Assembly: GCF_000819805.1 (NCBI RefSeq)
Contig: NZ_CDCE01000034.1
Span: 838-64,837 of the forward strand
DNA from: Aeromonas diversa CDC 2478-85
GTDB taxonomy: Bacteria > Pseudomonadota > Gammaproteobacteria > Enterobacterales > Aeromonadaceae
DNA: 64,000 bases
Reading direction: 5' to 3'
The translations under genes were made by a program, and so were the position numbers. The number at the start of each line of letters is the position of its first letter. The stretch's first letter is position 1. The notes beneath the pieces are model-generated. The model did not search any database and was not told the DNA's origin. It saw nothing but the letters and a program-made list of their open reading frames with translations. Below are positions 1-64,000 of the stretch, piece by piece.

Positions 1-56
1 CACCCGCCCGATGGCGTCTCACACCCGCCCGATTTTTTACTGTTTTGGCAGGATAT

Positions 57-287
57 TCAGGATATCTCAGGATCCCCAGTCGGTGTAACCATCCGCTTTA
101 TGCGGACGGTTACACCTTGCCATGCTACGCATTCGGCCAGAGGCCGATGATTGAACGCCAGGGAAGGATCTAGCCCCTTAAGCTGACTGAGGGGGAGCTC
201 GTAGGAAAGTGCACGGAAACTATGTGTAAAGTTATTGGGTTTAGCAAAGTAAAGTATGTGTTCTTGAGGTGTAATGCGCTGTTTCAT
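57..287 (-). CDS. Hypothetical 76-aa protein (weak)
   Basis: An open frame of 76 codons from an ATG at 285-287. I recognise no family, see no clear Shine-Dalgarno in front of the ATG, and see no signal peptide or membrane segment. It lies at the very edge of the accessory region, so it may be a remnant of a degraded gene or not coding at all. The direct repeat CACCCGCCCGAT (1-12 and 22-33) lies just beyond its 3' end. Confidence 0.25.
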   Translation of the reverse strand: MKQRITPQEHILYFAKPNNFTHSFRALSYELPLSQLKGLDPSLAFNHRPLAECVAWQGVTVRIKRMVTPTGDPEIS

Positions 288-415
288 ATGTATTTTAATC
301 TGTTTTTAGATCTTTTCCTGGCGTAAGTTCATTACTTAACCCTATGTATGGCGATAACAGCCATTTCCTATTGAGTCTCCACGAGAGATGCAAGGCTGAT
401 CTGAGGGCAGGATGT

Positions 416-455
416 GTGAAGTTAGCTAACCGGCAAGCCGGTTAACTCTCTTCAC
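416..455. repeat. Long imperfect hairpin
   Basis: Two 19-nt arms (416-434 and 437-455) are complementary at 16 of 19 positions around an AA loop; the central AACCGGC/GCCGGTT and the outer GTGAAG/CTTCAC blocks are perfect. No T-tract follows, so it is not a canonical terminator. It could be a protein-binding palindrome or the end of a lost element. The surrounding 288-505 has no recognisable gene. Confidence 0.5.
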
Positions 456-505
456 TGTCCCTTATTCGCACCTGCGGCGCTCAACGTACTTCCTGCCCTG
501 CGGGG

Positions 506-514
506 CTTGTCATC
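506..514. repeat. 9-bp target-site duplication, left copy (IS copy 1)
   Basis: CTTGTCATC abuts the left inverted repeat of the first IS element and recurs exactly at 1551-1559 after its right end. A 9-bp duplication is typical of the IS903 group of the IS5 family. Confidence 0.9.
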
Positions 515-1550
515 GGCGTTGTTGATCAAATCCGTCGTTGGATAGTCGTTCCCCATCCCGTCGATGGCCACTCAATGCACTGGCTGGCGAACAGGCATAC
601 CAAGCCCTATCAGCTTGTTCATCACCTTCACGCCAGCCAGGATTTCGCCCACCTGGGCGTTGTAGCTGCGCAGGCTCAGCTTCGGCCCGATGAGTTGCTT
701 GAACCGGTACATGGCGGTCTCGGCTATCGAGCGCTGGTGATAGCCGGCGTCTTTCTTCCATTGCTTCAGTTCACTAGACTTGAGCGCCGTCACCGCCTCG
801 TTACGGGGATGGCCCTCTTCCCACGGCGCTGCATTTTTTCTTGGCGGTATGGTGGCTTTCGCCCCCTTCTTCTTCAGTAGCTGTCATACGCGCCATCGGC
901 ACTGACCTGTTTTCTCTTGCGTCGCAAGGGGTTGAGCAACGTCGGTAACACCTCGTTATCAGCCACCGTCTCCAGGCTGGCTTCGGCAGCAATGACCGCA
1001 TGGGTTGTGGCATCCACCGCCAAGTGGAGCTTGCGCCACATTCGTCGCTTCTCCTTGCCGTGTTTGCGAATTTTCCATTCGCCTTCGCCATAGACCTTGA
1101 GGCCGGTGGCATCAATGACCAGGTGAGCCACCGGGCCTTGGCTGGGGAGTCGGTACTTGATGTCGACGGTCTTGGCGCGTTTGCTGATACAGCTGTAGTC
1201 CGGCGACTGCAAAGGCACCGCCATCAGCTGGAACAACGAGTTAATGAAGCCTTCCAGGGCGCGCAGCGGCAGCTTGAACAAGCCTTTTAGCATCAGGGCC
1301 GTCTCAATGGCGGTGTCACTGTAGTGGAACCCCCGCCCTCGGCGGCCATGGTGGCGCTGGCAATGCCACTGCTGAATGGCTTGTTCGTCCATCCAGATGG
1401 TCAACGAACCACGTTGCACCAGGGCTTGGTTGTACTGTTGCCCGTTGCTTATCTTGTGCTTGGACTTGCCCATCAGATGTTCTCGGAGACTGCGCTACAG
1501 GATCAGATCACCGAGATGACAGATAGTTCCCCGATTTGAGCAACAAGGCC
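515..1550 (-). mobile_element. IS903-group IS5-family insertion sequence, copy 1 (defective)
   Basis: A 1036-bp element bounded by imperfect inverted repeats starting GGCGTTGTTGATCAAAT (left) and, read inward, GGCCTTGTTGCTCAAAT (right), flanked by the perfect 9-bp duplication CTTGTCATC. It is collinear with the intact element at 1927-2983 but carries a 16-bp internal deletion in the transposase and several substitutions. Both elements point the same way, but each has its own target duplication, so they arrived independently and do not form a composite transposon. Confidence 0.93.
572..1473 (-). pseudogene. IS903-group transposase, frameshifted
   Basis: The N-terminal part (start 1473) reads in frame to the second catalytic Asp region (SADGAYD) and then shifts frame. 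Compared with the intact copy, 16 bp are missing near 888-889, between CAGTAGC and TGTCATACG. The C-terminal part with the YHQRSIAE motif and the VRQPVH end continues in another frame to 572. Active transposase is therefore unlikely, though the ends could still be mobilised in trans by the intact copy nearby. Confidence 0.92.
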
Positions 1551-1559
1551 CTTGTCATC
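1551..1559. repeat. 9-bp target-site duplication, right copy (IS copy 1)
   Basis: CTTGTCATC directly after the right inverted repeat; identical to 506-514. Confidence 0.9.
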
Positions 1560-1622
1560 TCTAAGCTGGTGATCACAAACTTTGTTTAATCGGGCAATCG
1601 CGCGGTTATAGCTCCGAGCTCA

Positions 1623-1808
1623 TCAGGCTTTGTTCCCTCTACGCGCCACTTCTGCTCGCATCTTGGCTGATGACTCGGCCATATCTCGACGAAGTGCAGC
1701 GAGTTCATGGGCGGTTAGTTTCCGAGCACCTGTGCCTGTAGTATTGGCTTCGAGTAGCAAGGCTTGGTCTGAGCCATTGCCAGCTTTTGCGCATTTTTTT
1801 CTACCCAT
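1623..1808 (-). CDS. Small hypothetical protein between the two IS copies
   Basis: A 61-codon ORF starting with ATG at 1808. The product is rich in Ala, Arg and Lys, with a Lys-rich start (MGRKKCAKAG) and a likely helical C-terminal half with alternating acidic and basic residues. No family recognised and no signal peptide. A TT-rich stretch upstream could be promoter-like, but I cannot assign one. It is the only plausible gene in the 367 bp between the insertion sequences and may be a surviving piece of the pre-insertion locus. Confidence 0.4.
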   Translation of the reverse strand: MGRKKCAKAGNGSDQALLLEANTTGTGARKLTAHELAALRRDMAESSAKMRAEVARRGNKA

Positions 1809-1917
1809 GTTTCACCTTTGACCCTTAGTTCTCAAAAATACGTTTATTGATAACGAAAATGTGGCTAGCGTTACGCTTGGTCACAAATACGTGAATGGTA
1901 TTAAGCACTTATCTAGC

Positions 1918-1926
1918 CCCGTGAGT
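1918..1926. repeat. 9-bp target-site duplication, left copy (IS copy 2)
   Basis: CCCGTGAGT immediately before the left inverted repeat of the second IS; repeated exactly at 2984-2992. Confidence 0.92.
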
Positions 1927-2983
1927 GGCGTTGTTGATCAAATCCGTCGCTGGATGGCCGTTCCCCAACCCATTGATACCACTCAATTCACTGGCTGGCG
2001 AACAGGCATACCAAGCCCTATCAGCTTGTTCATCACCTTCACGCCAGCCAGGATTTCGCCCACCTGGGCGTTGTAGTTCCGCAGGCTCAGCTTTGGCCCG
2101 ATGAGTTGCTTGAACCGGTACATGGCGGTCTCGGCTATCGAGCGCTGGTGATAGCCGGCGTCTTTCTTCCATTGCTCCAGTTCATCGGCCTTGAGCGCCG
2201 TCACCGCTTCGTTGCGGGGATGCCCCTCCTCCCACAGCGCCGCGTTTTTTCTCTGCGGTATGATGGCTTTCGCCCCCTTCTTCTTCAGTAGCGCATGACA
2301 GGCCTTGGTGTCATACGCGCCATCGGCGCTGACCTGTTTTATCTTGCGTTGTAAGGGGTTGAGCAACGTCGGTAACACCTCGTTATCCGCCACCGTCTCC
2401 AGGCTGACTTCGGCAGCGATGACCGCATGGGTTGTGGCATCCACCGCCAAGTGGAGCTTGCGCCACACTCGTCGCTTCTCCTTGCCGTGTTTGCGAATTT
2501 TCCATTCGCCTTCGCCTTCGCCATAGACCTTGAGGCCGGTGGCATCAATGACCAAGTGAGCTACCGGGCCTTGGCTGGGGAGGCGGTACTTGATGTCGAC
2601 GGTCTTGGCGCGCTTGCTGATACAGCTATAGTCCGGCGACTGCAAAGGCACCGCCATCAGTTGGAACAACGAGTTAATGAAGCCTTCTAGCGCCCGCAGC
2701 GGCAACTTGAACAAGCCTTTTAGCATCAGGGCCGTCTCAATGGCGGTGTCACTGTAGTGGAAACCTCTCCCTCGGCGGCCATGGTGGACCAGGCAATGCC
2801 ACTGCTTAATGGCTTGTTCGTCCATCCAGATGGTCAACGAACCGTGTTGCACCAGGGCTTGGTTGTACTGTTGCCAGTTGCTGGTCTTGTGCTTGGACTT
2901 GCCCATCAGATGCTCTCGGAGACTGCGCTACAGGATCAGATCACCGAGATGACAGATAGTTCCCCGATTTGAGCAACAAGGCC
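1927..2983 (-). mobile_element. IS903-group IS5-family insertion sequence, copy 2 (intact)
   Basis: A 1057-bp element with the same terminal inverted repeats as copy 1 and a perfect 9-bp target duplication, CCCGTGAGT. It encodes one full-length transposase on the minus strand. It lies 77 bp before the start codon of the cassette at 3061, so it has probably separated that operon from its original upstream region. Joining the flanks across one copy of the duplication restores the presumed pre-insertion sequence. Confidence 0.95.
1983..2906 (-). CDS. IS903-group IS5-family transposase
   Basis: A full-length 307-aa DDE transposase that cuts and joins the ends of its own element. Visible catalytic features are the first Asp in VIDATGLK (D121), the second in SADGAYD (D195) and the Y-(2)-R-(3)-E signature YHQRSIAE (Y252, R255, E259), as expected for IS5/IS1182-type enzymes. 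Relative to copy 1 it carries one extra Gly-Glu pair (YGEGEGEWK rather than YGEGEWK) from a 6-bp tandem expansion. Start ATG at 2906, with the gene filling nearly the whole element. It is probably functional, since all three catalytic motifs and both ends are present. Confidence 0.95.
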   Translation of the reverse strand: MGKSKHKTSNWQQYNQALVQHGSLTIWMDEQAIKQWHCLVHHGRRGRGFHYSDTAIETALMLKGLFKLPLRALEGFINSLFQLMAVPLQSPDYSCISKRAKTVDIKYRLPSQGPVAHLVIDATGLKVYGEGEGEWKIRKHGKEKRRVWRKLHLAVDATTHAVIAAEVSLETVADNEVLPTLLNPLQRKIKQVSADGAYDTKACHALLKKKGAKAIIPQRKNAALWEEGHPRNEAVTALKADELEQWKKDAGYHQRSIAETAMYRFKQLIGPKLSLRNYNAQVGEILAGVKVMNKLIGLGMPVRQPVN

Positions 2984-2992
2984 CCCGTGAGT
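2984..2992. repeat. 9-bp target-site duplication, right copy (IS copy 2)
   Basis: CCCGTGAGT directly after the right inverted repeat; identical to 1918-1926. Confidence 0.92.
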
Positions 2993-3060
2993 ACTAAATC
3001 GATTGGGAGATGTCTGCGATTTCGGTAGGATTATAAGTGAATTTGTGAGGACAAAACCCA

Positions 3061-4791
3061 ATGAGTAGATCAATGGCTAATGAGGGGATACAGGTAGATG
3101 CGACGGAATTGGCAACGCAGCTCCGTACTCGCGGCTTGGTGCGTACTATTGTGGATCTGGAGTGTTGGCATCTGAATGGTAACGCCTCCGAGTTGATTGA
3201 GACGATCGCACATATATTAAATACCACAGACGCGCCGCCGATTGTTTTTTATATCGAAGACGCGCTTGAGGAGTTGGATAGATCGCGACTTTTCCTTGTC
3301 GAGAATGTTCTATGCGATTTGATTCCCCTTCTGAACGTAGAACAGGACATCATTCACCTATTCATCATGCATTTGCTTGATGCCGGTTGTGATGGCGCAC
3401 TGATTGCCTCGTTTGGGGAGTGGACGAAAAAAGACTCAAAGCGGTCTGAAAAAGTCTATAAGTCAGCACGTAATGGTGATAACCTCGCGCTGCGTCTGTT
3501 ATCCACGGTGCTCCTGATAAATTCTGATGTGGATGAAAGCATCATTTTCGCGAAGGCTCATAAGCAGGAGGCAAAGCTCGCGGCTATATCGGCTTTGGGG
3601 TCTATGGAGCTAGGAGATCGCTACTCTGAGGTGATCGACATCCTGTTCCAGTGTGCGTCTAGCGAGGATGAGGACATCTGCCTTCGATCAATAGAAGCCG
3701 GCTATCGTGCTGCTGCAAAGCGAAAAGCATATGCACCAGTTGGTTTCGAAAAGCGGCTCGAACAAATCCTTTTTACACTTAGCCCATCTACTATTCACTT
3801 TGCGGTAAACCTCTTGACGCGTCACCGAGAGAGCCTCACAGAAGATGCCATTGTTCTGTGTCTTGGCGCTGCGGCCCACGTTGATCCAGATAACGCCAGC
3901 ACACTCTCTCTCATCGACCATGCCTTATACCAACTCGTGAGCGTTGGGCGTACTGAACAGGTGATTCCTTTACTTAGTGAATTGATCGATCGTTCAAAAG
4001 GACGCATTACGTTTGATTCGCTTCAGAGTACATATCATGCGCTTAATCAAGCAGGCTATGATGTGCTTGGTAGTGCAGTGGTGTACTGGTTGCTTAATGC
4101 AGGAGCATACACTCGCAAATGTTTGGCGTACAAAGTGTGCGGGGTTGGGAACGATGTACCATCTTTCTCTATACCCTCGTCGTCACTGCCATCAGACCCA
4201 TCGGATCAGCTATTCCTTTGTCGTAAGGCTATTGGTTGGTTCTTCATTGATCCTCTAGCTGTGGTTACCATATTGTTAGCGGTGCTTCGCAATGGATCTC
4301 CGGACATCAAAAATGATGTCCTCGAGCTTATCTATGATCCCTTACTACTGAGCTATGGCGGCAAGTTGAAGAGTTATCTTGAGCAGTGTGTCGTCGAAGG
4401 GGGGGGAAACAGCTCAGGCCTTGCCGAATTGCTCGCACGCAAGACTGCGCTTGATGACGCGCTGGAAGGCATTGAACGTTTGGTTGAACTACACCCCAAC
4501 GAAATGCAGCGTGAAGTGGAGCGAGTTCAATGGCACGAACAGATGGAGCGTAGTATCCCGCAGGGGCGTCGGAAATCAATATTTGATGATATTTTCACCA
4601 ATCAATACATCCTTTACGGACGCTCGTCGTTGACCTCGGTCCATACCGGTGAGGGCAAAACTAATCTCACTGAGATAGAGATGACATCATTTTCCATTAC
4701 GTCTGAGTTGCCCCTGCTCAATATTGTTGACCCAATTGGCCTTGACCACATGCTTTTTAATTTCAGACTGGAGCAACGGGAATCTCGATGA
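3061..4791 (+). CDS. Helical-repeat protein, first gene of putative defence cassette
   Basis: A 576-aa protein of no family I can name. It looks almost wholly alpha-helical. From about residue 60 to 460 it shows repeating amphipathic helix pairs with Leu/Ile/Val/Ala periodicity, as in HEAT- or TPR-like solenoids. There is no signal peptide, Walker motif or nuclease motif. Start ATG at 3061 has GAGGA about 9 nt upstream; a second ATG at 3073 is possible. Its stop overlaps the next start (ATGA at 4788-4791), which implies translational coupling with the nuclease-like gene. A solenoid beside a nuclease and an ATPase suggests a scaffold or recognition subunit, but that role is inferred only from context. 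Codon use is AT-richer than the core genome downstream. Confidence 0.8.
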   Translation: MSRSMANEGIQVDATELATQLRTRGLVRTIVDLECWHLNGNASELIETIAHILNTTDAPPIVFYIEDALEELDRSRLFLVENVLCDLIPLLNVEQDIIHLFIMHLLDAGCDGALIASFGEWTKKDSKRSEKVYKSARNGDNLALRLLSTVLLINSDVDESIIFAKAHKQEAKLAAISALGSMELGDRYSEVIDILFQCASSEDEDICLRSIEAGYRAAAKRKAYAPVGFEKRLEQILFTLSPSTIHFAVNLLTRHRESLTEDAIVLCLGAAAHVDPDNASTLSLIDHALYQLVSVGRTEQVIPLLSELIDRSKGRITFDSLQSTYHALNQAGYDVLGSAVVYWLLNAGAYTRKCLAYKVCGVGNDVPSFSIPSSSLPSDPSDQLFLCRKAIGWFFIDPLAVVTILLAVLRNGSPDIKNDVLELIYDPLLLSYGGKLKSYLEQCVVEGGGNSSGLAELLARKTALDDALEGIERLVELHPNEMQREVERVQWHEQMERSIPQGRRKSIFDDIFTNQYILYGRSSLTSVHTGEGKTNLTEIEMTSFSITSELPLLNIVDPIGLDHMLFNFRLEQRESR

Positions 4792-6494
4792 AACTTGTCG
4801 TGTTGCACTATTTGCGCTCGCTTCGGGAACGTGACGAACTCGACGCCATTTTGCCCGATCTCTTGGCTGAGAGTGGGTTCGAAGTTCTCACCCGCCCCCG
4901 CCGTGGTACGCGGCAAGCCGGAGTTGATGTCGCTGCTGTGGGTCCCAATCGTGACAGTGGCGGTGATCGCAGCCTGTTTCTGTTTACAATCAAGTCCGGC
5001 GATCTGACACGAGAGCATTGGGATACTGGCCAACAAGCCGTGCGTCCATCGCTTAACGAGATATTGGATGATTACATCCCGAATCGTATCCCGCCCCATT
5101 TAGCGAGTCTGCCGGTCGTTATATGTGTTTGCATGGGGGGAGAAATGCGCGAAGACGTTCGCGCTCAGTGGAGCGGTTTTTGCCGGAAGAACGAGACAGT
5201 TAACATTCATTTCGCCGAGTGGAACGGAGATCGCCTTGCAGATCTGATTCTCAGCGGTATGTTACGCGCGGAATTAATTGAGAGCGAGAACCGGGGACTG
5301 TTTCAGAAGGCGCTAGCGATGCTTGATCAGCCTGATGTCGCCTATCGGTATTTCTCCCACTTGCTCAATGCAATCTTCACTAAGCCGAAGGACCAGGCAG
5401 AGTGCACACGCCAACTGCGAAAGGCCTATCTGTGTCTTTGGATACTCTTTGTATGGGCTCGCGATGCCGATAACCTTGAGGCTGCGTATCGAGCATCTGA
5501 ACTAGTGTTGTTGCGCAGCTGGCCACACTGCGATAGCACTCATCTGCGCAAGGGGCAGACGCAACAGGAGCGACTGGTTCATTTTGATCAGGTCGTGCAG
5601 CTTCATATCATCATCGCTCGCCTTCTTCTCGTCGATAAGATAGGGCTGTTCGCTGATAAGCGTTTTGCGCTTTCAATGGCCGTCAATTCACGCAATGCGG
5701 TTGACATCAATCTCACACTATTTGAGATGCTGGGGAGGTTGTCTCTTCATGGACTATGGTTGGATGTCCTCAGTGTCGGGCAGGACGAAGCATTTGCGAG
5801 AGCGATGCATGAAGAGGCGGATAAAGTACTCAATATAACGATCGGAATGATAAATGCGAACCCTACGCTTGCCACCCCTGTTCGTGATGATTTCGCGATC
5901 GAACTAGCTCTATTTATGCGTCTCGCAGATGTGCGCGGCCGTCTTTCTAATGTCGCTAACTATATCCGTGGCATGTCAGATCTTCTGTGCAACGGGCTGA
6001 TGAGTCGGCAGCACTATCCAACACCTATGACAGATTATCGAGATGTTATTTCCCATCCCAGAGAGCGTAGCGACACATATTTTGAAGAGAATACAAGAGC
6101 TGGGATTCTATACACCTTTGTGCTCGCTTGGCTTGTGATGATCGGAGATAAGGAACGTGCAGAGCAGTTACGCAGCACGTTGCTGGAACACGCCCCACAT
6201 ATGACACACCAGACCTGGGTTCCTGACGGTCAAACAGATAAGATTTTCTGGGATGGTAATCGAGAACATGGCCTGTCAGTGCCAGGTTTACCGCTCGATA
6301 AGTCTATCGAAGCCGTCTTTGAGCTCATCAATCGGGTAATGAAGGCTCACCCATTACATGAGCGAGTAAGCGCAGTGAAAATGGGTTTGACCCCTATATT
6401 CCTTATGGCATGCCGTCATTATCGCATGCCTGTGCCACCACATATTTGGCGAGACCATAAGCGTGATGCTCCTAACAGTATCGCTACAGATTAA
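4788..6494 (+). CDS. PD-(D/E)XK-like nuclease with long helical C-terminus
   Basis: A 568-aa protein. The first 110 residues resemble the Mrr-like restriction endonuclease fold: a helix with E28, then RQAGVDV carrying D47, then a strand ending FTIKSGD with K69. In the classical motif the residue two before the Lys is Asp, Glu or Gln; here it is Thr (TIK, 67-69), so activity is not certain. From about residue 165 to the end the protein appears helical with no motif I know. It overlaps the preceding gene by 4 nt and is followed by a 114-nt gap before the ATPase gene. It would be the DNA-cutting effector, or a DNA-binding relative, of the cassette. The fold assignment is by eye. Confidence 0.75.
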   Translation: MKLVVLHYLRSLRERDELDAILPDLLAESGFEVLTRPRRGTRQAGVDVAAVGPNRDSGGDRSLFLFTIKSGDLTREHWDTGQQAVRPSLNEILDDYIPNRIPPHLASLPVVICVCMGGEMREDVRAQWSGFCRKNETVNIHFAEWNGDRLADLILSGMLRAELIESENRGLFQKALAMLDQPDVAYRYFSHLLNAIFTKPKDQAECTRQLRKAYLCLWILFVWARDADNLEAAYRASELVLLRSWPHCDSTHLRKGQTQQERLVHFDQVVQLHIIIARLLLVDKIGLFADKRFALSMAVNSRNAVDINLTLFEMLGRLSLHGLWLDVLSVGQDEAFARAMHEEADKVLNITIGMINANPTLATPVRDDFAIELALFMRLADVRGRLSNVANYIRGMSDLLCNGLMSRQHYPTPMTDYRDVISHPRERSDTYFEENTRAGILYTFVLAWLVMIGDKERAEQLRSTLLEHAPHMTHQTWVPDGQTDKIFWDGNREHGLSVPGLPLDKSIEAVFELINRVMKAHPLHERVSAVKMGLTPIFLMACRHYRMPVPPHIWRDHKRDAPNSIATD

Positions 6495-6608
6495 ACTATA
6501 TCAGCTTCTGGAAGCTTGCTAATCGAATGAGCGTGTAAATCGTGAGGCTGTAGTTTTCAGGAAAGGGCCAGTTTTATTAGGTCAGAGCTACGGGAGTTTG
6601 CTTGGATA

Positions 6609-8948
6609 ATGGAAAATATAGACGAACGCGATATAGATGCTGCGCGCTTTGAGAGGCAGATTTTAGATATCTGGCGAGGAGAGCCTAATCAGACGCCTGA
6701 GGGGGGACTCAAGCTTGCCATATTTCTGCTATTTACTGAGCAGAACTCAAAACACATAGTGCTTCCTTGGTCATGGGCCGATACAGAGACGATTTATGGC
6801 TTGATAGATGCCAAGCGTCGTGCTGACGACTGGTTAAGACTCAAGGACTCTGATGTAACAGAGCGTGAATGGGCACGTCAGTCACCATATGTGCTGGAAA
6901 AGCTACGTCATCTTGTTAGCTATAGCGGTAACTCTACGGCAAACTTGCATCGATTGGATTTTCTTGTCAAAAGTTTGTGCGCCAGGGGATTTTCAAACAA
7001 CTGGGCTCGGAAAGTCGAAAGCTTCGTCGCCGATTTTGCACATGGCTGGTCCGTTAGCGGTCGAGCAGTCGTTGACATGAACACGATGACGACAGGTGAG
7101 CTAGGGGTTCGTCTAAAAGACGTTCAGGCCGGTGACGATTACGTATTGCCGGCTGAGCTTCAGCCCCATCTTTTCGAGGTCTGTCTTCGTCTTCATGCTC
7201 ATGACGTGCAATTCCAGTTATTAGCAGAACAGAGGGCAGACAGTTCTTGGCGCGGCGTGGGGGCAGCCTACAAATTTGCTTGGCCGAGTCGCTATCGTTC
7301 GGAGTGGACAAATGAGGTGCGTCCCTTTGAGCTCAACGGTCTTGAGTTCGCTCAATGGTTCCTTGACCATGGACATGGCCAACGTATCACGATTGTAGTC
7401 CTTCCCACAGCTGATTTACGAGGCAAAGGTCGGGGGACCGAGATTCGGCATTATCTGCTACAGCGTAGGTGTGTTCTAGGTGTAGTAGAGATACCTGCTC
7501 GAGTGTCTGGGCGTACACGACTTTCGATGCTGATAATGGCGAAGGAGCGGTCCAGTAACGATGAATCAGTCCTGCTGATGAACGGTCGCGCGGTAGATGG
7601 ATTACGGGATGAGCCTCTGGATCGCTTGGCTAGATTTCTCTGTGCCCCATTCCTAGACGCAATGAAGGGGGATACATTGCGTAGGTTGCCTTATGAGGCC
7701 GACCTGGGTGATGCGCTATTAAATCGTGCTCGGAAGATGTTCGGGGCGAAGTTACACGAGGTGCCTGGATTTTTTCGCTATGTGCAGTTAGAAGAAATTC
7801 TGGACAACCAGAACGCGGTTCTCGATCCATCTCAGTGGATTTCCGAGCGTGATCCTATGGTCGCTAGCGATCTGCTGGATGGTTCCCCTGTTTACAAGCT
7901 GTTGGAGGAACGAGAGCGACCCTGCTGCGTTTACGTCATCGGAAACAACGGAGCGGGAAAAAGCATGCTCTTACGTCAGCTTGCTAAGGCATATGTGACG
8001 TCTGGGCGGCCTGTGCGTGCTATCGCTTCTGCAACCAGTGACAGATTCGAGGCCAAAATGGGGGCAACAGCCGACTACGTTTACCTAGGATCGCGCACTA
8101 GTAATATGTCCACACAGCCGCGAAGGCTTGGACGTAAGTTAGCCGAGTTGATGGTTGCTATCCATGCCGACCGCGACAAGATCGCCGCGGTAAGCAGAGT
8201 TCTCGAACAACTGTCTTTTGCGGGTCAACATTATCTATTGCCGGAGTCCGCTACCTCCGATGTCCTGGAGTCTGTGCGTGAACTTGGTGTCGATGAGGCT
8301 CCAAGTAACATGAATGGGTGGAAGCTCGGCTTTCGAAAAAACCATGAGAATTCGATAGTTCCCTTTGATCATCTTAGTACCGGCGAACAGCAGCTACTGC
8401 TTCTGACGGCAAGGCTTGTTGAATACGCCCGGCCCGGTGTTGTCTTCCTGATCGATGAGCCCGAAACTAGCTTGCATGTCGCTTGGCAGCGAGCACTGCC
8501 ATCGGTTTTTCAGACTATCAGCCGAGACTTCAATTGTCAGATGGTTATCGCTACGCACTCACCGATTCTAATTTCTACCTCGCGTGGGGACGACACATAC
8601 CGATTTATGGCTGATGGTGGTGTGCTAGAAGTAATTGGGGAGCAAGCTGCAAGTAGTGTCGAACGAGTGCTTTTTCAGGGGTTCGATACCTACACAGGCA
8701 ACAACCGAGAGGTTCACGAACGCTGTGCTGAGTTGGTTTCGCGGGCTATCGAGTTTGCCAACACGGAGCAAACTGAAATGTTGCAGAGCGTCTTTGATGA
8801 ATTGCAACAGATGGAGGAGAAGGTTACTAGAGCTGTCCCTGCGCTTGGCTCCGAGGTACCTGCGCGGCACCTTGATCTCATTCGAAGAGCTACTCTCGCG
8901 ATAGAGGAACTGACTAGCTCCGATAAGTCTGAGGAGGCCAGATCGTGA
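6609..8948 (+). CDS. Methyltransferase-like domain fused to PtuA-like ABC ATPase
   Basis: A 779-aa two-part protein. The C-terminal half is an ABC/RecF/OLD-type ATPase: Walker A GNNGAGKS (445-452), signature LSTGEQQ (589-595), Walker B FLIDEPETSLH (D616, E617) and switch THSP (H650), as in PtuA of Septu. The N-terminal half (about 1-400) is not an ATPase. Around residues 240-315 it has the order IVVLP, EIRHYLLQR, GVVEIPA, RLSMLIMAKE, which matches the tail of the HsdM/N6-adenine methyltransferase domain of Type I restriction. I see no SAM-binding motif I and no NPPY/F motif IV, so it would be a pseudo-methyltransferase. The stop overlaps the HNH gene (GTGA). Start ATG 6609; CGGGAG lies somewhat far upstream. 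Confidence 0.88.
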   Translation: MENIDERDIDAARFERQILDIWRGEPNQTPEGGLKLAIFLLFTEQNSKHIVLPWSWADTETIYGLIDAKRRADDWLRLKDSDVTEREWARQSPYVLEKLRHLVSYSGNSTANLHRLDFLVKSLCARGFSNNWARKVESFVADFAHGWSVSGRAVVDMNTMTTGELGVRLKDVQAGDDYVLPAELQPHLFEVCLRLHAHDVQFQLLAEQRADSSWRGVGAAYKFAWPSRYRSEWTNEVRPFELNGLEFAQWFLDHGHGQRITIVVLPTADLRGKGRGTEIRHYLLQRRCVLGVVEIPARVSGRTRLSMLIMAKERSSNDESVLLMNGRAVDGLRDEPLDRLARFLCAPFLDAMKGDTLRRLPYEADLGDALLNRARKMFGAKLHEVPGFFRYVQLEEILDNQNAVLDPSQWISERDPMVASDLLDGSPVYKLLEERERPCCVYVIGNNGAGKSMLLRQLAKAYVTSGRPVRAIASATSDRFEAKMGATADYVYLGSRTSNMSTQPRRLGRKLAELMVAIHADRDKIAAVSRVLEQLSFAGQHYLLPESATSDVLESVRELGVDEAPSNMNGWKLGFRKNHENSIVPFDHLSTGEQQLLLLTARLVEYARPGVVFLIDEPETSLHVAWQRALPSVFQTISRDFNCQMVIATHSPILISTSRGDDTYRFMADGGVLEVIGEQAASSVERVLFQGFDTYTGNNREVHERCAELVSRAIEFANTEQTEMLQSVFDELQQMEEKVTRAVPALGSEVPARHLDLIRRATLAIEELTSSDKSEEARS

Positions 8949-9670
8949 ATCAACTAGTGACCGCAGAGAAAGATTTCGGGAAGAACGTATTGACCTCGGT
9001 CGAGGCTAGAGCTTTCTATCGTGAATGGCGAAAACTTGCATCAAGCAGAGCCAACCCCTGGTCTGCCATACGTGCTGCTACATTTACGGTGGAGGGCCAA
9101 AAAGATGGTTCAGGTATGAAGATCATATCAGCACTTCGATCCCACCTTGCTGCTCTGCAAGCTGAACGCTGTTGTTACTGTCGACGTCGCCTTGTTGGGA
9201 TTGCTTATGCGCGGCCCATTGAGCATATCCTGCCCAAGAACACCTACGGGCAGTACACCTTTACATACCGTAATCTTGCAGTAGCATGCTTCGACTGTAA
9301 TCTTGTCAAGAGCAAAGCCAATTGGTCAACTTGGCCACAAAATCGTAGGCGGTACATCAATGAAAAGAGCTGCAACGGTTTTTTTCATGCTCGCCTCCAT
9401 GATTATGACTCCCATGTCAGATATTTTCATTTGGAGACGAATGGTGCATCAATCAGCGTCTACGTTGGCTTGACTCCCCAGGGACGGCATCTTTGTGTTG
9501 AGCTACTGAGCAAATCCTCGGAGAGAACCCTCGCGGAAAGTGCCAACCCAAGGTTTTCTGCCGCAATGGACAAACTTCGTGGCCAAGTTCAGCAGATGGC
9601 AGCGACAACTGACGACACCAGGTTGTTGGACTTCATGGAAGCGTTGGAACTTGCTGTTGACCCGCTGTAA
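8945..9670 (+). CDS. PtuB-like HNH endonuclease
   Basis: A 241-aa HNH nuclease. A CCYC cluster (C76, C77, C79) and CFDCN (C115, C118, N119) can hold the structural zinc; IEHILPK (H94) and the following NLAVACFDCN give the beta-beta-alpha-metal core. The spacing is that of PtuB and of the HNH proteins paired with PtuA-like ATPases in Septu and some retrons. It starts at GTG 8945 inside the stop of the ATPase gene, so the two are translationally coupled as in ptuAB. Most likely it is the nuclease effector activated or restrained by the ATPase complex. No transmembrane or secretion signal. Confidence 0.88.
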   Translation: MNQLVTAEKDFGKNVLTSVEARAFYREWRKLASSRANPWSAIRAATFTVEGQKDGSGMKIISALRSHLAALQAERCCYCRRRLVGIAYARPIEHILPKNTYGQYTFTYRNLAVACFDCNLVKSKANWSTWPQNRRRYINEKSCNGFFHARLHDYDSHVRYFHLETNGASISVYVGLTPQGRHLCVELLSKSSERTLAESANPRFSAAMDKLRGQVQQMAATTDDTRLLDFMEALELAVDPL

Positions 9671-9987
9671 TGGAGTAACAGTCTAGTAGGGGCGACATTA
9701 AGGCAACTTATTTTGGGGCATAGTGTCAGGGAAAGACGGTACTCCACCTGATCCCGCACTTGGACTTTCTATGCGAGATCTCGCCCTAGCGAAACCGGTC
9801 GTTATTAAGCTGCAGCTTGTACTATTACGAAAGCAACTCTGCGAGTATACATCCATTCTGGATATGGTGTTCTTTATGGTATTGAAAAGTTGTCACCAAT
9901 TAAGTTGTTGTAATATAATGATTTTTTGTTTTAATTGATAATTGAGTGGGAATAAGCGGCCGCGTCCCGAGCGCAGCCAAAAGTGTT
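9671..9987. other. Gene-poor stretch after the cassette
   Basis: I see no convincing gene in these 317 bases. An open frame at 9723-9938 has a Cys/Phe-rich tail with no recognisable family and no good ribosome-binding site. The AT-rich stretch near 9880-9945 could hold a promoter, but no downstream gene supports that. Confidence 0.4.
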
Positions 9988-10020
9988 AAAAAGACGCCCT
10001 TGTGGCGTCTTTTCATTTTT
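9988..10020. terminator. Rho-independent terminator
   Basis: Stem AAAGACGCC / GGCGTCTTT with a short loop, followed by TTTTCATTTTT. It is 318 bp after the HNH gene and could end the cassette transcript. It is nearly identical to the terminator at 10968-10994. Confidence 0.8.
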
Positions 10021-10620
10021 CAATCGTTTGCGAAAAAATTGGGTATCTGGTCGGGGTGAAGTGTACGGCCCTCGCAAGGGATGTCGCACCGATGTGAGAG
10101 CGGGCGTGCATAGTTGGCAAGACCCGCTCTTTATCTATTTCGCCTGGGCTCATATTCCCCTGCACCTTCACTTTCTTTTGTCGCTCTCGCTCACCAAACC
10201 GTCGGCGTGTAGCGGCGTGCCTTTGGCCCACGCCATCCACTGCTGTGGCTAAAACCCGCTTAACGTCTTCTTGTCTCGCGAGATCTATTGCTACCTCGCC
10301 TCGGAGGATCAGAGAGAGGGATACCTCTGCCCATTGGGGGAGTGATAGGGCCGAGGGCGACATCCGGTAGGTAACCCCTGTCATTTATGACAGGCGGTGT
10401 TTTCGGGAGCCTGCTCTACGCTCTTTGGTGCCGATTGAGGTCGGTGCCGAGAGGGGCTGTTATGGCAGAGGGAGTGCAAGCCCTTGCATGAATTAGATCT
10501 CGCTTGCACATCGTCATACCGCCGAGTCTTCGGCATCTCTCAGGTGGAGTCCAGCAACCACCTAAATCAACGGGGCGGAACCCGAACAGCCATATGAGTA
10601 GGGATTAGTCATCACGGAGG
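10021..10620. other. 600-bp region without recognised gene
   Basis: Six hundred bases with no gene I can support. A minus-strand frame at 10013-10384 has no family features and overlaps the terminator. Several short inverted repeats occur, e.g. AGGTGG/CCACCT near 10540-10563. A structured leader RNA for the cystatin-like gene is conceivable, but I match it to no known riboswitch. Confidence 0.35.
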
Positions 10621-10627
10621 GTTTGTT

Positions 10628-10900
10628 ATGTCGGATCAAGCTGTGCTGGTTGGCGGATGGACTGCATATCACAGGCTGACTGCGGAAGACCAAGCGGTGT
10701 TTCAGGAAGCGCTGAAAGGATTTGTTGGGGTGGAGTATAAGCCCTTTGAAGTTTCCACCCAGGTGGTAGCGGGTATGAACTACCGCTACAAGTGCAAGAC
10801 CACGGTACCCTTGCCGACTCCGATCCATGGCGAAGCCGTGGTACAGATCTTCCAGTCGCTGGACGGCTCTGCCCATATCACCTCCATCACTCCCATCTAA
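10628..10900 (+). CDS. Small cystatin-like protein
   Basis: A 90-aa protein with the cystatin signature QVVAGMNYRYK at about residues 47-57 (the Q-x-V-x-G protease-binding loop) and an N-terminal GGW that resembles the conserved cystatin Gly. Cystatins inhibit papain-like cysteine proteases by a tight wedge. There is no signal peptide, so this form would be cytoplasmic. Start ATG 10628 has GGAGG about 7 nt upstream. It stands alone between two similar terminators. The family assignment is by motif and length; a target protease is not apparent in the window. Confidence 0.75.
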   Translation: MSDQAVLVGGWTAYHRLTAEDQAVFQEALKGFVGVEYKPFEVSTQVVAGMNYRYKCKTTVPLPTPIHGEAVVQIFQSLDGSAHITSITPI

Positions 10901-10967
10901 TTGCGTGTAGTGATGGGGTAGGGGAGAAGAGCCAACATCAAGCTCTTCCTCCTCAATTCCAGCAATG

Positions 10968-10994
10968 AAAAAGACGCCCCTGCGGCGTCTTTTT
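10968..10994 (+). terminator. Rho-independent terminator after the cystatin-like gene
   Basis: Stem AAAAAGACGCC / GGCGTCTTTTT with a CCTGC loop, 68 bp after the stop codon at 10900. Almost the same sequence as the terminator at 9988-10020. Confidence 0.85.
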
Positions 10995-11273
10995 ATATCT
11001 GTAATGAGGGTCGTGGCCACGACCAGCCACGTCATCCACACGCCCGGTTCGCTCGTTTCCTCCGACTGAACTTTGGCTGTCCGGTACAGACCGATGCACC
11101 TTTTGGCTAGGTCATTCATCGTATCGGCTGAAGTCCACATCGATCATACCTGTTCACGCACTGAAGCCAGGTTCTCAGCCTGCCAAATCCGGGAGCACAA
11201 TATCCTGCCCGGCGGCGGATATGATGGGCAGGGGCTCAGGAAAGGTGAACGCTAAATGTGGTCATCACAGGAA
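10995..11273. other. Intergenic stretch without recognised gene
   Basis: Nothing gene-like is supported between the two terminators. Open frames here are short and lack ribosome-binding sites. Confidence 0.4.
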
Positions 11274-11303
11274 TAGAAAACGGCGTTTTTTGGCCGTTTT
11301 CTA
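11274..11303 (-). terminator. Rho-independent terminator of the lipoprotein gene
   Basis: A perfect 10-bp stem TAGAAAACGG / CCGTTTTCTA with a T-rich loop, 22 bp beyond the 3' end of the minus-strand lipoprotein gene. AT-rich on both sides, so it may work in both directions. Confidence 0.75.
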
Positions 11304-11325
11304 TTAGGTCCCACACATACAACAG

Positions 11326-11910
11326 CTACGACCCAGGTTGTGAAGGCTGTGAACCTGGTTGTGATTGGTCAGCCTCATAGCTTTTCATATTCTTGATCGT
11401 CTCCATAAACGCTTGGTCGACTCGGGCCGGAGCCATCGCGCATCTGGAGGCCAAGTTAATGGCGTTTATGACGGATGGGTTAGTATTAAAATCGGTCTGC
11501 CCCGCTTCCAGTTCTCTCTGAATTTGGGCCCGTCTGGCCATGACAAGGGCATAGTCAAAAGACTGATCATAAGATATCTGCAAGGCGTTAGTCGCACCTG
11601 CAAAGCCTGCCCATGCCGTAGCCGCAGTGCCTGTGGCGATTGGCGCAAAGACGGCACCAGCTAATGTACCTAAGGCAGCCAAACCAAACTTGGCCGCTTT
11701 GCCTGAGCTACCGCCAGCAGCGTAAAACTGCTGAAGTTTAACGCAGTATGCGGTGGCTTTTAGATACTCGACGTGAGCATCAGAACCTACTTTGTTATCA
11801 GGCCATGGCCAGTCGATAGAGGTAGACTCTGCCACCCTGTCAGGGATAGCCGAACAACCTGCAAGGGCTCCCATACAGGTCGCCAGAATGAGAGAGGGAA
11901 ATTTTTCCAT
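11326..11910 (-). CDS. Putative lipoprotein, unknown function
   Basis: A 194-aa product starting MEKFPSLILATCMGALAGC: a short hydrophobic signal peptide ending in an LAGC lipobox with Cys19 as the lipidated residue. The middle carries a Gly/Ala-rich hydrophobic stretch (FGLAALGTLAGAVFAPIATG) that may be a membrane hairpin. The C-terminus is a Gln/Ser/Pro-rich tail with the repeat QPGSQPSQPGS. I chose the ATG at 11910 because GGAG lies about 9 nt upstream; an in-frame ATG 15 nt earlier lacks a site. No family recognised. It is a single gene with its own terminator. Confidence 0.75.
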   Translation of the reverse strand: MEKFPSLILATCMGALAGCSAIPDRVAESTSIDWPWPDNKVGSDAHVEYLKATAYCVKLQQFYAAGGSSGKAAKFGLAALGTLAGAVFAPIATGTAATAWAGFAGATNALQISYDQSFDYALVMARRAQIQRELEAGQTDFNTNPSVINAINLASRCAMAPARVDQAFMETIKNMKSYEADQSQPGSQPSQPGS

Positions 11911-12097
11911 GATTGCATTCTCCATTTATATATGGGGACTGCAGAGCCGCGAGAGCTCACCACCATGATTGCTTCCTGTGCACACGTAAAGTGTAGTGCT
12001 TTAACTCTAATTTCGAGTCGACGGAATGTGACATGAAGCACAGAACTGCCAGTGAGATCGACGTTTTCGTCAAAAGTCTGAAAGAGGAGGCGTAACG

Positions 12098-12406
12098 GTG
12101 AGGAAAGTAGGGGCGATTCAGGCAGCAGCAGATACCCTCGTCTATATTGTTCTCCCCTACTCGGTTAGCTACTGGTTCGTGACTAAGCACTTTTTGAAAG
12201 GACTATTTATAAAGCCAGAAGGTCGGCCTGATGGGAGTTCAATATTAAACGTCACGCTACACAGCGATAGAACACTCAAATTATGCCCGACATGCTGGAA
12301 CGATGAGTTCTCATCTCAGTTAATGGGATGCTCGAGTAGTAAAAAAGTCTACATGCTAAAAACAGTGTATGAATGGAATGATTTTTCTCTGGTGAAAACT
12401 AGGTAA
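12098..12406 (+). CDS. Hypothetical 102-aa protein
   Basis: Starts at GTG 12098 behind a strong AAGAGGAGG site. The first 40 residues are hydrophobic and aromatic (LVYIVLPYSVSYWFVTK) and could be membrane-associated. The C-terminal half contains CPTCW, then a Cys and a Ser-rich turn. No family recognised. A 20-codon frame (ATG 12033 to TAA 12095) ends inside its ribosome-binding region and may be a leader peptide or the tail of a lost gene. Confidence 0.5.
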   Translation: MRKVGAIQAAADTLVYIVLPYSVSYWFVTKHFLKGLFIKPEGRPDGSSILNVTLHSDRTLKLCPTCWNDEFSSQLMGCSSSKKVYMLKTVYEWNDFSLVKTR

Positions 12407-12544
12407 CACGCATATTATAAGATGTTCAAGTTAGGTTGATTTCACATGAGGCTTTATCACTCTGTGTTTTTGTGGTGAAGGTGTCTTTAGGTAAGTTGGT
12501 TTAGATGGCCACCCCCTCAGCGCAGCGTTACAAACCAAGGAGAT

Positions 12545-12982
12545 GTGGTGGTTACATTCAGGGAAATGGAGATTGCCGATTACAACGACGTGATGGCCTT
12601 GTGGGCTGCCACTGAAAACTTATCGTTACGAGATGCCGACTCTCGCCAAAGCATTGATGCTTATTTGAAAAGAAATCACGGTTTAAGTTTCGTCGCAGTT
12701 TCCAACGCTGTTGTGATCGGCGCTGTCTTGGTTGGTACAGACGGTAGGCGAGGATATGTACAGCACTTGGCTGTCTCATCCGATTTTCGAGGTCAAGGGA
12801 TTGGTCAGTCTTTAATTAAAAAGGCGACAGATGCTTTGTCTGGGGTTGGTATTTCCAAGACGCATTTGTTTGTATTGATCGAGAATGTAGCTGCGCAGGA
12901 TTTTTATACCAAGCTGGATTGGTATCCTAGAGATGAAATTCGTATGTTTTCATACAACAGTTCGTGCAATCCAGAAGTATAG
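12545..12982 (+). CDS. GNAT-family N-acetyltransferase
   Basis: A 145-aa acetyl-CoA-dependent acetyltransferase. VQHLAVSSDFRGQGIGQSLI is the motif A/P-loop (R/Q-x-x-G-x-G/A) that grips the CoA pyrophosphate, and the C-terminal VLIENVAAQDFYTKLDW is the usual motif B with the Asn-Phe-Tyr packing. Length and domain order match small RimI-like GNAT proteins. Start GTG 12545, preceded by AAGGAG. The substrate cannot be told from the sequence. It sits at the right edge of the accessory region, 117 bp before the PhzF gene. Confidence 0.88.
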   Translation: MVVTFREMEIADYNDVMALWAATENLSLRDADSRQSIDAYLKRNHGLSFVAVSNAVVIGAVLVGTDGRRGYVQHLAVSSDFRGQGIGQSLIKKATDALSGVGISKTHLFVLIENVAAQDFYTKLDWYPRDEIRMFSYNSSCNPEV

Positions 12983-13099
12983 GAGGCGGAAAAATGCCTC
13001 TCGATGGCAATGCCTCGGCGTGTAACGGCCCCTTATGGCCAATATCGGCACCGTTGGTGCTCTGGTACACTAGCGCTCAGCCGACATAAGGAGCGCAAT

Positions 13100-13912
13100 A
13101 TGAATCTCACCGTCTATCAGGTCGATGCCTTCAGCCGGACCCCGTTTGGGGGCAATCCCGCCGCCGTCTGTATCACGGATCAGGGGCTGACTCCGGCCCT
13201 GATGCAGGCCATCGCCGCCGAGATGGCGGTCTCGGAGACCGCCTTCCTGGCGCTCGATACCGGGCGCCTGCGCTGGTTCACCCCCGAGGTAGAGGTCGAG
13301 CTGTGCGGCCATGGCACCCTGTCGGTGGGGGCCGTGCTGCGCGAGCAGGGGATGCTCGGCGAAGGGGAGGGGAAAACCTTCGAGACCCTCTCCGGGCCCC
13401 TGTCGGTGAGCGTGCAGGGTGAGTGGCTTGCCCTTGATTTTCCCGAGCAGCCCGCGACGCCGTGCGAGCCTGACTCGGCGCTGTTGGCGGCCCTCTGCAT
13501 TGAACGCAGTCGAGTGCAATGCTACGCCATGAACGGTCCCAAGGTGATGGTGGTGGTCGATGAGCCTGCCTTGGTCGAGGCGCTGGCGCCCGATCACGTT
13601 GCGCTGCGCCGTCTGCCCGGGCGCGGTGTGGTGGTGAGCGCGCCATCCGCTGACCCGGCCTTCGATTTTATCTCGCGCTATTTCTCCCCCTGGGTCGGGT
13701 GCGAGGAAGACCCGGTCACCGGCTCGGCCCACTGCATCCTGGCCCCCTATTGGGGCGAGCGACTCGGGCGCACCCGGCTGATGGCCCGTCAGGCCTCCCA
13801 CCGCAGCGGCGAGCTGCGTCTGGAGCGAAAGCCCAACGGGCGGCTTGCCATACTGGGTCAGGCCCATGTGATCCTCAAAGGAGAGCTGCGTCTGCCGAGT
13901 GCAGCAAACTAG
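13100..13912 (+). CDS. PhzF-family isomerase/epimerase-like protein
   Basis: A 270-aa protein of the PhzF (phenazine biosynthesis) superfamily, which shares the diaminopimelate epimerase fold. Family marks are the N-terminal VDAFSRTPFGGNPAAV, the catalytic-Glu region MAVSETAF, and the C-terminal EDPVTGSAHC. No phenazine genes are nearby, so this is one of the many housekeeping members of unknown substrate. I start at ATG 13100 because AAGGAG lies 6-7 nt upstream and the family N-terminus (MxLxxYQVDAF) fits; an earlier in-frame ATG at 13004 adds an unrelated 32 residues. Confidence 0.9.
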   Translation: MNLTVYQVDAFSRTPFGGNPAAVCITDQGLTPALMQAIAAEMAVSETAFLALDTGRLRWFTPEVEVELCGHGTLSVGAVLREQGMLGEGEGKTFETLSGPLSVSVQGEWLALDFPEQPATPCEPDSALLAALCIERSRVQCYAMNGPKVMVVVDEPALVEALAPDHVALRRLPGRGVVVSAPSADPAFDFISRYFSPWVGCEEDPVTGSAHCILAPYWGERLGRTRLMARQASHRSGELRLERKPNGRLAILGQAHVILKGELRLPSAAN

Positions 13913-14021
13913 GGGAAAGGGCTTGCGCCACTGCGTTTGGCCTCCGGGGCCCCGGTGGCCCCGGGAGCGCCAGTCACAGGGGCGATACGGTGACTGCCCG
14001 CGCCTGAGACGGCACCTGATC

Positions 14022-15071
14022 TTACATGGCGGTACGCGTGGGAAGGGGGGAGAGTAAGCGTGCCATCAGTTGAAACGGTAACTGGGGGAGCAGCATCTGG
14101 TTGAGGTTGCCGACAATAAAGTACCCCTTGTGCGGCGAATAGAAGGCAAACGAGCCCGTCGATCCACTGTGACCCATGGTTCTGGGCAGCGGTGCGAGCA
14201 GGCTCAACCAGCGCGGCAGGCTAAATTCCATAAACCCCAGGTTATAGCGCAGCGGAAACATGCTGAACTGTAACGACCTCGCCCGTTCTTCAGCGCCCAG
14301 GTTAGTGAGGGAAAAGAGGCGACCGCCAAAAAACGCCCGTATAAAGACCATCAGCTCTCTGGCGGTCGAGATGATGCCGCCGCTGGCCTTGCCACTGGCC
14401 AGAAAGTGGGGAGTGTGCAGCGCCTTGTCCCCGGCATAGACGATGGGAACAGGCCCCTGGCCGGTGGCCAGCCGCGTATCGCGCAAGCGCAACGGGTCAA
14501 CAATGATGCGTCGATAGATCTGCGCCAAGGGCTCACCCGTCAACTTTTCTAGCACAGCCCCGAGTAGCTCGAAGTTAATATCCGAGTAATAGGCCTTGTG
14601 GGGATGACGAGCGGGGAGTGGCGCCGCATATCGTCTGGTTTCATCGCACAGGTCCCGCAAGGTATAGGAAAAATCCCCCTCTAGCATGCGGCGCTTGAAG
14701 CCCCCTTTCTCATAGACATCCTCCATCCCGCTGTTCTGTGCCAGAAGATCCGCGAGGGTGAGCCGAAGACTGTCATCATGACCTCTATGTACGCACAGCC
14801 CCGTTATCAGCTCAGGCTCTACATAGCGTAAGAGGGGGTCATCGAGGGAGAGACGCTGTTGGTCAGCGCAATGAAACAGGCAGGCCGAGGTGAAGAGCTT
14901 GGTGATGCTGGCTATCAGAAAGGGAGAATCGAATGTGACATCGCCCTTGCTCCCTTGCCAGATGAAGTGGCCATCCAGGCTCTCGATCCGGCAGATCGCC
15001 TGATGCAGGGCTGGGCGGCGGACCAGTCGCGCGAAAACGGCGTCGAGCCGCTCGGCGTGCTCTGTGTTCAT
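14022..15071 (-). CDS. Beta-lactamase-related serine hydrolase
   Basis: A 349-aa penicillin-binding-protein/class C beta-lactamase fold enzyme. Catalytic S55 and K58 are in the SITK motif, the second motif is YYSDIN (Y162, with Asp in place of the usual Asn), and HSG in HSGSTGS serves as the third motif. There is no signal peptide, so it is probably a cytoplasmic esterase or peptidase rather than a resistance enzyme. Start at 15071 is favoured by GAGGAG 6 nt upstream; a longer frame begins at 15110. It is convergent with the PhzF gene. Confidence 0.88.
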   Translation of the reverse strand: MNTEHAERLDAVFARLVRRPALHQAICRIESLDGHFIWQGSKGDVTFDSPFLIASITKLFTSACLFHCADQQRLSLDDPLLRYVEPELITGLCVHRGHDDSLRLTLADLLAQNSGMEDVYEKGGFKRRMLEGDFSYTLRDLCDETRRYAAPLPARHPHKAYYSDINFELLGAVLEKLTGEPLAQIYRRIIVDPLRLRDTRLATGQGPVPIVYAGDKALHTPHFLASGKASGGIISTARELMVFIRAFFGGRLFSLTNLGAEERARSLQFSMFPLRYNLGFMEFSLPRWLSLLAPLPRTMGHSGSTGSFAFYSPHKGYFIVGNLNQMLLPQLPFQLMARLLSPLPTRTAM

Positions 15072-15400
15072 GGCGCTCCTCATCGACGTTGACAGGCAAG
15101 TGATGGCCATTGCTTCGCAATCAGCAGCCTATCGATTCCCGGCCAGCGCCACAAGCACGCCTCTGATTGCTCAACGTCAGCTCGAGGCAGTAAACGTTGA
15201 CAGATTTAAAGGACTTGAGCGTCGTGTTTCGCGGTTGCGCTTGCCGATGACCAATAAATAGGGCGATGAGGCGCGGTGTATACGATGACAACCTAGCCCC
15301 GTGAGAGCCGCCCCTGCCTCTTAGCCCCCTTGGTGGTGAAGAATCTGGCAGAAGGCCTGCGGATATGGTCCTGCCTCTGTGCCGGTGCAGAGACAGGGCC
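15072..15400. other. Intergenic region upstream of the serine hydrolase gene
   Basis: About 330 bases without a supported gene. It should contain the promoter of the serine hydrolase and the 3' end signals of the alkyltransferase gene; I see no clear terminator or operator. Confidence 0.4.
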
Positions 15401-16228
15401 TTACTCATAGCGTGCAGCCTCCCAGGCATGGATCGCCTGCTTGCGGGTCTCTCCCCAGTGATAGCCGCCGAGCCTGCCGTTTTGCTGGATAACGCGATGG
15501 CAGGGGATCATCAAGGCGACGGGGTTGGCGCCGACCGCCAGACCGACGGCTCTGGCGGCCTTGGGGTTGCCGACGGCGCTTGCCACTTGGGCGTAGCTCA
15601 CGACCCTGGCCGGCGGGATCTGCAGCAGCGCCTTCCATACGCTGATCTGAAAGTTGGTGCCACTCACATGCAGGGAGATGGGGCGGTCCGGGGTCTTGGC
15701 GCCGTCAAACATAGCGTCGATCACCGCCTGGGTGCGCGGCAGATCTTCCTCTAGCTGGGCCAAGGGCCAGGTGCGCCCAAGCGCGATCAGCGCCTCATCC
15801 GGCTCGGCCCCATCTTGAAACGAAAAGCTGCAGACCCCTCTGGGCGTGAGCGCAATAAAGGCGCGGCCAAAGGGGGTGTCGTGCACGGCGTGGGCGATGG
15901 TCAGCCCGGCCCCGCGCTGCTTGTACTCGCCCGGCGTCACCGCCTCCAGTTGTACAAAGTGATCGTAAAGCCGCGAGCCGCTGCTCAGGCCCAGGGTATC
16001 GGCCACATCCAGCAAGGGCCTGGATTCTTGCAACAGCACCTTGGCCCGCTCCAGAGTCAGCACCTGCAAATAGCGCTTGGGCGTCACCCCGGCCCAGCGG
16101 CTAAAGAGCCGCTGGAAGTGAAAGGGGCTTAGGTGAACGTGCGCTGCTATCTCGTCCAGGCTGGGCTGGCGCTCAACCTGGCTGGTGATAAAGGCGATCG
16201 CCGCGGCGATGCGTGCGTAGTCTGACAT
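15401..16228 (-). CDS. AraC-type regulator fused to O6-alkylguanine-DNA alkyltransferase (Ada-like)
   Basis: A 275-aa two-domain protein. Residues 1-105 form an AraC/XylS DNA-binding domain with two helix-turn-helix motifs. Residues 110-275 form a methylated-DNA-protein cysteine methyltransferase, with acceptor C243 in IPCHRV and the DNA-contacting ISVWKALLQIP and GNPKAARAVG segments. It lacks the N-terminal AdaA zinc domain that senses methylphosphotriesters in E. coli Ada, so how it senses damage is unclear. It repairs O6-methylguanine by suicide transfer and may autoregulate. It lies 30 bp after the SDR gene on the same strand, so they may be cotranscribed. Confidence 0.92.
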   Translation of the reverse strand: MSDYARIAAAIAFITSQVERQPSLDEIAAHVHLSPFHFQRLFSRWAGVTPKRYLQVLTLERAKVLLQESRPLLDVADTLGLSSGSRLYDHFVQLEAVTPGEYKQRGAGLTIAHAVHDTPFGRAFIALTPRGVCSFSFQDGAEPDEALIALGRTWPLAQLEEDLPRTQAVIDAMFDGAKTPDRPISLHVSGTNFQISVWKALLQIPPARVVSYAQVASAVGNPKAARAVGLAVGANPVALMIPCHRVIQQNGRLGGYHWGETRKQAIHAWEAARYE

Positions 16229-16258
16229 GAAGCGCTCTCACTGTGACGGCTGGCAGAT

Positions 16259-17023
16259 TCAGTGGCGACAAATCGATACGCCACCGTCGGCCAGCAGGGC
16301 AATGCCCGTGGTAAAGCTGGCGGCATCGGAGGCCAGATAGAGGGCCGACTGGGCTATCTCCTCTGGCTGGGCCAGGCGCTTGAGGGCATGCAGATTCTGC
16401 ACAAAGGCCAGGCTCTCCGGGGTATTGGTAAAGGCTCGCCCCATGGGGGTGTCCGTTCCGCCCGGCAGCAAGGCGTTGACCCGGATCCCCTGCGCCCCGA
16501 ACTCGGCGGCGAGGACCTGGGTCAGGCCGATAAGACCCGCCTTGCTCGCCCCATAGGCAGCCATACCGGGCAATCCCAGGGTATGGCCCACGAAGGTCGA
16601 GGTAAAGATGAGCGAGCCGCCCCCTCTGGCCTGCATGGCGGGGATCTGGTGCTTGGCCCCCACAAAGGCGCTGGTCAAATTGGTCTCGAGCGTCTCCTGC
16701 CACTGCGCCATCTCGAGTGTCTCCACACCGCCCACGGCCCCCGTGGTGCCGGCATTATTAAAGGCGATGTCCAGCCCCCCAAAGCGATCAACCGCAAGCG
16801 CGACCAGGGCCCTGGCATAGGCCTCACTTCTGACATCGCCCGCCAGACTCACTGCCTGACCCCCTGAGAGACTAATCTCCTCGACCAGGTCGTCAAGCTC
16901 CGCCTGGCGCCGTCCTCCGACGACGACCTGGGCGCCTTCCCGGGCAAAGAGCCTGGCGCTGGCACGGCCGATGCCAGAGCTGGCACCCGTGATGATGGCG
17001 ACCTTGTTAGACAGTATGGGCAT
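16259..17023 (-). CDS. Short-chain dehydrogenase/reductase
   Basis: A 254-aa classical SDR oxidoreductase. The NAD(P)-binding TGASSGIG lies at residues 13-20, NNAG follows near residue 90, and the YGASK catalytic Tyr-Lys pair lies near residues 155-159; the C-terminal LADGG is typical of the family. An Arg-rich VVGGRRQAE after the second strand suggests a preference for NADPH. Substrate unknown. Start ATG 17023. It precedes the alkyltransferase gene on the same strand. Confidence 0.92.
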   Translation of the reverse strand: MPILSNKVAIITGASSGIGRASARLFAREGAQVVVGGRRQAELDDLVEEISLSGGQAVSLAGDVRSEAYARALVALAVDRFGGLDIAFNNAGTTGAVGGVETLEMAQWQETLETNLTSAFVGAKHQIPAMQARGGGSLIFTSTFVGHTLGLPGMAAYGASKAGLIGLTQVLAAEFGAQGIRVNALLPGGTDTPMGRAFTNTPESLAFVQNLHALKRLAQPEEIAQSALYLASDAASFTTGIALLADGGVSICRH

Positions 17024-17286
17024 GGTGGACTCCTTGTTATGGCGGCGCCGCTGGCCATCAGCCGCGCTCGATGCCGGGTGGTTTCGGATTCACTATGCCG
17101 ATGCACTGCGGCAGCGACGACCCGGATCTTGCGCTCTTGCATCAGTGCTCTGCGAAGGCGCGGCGGCTGCAACAAAAGAGGCGATCTTTGGTCGCCAGCC
17201 TCTATAATGCGGCTCCTTTATGTCTGCCGGGTGGTTGTCCGGTGGTGTCGATGGCCGATAGCCGGCCGCCCGATAGAGACCCTCTC

Positions 17287-18600
17287 ATGCACACCCTGGA
17301 ACAGCTACGCGCAGGCGAACTCGGCGGCGCTCGCCATCTGAAACTCAGTGAAAACCTGACGACCTTCCCGCCCGAGATCCTGAGCCTCAAGGAGACGCTT
17401 GAGGTGCTCGATCTCACCGGCAATCAGCTCAGCACCTTGCCCGATGAGTTGGCCGAGTGCGCCCGGCTTCGCATCCTCTTCTGCTCGGAGAACCGCTTCA
17501 CCGAGCTGCCCGAGGTGTTGGGGCGTTGCCCGTCGCTCACCATGGTGGGCTTTAAGGCCAACCGGATCGCCCGGGTCAGCGAGGCGTCACTGCCGGCCGC
17601 CTTGCGCTGGTTGATCCTGACCGACAACGAGATTGAGAGCCTGCCCGATGCGCTGGGGTTGTGCCATGGTCTGCAAAAACTGATGCTGGCGGGCAACCGG
17701 CTCACCACACTGCCGGACCTGGCCCGCTGCCGGCGCCTCGAGCTGGTGCGGCTGTCGGCCAATCGCCTGGGCGAGCTTCCGTCGTCGCTGCTGGCCCTGC
17801 CGCGCCTGAGCTGGCTCGCCTTTGCCGGCAACCCCTGCTGCGTCGAGCCGGCGCGAGGGGAGAGTCCGGCGATCCCCTGGGATGCCTTGCACCTCGGGGA
17901 GCTGTTGGGGGAGGGGGCCTCGGGCCGGATTTTCTCGGCGAGGCTCCCGGGTGAGCGCCCCGTGGCGGTCAAGCTCTTCAAGGGCGCCATGACCAGCGAC
18001 GGTCTGCCCCGGAGCGAGATGGGGGCCGCGTTGGCGGCGGGCCGGCACCGCGCCTTGATCCCTTTGCTCGGTGAGGTGGTGGATCACCCGCAAGGGGTGC
18101 CGGCCCTGGTGATGGATCTCATCGAGCCTGCATTTGCCGCCTTGGCGGGGCCGCCGAGCCTGGACTCCTGCACCCGGGATGTCTACGCCGAGGCGTTTTG
18201 CCTGAGCCTACCGGCCGTATGCCAGCTTCTGTGGGCCATCGCCTCGGTGGGAGCGCACCTGCACGCTCGTGGAATCCTGCACGGGGATCTCTATGGCCAT
18301 AACATCCTGCACAACGGGGCGGGCCGTGCCCTGCTCGGCGACTTCGGCGCGGCCTCCTGCTATGAGCCGGGATCGGCTCTGGGGCTGGCGCTCGAGCGTA
18401 TCGAGGTGCGTGCCTTCGGTTGTCTCATCGAGGAGCTGCTGGCCCGAAGCACCGGGCAGGACGCCACGGCGAGCGCGCTTTCGCAGCTGGCCTTGGCGTG
18501 TCTGTCCGAGTCAGGGGGCGATCGCCCTGTGTTTGCCGAGCTGGCGGCCAGGCTAGCCACCCTGGCCCGCCCGGTGGGGAGCCGATTGCCCCTTGCATGA
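17287..18600 (+). CDS. Leucine-rich repeat protein with C-terminal protein-kinase domain
   Basis: A 437-aa cytosolic protein. Residues 1-190 carry about eight leucine-rich repeats (LxxLxLxxNxLxxLP pattern). Residues 200-437 form a Ser/Thr kinase-like domain: glycine loop LGEGASGRIFSA, VAIK-type Lys in PVAVKLFKG, catalytic loop HGDLYGHN (HRD replaced by HGD, catalytic Asp and Asn kept) and DFG in LLGDFGAAS. An active kinase is therefore plausible. I use the ATG at 17287, where similarity begins; an upstream in-frame ATG at 17251 is possible. LRR-kinase fusions are widespread in some proteobacteria, but their substrates are mostly unknown. Confidence 0.88.
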   Translation: MHTLEQLRAGELGGARHLKLSENLTTFPPEILSLKETLEVLDLTGNQLSTLPDELAECARLRILFCSENRFTELPEVLGRCPSLTMVGFKANRIARVSEASLPAALRWLILTDNEIESLPDALGLCHGLQKLMLAGNRLTTLPDLARCRRLELVRLSANRLGELPSSLLALPRLSWLAFAGNPCCVEPARGESPAIPWDALHLGELLGEGASGRIFSARLPGERPVAVKLFKGAMTSDGLPRSEMGAALAAGRHRALIPLLGEVVDHPQGVPALVMDLIEPAFAALAGPPSLDSCTRDVYAEAFCLSLPAVCQLLWAIASVGAHLHARGILHGDLYGHNILHNGAGRALLGDFGAASCYEPGSALGLALERIEVRAFGCLIEELLARSTGQDATASALSQLALACLSESGGDRPVFAELAARLATLARPVGSRLPLA

Positions 18601-18683
18601 TCCCAAGCCCCTTGGGCATAGTGGTATTCGTTACACACCTTTGGCGCCATTTCGCTGGCGTTTCACTGCGATGGAGAGAGACG

Positions 18684-19355
18684 ATGGAAGCTGCGTTCTG
18701 GCATCAGCGTTGGGAAGAGAACCGGATCGGGTTCCATCAGAGCGATTTTAACGGTTGGCTTAAGACCTGGTGGGCGGCCCAGCGCATGGATCAGCCTGTG
18801 CTGGTGCCCCTGTGCGGCAAGTCCCGCGACATGGTGTGGCTGTGCGAGCAGGGCCATGAGGTCCACGGTTTCGAGCTTTCGCCGCTCGCCGTCGAGCAGT
18901 TTTTCAGCGAGCAGGGGTGGACCCCTGCGTGCGCCGAAGAGGGGCCTTATCGCCGTTTCTCCCACGGGGATCTGCACCTCTATCAGGGGGACTTCTTCGC
19001 CGCCTGGCAGTTGGAGCAGCGCTATCGGCTGGTCTATGACAGGGCGTCGCTGATTGCCTTGCCAGCCCCGCTGCGCCTGCAATACGCCCAGCAGCTGGCC
19101 CGCATGGTGGTCGAGGGGGGAGAGATCCTTCTGGTGACGGTGGAATATCAGCCCGATCCTCAGCGAGAGCCCCCCTTCTCGGTGAGCGAGCTCGAGGTGC
19201 GTCGCCTGTTTGAGCCTCACTTCGCGGTCACCGTGCTGGGGCGTCAGCGCGAGGGGGATCACCCCAGGGTAGCGAGCGGTCAGCTCTCCTATTTCGATGA
19301 GGTCTGTTATCGCCTGGTGCGGCGTGCCAACAAGACGCTACCACCTTTGATATAG
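18684..19355 (+). CDS. tpm: Thiopurine S-methyltransferase
   Basis: A 223-aa SAM-dependent methyltransferase of the bacterial TPMT family. It opens with the family hallmark FWHQRWEENRIGFHQ, followed by VLVPLCGKSRDM (SAM motif I) and the HGFELSPLAVEQFF acidic segment. Enzymes of this family methylate thiopurines, and in Pseudomonas and relatives methylate selenium and tellurium oxyanions. Start ATG 18684 behind GAGAGAG; the open frame extends further upstream but without similarity. It is 83 bp after the LRR-kinase gene. Confidence 0.95.
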   Translation: MEAAFWHQRWEENRIGFHQSDFNGWLKTWWAAQRMDQPVLVPLCGKSRDMVWLCEQGHEVHGFELSPLAVEQFFSEQGWTPACAEEGPYRRFSHGDLHLYQGDFFAAWQLEQRYRLVYDRASLIALPAPLRLQYAQQLARMVVEGGEILLVTVEYQPDPQREPPFSVSELEVRRLFEPHFAVTVLGRQREGDHPRVASGQLSYFDEVCYRLVRRANKTLPPLI

Positions 19356-19506
19356 ATCAACGCCGCTGCCGCCCCAACTCCCTATGATGAGCCTGTTTCT
19401 CAATCACTGTTGGCATCGTGGCAGCCAGGCTGCCCGACACAATCGGTGTCTGATTTTCACGCTCATGTTCACTTTGCGGCCAAGCCGTATTTAATGTGGT
19501 ATTTCC

Positions 19507-19531
19507 AGCCGACCCAAAGGGTCGGCTTTTT
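19507..19531. terminator. Rho-independent terminator between tpm and the M16 protease gene
   Basis: Stem AGCCGACCC / GGGTCGGCT with an AAA loop, followed by TTTTTC on the plus strand. It lies between convergent genes. Confidence 0.85.
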
Positions 19532-19579
19532 CTTGGGTGCTCGTCCAGAAAACGCCGCGCAGGCGGCGTGTCCATACAC

Positions 19580-22357
19580 TCAGAGGTTATAGAACTTGCG
19601 GGCGTTCAAGCGAAACGCACGAGTATCGTCGATGAGACGCCCCTCGATGCGCTCGTCGTGCTGATGCCCCTGGCCGTAACTGCAGAGGATCACGCGATCC
19701 GAAGTGCGTGAGCGCAGCCGGGTGATAAAGCGGATGAGATCGGCACGGGTGAGCTGCCCGACTTCATCATGTACCCGCTCGCGTTGATCGAATCCCCAAT
19801 CCTTGTTGCCGATGCTGACCCACAGCCTCTGTCCTCGGGTACGCAGGTTGGCGTCGCGCTCGGAGAGCTGCGCCTGCAATCCCACCTTGCTCGCCTGCCA
19901 CTGGGCCTCGGTCAGCTCGAGCATGGCGAGCGGGAAGAGATCGATAAACTCCTCGATGGCATCGAGCAGGATCTGGGGTCCGGCCACCGGCGATTGAATA
20001 TAGAAGATGAGGCCCGGGTGGCGATTCAAGGGCAGGTTGCCGCTACCCACCACATAGCCGAGCTGCTGACGGGTGCGCAACTCGTGAAAGAAGGTGGACG
20101 ACATGATGTGGTTGGCCAGGGTGAAGCAGGCGATATCCCTGGGGCGGGTGGTGCGCGACTGGTAGTAGACCAGCAAGGCCGAGTCGGCGTGTTCGCAGCC
20201 GTGCTCGCGAATGAGGGTGCCACGCCCGCCGATGTCGATCAGGCGGCGGCGGGTCTCGCGGCTCGGCTGGCTGTAGGGGGCGAGGTGACGCTCGAGCAGG
20301 GCGGCCAGGGCCATCGTCTCATCCTCGAGCCAGTCCCCATGGGCCAGGCACTCCACGTGGATCTCCTGAAACAGGCTGGCGACAAACTCGGGCATGTCCC
20401 CAAGCTCGGTGGCCCTGAGGTGGGGCAACAGCTGCTCGAAGGGGGGATTGTTGGGCTGCAGCAAGGAGGTGAGCTGGTTAAAGAGCTGGCTTATTGGGCG
20501 ACTGTGGGCCTGATTCTCCCAGTTGCGGATGAGCGCCTCCTTGATCTCCTTGAAACGCTCGGGATCCGGGTAACCCAGGGTGCGGTTGGAGAGAATCATG
20601 TCGAGCAGGGCGAGCTGATGCTCCGAGAACCCCTGGATGGCGATGGAGAAGCCCCCCTGGTGGGCGTAGAGCTGGTATGAGAGGCCGGCCAGCTCTGCCT
20701 GGTAGGTGAGGGCGCCTAGGTGATCGCTCAGCAGCTCCACCGCCAGACGCGCCATGGCGATATGGCGCGGGCTTTTGACCGCATGCTCGCTATCGAAGGC
20801 CACATAGAGGTTACCCTTGGGCACCCGGTAGTGGCCATCGTGCAGGTGCCAGAGGCGAAACCCGGGGCGATCGATGAGGGGGACCGGAATATCGGTGGAG
20901 AGGGCCGGGAGCCGGGCACTCAGGCGCTGACAGATAAAGGGGTTGTGCTCGGGCAGGGCCAGCTCGGGGTGGGGCAGGGCCTCGCGCCAGATCTGGCATT
21001 GGTCCGCAGGCAGGGCAGTCACGCCATAAGGGGTGTGATACCAGGGGGCGTGGCGGTCGACCCGCGCCTCGGGGGCCGTGACGACCAGCCTCATGTTATC
21101 CGGGGTAAAGGCATCCATCAGGTCGGCGAGCTGCGCCGGATCGCATCCCGTCATCATGTAGTCCCCGTAGAGCAGATCCTCGGGGGCATAGACGAAGAGG
21201 TTCAGCACCAGCCCCGATACGGTGTCGATGGGGCGTCCACGCTCTTGAAAGCGGAAGGCCGATTCGAGCACCCAGCGCTTCTCCTCGTAGCGCCACGGCT
21301 CGAGACCGTGGCGGCGCACCAGCGCCAGATAGCCAAACAGCAGCTCGACTATCTCGTCCACCCGCTCGAGCCCCTGGGGGGTGAGGGCAAAGGTGACGCA
21401 GAAGTCCTTGAAGTTGCTGCCGCTCACTCCGCTACCCGCCGAGAGCTGATTGCACCAGCCTAACCGCTTGAGCAGGGCCAGCAGGCTCCCCTTGCTTTCG
21501 TCGCCGATGAGGTGACTCAGGAAGGTGAGGGGCTTTTGACGATAGAGGTGATCCAGGTTCGGCAGGGGGAAGACCACCGAGAGGCGGCGGCTCTCCTTGA
21601 CCGGGGCTATCTCGATGCGGATGGCCAGATCGTCGGGGCGATAGAGGGGCTCGGCGATCGCCGGGGCGCCCAGATTGCGATTCAAGACGGGTGTAAAGAG
21701 GTCAACGGCAAAGGCCTGCAACTCATCGAGGGGGCGGGGGGCGAGCAGCACCAGCGCCATGCGGTCGCTGCTGTAGTGGCGCTCGTAAAAATCGAGCAGT
21801 TCGCCACGCAGGGCTCGCCCCGGTCGATCGGCCAGGGTCTCCAGATTACCCACCGAGAACTTGGCAAAGGGGTGTGCGGGGTTAGCCGTCTCCTTGTGTA
21901 CCTGATAGCTGCGGCGCACGTCGTCTTGCAACTTGAGGCGATACTCGGAGTCGATGGCGTTGCGCTCCTTGTCCACCAGTTCGGGGGTGAAGGTGGGGGA
22001 GATGAAGAACTGGGCGAAGCGCTCAAGCGCCGGCGCCAGGTAATCATCGTCGATGTCGAAGTAATAATTGGTGTATTCGGTCCCGGTCCAGGCGTTGTTG
22101 CTGCCCCCGTGGCGGCTGATAAATTGCTGGTACTCCCCCGCCTTGGGAAAATCCCGGGTGCCGAGAAACAGCATATGCTCGAGAAAGTGGGCCATTCCTT
22201 CCCGATCGGCGGGATCATCGAAGTGACCGCAATTGACGGCCATCGACGCCGCCGACTTGTCGGCGTCCGGATCTTCGATGAGCAGCACCCTCAGGCCGTT
22301 GTCGAGCACAAGGTAGCGGTAGAGTCGGTCGTCATTGGGGCTGACAAGGGGCGTCAT
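19580..22357 (-). CDS. M16 (insulinase/pitrilysin) family zinc protease
   Basis: A 925-aa protein related to protease III. The inverted zinc motif HFLEH is at residues 57-61 (H57, catalytic E60, H61), with the third ligand in the downstream NAIDSEY helix (E of SEY). The rest forms the tandem M16 domains that build a closed chamber for short peptides. Unlike E. coli PtrA there is no signal peptide, so it should act in the cytoplasm on small peptides. Start ATG 22357. It stands alone between convergent tpm and divergent sixA. Confidence 0.93.
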   Translation of the reverse strand: MTPLVSPNDDRLYRYLVLDNGLRVLLIEDPDADKSAASMAVNCGHFDDPADREGMAHFLEHMLFLGTRDFPKAGEYQQFISRHGGSNNAWTGTEYTNYYFDIDDDYLAPALERFAQFFISPTFTPELVDKERNAIDSEYRLKLQDDVRRSYQVHKETANPAHPFAKFSVGNLETLADRPGRALRGELLDFYERHYSSDRMALVLLAPRPLDELQAFAVDLFTPVLNRNLGAPAIAEPLYRPDDLAIRIEIAPVKESRRLSVVFPLPNLDHLYRQKPLTFLSHLIGDESKGSLLALLKRLGWCNQLSAGSGVSGSNFKDFCVTFALTPQGLERVDEIVELLFGYLALVRRHGLEPWRYEEKRWVLESAFRFQERGRPIDTVSGLVLNLFVYAPEDLLYGDYMMTGCDPAQLADLMDAFTPDNMRLVVTAPEARVDRHAPWYHTPYGVTALPADQCQIWREALPHPELALPEHNPFICQRLSARLPALSTDIPVPLIDRPGFRLWHLHDGHYRVPKGNLYVAFDSEHAVKSPRHIAMARLAVELLSDHLGALTYQAELAGLSYQLYAHQGGFSIAIQGFSEHQLALLDMILSNRTLGYPDPERFKEIKEALIRNWENQAHSRPISQLFNQLTSLLQPNNPPFEQLLPHLRATELGDMPEFVASLFQEIHVECLAHGDWLEDETMALAALLERHLAPYSQPSRETRRRLIDIGGRGTLIREHGCEHADSALLVYYQSRTTRPRDIACFTLANHIMSSTFFHELRTRQQLGYVVGSGNLPLNRHPGLIFYIQSPVAGPQILLDAIEEFIDLFPLAMLELTEAQWQASKVGLQAQLSERDANLRTRGQRLWVSIGNKDWGFDQRERVHDEVGQLTRADLIRFITRLRSRTSDRVILCSYGQGHQHDERIEGRLIDDTRAFRLNARKFYNL

Positions 22358-22516
22358 AGTGGGATCCGATACGCAAGTGTTTGGGAACTAAAGACAATTA
22401 TTGACCTCTGCCCAAGGTGAGGCAAACCCTTTTCTGCGACTTGGTGCAATTGTTTCACTCAATGAGGCAGGGTAAGATCCCCCGCGCATTCCATAGGCCC
22501 GATGGGCGAGGTAGTA

Positions 22517-22993
22517 ATGAAAATCTACATCATGCGTCACGGCCAGGCCGGCATGAACGCCAAGAGTGATGAAACCCGTCCTCTCACCGAGCAGGGGATC
22601 CAGGAGTCTGTGCAGATGGCTCGCTGGTTGGCTCCCCAACTTTCCCGTCTGGATCGCGTGATCCACAGCCCCTATCTGAGAGCGAGGGAGACGTGGCTCG
22701 CCATATGCAGCGAACTCCCCGAGGTCTCGGTTGTCGAAGAGAGTGACGAGATCACGCCCTATGGGGATGCGGTGCGGGTCGCCAGTTATCTGGAGGCCTT
22801 GTCCGGTGAGGTCGAGAGCCTGCTGGTGGTGAGCCACCTTCCGCTGGTCGGCTATCTGGTCCATGCCCTCTGCCCCGGCCACGAGGCCCCCCTGTTTGCC
22901 ACCTCTGGGCTGGCGTGCATCGAGTTTGATGAGGGACGAGGGGTGTTGCGTTGGCTCGAAGGGCCGCATACAATCAAGGAAACAAATTCGTAA
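22517..22993 (+). CDS. sixA: Phosphohistidine phosphatase SixA
   Basis: A 158-aa histidine phosphatase with the catalytic RHG (R7, H8, G9) at the very N-terminus and a second histidine in VVSHLPLVG. SixA removes phosphate from Hpt-domain histidines such as ArcB and from phosphotransferase components. Start ATG 22517 behind GGCGAGGT; an in-frame ATG at 22502 has no site. It is divergent from the protease gene and precedes ytfK by 113 bp. The hybrid kinase at 40188 has an Hpt domain, but any link to SixA is speculative. Confidence 0.93.
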   Translation: MKIYIMRHGQAGMNAKSDETRPLTEQGIQESVQMARWLAPQLSRLDRVIHSPYLRARETWLAICSELPEVSVVEESDEITPYGDAVRVASYLEALSGEVESLLVVSHLPLVGYLVHALCPGHEAPLFATSGLACIEFDEGRGVLRWLEGPHTIKETNS

Positions 22994-23106
22994 CATTCGG
23001 TTGCAAATTTGGCATGATTAAAATAATTAGAATTTAAAACCAAACAATCAGAACTTTATCGCAGACGCTGTGGTCAACTGAGTAGAACTAACGAGGGTGA
23101 TATCGC

Positions 23107-23313
23107 ATGCGCGTGTTTAAGAAGTATCTGCCTTTGATGATTGCCAAGCATGTCAAAACCTTTTTCAAGGGGCGGATTTATGTTCACGGACGAGGGCGTT
23201 TTGACTTCGAGGGGGGGCATCTGCTCATGCCGCCCCGGCCCGATGAACCCCACCGACTCACGGTGCAGGAGGTCAACGAGATGATTGACCGATTGCATGT
23301 GGAAGCCGCCTAA
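23107..23313 (+). CDS. ytfK: YtfK-like DUF1107 small protein
   Basis: A 68-aa protein that aligns from end to end by eye with E. coli YtfK: FKKYLPLMIAKHVKTFFKGR corresponds to the [20 protein letters not shown] region, followed by a similar IYVHGRGRFDFEGG. In E. coli YtfK promotes SpoT-dependent (p)ppGpp build-up under phosphate or fatty-acid starvation. Start ATG 23107, with GAGGGTGAT just upstream. It has its own strong hairpin at 23316-23340. Confidence 0.9.
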   Translation: MRVFKKYLPLMIAKHVKTFFKGRIYVHGRGRFDFEGGHLLMPPRPDEPHRLTVQEVNEMIDRLHVEAA

Positions 23314-23315
23314 GC

Positions 23316-23340
23316 ACCAGGGCCCCATCGGGGCCCTGGT
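23316..23340 (+). terminator. Hairpin after ytfK
   Basis: Perfect stem ACCAGGGCCCC / GGGGCCCTGGT with a three-base loop, 3 bp after the stop. The following T-tract is weak (TCGTTTCC), so termination may be incomplete. Confidence 0.6.
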
Positions 23341-23612
23341 TCGTTTCCGGGGCTCGAGATAGGATTGTTGCAATCTGGTTGCTGTTGTTATTTTGAGATA
23401 ACAATCTGGTTTTTTAATCTCCATTAGTCGAACCTGCTTTTTTCTTGTGGAAATCCCACCAAGTTGGTGGGATAGTGCTTTGGCTCAGGCTGAAGTGACA
23501 CAATAATATCGCTCAGACGGTGCGTAGGGGGGCGGGAGCGCCCCCTCTGTCCACTTGCAGCGCAATGCCTGGGTCGCGGCAAGGACATCGCCTGTCTGTG
23601 CTCATGGATTCG

Positions 23613-24872
23613 ATGACGATGACAAAACAACAACACCCCCTGCTGAGGCTTATCAACAGCACCAGCCTCATTAGCCAGATCCTGGTCGGTCTGGTCTTAG
23701 GTATCTTGCTCGCCTCCTTCGCCCCTGAACTGGCCAAGTCTGTCGGTCTGCTGGGTTCCCTCTTCGTCGGGGGTCTCAAGGCGGTAGCGCCCGTGCTGGT
23801 CTTCGTGCTGGTCATGTCGGCCATCATTGGCCACAAGCAGGGCCAGAAGAGCAACATGAAACCCATTCTGGTGCTCTATATTCTGGGTACCTTCTCCGCC
23901 GCGCTGGTGGCGGTGATCGCAAGCTTCCTCTTCCCCTCCAACCTCCATCTGGTGGCCAACAGTGCCGAGCTCTCCCCCCCGGGCGGGATCACCGAGGTGC
24001 TGCAGACCCTGCTCTTCAACGTGGTGACCAACCCGGTGAAGGCGCTGCTTGAGGCGAACTACATCGGGATCCTGGCCTGGGCCATCGCCCTGGGTATCGC
24101 CCTGCGTCACGCCAGTGAGAGCACCAAGGCGGTGATCATCGATCTCTCCCACGCCACGACCTGGATTGTGAAGGCCGTGATTCGCTGTGCCCCGCTGGGG
24201 ATCCTGGGGCTGGTCTCTTCCACCCTGGCTGAGACCGGTTTCGATGCCCTGTTCGGTTATGCCCAGTTGCTGGCGGTGCTGCTCGGCAGCATGCTGTTCA
24301 TCGCCTTGGTGGTGAACCCGCTCATCGTCTTCTTGAAGATCCGTCGCAACCCCTATCCGCTGGTATTCACCTGCCTGCGCGAGAGCGGCCTGACCGCCTT
24401 CTTTACCCGCAGCTCAGCGGCGAACATTCCGGTCAACATGACCCTGTGTGAGAAGCTGCGCCTGCCGGAGGATACCTATGCGGTCTCCATCCCCCTGGGT
24501 GCCACCATCAACATGGCCGGCGCTGCTATCACCATCACAGTGCTCAGCCTGGCCGCCGTGCACACGCTGGGGATCGAGGTGGATATTGCCACAGCCCTGC
24601 TGCTCTCTGTGGTCGCGACCGTGAGCGCCTGTGGTGCCTCAGGGGTTGCGGGTGGATCTCTGCTGCTGATCCCGCTGGCCTGTAGCCTGTTTGGGATTGG
24701 CAACGACATCGCCATGCAGGTAGTGGCGGTCGGCTTCATCATCGGTGTGCTGCAAGACTCCGCAGAGACTGCCTTGAACAGCTCCACCGATGTGCTCTTC
24801 ACCGCAGCCACCTGCATGGCCGAAGACAAGTCGCTGCTCGAGTCATCCACCGAGGTGGTGGGTGAGGCCTGA
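23613..24872 (+). CDS. sstT: Serine/threonine:sodium symporter SstT
   Basis: A 419-aa integral membrane transporter of the dicarboxylate/amino acid:cation symporter (DAACS) family that imports serine and threonine with Na+. It closely follows E. coli SstT along its length, including [14 protein letters not shown], the [18 protein letters not shown] hairpin, and [24 protein letters not shown] near the end. I chose ATG 23613 (MTMTKQQ), where similarity starts; ATGs at 23604 and 23619 are alternatives and no good ribosome-binding site decides. A separate DAACS gene follows at 25077. Confidence 0.93.
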
Positions 24873-25076
24873 TGGCGGTCGAAAGACGCGATAACGATGC
24901 GAACGAATCTGTTTAAACTGTTCGTAAAATCAATAGCGCGTTTATTCGAAACCCTCCATTTTATTTAGCATTTAAATGTGCGATAAAGCACCGCTGCGGG
25001 GCGTTGGACAGGAGTTCAACGCCCTTGTCAGTCAATACATCTATTAATGTTAATAACAAGTAGCAAGGAACATCCT

Positions 25077-26321
25077 GTGTTATCAAAAGGGCTTGTTAAG
25101 AATATCGGCTTCCAGGTAATGGTCGCCATGGTGCTGGGGGCCGCCGTGGGGGCGGCGATGGGGGAGCAGGCGACACTCTTTGCCCCCCTGGGTAACCTCT
25201 TCATTCAGCTCATCAAGATGCTGGTGATCCCCTTGGTGGCGGTCGCCATCATCTCGGGAGCGGCGAACTTGGGTGCCAGCCCGGCGGCAGGCAAGATCGG
25301 AGCCACTACCCTGGCCTTCTTCCTCATCACCTCGGCCTTGGCCGTGCTGCTGGCGCTGGTGATGGGGCAGCTGTTCCAGCCGGGGGTGGGCGTCGATCTC
25401 TCCAGCGTCGAGGGCATGTTCTCGGCCGAGTATGCCGATAAAGGCGTGCTGCCCGATGCGGTCAGTACCCTGCTGGGCATGATCCCGACCAACGTCTTTG
25501 AGTCGCTGACCCAGGCCAACATTCTGCAGATCCTGGTCTTCTGCCTCTTCCTCGGGATTGCCATCGCCAAGCAGCCGCGTGAGAAGTCCAAGCCGCTCAT
25601 CGACGGGATGAACACCCTGGTCGATGCCTTCGTCTGGATGATCAACAAGGTGATGCTGATAGCTCCACTCGGGGTCTTTGGCCTGATGGCCGATGCCATC
25701 GGTACCTATGGCTTTGACGTGCTGACCATCGTCATGAAGCTGTTTGTGGTCTACGTGGCGGCCATCCTTGTCTATGGCTTCGTGGTCTATCCGGCGCTGG
25801 TGGCCCTGCTCTCGGATACCCCTGTCATGCGCTACATCAGCGCCATGAAGAAGGCCCAGGTCGTGGCCTTCTCCACCGCCTCCTCAATGGCGACCCTGCC
25901 GGTCACCATGGAAGTGGTCGAGAAGGAGTTGAAGGTGACCAATGCTACCGCCGCATTCGTGCTGCCCCTTGGCGCCACCATCAACATGAGCGGTAACGCC
26001 ATTTACTACGGTCTGGTCGCCATCTTCTTCGCTCAGGTGTTCCAAATCGATCTGAGCATGGGGGCCTGGGCGGCCATCATCATTACCTCCACTCTGGGGG
26101 CGATCGGTCAGGCTGGCGTGCCGGGCCCGACCTTCCTGGTGGTGGCCGTGCTGCTGGCTGCGGGGATCCCCATCGAGGGTCTGCCCCTGCTGTTTGCTCT
26201 CGACCGTATCTTCGACATGGTGCGCACCGCACTCAACATCACGGGTGACGCAGCCTGCGCCGTGATCGTCGACAAGTACAGTCCGGAGTTTGATCCCAAT
26301 CGCTGGAACAAGGCGGCATAA
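25077..26321 (+). CDS. Dicarboxylate/amino acid:cation symporter
   Basis: A 414-aa DAACS-family membrane transporter, distinct from SstT. It has eight predicted helices, the serine-rich hairpin STASSMATLP, and the cation-binding [16 protein letters not shown] and NITGDAACAVIVDK motifs. It probably takes up glutamate, aspartate or C4-dicarboxylates with Na+ or H+; the sequence does not settle which. I start at GTG 25077 because AAGGA lies 7 nt upstream; an ATG at 25047 would add ten residues without a good site. A terminator follows 4 bp after the stop. Confidence 0.9.
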   Translation: MLSKGLVKNIGFQVMVAMVLGAAVGAAMGEQATLFAPLGNLFIQLIKMLVIPLVAVAIISGAANLGASPAAGKIGATTLAFFLITSALAVLLALVMGQLFQPGVGVDLSSVEGMFSAEYADKGVLPDAVSTLLGMIPTNVFESLTQANILQILVFCLFLGIAIAKQPREKSKPLIDGMNTLVDAFVWMINKVMLIAPLGVFGLMADAIGTYGFDVLTIVMKLFVVYVAAILVYGFVVYPALVALLSDTPVMRYISAMKKAQVVAFSTASSMATLPVTMEVVEKELKVTNATAAFVLPLGATINMSGNAIYYGLVAIFFAQVFQIDLSMGAWAAIIITSTLGAIGQAGVPGPTFLVVAVLLAAGIPIEGLPLLFALDRIFDMVRTALNITGDAACAVIVDKYSPEFDPNRWNKAA

Positions 26322-26325
26322 CAGA

Positions 26326-26352
26326 GAAGGGGCCTGATGGCCCCTTCTTCTA
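26326..26352. terminator. Bidirectional terminator between the symporter and liuR
   Basis: Stem GAAGGGGCC / GGCCCCTTC with a TGAT loop and flanking T/A runs. It also overlaps the last codon of the minus-strand MerR gene, so the two convergent genes share it. Confidence 0.85.
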
Positions 26353-26754
26353 TTTCGGCTCCGGCTCTTCACCGAGTGCCGTCAGCGCGCTCTTGCAGCG
26401 CTGCTCGGCCGCCTCCAGATCTTGCAATACCTGCCGGATATCCTCCATCTGTTGACGCAGGCCAACGCGATGGCTCTCTATCATGGTGAGCATGGTCGTG
26501 AGCTGGGTGCGGCTGCTCTTGTCGGTCTCGTAGAGATCGAGCAGGGCACGTATCTCGGCCAGGCTGAAGCCCAAACGCTTGCCGCGCAAGGTCAGCTTGA
26601 GTCTAACCCTGTCCTGACGGCTGTAGATGCGGCTCTGGCCGCGCCGGGTTGGCTGCAATAACCCCTGATCTTCGTAGAAGCGAATGCTGCGGGTGGTGAT
26701 ATCAAACTCCCGTGCCAGCTCGCTGATGGTGTAGCTCTCTTCCTTCTTTCCCAT
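26350..26754 (-). CDS. liuR: MerR-family regulator, LiuR-like
   Basis: A 134-aa MerR-type regulator. YTISELAREFDITTRSIRFYEDQGLLQPTRRG is the N-terminal winged helix-turn-helix, followed by a long coiled-coil helix (about 80-120). The match to LiuR, which controls branched-chain amino acid and fatty-acid catabolism in gammaproteobacteria, is good by eye. No metal-binding Cys pattern is seen. It is divergent from the thiolase gene at 26875, and the 120 bp between them would hold the operator; I could not pick out a clear palindrome. The liu operon proper is not in this window. Confidence 0.8.
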   Translation of the reverse strand: MGKKEESYTISELAREFDITTRSIRFYEDQGLLQPTRRGQSRIYSRQDRVRLKLTLRGKRLGFSLAEIRALLDLYETDKSSRTQLTTMLTMIESHRVGLRQQMEDIRQVLQDLEAAEQRCKSALTALGEEPEPK

Positions 26755-26874
26755 GATGTTCGCGGTGTGTCAATTTTGCATGGCACCTTACCGAAACTGA
26801 CATGCTGGCGCAACCGCTTGTCTGGCAAGGGATTAATGGTAATGTTGTGAGAATGTAAACATGGAGGTGCAAAC

Positions 26875-28041
26875 ATGGAAGTGGTGATCGTTGCGGCCCG
26901 TCGTACACCGATGGGCAGCTTTATGGGGGCCTTGTCGGCCCTCAGTGCTCCCGAGTTGGGGGCTGCCGTGGTGCGGGCGCTGCTCGAGCAGTGTGGCTTG
27001 CGCGCCGATGCCGTCGATGAGCTCTATGCCGGCAATGTGCTCTCGGCGGGACTGGGTCAGGCTCCTGCCCGTCAGATGGCCCTGTTGGGCGGGCTAGCCG
27101 AGAGCGTGCCTTGTACCACCATCAACAAGGTGTGTGGCTCGGGGATGAAAAGCGTCATGGTGGCAGCCGATCAGATCCGTCTCGGCGAGAGCCGGATTGC
27201 CCTTGCCGGTGGCATGGAAAGCATGAGCCGTGCCCCTTATCTCATCGACAAGGCGCGCTCCGGTCTTCGCATGGGTCATCAGAGCCTGCTCGATCATCTC
27301 TTTCTCGACGGACTGCAGGATGCCTATGAGGGGCACCTGATGGGACACTATGCCCAGCGAGTGGCCGATGAGCAGAACATGGGGCGTGCCGAGATGGACG
27401 AGTATGCCATCGCCTCACTGACGCGGGCTCGTCAGGCCATCGAAGAGGGGGCGTTTGCCTCTGAGTGGGTCAGGGTCACCGACGACAAGGGCGTGACCCT
27501 GCTCGAGGTGGACGAACAACCCGGCAAGGCCAAGCCGGAGAAGATCCCCCATCTCAAGCCCGCATTCGGGGCCGGTGGGACCATCACGGCGGCCAATGCC
27601 AGCTCGATTTCCGACGGTGCGGCGGGGCTGCTTCTGATGAGCCGGGATGAGGCAAAGCGCCGGGGTCTGCCTGTGCTGGCGAAGATTTGTGGTTACTGCA
27701 CCCATGCTGCCGCGCCGGCTGCGTTCACGACAGCACCCATCGGTGCCATGGCCAGACTGCTCGAACAACTGGGATGGCGCAGTCACGACGTGGATCTGTT
27801 TGAAATCAACGAGGCCTTTGCCATGGTGCCCATGCTGGCCATGAAGGCGATGGATCTCACCCATGACAGGGTCAACGTGCATGGGGGAGCCTGTGCACTA
27901 GGTCATCCCCTGGGAGCGAGCGGGGCGCGGATCCTAGTGACCCTGATCCATGCCCTGCATCGCCGGGGTGCTCGCCGCGGTGTGGCATCACTCTGTATCG
28001 GTGGCGGTGAGGCGACGGCGCTGGCGGTTGAGCTGCTCTAG
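26875..28041 (+). CDS. Acetyl-CoA acyltransferase (thiolase)
   Basis: A 388-aa thiolase II-type enzyme. The nucleophile C87 is in TTINKVCGSGMKSVM, the NEAFA loop lies near residue 308, and the C-terminal His/Cys pair is in ALGHPLGASGAR and SLCIGGGEATA. It condenses or cleaves acetoacetyl-CoA or longer 3-ketoacyl-CoA. Start ATG 26875 behind TGGAGGTG. Its location opposite the LiuR-like regulator suggests a role in isoleucine/leucine or fatty-acid breakdown. Its stop overlaps the 3' end of the convergent EAL-HDOD gene by 4 nt. Confidence 0.92.
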   Translation: MEVVIVAARRTPMGSFMGALSALSAPELGAAVVRALLEQCGLRADAVDELYAGNVLSAGLGQAPARQMALLGGLAESVPCTTINKVCGSGMKSVMVAADQIRLGESRIALAGGMESMSRAPYLIDKARSGLRMGHQSLLDHLFLDGLQDAYEGHLMGHYAQRVADEQNMGRAEMDEYAIASLTRARQAIEEGAFASEWVRVTDDKGVTLLEVDEQPGKAKPEKIPHLKPAFGAGGTITAANASSISDGAAGLLLMSRDEAKRRGLPVLAKICGYCTHAAAPAAFTTAPIGAMARLLEQLGWRSHDVDLFEINEAFAMVPMLAMKAMDLTHDRVNVHGGACALGHPLGASGARILVTLIHALHRRGARRGVASLCIGGGEATALAVELL

Positions 28042-29246
28042 TCGGGGGCCATCAACTGACTGACCCAGATGGTCGAGGTGAGATAGTTCTGGGAGAGAGT
28101 TTCATCGCTCATCCGCAGGGTGGTGGCATAGCGAGCCTGAGCAGGCCAATCGGCCTGCTCACACGCCTCGGCGGTCTGCAGATAGATGCCAAGCGGCCCC
28201 TGACGCTCCAGCAAGGCGGCTTTGATCGCTGGAGCGAGCGGGATTGACTCCAGCAGGCTGACCATGGGCTGCTCCATCAACACATCGAGCAACGAAAATA
28301 GCCCCGCCATGAAGGCTTCCGAGGTGCCCGTCTGGCCTTGGCTCTCGGCCAACAGTTCACAGAAACGAGCCCGGATAAGGGACATCTGATAGAGCTCGTC
28401 ACTCTTACCCACCCCCGCATTACCGGCCGCCACCAGCGCTACGAAACGGCGCAGTTGGGCGTTCCCCAGGTAGATGGCCGCCTGCCTGAATGAGGAGATG
28501 GCACCGGCACCTCGCTTGAGGTAATTCACATAACGCAGCAGTTTGAGCGAGAGAGATATGTCCTGACTGAGCAGTCGCTCGACCCGGTTGAGGTCGATTT
28601 CTGGCTGGTTGACCGCGTGCAACAGCTGCATGACCACCAGCTGTGAGGGCTTGAGGCTGGCACGTTTGACCAGTTCGGGGCGGCTGAAGAAGTAACCCTG
28701 AAACAGGGAGATGCCTGCCGCCTTGGCCCGTTCGAACTCTTCCTGGGTTTCGACCTTCTCGGCCAGGTAGGTGAGTGCAAGGTGGCGGTGTTGGTGGATG
28801 AAGCGGCGGATCTGCAGCATGGAGGTGGAGCGCAGATCAAACTTGATGAGTTCGATATAGGGCAGGAATGGCTCCCAGCCCGGATCCAGGGTGAAGTCAT
28901 CAAGGGCAAGATGGTAGCCGAGTCCCTTGAGTTCGATCACCTTCTGCAACAAGGCCTCATCAGGGGCCGTATCTTCCAGGATCTCAATGATCACCTTGTC
29001 CTGCGGTAGACATTCGGCCAGTCCGGATAGCAGAAGCTCATGGGTAAAGTTGATCAGTCCCACCTTGCCAGCCAATAGCTGGTCAATGTTCTGATGCAGA
29101 AACTGCTCGACGACCAGCTGGGTCGTGGCCGTGCTGGACGAAATATCGGGAAAGACATTGCTGAGGCTGTCTCGAAACAGCAGTTCGTAGGCATGGGTGC
29201 GCTGCTGCGCATCGAGGATTGGCTGCCTGGCGACATAGGAGTACAT
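28038..29246 (-). CDS. Degenerate EAL-HDOD signalling protein
   Basis: A 402-aa YuxH-type protein. Residues 1-190 form an EAL-like domain (YELLFRDS, INFTHELL, IEILEDT, ALDDFTLD) in which the EAL and DDFG(N/T) metal motifs are altered, so it is probably not a phosphodiesterase. Residues 195-400 form an HDOD domain (helical, HD-like but lacking catalytic residues). Such proteins usually act in c-di-GMP, motility or virulence control by protein contacts. Start ATG 29246. It shares a 4-nt overlap with the convergent thiolase gene. Confidence 0.88.
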   Translation of the reverse strand: MYSYVARQPILDAQQRTHAYELLFRDSLSNVFPDISSSTATTQLVVEQFLHQNIDQLLAGKVGLINFTHELLLSGLAECLPQDKVIIEILEDTAPDEALLQKVIELKGLGYHLALDDFTLDPGWEPFLPYIELIKFDLRSTSMLQIRRFIHQHRHLALTYLAEKVETQEEFERAKAAGISLFQGYFFSRPELVKRASLKPSQLVVMQLLHAVNQPEIDLNRVERLLSQDISLSLKLLRYVNYLKRGAGAISSFRQAAIYLGNAQLRRFVALVAAGNAGVGKSDELYQMSLIRARFCELLAESQGQTGTSEAFMAGLFSLLDVLMEQPMVSLLESIPLAPAIKAALLERQGPLGIYLQTAEACEQADWPAQARYATTLRMSDETLSQNYLTSTIWVSQLMAPD

Positions 29247-29333
29247 GGTGCCTCCGCACTAAGAGTCACACAGATTGTATGGCGTAGCAGGGGAGTGTAC
29301 CAGCGCCCGACCGGGCGCTGGTATGAGGAGTGG

Positions 29334-30617
29334 TTAGAACCGATAGCTGGCCTGTACCCCGGCCAACCAGGCATCACCCTCGGAGTAGCCGTTGAAATCG
29401 GAGCGATAGGTCATCGGTTGACCATTGATCACCACCGGCTGGCTCAGGCTCTCATGCACGCTGACGCGTTTGCCGTCGATAAAGGTCAGACCCAGATCCA
29501 CCGTGAGGGCGTCACTGTAGCGATAACCGAGGCCGGCGCTATACCAGATGCGATCGGCATCGGGGATGGAGATGGTGCGGCGATCGGCCGGCACCGGGCT
29601 CTGATCGTAGGCCAGTCCCGACCGCAGTTGCCACTTGGGCGCCAGTTGATAGGTCATCCCGAGCGAGTAGCGCCAGCTGTCTTCCCAATGCTCCTCCTTG
29701 ATGGGCAGGGTGCCCAGGCGGTCGAGATTGGCAGTCAGAGATTCAAACTTGCTCCAGTCGGTCCAGCTGAGGCTACCGTGCAGGGCCAGGCTCTCATTCA
29801 ATGCGTGGTAGAAGGCCAGCTCGGAGGTCGCCGGCAGCGGCAGGACCAGGCTGCCTTCGTCGTTAATGGTGACAAATTTCCCCGGTGCGACCGGTTTGCT
29901 GACGGTGGCGTCACCCTTGAGCTTCAGATTGACCCCATTGCGATAGGAGAGACCAATGCGGGTCTGTTCGGTTGGCGTCAGCAAGATACCGGCATTCCAA
30001 CCCAGCTCGCTGCCATCGCCCTTGACGTGTTTGGCAATCACGCTCTGGCCGTTGGTCAGTGTGGTGGGATAGGTTCCACCCACTTCCCCCTCTCCCTGAA
30101 CGAGAGAGAGTCCGGCGCCGACAGAGAGCATATCGCTCAGGCGATAAGCCAGCGCCATACCAAGGTCCACGGTTCTGATGTCGGAGATGTTACCAAAATG
30201 GCCGGCATCATAGCCTTGGGGCATCTCGATCCCGAGCCCGTACTGAGAGGCGGCGGAGAGACCCAGGCTCAGGCGCTCGTTGATCGGGGTGACGAAATAG
30301 AGGTTCGGGATCCAGGCTGCATCGGCGATGTCGTCTGCGTTTGCACCCTTGGTACCGGTAATGTCCTGCACTTGGCCGCTGATGTTGACATCGGGGCGCA
30401 GGTAAATGACGCCGCCTGACACTGTGGGGGCGTTGAGGCGGGTGATGGCGCCGGCGTTACGCGCCAAGACGCTGGCATTGTCCGCGATGGCGGCTTCACC
30501 GGCGTAGGCGCGGCCGAGACCGGTGGCAGACTGCTCGGCCAACTGGTAGCCGGCTGCGTTGGCTTGGCTCGCCACCAAGGCAAGGGCAATCATCGACGGT
30601 TTGATATAAGTGCGCAT
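29334..30617 (-). CDS. FadL-family outer-membrane transport protein (copy A)
   Basis: A 427-aa beta-barrel porin for long-chain fatty acids or other hydrophobic compounds. It has a signal peptide (MRTYIKPSMIALALVASQANA), a mature start AGYQLAEQSATGLGRAYAGEA like the FadL plug, and ends in a C-terminal Phe (VQASYRF) for BAM recognition. I start at ATG 30617, where AGGGAGA lies 5 nt upstream. It is a tandem paralogue of the gene at 30857, with about 240 bp between them including a terminator, so they are probably separate transcripts. Confidence 0.92.
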   Translation of the reverse strand: MRTYIKPSMIALALVASQANAAGYQLAEQSATGLGRAYAGEAAIADNASVLARNAGAITRLNAPTVSGGVIYLRPDVNISGQVQDITGTKGANADDIADAAWIPNLYFVTPINERLSLGLSAASQYGLGIEMPQGYDAGHFGNISDIRTVDLGMALAYRLSDMLSVGAGLSLVQGEGEVGGTYPTTLTNGQSVIAKHVKGDGSELGWNAGILLTPTEQTRIGLSYRNGVNLKLKGDATVSKPVAPGKFVTINDEGSLVLPLPATSELAFYHALNESLALHGSLSWTDWSKFESLTANLDRLGTLPIKEEHWEDSWRYSLGMTYQLAPKWQLRSGLAYDQSPVPADRRTISIPDADRIWYSAGLGYRYSDALTVDLGLTFIDGKRVSVHESLSQPVVINGQPMTYRSDFNGYSEGDAWLAGVQASYRF

Positions 30618-30814
30618 AGCTCTCCCTGACATTTCTATTGTGGTTTTTATTGCGGCGGGATTTTATCTGGTCTGACAAGTATCGCAACAAAAACGGTGAG
30701 GAGGCTCACAAAACAGTAGCAACTGCTGCTCAGTGCATGCTTAACAGTTTGATAAAAAAGAAAAAGAGAACACTTGTGCGCTACATGTGTACGCCGAAAT
30801 CGGGATCTCGTGCA

Positions 30815-30840
30815 TAAAAAAGGCGCCCCTAAGGGCGCCT
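30815..30840 (-). terminator. Rho-independent terminator of FadL copy B
   Basis: Stem AGGCGCCC / GGGCGCCT with AAAAAA at its left side, i.e. a T-tract on the minus strand. It lies 17 bp after the 3' end of the FadL copy B gene. Confidence 0.85.
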
Positions 30841-30856
30841 CGATAAAGTCATGAAA

Positions 30857-32161
30857 TTAGAATTTCATGTTGAATTGGGCCGACGCAATAAAGGCGTTGC
30901 CGTGGGAGGTGCCTTTCCAGCGCAGGGACTGATCTTCATGAGAGACGAGCCCTTCGTTGACGTCCACTTCCTTACCATCCAGATACGCCATGCCGAAGTC
31001 GACACTCATATCCTGATCGATATGGTAGGTGGCACCGGCGCTGTACCAGAGACGATCGGAGTCGGGGATACTCAGGCTGCGGTATTCGGGTTCGATCGGG
31101 CTGTTGTCGTAGGCAAAGCCGACGCGGGCTTCCCAGCTCGGGTTGAGATACCAGGTGCCACCGATGGCGTAGCGCATGGAGTCTTTAAACTTCTCAGGCT
31201 TGTTGAGGCATACGCCGACACCGTCACTGCTGACGCAACTGTCGCTGGTGGCCTTCAGCTCCTGGAAGGCGTTCCAGTCGGTCCAGTTGACGGAGTAGTG
31301 CACTGCGAACTGGGGGTTGAGGCGATGGTAGCCGGCAAACTCGGCCTGAGCCGGCAGCTCCATATTCAGCTCGCCGTCGACGGTTTTACCCGGCTTGCCA
31401 GCGGCGATGGTCGAGAGACCCTTATAGTCCCCCTTAAACTTGATATTGACCTGAGAGCGATAGGTCAGGGCCAGGCGGTTATCCTGGTTGAATTCGTAGA
31501 GGGCGCCCACGTTCCAGCCATGGCCCCAGTCATCACCCTTCATATGGCTGATGTTGGTGTCGGCAGAGATCGGCATTCCGGTTTTCTGAGAGAGTACCGG
31601 GGCGAGTACACCGGCAAAGCGGTTGAGTTCTGCCTTGGCGTACACGAGGTTGATGCCGGCACCGAGGCTAAAGCCCGGCGCGACGCGGTAGGCCAGGTTG
31701 GGGTTGATATTGAAAGTCAGCAGCTCGGTGTTGCCTGCGGCAGAGCCGGCATGGTAAGCCTCCGGGTATTCGGTAGAGAGGCCATAGTTGGAGAACATGG
31801 CGATACCCCAGGCCAGATCCTCTTTGAGGGGCTGGATAAAGTAGGCCGCCGGCACAAAGGCGTCCGGAGCAATGCCTTTCTCGCTTGCGGGGATCACACC
31901 GTTGATCTTGCCCTCAACGTCCACATCAGGATGGATATAGGTACCCGAGACGGAGACCGCCATTTTGTCAAACATGGTCATGGCTGCCGGGTTACGGGAC
32001 AGAACGGAGGCATTATCGGCCACCGCAGCCTCACCGGCGTAGGCGCGGCCAAGGCCAGAAGCAGAGTGCTCGTTAAGCTGGAACGCGGCCGAATGGGCCT
32101 GGGTGCTGGCCAGGGCGACGGCGGCGGCCAGCAGGCTCTTCTTGAAGGAGGCATTAGTCAT
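30857..32161 (-). CDS. FadL-family outer-membrane transport protein (copy B)
   Basis: A 434-aa FadL-family barrel. Signal peptide MTNASFKKSLLAAAVALASTQAHS, then AAFQLNEHSASGLGRAYAGEA and the FadL-typical SVLSRNPAAMT; it ends QFNMKF with a terminal Phe. It contains two Cys in a loop (SDSCVSSDGVGVCLN) likely to form a disulphide, as in E. coli FadL extracellular loops. Start ATG 32161. It has its own terminator. The pair suggests different substrate ranges or regulation, which the sequence does not reveal. Confidence 0.93.
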   Translation of the reverse strand: MTNASFKKSLLAAAVALASTQAHSAAFQLNEHSASGLGRAYAGEAAVADNASVLSRNPAAMTMFDKMAVSVSGTYIHPDVDVEGKINGVIPASEKGIAPDAFVPAAYFIQPLKEDLAWGIAMFSNYGLSTEYPEAYHAGSAAGNTELLTFNINPNLAYRVAPGFSLGAGINLVYAKAELNRFAGVLAPVLSQKTGMPISADTNISHMKGDDWGHGWNVGALYEFNQDNRLALTYRSQVNIKFKGDYKGLSTIAAGKPGKTVDGELNMELPAQAEFAGYHRLNPQFAVHYSVNWTDWNAFQELKATSDSCVSSDGVGVCLNKPEKFKDSMRYAIGGTWYLNPSWEARVGFAYDNSPIEPEYRSLSIPDSDRLWYSAGATYHIDQDMSVDFGMAYLDGKEVDVNEGLVSHEDQSLRWKGTSHGNAFIASAQFNMKF

Positions 32162-32457
32162 GTTCGTCTCTCTTGGTTTTGATCTTTTCAGGCGATGAGG
32201 GGCCTGTGCAGCTCAGATGGCGGCATGATCTTAGTTTTTTAGCTTCATATCCCATTGAATACCGGCATGATTCTAATGATCTGGTAGGAGGTAAGAAATC
32301 AGACCAGTAGTGGGAGAATACACAAGAGATAACGAACTGTTAACACTTTGTTTTCGTGGTGGGTGTTTACTGAGCAAATTGTCGATCTGCTGCACAGAAG
32401 CAGCGCGCTGGCCGGGCGTTGGCGCTAAAAAAGGGGCGACCAGTGGCGCCCCAATTC
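32162..32457. other. Region between FadL copy B and sulA
   Basis: No supported gene. It should contain the FadL copy B promoter and the sulA 3' region. I see no clear FadR site by eye. Confidence 0.4.
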
Positions 32458-32895
32458 TCAGTGATTTTGAAAAATATCTTGCCCAAACGGAGAAGCAAAG
32501 CGGGGAGCAAAGATCTGCATCAGGGTGCCTGTGGCCTGGCGTGAGCGATCCAGGCGTTGAAAATCGAGGTTGATGTCTTCGGGCAACCAGCCTAATACGG
32601 CGCTGAAGCAGCCGTTGCCGAGGCTCTTTTCCAAGATGACCTGCCAATTTTTTATCCGGCTGCGTGGGAGGTGCAGGACGCGGGTTGGGTCAATGCCTTT
32701 CGACTTCAGGTCGGCGCTATTGGGGGCACCGGGTGGCGCCAGCAACAGGATCCATCCGGTATGTAACTGGGTGCGTTTGAGCAAGTCCGCGATATCGGCT
32801 TGCTCTGTGGGAGAGACCTGGCGCTGGCAACGTCCGCTAAGGGGCCAGCGCTGTAGTGCATTGAAGAGGGGACGGGTAGCTGCAAACTGGGTCAT
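32458..32895 (-). CDS. sulA: SOS cell-division inhibitor SulA
   Basis: A 145-aa protein with the SulA/RecA-like fold pattern: TGWILLLAPPGAPN, LKSKGIDPTRVLHLPRSRIKNW and FSAVLGWLPEDIN match the family core. SulA blocks FtsZ polymerisation during DNA damage and is later degraded by Lon. Start ATG 32895. Two LexA-like boxes (a perfect one at 32920-32935 and a weaker one at 32903-32918) lie just upstream, which strongly supports the call. It is a single gene. Confidence 0.92.
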   Translation of the reverse strand: MTQFAATRPLFNALQRWPLSGRCQRQVSPTEQADIADLLKRTQLHTGWILLLAPPGAPNSADLKSKGIDPTRVLHLPRSRIKNWQVILEKSLGNGCFSAVLGWLPEDINLDFQRLDRSRQATGTLMQIFAPRFASPFGQDIFQNH

Positions 32896-32902
32896 ATCTC
32901 AC

Positions 32903-32918
32903 CTGTATATAAAAACAA
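32903..32918. promoter_or_regulatory. Second, degenerate LexA-like box upstream of sulA
   Basis: CTGTATATAAAAACAA keeps CTGT-N8-ACA but lacks the last consensus G. It is one base from the perfect box and nearer the start codon. It may give cooperative repression. Confidence 0.5.
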
Positions 32919-32919
32919 G

Positions 32920-32935
32920 CTGTATGTGCATACAG
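32920..32935. promoter_or_regulatory. LexA box upstream of sulA
   Basis: CTGTATGTGCATACAG is a perfect palindromic CTGT-N8-ACAG SOS box, 25 bp before the sulA start codon. It predicts repression by LexA and induction after DNA damage. Confidence 0.93.
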
Positions 32936-33061
32936 TAGTTCGTCCTTTCGCTTCGATCAACCTCTATTGCTAAAAATGTGAGCGCTGTGGGATGAGCGGC
33001 TTGCTGCTACCGCCGAGAGTGTCCATGGTTATAGACGCATGTAACGCCAGGAGGGGCCATC

Positions 33062-33256
33062 ATGGACGCAAGTCAACTCAGGCATCTGGATGCCAATATC
33101 TTGCTCGGGATCGTCAATGAGAAGCTGAGGCTGGAGTGCGACTCCCTGGAGGAGCTGCTCTCCTACTACGGTATGAATGAAGAGATGCTCAGCGGTCGGT
33201 TACAGGAGATTGGGTATCGTTATGACCCAGCCAGCAACCAGTTCAAGGGACGCTAG
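33062..33256 (+). CDS. DUF4250-family small protein
   Basis: A 64-aa protein with the DUF4250 pattern: ILLGIVNEKLRLECDSLEELLSYYGMNEE followed by LQEIGYRYDPASNQFK. Function unknown; the fold is probably a small helical domain with a beta hairpin. Start ATG 33062 behind AGGAGG. It has its own terminator at 33270-33308 and stands alone between sulA and glgP. Confidence 0.85.
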   Translation: MDASQLRHLDANILLGIVNEKLRLECDSLEELLSYYGMNEEMLSGRLQEIGYRYDPASNQFKGR

Positions 33257-33269
33257 TATGACCCGGATA

Positions 33270-33308
33270 GACAGCACCATTTTTTAACATTGGTGCTGTC
33301 TGTTTTAT
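33270..33308 (+). terminator. Rho-independent terminator after the DUF4250 gene
   Basis: Stem GACAGCACCA / TGGTGCTGTC around a T-rich loop, then TGTTTTATT, 14 bp after the stop codon. Confidence 0.85.
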
Positions 33309-33602
33309 TAATGGCCTTTAGGGTTGTTTTTATGAAAACCTATTCAGCCGAATCACTCGAAAATGCTTTCATATCTAATTGAATTGGAAGGGATTAAAAA
33401 GAATCCACCAGAGAGGTGAAAAGAAAGGGTTTTCATCATTTTCCTGTCATTTTCGGCCCTTAAAGTGTGACTTGGATTCACTTTTCATCGTACTGGTTTC
33501 GTTAGTATGCCCGCAGCCAGTTTTCATGATGAACATAATAACTGACTCACTCGCTTGAGCCGGGAAATTGGCCCCGCATTTCAGTAACGAAGGGAACAGC
33601 TT
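33309..33602. other. Upstream region of glgP
   Basis: No gene supported. It should hold the glgP promoter. A run of A/T at 33340-33440 looks promoter-like, but I cannot mark -35/-10 boxes with confidence. AACGAAGGG before the ATG is the likely ribosome-binding region. Confidence 0.4.
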
Positions 33603-36071
33603 ATGGCAACCAAGAAGAAGACCGATATTCTCCTGGACAAGGAGCAGCTCAAGGCAAGCATCATTCGTCACCTGCGCTCCACTCTCGGCACCAGCGAAGA
33701 GAAGGCTTCTCAAGAGTCCTGGTGGAAGGCGACTGCGGCCGCAGTAAACGAACAGGTCTATGAGCGCCTGACGCGCACCCAGCAGACCCACCTCAAGCAA
33801 GACACCCGCGCCATCCATTACCTGTCTGCCGAATTCCTGATGGGGCGGCTGACCTCGAACAACCTGCATAACCTCTCTCTTTATAAAGTCTGTGATGAGG
33901 CGCTGGCCGATCTCGGACTGAACCTCAGCGATCTCTGTGAGTGCGAGCCCGACATGGCGCTCGGTAACGGTGGTCTGGGTCGCCTGGCCGCCTGCTTCAT
34001 CGACTCCCTGGCCACCCTGAGCTACCCGGCCATCGGCTACGGTATCCACTATGAGCACGGTCTGTTCCGTCAGGAGATCCAGGATGGTCGCCAGATTGAG
34101 CGTCCGGACTCTTGGCGTGAGTACGGCAACCCCTGGGAGATCTGCCGCCCCGAGTCGGTGCAGGAGATCCCGCTCTACGGCTACGTCGAAACCGTGTTCT
34201 GCGATGATGGCCACATGAAGAAGGTGTGGCACGCCGGTCGCAAGATCAAAGGGGTGCCTTGGGATATCCCCGTGGTCGGGTTTGGCGGTCATACCGTCAA
34301 TATCCTGCGTCTGTGGGAGTCTCGCGCCTCTGAGTTCTTCGATTGGGATGTGTTTAACGCCGGTGGTTACCTCGACTCCCAGGCTGAAAAGGCCCAGGCC
34401 GAGACCATCTCCAAGGTGCTCTACCCCAACGATGAAACCGAAGCCGGCAAGGAGCTGCGTCTCATCCAGCAGTACTTCTTCTGTGCCTGCTCTATCAAAG
34501 ACATCATGCGTCGCTACAAGCGCGCCCATGGCAATGACTTCAGTCACTTTGCCGATCAGATAGCCATCCAGCTCAACGATACTCACCCCACCATCGCTAT
34601 CCCCGAATTGATGCGGGTGTTGGTGGATGAAGAGGATCTGCAGTGGGAGAAGGCGTGGGACATCTGCTACCGGGTCTTTGCCTACACCAACCACACCCTG
34701 CTGCCCGAGGCGCTGGAGAAGTGGGCCGTCTACCTCTTCGAACGCGTGCTGCCCCGTCATCTCGAGATCATCTACGAGATCAACAGCCGTTTCCTCTCCG
34801 AGAAAGTGGAGCCCATGTGGCCGGGCAATGATGCCATCAAGGCCAAGCTCTCGATCATCGAAGAGGGGGATGTCCGCAAGGTGCGCATGGGCAACCTGTG
34901 CGTCATCGGCTCCAACAAGGTCAACGGTGTGGCCGAAGTGCACTCCCGTCTGGTCAAAGAAGATCTCTTCCCCGAGTTCGACCAGATCTGGCCGGACAAG
35001 CTCTGTAACGTGACCAATGGCGTCACCCCCCGCCGCTGGCTGCTGGCCTGTAACCCCGAGCTGGCCGCCCTCTATGATGAGGTGGTGGGTAAGGAGTGGC
35101 CGCTCAAACTGGATCTGCTGCGCTCTGTGGTCAAGTTTGCCGACGACAAGGCGTTCCAGAAGCAGTTCATGACCATCAAGCGTCATAACAAGGAGAAGCT
35201 GGTCGAGGTGATCAAGGCCGAGACCGGGATCGACGTCAGCGCCGAGGCCATCTTCGATATCCAGATCAAGCGTCTGCACGAGTACAAGCGTCAGCAGCTC
35301 AACCTGCTGCACATCATGGCCCTGTACCGCCGTCTGCTGGCTGATCCGGACTATGACATGCATCCGCGGGTGTTCATCTTTGGCTCCAAAGCGGCGCCGG
35401 GTTACAAGTTGGCCAAGGACATCATCTACGCCATCAATAAGGTGGCCGAGCGGGTCAACAACGATGTCCGCATCAAGGGCAAGCTGAAGGTGGTCTTCAT
35501 GCCCAACTATCGCGTCAGCCTGGCGGAGAAACTGATCCCGGCGGCCGATGTCTCCGAGCAGATCTCCACCGCAGGGTATGAAGCCTCCGGTACCGGCAAC
35601 ATGAAGATGGCGCTCAACGGTGCCATTACCATCGGTACCCTCGATGGCGCCAACATCGAGATCGCCGAAGAGGCGGGTGAAGAGAACTGCGCCATCTTCG
35701 GTCTGACGGTGGACGAGGTGAAGGCACTGAAGGCGCGCGGCTACAACCCGTACGACTTCTACTACGCCAACTCCGAGATCAAGGCGGTGCTGGACTGGTT
35801 CGATACCGACTACTTCACGCCGGGCCGTCCGGGGGAGCTCTCCTCCATCAAGCGGGCTCTGCTTGACGGTGGTGACACCTACCTGGCGCTGGCCGATTTT
35901 GCGGCCTACTCCGAGGCGCATCGCAAGATCGATACTTGGTATTGTGACCCGTCTCTGTGGGCGAAGAAGGCCATCATCAACTCGGCCACCATGGGCAAGT
36001 TCAACTCCGATCGCTCCATCGAAGACTATGTGGCGCGCATCTGGGGTCTCAAGAGCTGCAAGGTAGGCTGA
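33603..36071 (+). CDS. glgP: Glycogen/alpha-glucan phosphorylase
   Basis: An 822-aa PLP-dependent phosphorylase (GT35) that releases glucose-1-phosphate from glycogen or maltodextrin. Family marks: AIHYLSAEFLMGR, LGNGGLGRLAACF, and the PLP site EASGTGNMKMALNG with K668 carrying the cofactor. It lacks the mammalian-type regulatory phosphorylation N-terminus. Start ATG 33603. No other glg or mal genes flank it, so whether it works on glycogen or maltodextrin (GlgP or MalP) is not resolved here. Ends in a strong terminator at 36104. Confidence 0.93.
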   Translation: MATKKKTDILLDKEQLKASIIRHLRSTLGTSEEKASQESWWKATAAAVNEQVYERLTRTQQTHLKQDTRAIHYLSAEFLMGRLTSNNLHNLSLYKVCDEALADLGLNLSDLCECEPDMALGNGGLGRLAACFIDSLATLSYPAIGYGIHYEHGLFRQEIQDGRQIERPDSWREYGNPWEICRPESVQEIPLYGYVETVFCDDGHMKKVWHAGRKIKGVPWDIPVVGFGGHTVNILRLWESRASEFFDWDVFNAGGYLDSQAEKAQAETISKVLYPNDETEAGKELRLIQQYFFCACSIKDIMRRYKRAHGNDFSHFADQIAIQLNDTHPTIAIPELMRVLVDEEDLQWEKAWDICYRVFAYTNHTLLPEALEKWAVYLFERVLPRHLEIIYEINSRFLSEKVEPMWPGNDAIKAKLSIIEEGDVRKVRMGNLCVIGSNKVNGVAEVHSRLVKEDLFPEFDQIWPDKLCNVTNGVTPRRWLLACNPELAALYDEVVGKEWPLKLDLLRSVVKFADDKAFQKQFMTIKRHNKEKLVEVIKAETGIDVSAEAIFDIQIKRLHEYKRQQLNLLHIMALYRRLLADPDYDMHPRVFIFGSKAAPGYKLAKDIIYAINKVAERVNNDVRIKGKLKVVFMPNYRVSLAEKLIPAADVSEQISTAGYEASGTGNMKMALNGAITIGTLDGANIEIAEEAGEENCAIFGLTVDEVKALKARGYNPYDFYYANSEIKAVLDWFDTDYFTPGRPGELSSIKRALLDGGDTYLALADFAAYSEAHRKIDTWYCDPSLWAKKAIINSATMGKFNSDRSIEDYVARIWGLKSCKVG

Positions 36072-36103
36072 TCCCGGCTAGAGCGTTAGCGATATAAATA
36101 CAA

Positions 36104-36133
36104 CCGAAACCCAGCCGGGTTTCGGTTTTTTTA
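36104..36133 (+). terminator. Rho-independent terminator of glgP
   Basis: Stem ACCGAAACCC / GGGTTTCGGT and a run of seven T, 33 bp after the stop codon. Confidence 0.9.
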
Positions 36134-37507
<1,374 letters not shown>

Positions 37508-37519
37508 GGGCGAGAGAAC

Positions 37520-39907
37520 ATGAAATTCAGCAAATCCTGGGTGATGGAGTGGGTCCGCACCGAGTTGAGTGACAACGCGCTGGCCGAGCAGATCACCATG
37601 GCCGGCCTGGAAGTGGACGCCATCGAGCCGGTAGCGGGCCAGTTCAACAACGTGGTGGTGGGTGAAGTGGTCGAGTGTGGCCAGCACCCTGACGCAGACA
37701 AGCTGCGCGTGACCAAGGTCAACGTGGGCGAAGAAGAGCTGCTCGACATCGTCTGCGGTGCCCCGAACTGCCGTGCCGGCCTCAAAGTCTGCGTGGCCAA
37801 GGTCGGGGCCACCCTGCCGGGTGATTTCACCATCAAGAAGGCCAAGCTGCGTGGCCAGCCGTCTCACGGCATGCTCTGCTCCTTCAGCGAGCTGGGTATC
37901 GACGTCGAGGCCGACGGCATCATCGAGCTGCCGCTGGACGCCCCCATCGGCACCGATATCCGCGACTACCTCGCACTCAACGACGTCAGCATCGACGTGG
38001 ATCTGACCCCGAACCGTGCCGACTGCCTCGGCATCGCGGGTCTGGCCCGTGAAATCGGCGTACTCAACCGCGCCGACGTCATCGAGCCGACCTGGACGCC
38101 AGCCACTGCCACCATTGACGCCAGCTTCCCGATCCGGGTTGAAGCGCCGGCTGACTGCCCGCGTTATCTCGGCCGCGTCATCAAGGGGCTGAACCTGCAC
38201 ACCCAGAGCCCACTCTGGATGCAAGAGAAGCTGCGCCGTGGCGGCATCCGCTCCATCGACGCCATCGTCGACATCACCAACTACCTGCTGCTGGAATACG
38301 GTCAGCCGATGCACGCCTTCGATCTGGCGACGCTTGAAGGTGAACTGGTGGTGCGCCGCGCCCGTGCCGACGAGCCCATGACCCTGCTCGATGGCAACGA
38401 AGTGAAGCTCAAAGAGACCACGCTCGTTATCGCAGACGCCCAGGGTCCTGCCTGCATGGCCGGTATCTTCGGCGGCAATCGCACCTGTGTATCCGAGACC
38501 ACCACCGACATCCTGCTCGAATGCGCCTTCTTCGCGCCGCTCTCCATCACAGGACGTGCCCGCGCCTACGGCCTGCACACCGACTCCTCCCACCGCTTCG
38601 AGCGCGGGGTGGACCCTGAGCTGCAGGCCAAGGTGATGGACCGTGCCACTCGTCTCCTGCTGGATATCTGCGGCGGCGAAGCGGGCCCGGTTATCGAGGT
38701 CAAATCCGACGAGCACCTGCCCAAGGCCCAGCCCATCACCCTTCGTCGCAGCAAGATGGAGCGCGTCATCGGCATCCAGATCGCCGACGAGCAGGTGGTC
38801 GAGATCCTGACCCGCCTCGGCATGCAGGTGACCGCCAACGCCGACGGCTGGACCGCGCTGGCCCCCTCCTGGCGTTTTGACATCGCCATCGAGGAAGACC
38901 TCATCGAGGAAGTGGCTCGCATCTACGGCTACAACAACATCCCTAACCTCAAACCCGTAGCCTCTCTGGCCATGGTGGAGCAGGCCGAAGGGCAGGTGAC
39001 CCTCAAGCGGGTGCGCGACCTGCTGGTCGATCGCGGCTTCCAGGAGGCGATCACCTACAGCTTCGTCGATCCCAAGGCCCAGCAGATCCTATTCCCGCAG
39101 AGCGACGCCATCGTGCTGCCGAACCCTATCTCGGTCGAGATGTCCGCCATGCGCGTGTCGCTGTTCCCGGGTCTGGTGCAGGCTGTCGTCTACAACCAGA
39201 ACCGTCAGCAGCCGCGTGTCCGTCTGTTCGAGCACGGCCTGCGCTTCATCAAGGATGAAAGCGCCGAGAACGGCATCCGTCAGGAGCCCATGCTGGCTGG
39301 CATCATCACCGGCAACCAGGGTGACGAGCACTGGGATGCCAAGGCCCGTGCCGTCGACTTCTTCGATCTGAAGGGCGATCTGGAAGCCGTGCTGGATCTG
39401 ACCGCCGAAGGGGCTGCGTTTACCTTCGAGCGTGCCGAGCACAGTGCACTGCACCCGGGTCAGTGCGCCGCCATCCTGCGCGATGGCGTGGTCATCGGTC
39501 ACATCGGTGTGATCCACCCGAGCCTCGAGAAGAGCCTGGGTCTGAAGACCCGCGCCGTCATGTTCGAACTGGAGCTGGACAAGCTGACTCCGGCCAAGGT
39601 GCCGGTTGCTGCCGAAGTTTCCAAGTTCCCGGCCAACCGTCGCGATATCGCCGTCGTGGTCGATCGCCAGGTTCTGGCCGGTGATGTGCTCGCCGTAATT
39701 AAAAAAGTTGGCGGAAATCAGGTAGTTGGAATAAACTTGTTTGACGTATACCAGGGCGCTGGTATGGCCGAGGACAAGAAGAGCCTGGCCATCAGCATGG
39801 TGTTGCAAGACACCCAGCGCACCCTGGAGGAGAAAGAGATTGCCGAGACCGTCGATCGCGTGGTTCAGGCACTCTCGGCAGAGTTGAACGCATCCTTGAG
39901 GGATTGA
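37520..39907 (+). CDS. pheT: Phenylalanine-tRNA ligase beta subunit
   Basis: A 795-aa partner of PheS. The N-terminal tRNA-binding (OB-fold) domain occupies about 40-150, followed by the B3/B4 editing domain (~215-375) that hydrolyses mischarged Tyr-tRNA-Phe, the B5 domain (~400-475), a degenerate catalytic core, and the C-terminal FDX-ACB anticodon-binding domain (~700-795, [13 protein letters not shown]). Start ATG 37520 with AAGGGCGAGAG upstream. It lies between pheS and ihfA as in E. coli. Confidence 0.97.
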
Positions 39908-39910
39908 TCT

Positions 39911-40210
39911 ATGGCGCTGACCAAAGCCGACATTGCAGAGCACCTGTTCACCCAACTCGGGGTGAGCAAGCGCGAGGCCAAAGAGCTGGTGGAAGCCTTC
40001 TTTGAGGAGATCCGGCAAGCCCTGGAGCGGGGCGAACAGGTCAAGATCTCCGGCTTTGGCAACTTCGATCTCAGAGAGAAGAGCCAGCGACCGGGTCGCA
40101 ACCCGAAAACAGGCGAGGACATTCCCATCACGGCGCGGCGCGTCGTGACCTTTCGACCCGGGCAGAAGCTCAAGGCGAGAGTCGAGAATGTCGAACCGCT
40201 CAAGGAGTAA
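39911..40210 (+). CDS. ihfA: Integration host factor alpha subunit
   Basis: A 99-aa DNA-bending HU/IHF protein. [13 protein letters not shown] is the IHF-alpha start, and the arms contain the DNA-contacting [14 protein letters not shown]-like segment ([13 protein letters not shown]) with the intercalating Pro, and [13 protein letters not shown]. It forms a heterodimer with IHF-beta. Start ATG 39911, 3 bp after the pheT stop. The hybrid kinase gene begins inside its 3' end at 40188, and its own terminator falls in that downstream gene. Confidence 0.97.
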
Positions 40211-43200
40211 CAAAAAGCCAGGCCTAGCCTGGCTTTTTTCACTGTGTGTTTTCAGTGCGCCCGTCTGGTCCGAGCCGTTGCCGCTCAGTGCACCGACCCG
40301 GGCCTGGCTGGCCACCCACCCCGAAATAACCCTCTGCTATCCGGCCATCGATTACCCTCCCTATCTGGTGAAAGGGGGTGGTTTGGCGCGGGATCTCATC
40401 AAGCAGCTGACCGACTCGCTGGAAACGCGTGTCACCTACCGCTCTTACCCGACCTGGCAGGCGACACAAGCGGCTTATCGGGAGGGCGCCTGCGATCTGT
40501 TGCCCATCATGGCGCCGACCGGTATCGAGACCCGGCCCGCAGAGCAGAGCCTGCCCCTCTTCACGGTGCGTTCGGCGCTGCTCTACAAGGCTGGCGCCAA
40601 GCAGGGGAGCGCCATGGTGCCTGCCGCCTGGCTCAGCCCAGAGGCCATGGACGAGCTGCTGCCCGAGATCGCGCTGCAACCTGCGCCGCCCGGCTCTTCC
40701 CCCTATCGGTTGCTGCAAGAGGGGAAGGCGCAGGCCTACTTCGGGGACTACCTCTCCCTGCGCGATACCCTGCGCCAGCACCCCGACCTCGATGCCAGGT
40801 TGCGCACCCTGGATGACGGGGCCTTGCTGATGTCCATGCGCCTGCTGATGAGAGACGAGCCCAACCTCCGTGAGGCGGTGGAGACCGCCATTCGTTACCT
40901 GCCTCCCACCCGGGTGTATCGGGTGGCGGAGGAGTATGTCCCGCACGCCTCGCAGGCGATCAATCCGCCCGAATGGAGTGACGAGACGCTCTCCTGGTTG
41001 GCGCGAACCCGCGATATTCGGGTGGTGATTAACCCGGGGCTCAGCCCTTTTTCGGGGATGGGGAGCAGTGGTGAGCCGGTAGGGTGGGCGGTCGACGTGT
41101 TGAAGTCGCTGCTCAGACCGCACGGAATTGGCATTGACTGGATCCCGGTGGCAAGCCGGGAAGAGGCGCTGCGCCGGATGGAGGCGGGGCAGGCAGACCT
41201 GATCCTGGGCTTGCCCGAGTCGCCCGGGCTGGCGCGCGCGATGCGCTTTACCCGCATCATGGTGCGTAGCCACTGGGCCGTCGTCACGCCGGGAGCCCAG
41301 GTCGCCGCCCTTTCGCAACTGGCCGGCAAGCGGGTCTTGGTACCCGAGAGTCTGTGGGACAGCGAATTGCTCACCACGCTCGCCCCGGCGCACTGGCAGC
41401 GGGTCGAGAGCCTCGATGAAGGGGCGCGGCGCCTGCGGTTGGGTGAGGGGGATGCGCTGCTGGCCGATCTCTATCAGCTGCAATACCCCTTGCGACTCAA
41501 CCGTCTGCATGATCTCAGGATCAACGATCTGGTGGCCGAGCGTTGGGGCCTTGCGTTTGCCGTCTCGCCCCACTCTCCCCATCTGGCCACCTTGCTGGAT
41601 CAGGGGGTGATGCGGATCACCCCGTCTCAGCAAGATGAGTTGCGCCAGCGTTGGTTGAGACTGTCGGTGACCCAGGTTGAGGGGGTCAGCTATGGACTCT
41701 GGATTGGTTCCTCCCTGCTGCTGCTGCTCATCGGTGGGGGCGTCTCTCTGCTTATCTGGCGCTCGAGGCGCCACATGGCCCTTGAAGTCGAGCGCCGGCG
41801 CGAGGTGGAGAAGGGTCTGTCGGAGGCCAGAGAGCGGGCGGAGGCGGCGGTCGAGGCCAAGGGGCGTTTCCTGGCGTCCATCAGCCACGAGATTCGCACC
41901 CCCATGAACGCCATCATCGGCCTGCTGGAGTGGCTCTCCGGCACACCGCTCTCGGCAGAGCAGGGGCGGGCACTGGAAGGGGTGCGCCAGGCGAGCGACG
42001 AGCTGCTGGGGCTGCTCAACGACATCCTCGACTTCTCCCGTAACGAGAGCACCCAGCTGGCTCTGACCCCTCAGCGGGTGGATCTGGCCCTCCTGTGCGA
42101 GCAGGTGTCGGCCATCCACTGGCCGAAGGCCAGAGACAAGGGGATTGCCCTGAGCCTGTCGGTCGATCCGACCCTGCCGGGGACCCTGTGGCTCGATCCT
42201 CACCGCTTCGCCCAGATAGTCCACAACCTGCTCTCCAATGCCATCAAGTTCACTCCCCATGGGCGGGTGACGGTACGCGTCGATAGCCGTGAGGAGACCC
42301 TCTGTCTGTCGGTCGAGGATGAAGGGCCAGGCATCGAAGAGGGGCTCAGGACCCGTCTCTTCCAACCGTTTGAACAGGGGGAAGAGGCCAGGCGCCAGGG
42401 GCAGGGGACCGGGCTTGGGCTCGCCATCTGCCGGCAGCTGGTACAGCAGATGGGGGGCGAGATAGGGGTTGAGGCGTGCCAACCGGGCAGCCGCTTCTGG
42501 TGCCGCCTGCCACTGCAAGCCTCGCCCCGGTCGCTGCCCCGGGTGCCCGTCGTCACCGGGGTCAGCCTGTTGATGCCCGCCGATGAAGCCACGCGCTGGC
42601 GACCCTGGTTGACGCAACTGGGGATCGCCGAGCAAGGCGAGCCGCTGGCCCAGGAGCGCGATGAGCTGGGCCTGCCGTACTGGTGGTGGCGAGGCCAGCG
42701 TCTGCTGCCTGGTGCCATCTTGACGGCCGTGACCACGGCGCCTCAAGGGGAGGTGAGCCAGCCGAGCCAGACTGGCTCCGGGCTCAGGGTGCTGCTGGTT
42801 GAGGATCATCCCCTCAACCGTCGGGTGCTGGCGATGCAACTGGGGCAGTTGGGCGCTCAGGTTGTCGAGGCGGCCGACGGCGCCGAGGCCCTGCAACACC
42901 TGGAGCAAGGAGCAGGGGTCGATCTGGTGCTGACCGATCTGCAGATGCCCGTGGTTGACGGGGCCGAGCTGTGTGAACGGGTCAAGGGGGAGCCACGCTG
43001 GCAGGGGCTCCCCGTCTATGTGATCACCGCCGATCTGAGCGTGCAGGCGGCCGAGCGGCTCAGTGCCTGCGGCTGTGATGGCCACCTGGACAAGCCGGTG
43101 CGCCGTCAGGAGCTGGCGAACCTGCTGCAAGGTTGCCGTCCCAGGGGCGATGATCGCACTTTGCAAAAGCTGCTCGGCGAGGAGCTGATCGCGCTCTACG

Positions 43201-43454
43201 AAACCAGCAGCCGACAGGATCTTACGCTGCTGTTGCAGCTGTGGCGTGAAGGGGATAACAAAGGATGGGCCGCCCAATTGCACCGGCTGAAAGGTTCGGC
43301 AAAAATGGTGGGGGCCGTCGAACTGGTCAGACTGGCTGATCAGTGGCAGCAGGATCCCGACTGGGATGGTGGCGCCGCCTTCGGCGCGGCGCTGGAGAGG
43401 GCGATATGCAGTTTGCGGGCAGGTGGCGACCATGATCAACATCATCACGGATGA
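40188..43454 (+). CDS. Unorthodox hybrid sensor kinase with two periplasmic binding-protein domains
   Basis: A 1088-aa BvgS/EvgS-like kinase. A signal-like N-terminus is followed by two solute-binding (SBP_bac_3, Venus flytrap) domains (about 30-240 and 255-490), a transmembrane helix (about 503-527), HisKA with H567 in [10 protein letters not shown], HATPase (N box [10 protein letters not shown] box [13 protein letters not shown]), a receiver domain with D917 (TDLQMP), and Hpt with H1032 ([11 protein letters not shown]). Such proteins run a four-step phosphorelay. The only ATG that keeps the signal peptide is 40188, inside ihfA; the ihfA terminator encodes the hydrophobic core of that peptide. 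It overlaps the receiver gene by 23 nt. Confidence 0.9.
40212..40239 (+). terminator. Rho-independent terminator of ihfA, inside the kinase gene
   Basis: Stem AAAAAGCCAGGC / GCCTGGCTTTTTT with a three-base loop, 2 bp after the ihfA stop. It lies inside the first 17 codons of the hybrid kinase frame and codes for KKPGLAWLF. Confidence 0.9.
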
Positions 43455-44658
43455 AGAGCTGACGGCGCTGCTGGGCGGCGCTCAGGGTGAGTCGGCGGGA
43501 TTTCAACCCGTCACCCTCTATGCCCTCGATGATCGCAGCTACCGCGCAGCGCTGGCGAGCCGACTTCCTGCCGACATCGCCCTGCTGCGTACCGAGCCCT
43601 CGAACGATTGGCAATGGGGAAGCTGGTTTGGCAAGAGCCAGTTCCTGCTCTTTAGCCCCGAGCTCCATCTGGGCCGTGTCTATTGGGACGCCCTCAATGA
43701 GAATGAGGGGATCCTCAGCCTCGATACCCACTGGATGCCCCGACTCGAACACGCCCTGCTCGCCTGGCGGGAGTGGCTCGGGCGTCAGCGGGTGCTTATC
43801 CTGGAGGATCAACCCTTTCAGGGGGCTCAGATGGCCGAGCAGATCCGGGCGCTGGGTCCCAAGGTGACGCTGGTACGGGATGAGCGGGAGTTGTCTGCCG
43901 CGCTGGAGGCCGAGCCGGTGGACTGGGTCGTCAGCGATCTGGCCCTGGCGCACGATGATGCCATCCGGGTGCTGGGACGCCAGATCCGGGTCGCGGCGCC
44001 GGTGATCCTGCTGTCAGGGCACGATCAAGCTCTGGTCGACGGGGCGGCCCAGCTGTTATCGCTGCGTGGCGTCGAGGTCGTGGGCGCCTTCACCAAGCCT
44101 CTCGAGATGCATCGTCTGCTCCCCTTGCTGCTGCGTGGTTACGAAGGGGCCCCTGCACCCCACCTGAGACCATCCCAGTCACGCCGGGTACGAACCTGGG
44201 GGGGTGAGGTGATCGGGGTGTTGGGGCGACCGGACGCCTCTGTGCCGGCGCCCCTGTCGCGCTGGTTGCTGCTGGCCTCTCTCGACAAGGAGTGGTCGGC
44301 GCTGCGTCAGCAGGCCGAGGGTGAGGGGGGCCGCTGGACACTGGTTATCCGGCCTCAGGATGAGTTGCTTGCCCGACCCGAGCGGTTCTCGCTCGCCCTG
44401 CAGGCTCGCCTGGCGGGCGCCTCGCTGGCCCTCTTCGTCGATAGTCGGGAGACCCTCTCCTTCGAGCTGCTCGAGCGGCTTCCCCTCGATGCCATCCTGG
44501 TAGGCGCGCACCTGTTGCCCCTGATAGAGCAAGGCGGGCTTATCGAGCACTTTATTGAGCGCGCCCGAGCCAAGGGGTGCCAGCTCTATCTTGATGACCC
44601 CTACGGCTTGCTCGATGACGATATGTGGCAGGGACGCGGTTTTCAGGGGCGCTGGTAA
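43432..44658 (+). CDS. Receiver-domain protein without a clear DNA-binding output
   Basis: A 408-aa protein. A middle CheY-like receiver (about 115-240) has acidic pocket LILEDQP, phosphoacceptor D169 in VSDLALAH and K222 in FTKPLE. The N-terminal 110 residues match nothing I know. The C-terminal part (about 260-408) has EAL-like traces (DAILVGAHLL, LYLDDPYGLLDDD) but none of the metal-binding residues. No helix-turn-helix is seen. Start ATG 43432, inside the end of the kinase gene, so it is almost surely its phosphorelay partner. Confidence 0.8.
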   Translation: MINIITDEELTALLGGAQGESAGFQPVTLYALDDRSYRAALASRLPADIALLRTEPSNDWQWGSWFGKSQFLLFSPELHLGRVYWDALNENEGILSLDTHWMPRLEHALLAWREWLGRQRVLILEDQPFQGAQMAEQIRALGPKVTLVRDERELSAALEAEPVDWVVSDLALAHDDAIRVLGRQIRVAAPVILLSGHDQALVDGAAQLLSLRGVEVVGAFTKPLEMHRLLPLLLRGYEGAPAPHLRPSQSRRVRTWGGEVIGVLGRPDASVPAPLSRWLLLASLDKEWSALRQQAEGEGGRWTLVIRPQDELLARPERFSLALQARLAGASLALFVDSRETLSFELLERLPLDAILVGAHLLPLIEQGGLIEHFIERARAKGCQLYLDDPYGLLDDDMWQGRGFQGRW

Positions 44659-45285
44659 GTGGGCATCGATTACCGCTGCAAAGGGACCGATCTTGCCCTG
44701 TTACACCGCCTGCTCGATCAAGGCCCCTGGCCCCGTTGCCGTCGCGATCTGCCCCTGTGGTTGACCCTGGGAGAGGAGCGGGTTTTGCTGCGCGAGGTGT
44801 TGCACAGCGACAAGGGGCGTTTGGTGCAAGCCTTTCATGACTTGAGCGAGCGCAGCGTCTATCTGAGGTTTATGCGCGCCAAGCAGCCGCCGAGCCAGGA
44901 GCAGGTGGCCTGGTTCACCGACTATCCGCGCGATACCCAGTTGTCGCTGCTGCTGTGTGACGAGCGGGGCTACCCGGTGGCACAGGCCCAGTCGATCCGG
45001 CGCCGTCGTCACCCCCTGCGGGCCGAGTTTTCCTGTGTGGTGGCCGATCATTTCCAGCGCCGCGGTGCGGCCCGCCACATCCTGCTGGCCCTCGCCCTGC
45101 TCGCCAGGGGGGAGGGGGTTCGGGAGTGGATGGCCGAGATCCTGGCGGAGAATCGTCCCATGATCGCCCTGGTGCAGCGCCTCGGATTGCCGGTGTCACT
45201 GGTGACCGGGCGGGCCATGGTGTTCGTGCGCCTCGATCTGACCGCCCTCGATCCCTGGCTTATCCATCAGACCAAGGGCGAATAG
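44659..45285 (+). CDS. GNAT-like acetyltransferase at the end of the kinase operon
   Basis: A 208-aa protein. VVADHFQRRGAARHILLALALLARG is a GNAT motif A (Gln-Arg-Arg-Gly-x-Ala), followed by MAEILAENRPMIALVQRLGLPV, like the C-terminal acetyltransferase domains of Pat/YfiQ protein acetyltransferases. It starts at GTG 44659 right after the previous stop codon (TAA 44656-44658). cobB, a deacylase, follows 48 bp later, an interesting juxtaposition of a possible lysine acetyltransferase with a deacylase. Substrate not known. Confidence 0.85.
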   Translation: MGIDYRCKGTDLALLHRLLDQGPWPRCRRDLPLWLTLGEERVLLREVLHSDKGRLVQAFHDLSERSVYLRFMRAKQPPSQEQVAWFTDYPRDTQLSLLLCDERGYPVAQAQSIRRRRHPLRAEFSCVVADHFQRRGAARHILLALALLARGEGVREWMAEILAENRPMIALVQRLGLPVSLVTGRAMVFVRLDLTALDPWLIHQTKGE

Positions 45286-45332
45286 GCGGACGTGGGCGAG
45301 CATGCTAGGGTCAAGGAAAAAGGAGTAAGGCT

Positions 45333-46106
45333 ATGGAACGACACTACCAGCACATCGTGATCCTCACCGGCGCAGGCATTTCGGCCGAATCGGGGATCAA
45401 GACCTTTCGTGCCAGTGATGGCCTGTGGGAGGAGCACAGTGTCGAAGACGTGGCGACCCCGGAAGGGTATGCCCGGGATCCGGCCCTGGTGCAGCGCTTC
45501 TACAATGCGCGTCGGGCCCAGCTGCAGCAGCCCAGCATTCATCCCAATCCCGCCCACTATGCCCTGGCTCGCCTCGAGCGCCTCTTTCCAGGCACTGTGA
45601 CCCTGGTGACCCAGAATATCGACAACCTGCACGAGAGTGCCGGCAGCAAGAACCTCATCCATATGCACGGCGAGCTGCTCAAGGCGCGCTGCCCCCAGTC
45701 GGGGCAGACTATCGAGTGGAAGGGGCCGATCACCGAGAGCGATCTCTGCTCCTGCTGCCAGTTTCCACACCCGCTGCGCCCTCATGTGGTCTGGTTTGGC
45801 GAGATGCCGATCGGGCTTGATCGCATCTATTCGGCCCTGGCGCGCTGCGATCTCTTTATCTCCATCGGGACCTCGGGCGCGGTTTATCCGGCCGCCGGCT
45901 TCGTCCATGAAGCGAGCCTGAGCGGAGCCCACTCGGTGGAGCTCAATCTCGAGCCGAGCGAGGTCGACAGCCAGTTTGACGAGAAGCACTATGGCCTCGC
46001 CACCCATCTGGTCCCCGCCTTTGTGGATGGGTTGCTGGTGGCGCACGGGGTGCAGTCCGAGCCGCTTAAACCCGAATACGACTGGATGGCCATCCACCAC
46101 CGCTGA
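45333..46106 (+). CDS. cobB: NAD-dependent protein deacylase (sirtuin, CobB-type)
   Basis: A 257-aa class III sirtuin. [21 protein letters not shown] is the NAD-binding loop, TQNIDNLH and the catalytic His in HMHGE follow, and a zinc ribbon is seen in RCPQSGQ and CSCCQF. Y57 and R60 (YNAR) are the pair that lets CobB/SIRT5 remove succinyl and malonyl as well as acetyl groups. Start ATG 45333 behind AAAGGAG. It follows a GNAT-like gene, so acetylation and deacylation may be balanced here. Confidence 0.95.
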
Positions 46107-46182
46107 TCGTGGTGGCTGGGGTTTGCCGCTGCCGTCATTCCCTCCCACACTGTAGGGGATAGGGCGTGTCGTGGAGGTCCCC

Positions 46183-46650
46183 ATGCAAGTGTGTCGTCTG
46201 CTGTTGTCGGGTTGGCTGCTCCTGGCGTCCTGCTGGGTCTGGGGTGACGAGGTGCTGCTGCGCCTGGTGCACGGCAACGGCGAGGTGATAAGAAGCTTCA
46301 CCCGCAGCGAGCTCGCCGCGCTGCCCCAGCACAGTTTTTCCACCATCACCGCCTGGACCCAGGGCAGCAACCGCTACCGGGGGCCGGCCCTGGCCCGGGT
46401 GCTCGAAGGCACGGGTGCGCATCGGGTGCAGCTGGTGGCCCTCAACGGCTACCGCCACGAGCTCACCATCGCCCCGTTCGAGCAGTTTCCCGCTATCCTG
46501 GCCATGAGCGAGAACGATACCCCATTGACCCGGCGCAACAAGGGGCCGCTCTGGCTGCTGCTCCCCTTTAGCGATCTACCCGCCCTCAAGACGCCGGAGA
46601 ACGAGGCGGCCATGGTGTGGCAGCTCATCACCATCGAGGTGACGGAGTGA
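46183..46650 (+). CDS. Periplasmic molybdopterin-oxidoreductase-like protein
   Basis: A 155-aa secreted protein. Signal peptide MQVCRLLLSGWLLLASCWVWG, then a domain whose LRLVHGNGEVIRSFTRSELAALPQHSFST and YRGPALARVLEG resemble the molybdopterin-binding fold of YedY-type sulphite oxidases, but without the usual cofactor Cys. Such small proteins often sit beside GGDEF genes. Start ATG 46183 behind GGAGG; an earlier in-frame ATG at 46171 overlaps the site. The last codon overlaps the start of the GGDEF gene (GTGA), which points to a shared signalling task. Confidence 0.75.
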   Translation: MQVCRLLLSGWLLLASCWVWGDEVLLRLVHGNGEVIRSFTRSELAALPQHSFSTITAWTQGSNRYRGPALARVLEGTGAHRVQLVALNGYRHELTIAPFEQFPAILAMSENDTPLTRRNKGPLWLLLPFSDLPALKTPENEAAMVWQLITIEVTE

Positions 46651-48317
46651 GGCGCCAGCTCTACAACTTGCTACTGTGCCTCACCGTGCTGCTGTTTCTG
46701 GTTTCCTCCGCCCTGACCCTCTACCTCGAGCAAAAACACGAGCGGGTGGTGGATTACCTCTATCGCACCACCTACTGGAACATGATCCAGCTGCTGCTCG
46801 AGTCTCAGCGCTTCTACGACGATCTGCGCCTCTATCGTAGTGGCGGCCTCGATCTGGCGACCCTGGGGCTGCAGTACGATCTGCTGTGGAACCGCATCGA
46901 TATCTTTCTGGTGAGCGAGGAGACCGCCGAGCTGCGCACCAAGGAGGGGCTGGCGGAGGTGGTGAGATCGCTCTTTGCCAACCTCAAGCGCCTCGAGCGC
47001 GGCATGGATACGGGTCAGCTGCCCGAGCCGGCCCTGCTTGGCGATCTCGTCGAGCGCATCGGCGTCGACGTCAGGCGCATCGAAGCGGTTCAGGTGCGGG
47101 TGCTGACCGGGGATGAGTACAAGGCCTCGGTGCAGCAGATCCGGCGCGACCTCCTGTGGCTACAACTCTGCCAGCAGGTGCTGGTGCTGGCCGGGGTGGG
47201 GCTGATGCTGGCGCTGATCCGCGCCAACTGGCAAAACCGCCGTCTCGCCCTGATGGATACACTGACGCGGCTCGGCAACCGCCGTGCCCTCTATGAGGCG
47301 CTCGGGCCTGGGTGGCGGCGCAGCGATGTGGGGGCTCTGGTCATTCTCGATCTCAAGCGTTTCAAGCAGGTCAACGATCAGCTCGGTTATCAGGTGGGGG
47401 ACAGACTGCTACAGACGGTGGCGCGCCGGCTTGCCGCCTGGCCTCACGGCAGTGCCTTTCGGCTCGGGGGGGATGAGTTCGCCGTCATAGTGCAGCGCGG
47501 CGGCAACGGTGAGGAGGTGGCCCAGTGGGCCGAGAGCATCTCCCAGGTGATCGGTGGCGAGTTTCTCACCCGCGAGCATCGGATCACCCCGCGCTGTCGG
47601 CTTGGCATCGCCCTGGCCCAGACGGGGGACGACGGCGCCAGCCTGCTCGATCACGCCATCCTGGCGCTGGATCAGGCCAAGCGAGGCGACATGGGGGAGG
47701 TGGTCTTCTTCCAGCGCCGGCTGGCCGAGCGTCTGTTGCAGCGCCAGCACCGCAGCCGCGCCCTGCTGGTGTGGCTCGATCAGGGGGGGCGCAGCCCCCT
47801 GGAGCCCGAGTGCGAGCCCCTGCTGGAGGAGGAGCGTCTGACGGCGCGCCTGCTGCACCTGCGCTGGATGCCGGAAGGCGAGCGCTGCGAGCCCGCCTGG
47901 CTCGACGAGGCGGGCATGCTGGAGCGGGTGGTGCTGCCGCACGTGGCTCTGCTCTGGCGCGAGTTGCCCTTGCCGCTGGTGGTGCGGCTGGCCGGGGTCA
48001 CCCCCCTGTCGCACCTGCTCGACGGTTGTCATGGGGAGCAGGGGCGCCTCATCGTGGCGCTGCAGGACGTGGGGGAGTGGGATGAGCAGCTTAAAACGCG
48101 GCTGCTGGCAGCCGGGGTGAGTCTGGCCCTTGAGGAGATCGGTAGTCGCACCGCCCTGCTGATCGCCCAGGGGTGGCCGGTGCACTACTGGCTGTGCGGC
48201 TACCAGGGGCCGGGGCGGGAGGCGTTGCAGGCCCTGGCGTCCCAGCTGGGCCTGCGGGTGCTCACGAGCGGGGCGGGGCGCAGGAGCGACGGATCACCAG
48301 ATCAGGCTCCAGCGTGA
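46647..48317 (+). CDS. Membrane diguanylate cyclase with degenerate C-terminal EAL-like part
   Basis: A 556-aa protein. Residues 6-30 are a transmembrane helix, 31-175 a periplasmic sensor region, about 178-200 a second helix, and 210-370 a GGDEF domain with intact GGDEF at 274-278 (RLGGDEFAVIV), so c-di-GMP synthesis is likely. The C-terminal 180 residues resemble an EAL domain in pattern (WLDQGG, LALEEIGS) but lack its catalytic motifs. The GTG start at 46647 overlaps the upstream stop codon. Its 3' end runs 56 nt into the 3' end of rbsR on the other strand. Confidence 0.85.
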   Translation: MRRQLYNLLLCLTVLLFLVSSALTLYLEQKHERVVDYLYRTTYWNMIQLLLESQRFYDDLRLYRSGGLDLATLGLQYDLLWNRIDIFLVSEETAELRTKEGLAEVVRSLFANLKRLERGMDTGQLPEPALLGDLVERIGVDVRRIEAVQVRVLTGDEYKASVQQIRRDLLWLQLCQQVLVLAGVGLMLALIRANWQNRRLALMDTLTRLGNRRALYEALGPGWRRSDVGALVILDLKRFKQVNDQLGYQVGDRLLQTVARRLAAWPHGSAFRLGGDEFAVIVQRGGNGEEVAQWAESISQVIGGEFLTREHRITPRCRLGIALAQTGDDGASLLDHAILALDQAKRGDMGEVVFFQRRLAERLLQRQHRSRALLVWLDQGGRSPLEPECEPLLEEERLTARLLHLRWMPEGERCEPAWLDEAGMLERVVLPHVALLWRELPLPLVVRLAGVTPLSHLLDGCHGEQGRLIVALQDVGEWDEQLKTRLLAAGVSLALEEIGSRTALLIAQGWPVHYWLCGYQGPGREALQALASQLGLRVLTSGAGRRSDGSPDQAPA

Positions 48318-49269
48318 TCAGGCGTGAGGCGCCCTGGCTGCCGTTGATGCGTGCCAGCAAGGTGGTGACCGCGAGGCGGCCGAGCTCCTCCTTGGGCTGG
48401 TTGACCGTGGTGAGCGGCGGCGAGAGGTACTCGGCGAGCTCCACGTTGTCGTAACCGACCAGGGAGAGATCCTCCGGAATGCGCAGTCCCGCCTCGGTGG
48501 CGGCGCTGATCGCCCCCATCGCCATCATGTCGTTGCAGACAAACAGGGCGGTGGGCCGCTCGGGCAGCGCCAGCAGGGTCTGCATGGCGCGATGGCCGCT
48601 GGCGCAGTCGAACGCCCCTTCGACGATCCACTCGTTGTGCAGGGGCAGCCCCGCCTCCTGTAGGGCATCGATAAAGCCGGCCAGCCGGTCAGCCCCCGGT
48701 GCCCGCGAACGGGGTCCAGTGATGCAACCAATCTTGCGATGACCCAGGGCAATCAGGTGGCGGGTCGCCAGCATGCCCCCGTGGCGAGAGTTGTCGGCGA
48801 TGAGATCGCAGCCATCTCCCCCTGTGCCCCAGTCCATCTGCACCACCGGCAGCCCCTTGAGCCAGTCGAGCTGTCCCAGCACCTCCTGTTGCCCCTCGCT
48901 GCACATGATGAGCAGGCCGTCGACCCGCTTTCTCAGCATCATCTTGAGGTAGGAGAGGGCGGTCGCCGCCTCGCCCTCGGTGTTGCCGAGCATCAGGTTA
49001 TAGCCCTGCTCGAAGCAGTAGCGCTCCACCCCGCGCACCACTTCGGCGAAGAAGGGGTTGCTCGAAGTGGTCACCAGCATGCCGATACTGTGGGTCTCTT
49101 TGACCTTGAGGCTGCGCGCCACCAGGCTCGGCGCGTAGTTGAGCTCAAGCATGGCGGCGAACACCCGCGCGCGGGTCTCCTCGGCGACGAAGCGGGTCTC
49201 GTTGATAACGTGGGATACGGTGGTGGTCGAGACCCCCGCCCGCAGCGCCACGTCCCGGATGTTGGCCAT
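48262..49269 (-). CDS. rbsR: Ribose operon repressor RbsR
   Basis: A 335-aa LacI-family regulator. The N-terminal helix-turn-helix reads IRDVALRAGVSTTTVSHVINETRFV, followed by the ribose-binding-protein-like sensor domain. It represses the rbs genes until ribose binds. It is the last gene of the operon, and its ATG overlaps the rbsK stop (TGATG at 49267-49271). The likely operators are the double CGCAACCGGTTGCG palindromes at 54134-54159 before rbsD. Its 3' end overlaps that of the convergent GGDEF gene. Confidence 0.95.
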   Translation of the reverse strand: MANIRDVALRAGVSTTTVSHVINETRFVAEETRARVFAAMLELNYAPSLVARSLKVKETHSIGMLVTTSSNPFFAEVVRGVERYCFEQGYNLMLGNTEGEAATALSYLKMMLRKRVDGLLIMCSEGQQEVLGQLDWLKGLPVVQMDWGTGGDGCDLIADNSRHGGMLATRHLIALGHRKIGCITGPRSRAPGADRLAGFIDALQEAGLPLHNEWIVEGAFDCASGHRAMQTLLALPERPTALFVCNDMMAMGAISAATEAGLRIPEDLSLVGYDNVELAEYLSPPLTTVNQPKEELGRLAVTTLLARINGSQGASRLITLEPDLVIRRSCAPPRS

Positions 49270-50189
49270 CAGCCATGCTCCTTGAGGAAAACGCGCACCT
49301 CGGCCAGGGTCGGGATCGAGCTCTGGGCCCCGAAGCGGGTGACCGAGATGGCCGCCGCCGCGTGGGCAAAGCGAATGGCTTCAGCCATGGAGGCGCCACG
49401 CAGCCGCTCGGCCAGCAGGGCCCCGTTAAAGGTGTCGCCGGCCGCCGTGGTGTCGGTGGCGGTGACGCGAAAACCGGGGATGAGGGCCGCTTGCCCCTGC
49501 TCGCTCCAGTAGACCCCCTGGGCGCCCAGGGTAATCATCACGCTGCCGATCCCCATCGCATGGAAGCGCTCGGCCGCCGCGCGGGCGCTCGCCTCGTCGG
49601 TGACCGCCACGCCGGTCAGGAGCTCGGCCTCGGTCTGGTTCGGGGTGATGAGATCCACCTGGGCGAGCAGCGATGCAGGCAGGGGCTGGGCCGGCGCTGG
49701 GTTGAGCACCACCCGGGTGCCGCCCTGATGGGCGAGCGTGGCGGCGCGCAGTACGCTCTCGAGGGGAACCTCGAGCTGCAGCAGCAGGGTGTCGGCGTCC
49801 TGGATCAGTGCGGCGTGGCGCTCGACCACTTCGGGTGTCAAGGCGCCGTTGGCTTCGGCCGAGAGGCCTATGCTGTTTTCCCCCTCATCGCTCACGTAGA
49901 TGATGGCAATGCCGGTGGGCAGGCTTGGATCGCACTCGACCGCGCTCACCTCGATGCCGTCGGCGGCGAAGCCGTCACGCATCTGGCGGCCGATGGCATC
50001 ATCGCCGATGCGGGCGATAAAGCCGATGTCGGCACCCAGGCGCGCGGCGGCCACCGCCTGGTTAGCCCCCTTGCCGCCGGGCAGCACCTGGTAACTGTGG
50101 CCGCGCAGGGTCTCGCCGGGACGGGGGAAGTGGGGGACGCGCAGGACATGATCGGCATTGACGCTGCCGAGGACGACGAGTTGCTTCAT
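49269..50189 (-). CDS. rbsK: Ribokinase
   Basis: A 306-aa PfkB-family kinase that phosphorylates ribose at C5. The N-terminal signature GGKGANQAVAAARLG and the C-terminal DTTAAGDTFNGA (catalytic Asp) are intact. Start ATG 50189 begins MKQLVVLGSVNADH as in other ribokinases; the longer open frame upstream is not part of the gene. It overlaps rbsR by one base and follows rbsB after 94 bp. Confidence 0.96.
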   Translation of the reverse strand: MKQLVVLGSVNADHVLRVPHFPRPGETLRGHSYQVLPGGKGANQAVAAARLGADIGFIARIGDDAIGRQMRDGFAADGIEVSAVECDPSLPTGIAIIYVSDEGENSIGLSAEANGALTPEVVERHAALIQDADTLLLQLEVPLESVLRAATLAHQGGTRVVLNPAPAQPLPASLLAQVDLITPNQTEAELLTGVAVTDEASARAAAERFHAMGIGSVMITLGAQGVYWSEQGQAALIPGFRVTATDTTAAGDTFNGALLAERLRGASMAEAIRFAHAAAAISVTRFGAQSSIPTLAEVRVFLKEHG

Positions 50190-50283
50190 AGATAATCCTG
50201 TTTCGATACGGCTTGGGGTGAGGTCGCGTAGCGGCCGCACGCCAGGCAGCACCATGCGGGGGCCTGGGCCCCCGCAGCGGAGT

Positions 50284-51159
50284 TTACTTGGTGACGACTT
50301 GCAGCGGTACCGGAATGGCACTTTCCACTTCCTGGCCCTTGAGCACCTTGTCGGCGGTGTCGACCCCGATGGCACCGATCAGTGCCGGCTGCTGGGCCAC
50401 GGTGGCGGCCAGCTTGCCCTTGGCAACGGCGGCCTTGCCGTCGTCAGTGCCGTCGAAGCCGACGATCATCACCTCCTTGCCGGCGGCCTGCACGGCGCGG
50501 ATGGCGCCCAGTGCCATCTCGTCGTTCTGGGCGAACACGGCCTGCACCTCGGGCTGGGCGGCCAGCAGGTTCTCCATGACGTTGAGCCCCTTGGTGCGGT
50601 CAAAGTCGGCTGGCTGGGAGGCGAGCACCTTGAAGTCGTTGGCCTTGACCGCCAGGGCGAAGCCTTCGCCACGGTCGCGGGCGGCGGAGGTGCCGGCAAT
50701 CCCTTCGAGCTGGATCACCTTGGCGCCCTTGCCAAGCTTCTCGGCGATGAAGTCTCCGGCCATCTTGCCGCCGGCCACGTTGTCGGAGGCGATGTGGGCC
50801 TTGACCTTGCCCTGGGCGGCGCCGCGGTCGAGGGTCAGCACCGGGATGTCGGCGCGGTTGGCCAGCACGATGGCGTTGCCGACGGCGGCGGAGTCGGTCG
50901 GGTTGATCAGGATGGCGCTCACCTTGCGCACGGTGAGATCTTCCACGTTGGCCAGCTCCTTGGCCGGGTCATTCTGGGAGTCCAGCACGATCATCTGGTA
51001 GCCCAGCTCCTTGGCCTTGGCCTCGGCCCCCTCCTTCATGGTGACGAAGAAGGGGTTGTTCAGGGTCGAGACCACCAGAGCCAGGGTCTGATCGGCAGCG
51101 TGGGCGGTGCCCATGACAGACAGAACGGCGGCGGCGAGCAGGGTATTGAGCTTTTTCAT
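50284..51159 (-). CDS. rbsB: Ribose periplasmic binding protein RbsB
   Basis: A 291-aa periplasmic binding protein. Signal peptide [21 protein letters not shown], then [21 protein letters not shown], the classical RbsB start. Ligand-binding residues such as NNPF, LDR and DRTKG are in the usual places. It delivers ribose to RbsAC. Start ATG 51159 with AAGGAA upstream. It lies 23 bp after rbsC. Confidence 0.96.
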
Positions 51160-51182
51160 CGTTTCATTCCTTGTGTGTGTCA

Positions 51183-52148
51183 TCACTTGCTTTTGTTATC
51201 GATCATCACGGCGAGCAGGATCACGCTGGCCTTGGCAATCATCTGGTAATAGGAGGAGACGTCGAGCAGGTTCAGGGCGTTGTTGAGGAAGCCGATGATG
51301 AGGGCCCCGATGAGGGTCCCCATGATGCGGCCCTTGCCCCCCATCAGGCTGGTGCCACCGAGCACCACGGCGGCGATGGCGTCGAGCTCGTAGCCCATGC
51401 CGGCGGTCGGTTGGGCCGACGACAGGCGAGAGGTGACGATCAGCCCCGCCAGGGCGGAGAAGACGCCGCACAGACTGTACACGGCGAGCTTGACCCGCGC
51501 CACGTTGATGCCGGAGAGGGCGGTGGCGGACTCATTGCCCCCCAGGGCGTAGATGTAGCGCCCCAGGCGGGTGTGGTTGAGCAGGTACCAGGCAAACAGG
51601 AAGGTGAGCGCCATCAGCCAGATGGGCACCGGAATGCCGAGAAGATATCCCGTTCCGAGCCAGGCAAACTGGTCGGCCACGTCGCTAAAACCGGTGGAGA
51701 TGGGGCGCCCCTCGGTGTAGACCATGGTCACGCCGCGCAGGGCGGTCATGGTGACCAGGGTGGCGATGAAGGCCTGCACCTTGCCCTTGGCTATGATGGC
51801 GCCGCTCAGGCCCCCCAGGGCGCCCCCGGCCAGCAGGGCGGCGGGCACGGCGACATAGATGGGCAGCTCCATGCCGATCATGCTGGCGGCAAAGGCACCG
51901 CACAGGGCCAGCACGGCGCCGACAGAGAGATCGATGCCGGCGGTGAGGATCACCAGTGTCATGCCCACGGCGATGATGGCGTTGACTGACGTCTGGCGCA
52001 GGATGTTGAGCAGGTTGTCGACCGTGAAAAACTGGTTGTTGAGCAGCGACACCACGGCGATCAGCACCAACAGGGCGACCAGGGATTTGTTGTCAATCCA
52101 CCAGCGTTTGCTCAGAAAGCCCGTCCGGGCTGCAATTTGGGATGTCAT
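51183..52148 (-). CDS. rbsC: Ribose ABC transporter permease RbsC
   Basis: A 321-aa permease with about ten transmembrane helices. It includes the conserved [22 protein letters not shown] and [11 protein letters not shown] sequences of the BPD_transp_2 family. It forms the membrane channel for ribose with RbsA and RbsB. I start at ATG 52148, which overlaps the rbsA stop (ATGA). Confidence 0.96.
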
Positions 52149-53659
52149 GCCGGCACCTCTTGCCATTGTTTTCCTACTGCGGCGGCCATCAGGCGTTCCT
52201 GGTTGGCCTCTTGTCGATTCATCTCGGCGCTGACGCGCCCTTCGTGCATTACCAGAATGCGGTCACTCATGCCGAGCACCTCCGGCATTTCGGAGGAGAC
52301 GATGATGACGCTCATCCCTTCTTTCTTGAACTCGTTGATGAGCTGGTAGATCTCCTTCTTGGCCCCCACGTCCACCCCGCGGGTCGGCTCGTCGAGGATC
52401 AGCACCCGTGGGCGGGTGAGCAGCCCCTTGGCGATGGCCACCTTCTGCTGATTACCCCCCGAGAGCAGGCGGATTGGCTGCTCGGCGCCCGGGGTCTTGA
52501 TGTTGAACAGGCATATGTAGTCGCTGACCGCCTGGCGTTCGGCGTTGCCGTCGATGTGGATGCCACGCACGAACTCGCCCAGGGCACACAGGGTCATGTT
52601 CTCGCGCACCGACATGGGCAACACCAGGCCGTCACCCTTGCGATCTTCCGAGATGTAGGCGATACCGGCGGCCAGGGCATCGGCCGGGGAGCGCGGGATG
52701 AGCGGCTCGCCGCCGAGGGCCATGCTGCCGGCACTGGGGCGCGCCGCACCGTAGATGAGTTTCATCAGCTCGGTGCGCCCGGAGCCCATCAGGCCGCTAA
52801 AGCCCAGGATCTCCCCCTCGTGCAGGGTGAAACTCACGCCGCGCACGCCGGGGCCGCTTAAATTCGAGACCTGCAGGCAGACCGGACCCGGCTCGCGTGC
52901 CAGGCGCGGGTACTGCTCGTCGAGGCGGCGACCCACCATCATCTCGATCAGGCGATCCTCGTCGAGTTCGCTCACCGGGCACTCGCCAATCCACTTGCCG
53001 TCGCGCAGCACGGTGACGTCGTCGCAGATCTGGAAGATCTCCTTGAGCCGGTGGGAGATGTAGACGATGCCGCAGCCCTGGGCACGCAGCTCGCGAATGA
53101 CGGTGAACAGCTGCTCGGTCTCGGTGTCGGTCAGGGCGTCGGTCGGCTCGTCCATGATGATGACGCTGGCGTCAAAGGAGAGGGCCTTGGCGATCTCCAC
53201 CATCTGTTGCTCACCGATGGAGAGGTCCCCCAGCCGGGTATCCGGGCCGTGCCTGACGCCGAGGCGCGTCAGCAGGGCGGCGGCGCGCTGGCGCAGCTGC
53301 GCGTGATCGATGCTGCCAAAACGGGTACGCGGCTCGCGCCCGAGGAAGATGTTGGCGGCAATGGAGAGCTCGGGCAGCAGGTTGAGCTCCTGGTGGATGA
53401 TGCTGATCCCCTGATCCTGGGACTCGCGCGGTCCGCGAAACGCCACTGGCGCCCCGCGATAGGTGAGGGTGCCGCTGTCGGCCTGATAGATACCGGTCAG
53501 TACCTTCATCAGGGTCGACTTGCCGGCTCCGTTCTCGCCGAGCAGGGCCATGACCCGGCCTGGATAGACGCGCAGGCCCGCCTCGTCGAGGGCACGCACG
53601 CCCGGGAAGGTCTTGACGATCCCGGTGAGCTCGAGCAGGGGAATGGAAATCGGGTTCAT
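52145..53659 (-). CDS. rbsA: Ribose ABC transporter ATP-binding protein RbsA
   Basis: A 504-aa protein with two ABC domains. Domain one has a canonical Walker A (GENGAGKST), the signature LSIGEQQ and Walker B with IIMDEPT. Domain two has the usual degenerate loop GLMGSGRTE but keeps LLSGGNQQK and [13 protein letters not shown], as in E. coli RbsA. I start at ATG 53659 with GGGAG upstream; the TGATG junction at 53669-53673 offers an alternative start four codons earlier. It is coupled to rbsC. Confidence 0.95.
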
Positions 53660-53670
53660 GCTCGCTCCCA

Positions 53671-54090
53671 TCAGAAGGCAACGCCGGCGCAGAGAATGAG
53701 GTTGGCGTAGGGGGTGGTTTCGCCGCTGCGCACGATGGCGCGGCTGCGGCGGCTGCGGGCCTTGAAGGCCTCGTGGCTCACGTAATCGATGGTGATGGGC
53801 TTGCCTTGTTCGTCGGCGTGACGCTCGAGGCGTGCGAGCAGTTGCTGGTGGCAGGTCGGGCTCACGCTCTTGATCTCCTCGGCCAGCACCACGCGTTCGA
53901 CGGTGAGTTCGAACAAGAGGGCGTCGAGGGTGGTCAACAGGGAGGGGGTGCCGGCAGTGAGGGCCAGATCGATGCGCTCGGGACCGTCCGGGATGGGGAG
54001 CCCTGCATCGCAGACCACGATTTCGTCGGTATGACCGACCCGGGCGATGAGTGCGCTCAGGGGCGCATTGAGCAACTTGCCACGTTTCAT
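53671..54090 (-). CDS. rbsD: D-ribose pyranase RbsD
   Basis: A 139-aa RbsD/FucU-family sugar mutarotase that interconverts the pyranose and furanose forms of ribose. The start [24 protein letters not shown], the active-site His in GHTD and the C-terminal [12 protein letters not shown] are typical. First gene of the operon. Start ATG 54090; operator palindromes lie 44 bp upstream. Stop overlaps the alternative rbsA start. Confidence 0.95.
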
Positions 54091-54133
54091 ACAACACCTC
54101 TCGGCCCTGGGGCCCTGTTTTGTCTCTCAGTTA

Positions 54134-54159
54134 CGCAACCGGTTGCGTAACCGGTTGCG
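54134..54159. promoter_or_regulatory. Tandem palindromic operators upstream of rbsD
   Basis: CGCAACCGGTTGCG (54134-54147) is a perfect 14-bp palindrome, and CGTAACCGGTTGCG (54146-54159) follows, overlapping it by two bases. LacI-family regulators bind such sites with a central CG; RbsR, encoded at the end of the operon, is the obvious candidate. Confidence 0.8.
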
Positions 54160-54246
54160 TCGAAGGATAGGAGCAAGGGGGGGCAGACGCCAGTGTGGCG
54201 TTCCAGGAGTGTGAAAAGGATCTCAGAGAGGAGGGAAAAAGGGGTC

Positions 54247-54275
54247 AAAAGAGAAGGCGCCAACGGGGCGCCTTC
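54247..54275 (-). terminator. Terminator of gph
   Basis: Stem GAAGGCGCC / GGCGCCTTC with an A/C/G loop, and AAAAGA at its left side, i.e. a short T-tract on the minus strand. It lies just beyond the gph stop codon. Confidence 0.7.
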
Positions 54276-54279
54276 GGGG

Positions 54280-54948
54280 TTATCGGCTCAGACGCAGCCA
54301 ATGATGCAGGGCCTGGACGGTGTCGAAGTGCAGATCTGCCTGCCACAGGGCGGGATCGTCGCGCTCATCGAGATAACCCCAGCCGGCCACGGCCGTCACC
54401 ATGCCGGCATTGCGGCCGGCCTCGATATCGCGCACATGATCCCCCACATAGAGGGTATGGGCGGGATCCACGCCCAGTTTGTCGCAGGCGTAGAACATGG
54501 GGGCGGGGTCGGGTTTTCGCACCGGCAGGGTGTCGGCGCTCACAGCAACCGCGCACCCCTTGAGCTCGGGCAGCTGCGCCAGCAGCGGATCGGTGAGAAA
54601 GCCGGGCTTGTTGGTCACTATGCCCCAGGGCATGTCCTGCTCCTCGAGCCAATGCACCAGCTCTATCATGCCGTCGAAGGGGCGGGTACCAAGACAGAGG
54701 TGCGCGGAGTAATAATCGAGCAGGGCGGTGCGAAGGCGGCTGGCGCCGAGCTCTTCGAGCAGCTCGTCACCGAGGCCGGCTCGCAGCAGCCCCAGCGCCC
54801 CGTGGGAGGTGGTCTGTCGGATCACCGCCTCGCTGAGCGGCGCAAAGCCCTCTTGCACCAGCACGTGGTTGACGGCGGCGCCCAGATCCGGCGCCGTGTC
54901 GAGCAGGGTGCCGTCGAGATCGAAGAGGACGGCATGCAGGGGGCTCAT
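54280..54948 (-). CDS. gph: Phosphoglycolate phosphatase
   Basis: A 222-aa HAD-superfamily phosphatase. The nucleophile is in [11 protein letters not shown] (D11, D13), motif II in the [11 protein letters not shown] region, and the [15 protein letters not shown] motif follows. It removes phosphate from 2-phosphoglycolate made during DNA repair. The pair with ubiG is common. Start ATG 54948, overlapping the end of ubiG (54945) by 4 nt. Confidence 0.92.
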
Positions 54949-55676
54949 CGCGCCTCCGGGCGGTCAAAGGAGACCATGTAGTTGACGTCGACGTTGGCGC
55001 CGAGACGAAAGTCCCCGAGCAGGGGGCGATAGTGCACGCCGCTCATCTGGCGCACCACCAGCTCGCTGGCCTCGGCCATGCGGCACAGCTCGGCCGGGGT
55101 GATGAACTTCTTGTGATCGTGGGTGCCCTTGGGAACCATCTTCATCAGGTACTCGGCACCGACGATCATCATGAGATAAGACTTGGGGTTGCGGTTGATG
55201 GTGGAGATCACCACCCGGCCACCGGGGCGCACCAGGGTGGCGATGGCGCGTAGCACGGAAGCCGGATCGGGCACGTGCTCGAGCATCTCCATGCAGGTGA
55301 CCACGTCATACTGGCCGGCGGCCTCCAGGGCGTGCGCCTCGGCGGTGATCTGTTTGTAAGTGAGCTCGACGCCCTGCTCCAGGGCGTGCAAACGGGCCAC
55401 CGCCAGGGGCTCCTTGCCCATGTCGATGCCGGTCACCACGGCGCCACGGCGGGCCATGCTTTCGGCCAGGATGCCACCACCACAGCCGATATCGAGCACC
55501 TTCTTGCCAAACAGGCCGCCGCACTGGGTGTCGATCCACTCCAGGCGCACCGGATTGATCTGGTGCAGGGGCTTGAATTCGCCCTCCATGTCCCACCAGC
55601 GGGAGGCCACGGCCTCAAACTTGGCGATTTCCGACGGGTCGACGTTACCATTGGTGGCAATCTGTTCAGCGTTCAT
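54945..55676 (-). CDS. ubiG: Ubiquinone biosynthesis O-methyltransferase UbiG
   Basis: A 243-aa SAM-dependent methyltransferase for both O-methylation steps of ubiquinone synthesis. Motif I is [19 protein letters not shown], and [25 protein letters not shown] is the UbiG-specific N-terminus. Start ATG 55676. It is divergent from gyrA, with 161 bp between; gph follows on the same strand with a 4-nt overlap. Confidence 0.96.
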
Positions 55677-55837
55677 GCGCGCAGCTTCCTCATGGGCATG
55701 TTCTTTTGGTTGGCGGCATTATAACGGACACCCTCTGACAGGCCAGAACCGTTTTTGGCTTAAGGATTTACGCGCCCTGTGTTACCATGACGCGCTGTTT
55801 AAGCCAAAGAACAACTTATTAGGGATTAAGGCTTTCT

Positions 55838-58561
55838 ATGAGCGATCTGGCCAGAGAGATCACGCCGGTCAACATTGAGGAAGAGCTCAAGAGTTCCTAT
55901 CTCGATTACGCCATGAGCGTCATCGTGGGACGAGCCCTGCCGGATGTGCGTGACGGCTTGAAACCGGTTCACCGCCGTGTGCTCTTCGCAATGAACGAGC
56001 TCGGCAACGACTGGAACAAGCCCTACAAGAAATCGGCCCGTGTGGTCGGTGACGTAATCGGTAAGTACCACCCCCACGGCGACAGTGCCGTGTATGACAC
56101 CATTGTCCGCATGGCGCAGGACTTCTCCATGCGCTACATGCTGGTCGACGGCCAGGGCAACTTCGGCTCGGTCGACGGCGACAGCGCCGCCGCCATGCGA
56201 TACACCGAAGTGCGCATGGCGCGCATCTCCCACGAGCTGCTGGCCGATCTCGACAAAGAGACGGTCGAATGGGTGCCCAACTATGACGGCACCGAGCAGA
56301 TCCCGGCCGTGTTGCCGACCAAGGTGCCGAACCTGCTGGTCAACGGCTCCTCCGGTATCGCGGTGGGCATGGCGACCAACATTCCGCCTCACAACCTCAC
56401 CGAGGTGATCAACGGCTGTCTGGCCCTGATCGCGGATGGCAGCATCGGCATCGACGACCTGATGGAGTACATCCCGGGCCCCGATTTCCCCACCGGTGGC
56501 ATCATCAACGGGCGCTCCGGCATCATCCAGGCTTACCGTACCGGTCGTGGCTCCATCTATGTGCGTGCCAAGGCCGAAGTGGAGGTGGACGAGAAGAGCA
56601 GTCGCGAGACCATCATCGTTCACGAGCTCCCCTATCAGGTCAACAAGGCGCGTCTCATCGAGAAGATCGCCGAGCTGGTCAAAGAGAAGAAGATCGAAGG
56701 GATCAGCGCCCTGCGTGACGAGTCCGACAAGGACGGCATGCGGGTCGTGATCGAGATCAAGCGTGGCGAGTCTGGCGAGATTGTGCTGAACAATCTCTAC
56801 AAGCACACCCAGATGCAGACCACCTTCGGTATCAACATGGTGGCGCTGGACAACAACCAGCCCAAGGTGCTCAACCTCAAGGAGATGCTGGAAGCCTTCC
56901 TGCTGCATCGCCGCGAAGTGGTAACCCGCCGCACCGTGTTCGAACTGCGCAAGGCGCGTGACCGGGCCCATATCCTTGAAGGTCTGGCGGTTGCCTTGGC
57001 CAACATCGATCCCATCATCGAGCTCATCCGCCACAGCGCGACCCCGGCCGAGGCGAAAGCCGGCCTGGTGGCCAAGGGCTGGGAGCTCGGCAACGTGGCC
57101 TCCATGCTGGAGAAGGCCGGCGACGACGCCGCTCGTCCCGAGTGGCTGGAGCCCGAGTTTGGTATCCGCGACGGTCATTACTTCCTGACCGAGCAGCAGG
57201 CCCAGGCGATCCTCGATCTGCGTCTGCACAAGCTGACTGGCCTCGAGCACGAGAAGATCCTGGAAGAGTACCAGTCTCTGCTCGATCTCATCGCCGAGCT
57301 GTTGCACATCCTGGCCAGTCCGGAGCGCCTGATGGAGGTGATCCGTGACGAGCTGCTGGCCGTGCGCGAGCAGTACGGTGACGAGCGTCGCACCGAGATC
57401 AGCGCCTCCAGCGCCGAGATCAACATCGAAGATCTGATCACCCCGGAAGACGTAGTGGTGACCCTCTCTCACCAGGGTTACGTCAAGTACCAGCCCCTCT
57501 CCGATTACGAGGCTCAGCGTCGTGGCGGCAAGGGCAAGTCCGCGACCCGTATCAAGGAAGAGGACTTCGTCGAGCGTCTGCTGGTGGCCAACACCCACGA
57601 CACCATCCTGTGCTTCTCTACGCGCGGCAAGGTGTACTGGCTCAAGGTCTACCAGCTGCCGGAGGCGTCCCGTGGCGCCCGCGGTCGTCCCATCATCAAC
57701 CTGCTGCCGCTGGAAGAGGAAGAGCGCATCACCGCCATCCTGCCGGTCAAGGAGTACGATGCGGACAAGTACGTCTTCTTTGCCACCGCCAACGGTACCG
57801 TGAAGAAGACCAGCCTCTCCGATTTCAGTCGTCCGCTCTCCTCCGGGATCCGGGCCATCAACCTGAAGGAAGGGGATGAGCTCATCGGTGTCGACATCAC
57901 CGACGGCAGCAACGAGATCATGCTCTTCTCCGACGCGGGCAAAGTTGTACGCTTCCACGAAGGCAGCGGCCGTGCCGATGACCTGGTGGAAGAGGGTGAC
58001 GAGGCCGAGTCTGATGACGAGGCCGGTGAAGGCGAGAGCAAGGGCGGCAGCTTCAAGGGCGTGCGTCCCATGGGCCGTACCGCGGCCGGTGTGCGCGGCA
58101 TCAAGCTGGGCGCCGGTGACAAGGTGGTCTCCCTCATCGTGCCCCGTGGCGATGGCGCCATCCTCACCGCGACCGAGAATGGCTACGGCAAGCGCACCGC
58201 GCTGGACGAGTATCCGACCAAGAGCCGTGCCACTCAGGGCGTTATCTCCATCAAGGTGGACGATCGCAACGGCAAGGTGATCGATGCTATCCAGGTCGAT
58301 GAAACCGATCAGATCATGCTCATCACCAACGGTGGCACCCTGGTGCGTACCCGGGTGGCGGAAGTGAGCGTCATCGGTCGTAACACCGGCGGCGTGCGTC
58401 TGATCCGTACCGGTGAAGACGAGATCGTGGTCGGCCTGCAGCGGATCGCCGAGAGCGATGACGATGACGAGCTGGTTGCGCTGGGCGAGGACGGTGAGGG
58501 CGTGAGCCCGGCCGCCGATGGCCCGCAAGCCGACTCGGCGACCGATGATAGTGCCGAGTAA
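55838..58561 (+). CDS. gyrA: DNA gyrase subunit A
   Basis: A 907-aa type II topoisomerase subunit that cuts and rejoins DNA with active-site Y122. In the quinolone region [11 protein letters not shown], Ser83 and Asp87 are wild type, so no common resistance change is seen. The C-terminal wrapping domain has the GyrA box QRRGGKG. An acidic insertion (about 712-735, [20 protein letters not shown]) and an acidic tail occur in the C-terminal domain. Start ATG 55838. A terminator follows at 58593. Confidence 0.97.
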
Positions 58562-58592
58562 GCCCGGTAAAGAGTGCCAGACTGGCACGGTG

Positions 58593-58622
58593 AAAAAGAG
58601 CGCCTGATGGCGCTCTTTTTTT
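58593..58622 (+). terminator. Rho-independent terminator of gyrA
   Basis: Stem AAAAAGAGCGCC / GGCGCTCTTTTT with a TGAT loop, 31 bp after the gyrA stop, with the T-run extending to 58622. Confidence 0.92.
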
Positions 58623-58692
58623 ATGCCGTCATGGGGCTGTCACGGCGGATCGGCACGCTGCTCGATAGCGACCGCCATGAGGAGAAGACGCG

Positions 58693-58812
58693 ATGAGCTG
58701 CTGGATTTTCTGGGATCTGTGGTGCCTGATGTGGGGCGATGAGCCCCGTCCCGAACTGAGCCCCTATGGGGATGAGGCGTCGCGCGGTCAGCGCCTGCGT
58801 GGGGGGCGTTAG
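58693..58812 (+). CDS. Tryptophan-rich small protein candidate (39 aa)
   Basis: ATG at 58693 with GAGGAG 8 nt upstream; the frame ends in TAG at 58810-58812. The product begins MSCWIFWDLWCLMWGDEP: four Trp and two Cys in the first 14 residues, then an acidic/Pro middle and an Arg/Gly-rich tail (RGQRLRGGR). The N-terminus could insert in a membrane. It lies between gyrA's terminator and the convergent radical SAM gene, whose 3' end it overlaps by 4 nt. No family recognised; the good ribosome-binding site and odd composition make it more than a chance ORF. Confidence 0.45.
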   Translation: MSCWIFWDLWCLMWGDEPRPELSPYGDEASRGQRLRGGR

Positions 58813-59849
58813 AAGAGGGTGAGCTGCTCCCCTGGCCGGCGAAACGCATCGAGCCGCAGGGCCAGGCGCGGGGCATCGAGCCCCAGGCGGCGCACCGCCA
58901 GACGAAAGCGCTGGGCGAGCAGGTTGGCAAACTCCCCCTCTCCGCGCATTCGTTCACCAAACTGCGGGCTATTGAGCGCCCCCTCGCGGCTCTGGCGCAG
59001 GATCGAGAGCACCGCCTCACGCCGCCCCGGATAGTGCTCGCCGAGCCAGGTCTCGAACAGGGGTGCGAGCTCGCGGGGCAGGCGCAGCAGGATATAGCCG
59101 GCGCAGTCGGCCCCCGCCGCAGCGGCGCCCTCCAGGATCCGCTCCAGCTCGTGCTCGTTGAGGCGCGGGATCATGGGGGCTGCCAGCACCCCGACCGGAA
59201 TGCCGGCGCGGGTGAGCTGCTCGATCACCCTAAGGCGCCCCTTGCCCGGGGCGGTGCGCGGCTCGAGCCGCTGGCGCAGGGTCTCATCGAGGGTGGTGAC
59301 CGAGACCATGACGCGGCACAGCCCTTCAGCGGCGAGCTCGGCCAGTATGTCCCTATCGCGCAGCACCATGGCGCTCTTGGTGATCAGGGTCACCGGATGG
59401 CCGTGATCGCGCATGACGTTCAGTAACTCGCGGGTGAGCCGCAGCCGCTGCTCGGCGGGTTGGTAGGGATCGGTATTGGCGCCGATGCAGATCACCTCGG
59501 GTTGATAGGCAGGGCGGGCAAACTCGGCGCGCAGCAGCTCGGGGGCGTTGCGTTTGGCGAAGATCCGCGTCTCGAAGTCGAAGCCGGGGGAGAGCTCAAG
59601 GTAGGCGTGGCTGGGGCGGGCGTAGCAGTAGATGCAGCCGTGCTCGCACCCCTGATAGGGATTGATGGAGGCGTTAAAGGGGACGTCTGGTGATCGGTTG
59701 CGGCTGATGATGGTGCGCGCCCCAACTTGACTTATCTGGGTCGTAGGGGATGGACTCACCGTCTCTTGCCACCAACCGTCGTCGACCGCCTCAATGTGCT
59801 GCTGGGTGAAGCGGTGATCCACGTTGCCACTGGCGCCACGTCCGGCCAT
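58809..59849 (-). CDS. Radical SAM protein (PA0069/SplB-like)
   Basis: A 346-aa radical SAM enzyme. The [4Fe-4S] cluster Cys are in GCEHGCIYC (C68, C72, C75). It belongs to the PA0069 group, related to spore photoproduct lyase SplB. Function unproven. The start codon at 59849 lies 13 bp from a perfect LexA box (59863-59878), so SOS control is likely, which hints at a DNA-repair role. Convergent with the tiny Trp-rich ORF. Confidence 0.88.
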   Translation of the reverse strand: MAGRGASGNVDHRFTQQHIEAVDDGWWQETVSPSPTTQISQVGARTIISRNRSPDVPFNASINPYQGCEHGCIYCYARPSHAYLELSPGFDFETRIFAKRNAPELLRAEFARPAYQPEVICIGANTDPYQPAEQRLRLTRELLNVMRDHGHPVTLITKSAMVLRDRDILAELAAEGLCRVMVSVTTLDETLRQRLEPRTAPGKGRLRVIEQLTRAGIPVGVLAAPMIPRLNEHELERILEGAAAAGADCAGYILLRLPRELAPLFETWLGEHYPGRREAVLSILRQSREGALNSPQFGERMRGEGEFANLLAQRFRLAVRRLGLDAPRLALRLDAFRRPGEQLTLF

Positions 59850-59862
59850 AGGGTTACCTTGA

Positions 59863-59878
59863 CTGTATAAATAAACAG
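59863..59878. promoter_or_regulatory. LexA box upstream of the radical SAM gene
   Basis: CTGTATAAATAAACAG fits the CTGT-N8-ACAG consensus exactly with an AT-rich centre. It is 13 bp from the start codon of the radical SAM gene on the minus strand. Confidence 0.85.
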
Positions 59879-59899
59879 TATTCTGGGTAGGTTACCCTG

Positions 59900-59928
59900 A
59901 AAAAGCAAGCGGGCCCAGGGGCCCGCTT
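59900..59928 (-). terminator. Rho-independent terminator of cdd
   Basis: Stem AAGCGGGCCC / GGGCCCGCTT with a two-base loop, and AAAAGC at its left side gives a short T-tract on the minus strand. It follows the cdd stop codon by about 22 bp. Confidence 0.8.
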
Positions 59929-59949
59929 CTGTTCGCGATGGTGAGGGGA

Positions 59950-60831
59950 TCAGATTGCAATGGTCTCGAGGGCGATGCCGCTGACCGCCTTGAGGGCCGA
60001 GCGAGCGCTGTCGACCTGACTGATGAGCCCATCCTTGCTCTCGACCAGCACGGCGCGGCGCAGGGTCGCGAGATCTTCCCCTGCCAGCACGGCGTGGGTA
60101 CAGGCCATCTGCATGGGGGGCAGACTGGGGTTGAAGGCGGCGTTCTCTGCGTAGCGGCCCTCTATGATGCGGCCGTTGGCAAACTCCAGGGCCACCCCGG
60201 CAAACCCTCGGCTGTAGGGGGCATAGCTGCGGTTGGCCGCGGCCAGTGCCGCCAGAGTCAGGGGATCTTCACTCGTGAGGGTGAGACCGTGCTCCTGATG
60301 GCTCATCAGGGCGTCGGTGATCTGCAAGTCGGCCGGCCCGAAAGAGTGTGGCAGGAAGGCCTGTAGCGGGCTGTGGTCATCGGGCAGGGTCACCTTGATC
60401 ACCTTGGCGGTGGTCAGCTCGTTCATAAACTGCCGGCAGTGGCCACAGGGGGTGTAGTTGACGGTGATCTCGCTGATCCCGGTTTCGCCGCCGAGCCAGG
60501 CGTTGGAGATGGCCGACTGCTCGGCATGGATGGAGTGGAACAAACCTTGGCCGGCAAACTCCATATTGGCGCCGAAGTACCAGGCACCGCTCTGGCCGCT
60601 GGCAATCGCCCCTACATAGAAGTTGGAGATGGGGGCCACCGAGCAGGCCGCCGCCAGCGGCAGCAGGGCCAGACGCAGGGCGCGATCCTCCATACCGGTG
60701 GCGAGCTTGAGCGTGGCCACTTGGTCCGGGGTCAGGCGAGCCTGAAAGGAATCCTGATTGAGAATGGGCGCGAGCGCATCTTGCAGCTCGGTGGACAGGT
60801 TACTGAAAGGCTTGGCAAAACGGGGATGCAT
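59950..60831 (-). CDS. cdd: Cytidine deaminase
   Basis: A 293-aa two-domain cytidine deaminase of the E. coli type. The zinc site is H102, C129 and C132 (HAEQSA and PCGHC), with proton-shuttling E104; the C-terminal domain is the inactive second copy. It converts cytidine and deoxycytidine to uridine forms. Start ATG 60831. It follows yohJ-yohK on the same strand, the order known from E. coli. Confidence 0.96.
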   Translation of the reverse strand: MHPRFAKPFSNLSTELQDALAPILNQDSFQARLTPDQVATLKLATGMEDRALRLALLPLAAACSVAPISNFYVGAIASGQSGAWYFGANMEFAGQGLFHSIHAEQSAISNAWLGGETGISEITVNYTPCGHCRQFMNELTTAKVIKVTLPDDHSPLQAFLPHSFGPADLQITDALMSHQEHGLTLTSEDPLTLAALAAANRSYAPYSRGFAGVALEFANGRIIEGRYAENAAFNPSLPPMQMACTHAVLAGEDLATLRRAVLVESKDGLISQVDSARSALKAVSGIALETIAI

Positions 60832-60981
60832 GACTCTTCCTCATGGGCCAATTGGGAGGGCATTGTAGGGAGGTACAAGCGCAAAGAGTGTGAGCGCGAT
60901 CACGAGGCTCGCGCCCGATGGGGTTGAAGGGCCGGACGAAACGTTTGACAGCTTAAAAGTGTGGGCCTCGTCTCACTGCAC

Positions 60982-61671
60982 TCATGCCCCGAAGAGGGCA
61001 GAATAGAGGGCAAAGAGCAGGGGGGCGACGGCGGCCGTCAGGATGCCGCAGACCACCATGGCCAGCGAAGAGAAGGCTCCTTGGGTAAGCCCCTGCTCGG
61101 CGCTGGCGGCCGTGCCGACGGCGTGGGCCGATGCCCCCATGGCGAGCCCCTGGGCCTCGGGGTCGGTGACGCCCAGCATCTTGAGCAGGGGGAAGCCGAT
61201 GATGGCGCCGACCACGCCGACGATGACGACGATGGCGGCCGAGATGGCCGGAATACCGCCGAGGGACTGGCTGACGCTCATGGCCAGCGGCGTCGTAATG
61301 GACTTGGTGGCGACAGAGGCGAGCATGGCGGGATCGGCGTGCAGCAGATGGCCGATCACCAGGGTGGTGCCCACCGAGATCAGGACCGAGAGCAGGCAGC
61401 AGATCACTATGGGTTTAAGCTTGGCCAGGATCTGCCGCGACTGCTGATAGAGTGGCAGTGCCAGGGCGACCACGGCGGGTTCGAGCAGGGCGGTGAGGGG
61501 CGAGGTGCCCCGCTGGTACTGATCGAGCGGTAGCGAGAGCAGCAAGATGAGCACGACGATGACCAGGGTCGGGATCAAGACGGGGTTGATAACGGGCCAG
61601 GGGAGGCGCCGGTAGAGTGCCCGGGTTGTGAAATAGAGGGCCAGAGTCAGGGGCAGGGCAAGCCAGATCAT
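60982..61671 (-). CDS. yohK: LrgB/CidB-family membrane protein YohK
   Basis: A 229-aa protein with about six to seven transmembrane helices and the LrgB signature KSITTPLAMSVSQSLGG, with GASAHAVGTA near the C-terminus. It pairs with YohJ, like LrgA/LrgB of Gram-positives, in export or murein-hydrolase/metabolite control; the exact role in gammaproteobacteria is debated. Start ATG 61671, overlapping the yohJ stop (ATGA). cdd follows after 150 bp. Confidence 0.93.
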   Translation of the reverse strand: MIWLALPLTLALYFTTRALYRRLPWPVINPVLIPTLVIVVLILLLSLPLDQYQRGTSPLTALLEPAVVALALPLYQQSRQILAKLKPIVICCLLSVLISVGTTLVIGHLLHADPAMLASVATKSITTPLAMSVSQSLGGIPAISAAIVVIVGVVGAIIGFPLLKMLGVTDPEAQGLAMGASAHAVGTAASAEQGLTQGAFSSLAMVVCGILTAAVAPLLFALYSALFGA

Positions 61672-62027
61672 TGTTTGTTCATCCTCTGATAGAGGTGGCC
61701 AACGCAGGCCAGGATCAACACTATGCCGCTCAGGATGGCGGTAACGATGAGGGGAAGGGCGCTACGCAGTGGCTCGAGCCAGGCCACCAGACCGACCGCC
61801 ACCGGCACAAACAGCACCCCCATGTGGCGCAGCAGCAGTCCGGCGCCACGCTCGACCCAGCTCAGCCGAACCAGTTGCAGCGAGAGCAGCAGATAGAGGA
61901 TAACCAGTCCTATGATGCTGCCCGGGAAGGCAAAGGGCAGGAGCGCGGATATCCCTTTGCCCAGCATCAGGGCTGCCAGGATCACCAGAAAATCGCGCAG
62001 GTAGCGCATCAGGGTGGGAATGGACAC
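61668..62027 (-). CDS. yohJ: LrgA/CidA-family membrane protein YohJ
   Basis: A 119-aa protein with four transmembrane helices, including ISALLPFAFPGSIIGLVILYLLL (LrgA family, PGSIIG) and LLLRHMGVLFVPVAVGL. Start GTG 62027 (SIPTLMRYLRDF) is chosen because GGGGA lies 5-6 nt upstream; an ATG at 62084 would give an unlikely hydrophilic extension. The 4-nt overlap with yohK points to coupled translation. Confidence 0.88.
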   Translation of the reverse strand: MSIPTLMRYLRDFLVILAALMLGKGISALLPFAFPGSIIGLVILYLLLSLQLVRLSWVERGAGLLLRHMGVLFVPVAVGLVAWLEPLRSALPLIVTAILSGIVLILACVGHLYQRMNKQ

Positions 62028-62143
62028 GTCGGTTCCCCATGAAATGTGAGCAGGCTCGCAGTCTAGCAGAAGCCGCCACTGCAAACAGCAGGCGGGTGAT
62101 AAATAATTTCCAATGAAACAATAAACAAGAATAAGGAGTCTCA

Positions 62144-63844
62144 GTGGGACATTTTCTCTCTTCTCTTCGTCAGTCGGCGGTGACCCAGCTACCGTTGCCG
62201 GGGCTGCTGGTCACACATCAGTGGCAGGAGCGTGAGTGCCGGATTCGCCTCGACAATGTGGGGGGGAGCCAGGTCTGCCCCGATTATTGGTCCCTCTTCG
62301 ATGGCCAGTTTGGCCTGGCCGAAGCGCCCATCTATGGCGAAGGGTTTCAGATGCTGGCCCAGACCCTGGGCACCTGGTCTGCCCCCGAGGCTGTGGGGCG
62401 TTGTCCCGATGCGGGCGATTATCGCATCACCCGTGATCAGGGCTTTCATACCGTCCATAACCTGCTGCTGGTTCAGACACAGGCGGGTTGGTTGTTGCTG
62501 GCGTTTGGCTCGTGCCACCGTTTTGGCGGCGAGTTTCGTCTCTATCCGGACGGGCGGCTACAGATCCTGATGCGCACCGAAGGGCGCGCCCTGATGCCCG
62601 GCCAGTACTGGCTCAGCGAGTCCCTCATCTGCCTCGAAGGGAGTGACAGGGGGGCGCTGCTCAGCGAGCTGGGCCAGCGCTTGGCCCGGGAGCATGGGGG
62701 GCGCGCCGGTCGTCGCCCGAGTGGCTGGTGCTCCTGGTATCACTACTACGCCGAGGTGAGCGAGGCGGATATCCGTGAAAATCTGGCCCAGATGGGCACC
62801 CGTTTCACCGACCTTGAATATGTGCAGATCGACGACGGCTATCAGGCCTTCATGGGGGACTGGCTAGACCCCTCCGAGCGCTTCGCCGGTGGCGTGCCTG
62901 CCCTGGTCGAGGAGATACAAGCCGCCCATCGCAAGCCCGCTCTCTGGGTGGCGCCCTTTATCGCCGAGCCGGGGTCAGCCCTGTTTCGTGACCATCCCGA
63001 CTGGTTTGTGAAAGATGAGCAGGGCCGGCCCCTGGCGGCCGAGCTGGTGACCTATGGCGGCTGGCGCTGCACCCCCTGGTATGTGCTCGACGGCACGCAT
63101 CCCGAGGTTCAGCGCCATCTGGCGTCACTCTTTCGTATCCTGCGTGCGCAGTGGGGGATCGATTACTTCAAGCTCGACGCCAATTTCTGGGGCGCCATCC
63201 ACGGCGGGCATTTTCATGATCCGCTGGCGACCCGGATCGAGGCCTACCGACGTGGCATGGCGGCGGTGCGCCGCGGCGCCGGCGAAGATGCCTTCCTGCT
63301 CGGCTGCAATGCCCCCATCTGGCCGAGCGTTGGGTTGGTCGACGGGATGCGTGTCGGCGACGATGTGGAGCGCAAGGGGACGCGTATCCGTCAGATCGCC
63401 CGTGAACTCTTCTGCCGCGCCTGGCAGGGTGAGCATCTCTGGGCCCTGGATCCGGACTGTGTCTGCCTGCGTGACATTCCCGGCCAACAGGCGAGTGCAC
63501 AAGAGTACGCCTTTCATCTGGCGGCCATGGTGGCCAGTGGCGGCATGATGCTGGCAGGGGATCGCCTGCAGGATCTCGACGAGGGGCAGGCGGCGGCACT
63601 CAGGCAGTTGTTGGTCCTGTGCCAGGGCCATAGCTCACCGGCTCGCTTCGACGATCTCGGGTTTTCACAGGGCGAGATCATGTGGCAGGGGCAGATCCTG
63701 CGTTGCCTCTTCAACTGGTCGAGCGAGCCGCGAGAGATCATGCTGCCGGCCGGCGCCGTGGATTTTTGGGACCATCGCCCTCTGGGCGAGCGGCTTATTC
63801 TCGCGCCCTCGGACGGGCGTGTCGTTTGCTACTCGCTCCGCTAG
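62144..63844 (+). CDS. GH36-like alpha-galactosidase
   Basis: A 566-aa glycoside hydrolase of clan GH-D. WCSWYHYYAEV and LEYVQIDDGYQ are family strands, the nucleophile D345 is in YFKLDANFWG, and the acid/base Asp is in RVGDDVE (D406 or D407). It should cut terminal alpha-galactosyl bonds such as in melibiose and raffinose. No signal peptide, so cytoplasmic. Start GTG 62144 with AAGGAG 8 nt upstream. A terminator follows; the next gene encodes an outer-membrane protein on the other strand. Confidence 0.88.
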   Translation: MGHFLSSLRQSAVTQLPLPGLLVTHQWQERECRIRLDNVGGSQVCPDYWSLFDGQFGLAEAPIYGEGFQMLAQTLGTWSAPEAVGRCPDAGDYRITRDQGFHTVHNLLLVQTQAGWLLLAFGSCHRFGGEFRLYPDGRLQILMRTEGRALMPGQYWLSESLICLEGSDRGALLSELGQRLAREHGGRAGRRPSGWCSWYHYYAEVSEADIRENLAQMGTRFTDLEYVQIDDGYQAFMGDWLDPSERFAGGVPALVEEIQAAHRKPALWVAPFIAEPGSALFRDHPDWFVKDEQGRPLAAELVTYGGWRCTPWYVLDGTHPEVQRHLASLFRILRAQWGIDYFKLDANFWGAIHGGHFHDPLATRIEAYRRGMAAVRRGAGEDAFLLGCNAPIWPSVGLVDGMRVGDDVERKGTRIRQIARELFCRAWQGEHLWALDPDCVCLRDIPGQQASAQEYAFHLAAMVASGGMMLAGDRLQDLDEGQAAALRQLLVLCQGHSSPARFDDLGFSQGEIMWQGQILRCLFNWSSEPREIMLPAGAVDFWDHRPLGERLILAPSDGRVVCYSLR

Positions 63845-63876
63845 TGCATCCCCAATAACCCCATCCCCCAATAACC

Positions 63877-63906
63877 AAGAGAGGCCATAAAGGCCTCTCT
63901 TTTTTG
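63877..63906. terminator. Rho-independent terminator after the GH36 gene
   Basis: Stem AAGAGAGGCC / GGCCTCTCTT, followed by TTTTTT on the plus strand. It also faces the convergent outer-membrane protein gene and may serve both. Confidence 0.88.
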
Positions 63907-63922
63907 TGCGCTGTGCGCTTGG

Positions 63923-64000
63923 TTAGAAGTGCCACTCCATGCCGATGGCGTAGCGGGCGGAGCCATAACCGGGCAGCTCATGGGTCGAGGCGATGGCGCG
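63923..64000 (-). CDS. C-terminus of an outer-membrane beta-barrel protein (partial)
   Basis: Only the last 25 residues are in the window; the gene continues past 64000. The frame ends GYGSARYAIGMEWHF, with alternating hydrophobic residues and a C-terminal Phe, the BAM recognition signature of outer-membrane barrels. Being next to an alpha-galactosidase gene it may be a sugar porin, but that is a guess. Confidence 0.7.
   Translation of the reverse strand, partial: RAIASTHELPGYGSARYAIGMEWHF

Follow-up and report, generated by a model that had tools for sequence, protein, structure and literature searches.

The four-gene locus and its surroundings

Four consecutive ORFs, all of them on the plus strand, occupy positions 3061-9670 of the window, i.e., of the whole 64-kb stretch of DNA that was analyzed, which belongs to a host assembly of 4.06 Mb in 37 contigs. 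They run from 3061 to 4791 (gene 1, 576 aa), from 4788 to 6494 (gene 2, 568 aa), from 6609 to 8948 (gene 3, 779 aa) and from 8945 to 9670 (gene 4, 241 aa). Genes 1 and 2 overlap by 4 nt (ATGA, 4788-4791), as do genes 3 and 4 (GTGA, 8945-8948), and genes 2 and 3 are separated by a gap of 114 nt; the ORF list and the sequence thus confirmed the layout described in an earlier reading made from the sequence alone. Neither a plus-strand promoter-like site nor a terminator-like site was detected in this gap, with a scan that overall finds no more sites than are found in shuffled sequences. Given the common strand, the short gap and the lack of such sites within it, a shared transcript is possible, and a single transcript with functional cooperation of the four genes in this strain is a possibility.

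The GC content of the four genes is 0.48-0.51 and their GC3 0.49-0.51, compared with 0.59-0.63 and 0.80-0.82, respectively, in four core genes of the window. The sequence-only reading had called this DNA AT-rich, which holds relative to the core genes of the window, but not as an absolute value. A transposase ORF on the minus strand (1983-2906), with DDE domains (PF13737 and PF01609), adjoins the four-gene segment, and a shorter ORF related to it is found at 874-1473. Since the GC3 is far under that of the core genes and this transposase ORF lies alongside, a foreign origin of the four genes is a fair reading; these observations, together with the profile matches described below, agree with the earlier proposal of defense genes in foreign-looking DNA beside insertion sequences. 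The region 508-2990 was seen to consist of two related IS5-type elements, the ORF of one being shortened to 199 aa (874-1473) and that of the other having 307 aa (1983-2906), and its DNA matches 598 plasmid records. On the other side of the locus, a DUF805 RNA (Rfam RF03081) was detected at 10539-10609 on the plus strand (63.4 bits, gathering score 51.1), directly upstream of a 90-aa ORF (10628-10900) that has no Pfam match; of the 37 Aeromonas genomes that were searched, many contain DNA overlapping this RNA stretch. The same side of the locus has two 29-nt copies (90% alike) of a palindrome that resembles a terminator and is flanked by A and T; they lie at 9988-10016 and 10968-10996 and enclose about 950 nt. 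The DNA around the 9988-10016 copy gave short matches in many Aeromonas genomes.

Family assignment of the two gene pairs

Gene 1 matched the PADLOC OloA profile (E 1.3e-93, positions 19-595 of 596) and gene 2 the OloB profile (E 2.2e-194, positions 1-553 of 556), and these were the sole PADLOC families matched by each of them. Because both matches are near full length, genes 1 and 2 are, as judged from their profiles, the already named Olokun system. The original description of Olokun is reportedly that of Millman et al. (2022). The assignment of oloA (3061-4791) was accompanied by an alignment with eight relatives, and from the alignment with the Rhizobium OloA the true start of this gene may be the ATG at 3073. 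Its description as a helical-repeat protein found weak backing in a HEAT_2 match of 18.1 bits, which lies below the cut-off of 27.7. PMC10121019 credits the description of Olokun to its reference 7.

Residues E14, E17, D19, D47 and K69 of OloB (4788-6494) are invariant in the 20 aligned OloB proteins, the one of the window included. In a structure model of OloB built with 11 sequences (pLDDT 82.5), the N-terminus is mixed alpha-beta, and from about residue 147 onward the chain is helical. When this model was compared with the PDB (Foldseek), nothing matched at E 0.001 or better; the 50 listed rows were mostly helical-repeat and 14-3-3 proteins and included no nuclease. The sequence-only reading of gene 2 as a PD-(D/E)XK-like protein with a long helical tail is made plausible by the invariant D47 and K69, the alpha-beta N-terminus and the helical tail, but finds no backing in the listed fold matches, so that its nuclease fold is a prediction.

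OloB is 82% and 81% identical to proteins encoded on Rhizobium plasmids, and OloA 64-65% identical to its counterparts there; OloA has changed faster than OloB. On these plasmids oloA is found directly before oloB, also with a 4-nt overlap, and with neighbors other than those in the window. The two Rhizobium proteins (loci L019 and L020) were closer to the OloB of the window than any other OloB found. The comparison of the Aeromonas genes with those of the Rhizobium plasmids suggests a transfer of oloAB across classes. The dN/dS of oloAB against the Rhizobium genes (0.06-0.18) is a rough value, since dS is above 1.

The second pair showed the features of PtuA and PtuB. The C-terminal half of gene 3 matched PADLOC PtuA profiles (best E 1.3e-36, best stretch residues 579-729), only positions 193-342 of the 375 of the best profile being covered, and gene 4 matched PADLOC PtuB profiles (best E 4e-23) and PF01844 (24.5 bits, cut-off 21.4). 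The PtuA-like ATPase part of gene 3 (residues 424-779; 7878-8948, plus strand) carries a Walker A motif at residues 445-452, LSTGE at 589, a Walker B motif at 612-618 and ATHS at 648. The PtuB-like protein (8945-9670, plus strand, 241 aa, GTG start) carries HNH/zinc-type residues, i.e., CCYC at 76, IEHILP at 92 and NLAVACFDCN at 110, and PtuB entries were present among the 10 weak matches that it gave in a sequence search of the PDB (best E 0.0032). The earlier recognition of a PtuAB-like pair is thus borne out by the profile matches and the motifs. The NCBIfam cut-offs were missed, with 37.6 of 500 bits for PtuA, 31.6 of 150 for PtuB and 37.5 of 52.15 for TIGR02646. The NCBIfam PtuA and PtuB are retron Ec78 equivalogs, and because these models are built round retron effectors, the low scores weaken a close kinship rather than the Septu type. 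By arrangement and residues, genes 3 and 4 are Septu-like, and they are not a close member.

The whole gene 3 gave matches in 8 of the 398 genomes of the phylum, its own included (E 1e-10, mostly two candidates scored per genome), and those in the seven other genomes were confined to residues 570-754. The PADLOC PtuA model PDLC00273 (E 1e-15) was matched in 2 of the 369 genomes of the class, again with its own among them. No match to the DNA of genes 3 and 4 was obtained in E. coli genomes, and no PtuB-like protein was matched in viral contigs.

Gene 3 had been described as a two-part ATPase; the two parts are real, but the front one had been left unidentified. In two plasmid PtuA-type relatives with their ORFs listed, the P-loop is found within about the first 70 residues, and the Walker A motif of gene 3 starts at residue 445. 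PtuA-like ATPases with other front extensions exist, as judged from the sequence of locus L014. There, a PtuA-like ORF of 699 aa (25-2124), which matches a PADLOC PtuA profile of 726 positions, has its ATPase part from about residue 280 and a front without Pfam match, and is followed by an overlapping ORF of 259 aa (2096-2875), by eye a probable HNH protein. Since other PtuA-like proteins also have extensions, the large front domain of gene 3 is to be taken as a variation, and not as an exclusion from Septu. On plasmid pBPHY02 of Paraburkholderia phymatum (locus L065, 1-5543), the genes of an S8 family peptidase and an ATP-binding protein, possibly a neighboring defense pair, stand immediately before PtuA- and PtuB-like ORFs.

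Separate occurrence of the two pairs

We compared loci that contain relatives of OloB or of PtuB. The OloB loci (n=21) comprised 10 of the 34 matching plasmid records (H1, H2, H4-H9, H11 and H13), four chromosomal loci (G043, G053, G844 and G603) and seven loci on viral contigs, two of which (L079 and L081) cannot be told apart by the coordinates and scores of their matches and may represent a single lineage. The plasmid records left out were H3, which equals H2 in length and in the position of its match, H10, H12, and H14-H34, which match 48% of OloB. An OloA match was present in all 21 loci, although partial in some, and in none of the 21 was there a match to PtuA (either part of gene 3, N or C) or to PtuB (tblastn, E 1e-3). 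At L028, an IS3 element is inserted in oloB. No match to OloB was found in phages. The PtuB loci (n=9) were the A. taiwanensis locus and 8 of the 21 matching plasmid records, and none of these nine had a match to OloA or OloB. A match to the ATPase part lies directly upstream of PtuB in the eight plasmid loci, with a match to the N-part in none of them. As the stretches compared span 8.1 to 19.7 kb, partners farther off would escape detection, and so would relatives too remote to reach the E limit of 1e-3. Within these bounds the two pairs were apart in 30 of 30 other loci (21 for OloB and 9 for PtuB), and the co-occurrence of the four genes was not observed in any of them.

The edges of the DNA shared with A. 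taiwanensis LMG 24683 (NZ_CDDD01000054.1) point in the same direction. In that genome the second pair is present without oloAB, at another site. When the window was compared by blastn with 12.6 kb around the A. taiwanensis pair, the shared unit (6475-9735) was the only match, and hence the pair is at different sites in the two genomes. Homology starts at 6475, 20 nt before the end of oloB, so that the shared DNA of the ptu unit also encodes the last residues of the window OloB; at this end the OloB proteins of both Rhizobium plasmids are 12-13 residues longer. Homology extends to about 9735, the identity being 93.8% in 9671-9735 and 38.5% in 9736-9800, and the A. taiwanensis contig ends 278 bases past the pair.

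These results bear directly on how the locus is understood. The sequence-only reading had favored one operon in which ptuAB-like genes are extended by a nuclease and a scaffold, a proposal that is not supported, as two of the findings that it had itself named as contrary were obtained: the pairs were apart in all 30 other loci, and genes 1 and 2 match Olokun. Its own alternative, two adjacent two-gene systems, gains from the same separate occurrence. A new four-gene system, in which OloAB and the PtuAB-like pair cooperate with two nucleases, a helical scaffold and a common ATPase, would be in keeping with the single strand, the 114-nt gap without promoter-like or terminator-like sites, the two overlaps and the similar base composition. 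It is nevertheless very unlikely, since the combination was seen in 0 of 21 OloB and 0 of 9 PtuB loci, A. taiwanensis has the second pair by itself, and the join falls within the end of oloB; the counts and this join led us to set it aside. Among the matches listed from open-licence papers, as far as their accessible portions go, none describes a joint Septu-Olokun system.

Another reading takes the second pair as a retron effector, with the reverse transcriptase and the RNA of that retron lost or located elsewhere, given that PtuAB serve as retron effectors in other cases (PMC8565338 and PMC13096335). However, no reverse transcriptase family was present among the matches listed for the four genes, the DNA common to A. 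taiwanensis contains genes 3 and 4 only, and in 2900-12700 the DUF805 RNA was the only match at the Rfam gathering score, although Rfam need not cover all retrons. With neither a reverse transcriptase match nor a retron RNA at that score, a retron origin was set aside as extremely improbable. The four genes are probably two independent two-gene anti-phage systems placed side by side in foreign-looking DNA, an Olokun system and a variant of Septu.

The front part of gene 3 and the proposed working of the locus

About 420 residues stand before the ATPase part of gene 3 (residues 1-423; 6609-7877, plus strand). PF02384 (N6_Mtase) matched residues 237-412 with 27.0 bits (cut-off 20.4), and only the rear half of the profile (positions 155-304 of 311) was covered; in the A. 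taiwanensis copy the score was 13.7 bits, under the cut-off. In a profile-profile comparison (hhalign), the extension matched 10 HsdM-type proteins weakly (E 5.8e-4, probability 29%, residues 256-415), and the control, nine OloA proteins, gave E 0.26 and 0.2%. A model made from these 10 HsdM-type proteins scored 10.5 bits on the N-part of the window, compared with 3.7 for the best of 2,000 shuffles, and 1.1 bits on the A. taiwanensis N-part, which is at the level of shuffles. A pattern search of gene 3 revealed no NPP(Y/F/W) and no glycine-rich SAM motif, and NPP(Y/F) was found in the longest ORF of 15 of the 16 N6_Mtase loci examined. The AlphaFold2 model of gene 3, built with two sequences, reached a pLDDT of 34.6, and a PDB sequence search with residues 1-423 returned nothing at E 1. 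The front part is probably a decayed HsdM-like domain.

This extension was found in two genomes only, of those searched. Relatives of the N-part were detected in 2 of the 75 genomes of the family, its own included, in 1 of the 369 of the class, which is its own, and at E 0.01 in 4 of the 398 of the phylum, i.e., its own and three with short, weak matches; at one of these four loci (L061), the ORF that covers the match resembles a nucleotide cyclase on visual inspection. Plasmids, phages and viral contigs yielded no relative. Among genome contigs, a search with two short peptide patterns, which has a small reach, gave the A. taiwanensis locus alone. No PtuA-methyltransferase fusion and no degenerate methyltransferase defense system was found among open-licence papers, and such a variant could still be published; as to Septu with HsdM, no such fusion appeared among the matches listed from the accessible portions of these papers.

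The two halves of the shared unit have diverged to a different extent. Between the window and A. taiwanensis, the DNA of 6609-7780 is 86.9% identical, and that of 7781-9670 is 99.5% identical, with 9 differences in 1,890 bases. In gene 3, the synonymous divergence falls from 0.283 over residues 1-390 to 0.029 over residues 391-779, and there are 86.5 nonsynonymous changes in the former and 0 in the latter, with 389 codons each. This drop points to recombination near 7780, not far from where the extension gives way to the ATPase, and the sequences of this one genome pair suggest a modular exchange of the front part. The extension could be a passive leftover of a gene fusion, without a role, in which case the pair would work as a plain Septu; its weak conservation, its presence in only two of the genomes searched, and the PtuA-type ATPases that manage without it near other PtuB relatives are consistent with such a leftover. 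The dN/dS of 0.37 over residues 1-390 and the frame that is open in both species point instead to some constraint, and we regard a passive extension as unlikely. Going further, the second pair would represent a Septu type not described before: an HsdM-like domain, catalytically dead and fused in front of PtuA, would sense DNA or DNA modification, and such sensors would be exchanged or diversify while the ATPase-HNH effector remains fixed. The difference in identity between the two halves would suggest such an exchange or diversification, and we hold the proposal as a whole to be rather doubtful.

We infer every biochemical step of the following scheme; gene content, family matches, ATPase and HNH residues, separate occurrence, junctions and differing divergence are as observed above. 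DNA is the target of other Septu systems, and to our knowledge the way in which Septu senses infection is not settled. By analogy with these systems, the PtuA-like ATPase would assemble with the PtuB-like HNH nuclease, and upon infection it would release the nuclease, which would then cut phage DNA or host tRNA so that phage growth stops. The front part, whose probable source is a subunit of a type I DNA methyltransferase and which would no longer be catalytic, may act as a sensor or binding module ahead of the conserved ATPase-nuclease effector, as its position and its greater divergence would suggest. In the neighboring Olokun system, OloB would act as a nuclease of the PD-(D/E)XK type borne on a helical scaffold; its partner OloA, also helical, would sense the infection or control OloB. 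The claimed new four-gene system thus falls away, and a known system and a rare variant of Septu remain. Provided that the assignment of this domain is right, the additional front part, which may come from a DNA-reading family, would provide a handle on what Septu-type ATPases sense.

When compared with known systems, gene 3 shows a weak resemblance to HsdM, in that residues 237-412 match the rear half of N6_Mtase, but it lacks NPP[YFW] and is fused to an ATPase, and no HsdS or HsdR is found among the four genes. Retrons of type I-A, or Septu type II, have an effector pair of the same kind, whereas here neither a reverse transcriptase match in the four genes nor a retron RNA at gathering score was found. 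In ptuXYZ a PtuA-like ATPase is also used, in another operon, but there it is accompanied by a DUF262 protein and a PIN-YoeB protein, and PtuX is said not to resemble PtuB (PMC11980606). With Septu type I the second pair has in common an ABC/SMC-type ATPase gene followed by an overlapping HNH gene, and it differs in the roughly 420 extra N-terminal residues of gene 3 and in scores under the NCBIfam cut-offs. The first pair departs from Olokun in nothing notable other than an OloB C-terminus 12-13 residues shorter than in the Rhizobium proteins, and it has both components near full length, encoded by adjacent genes with a 4-nt overlap.
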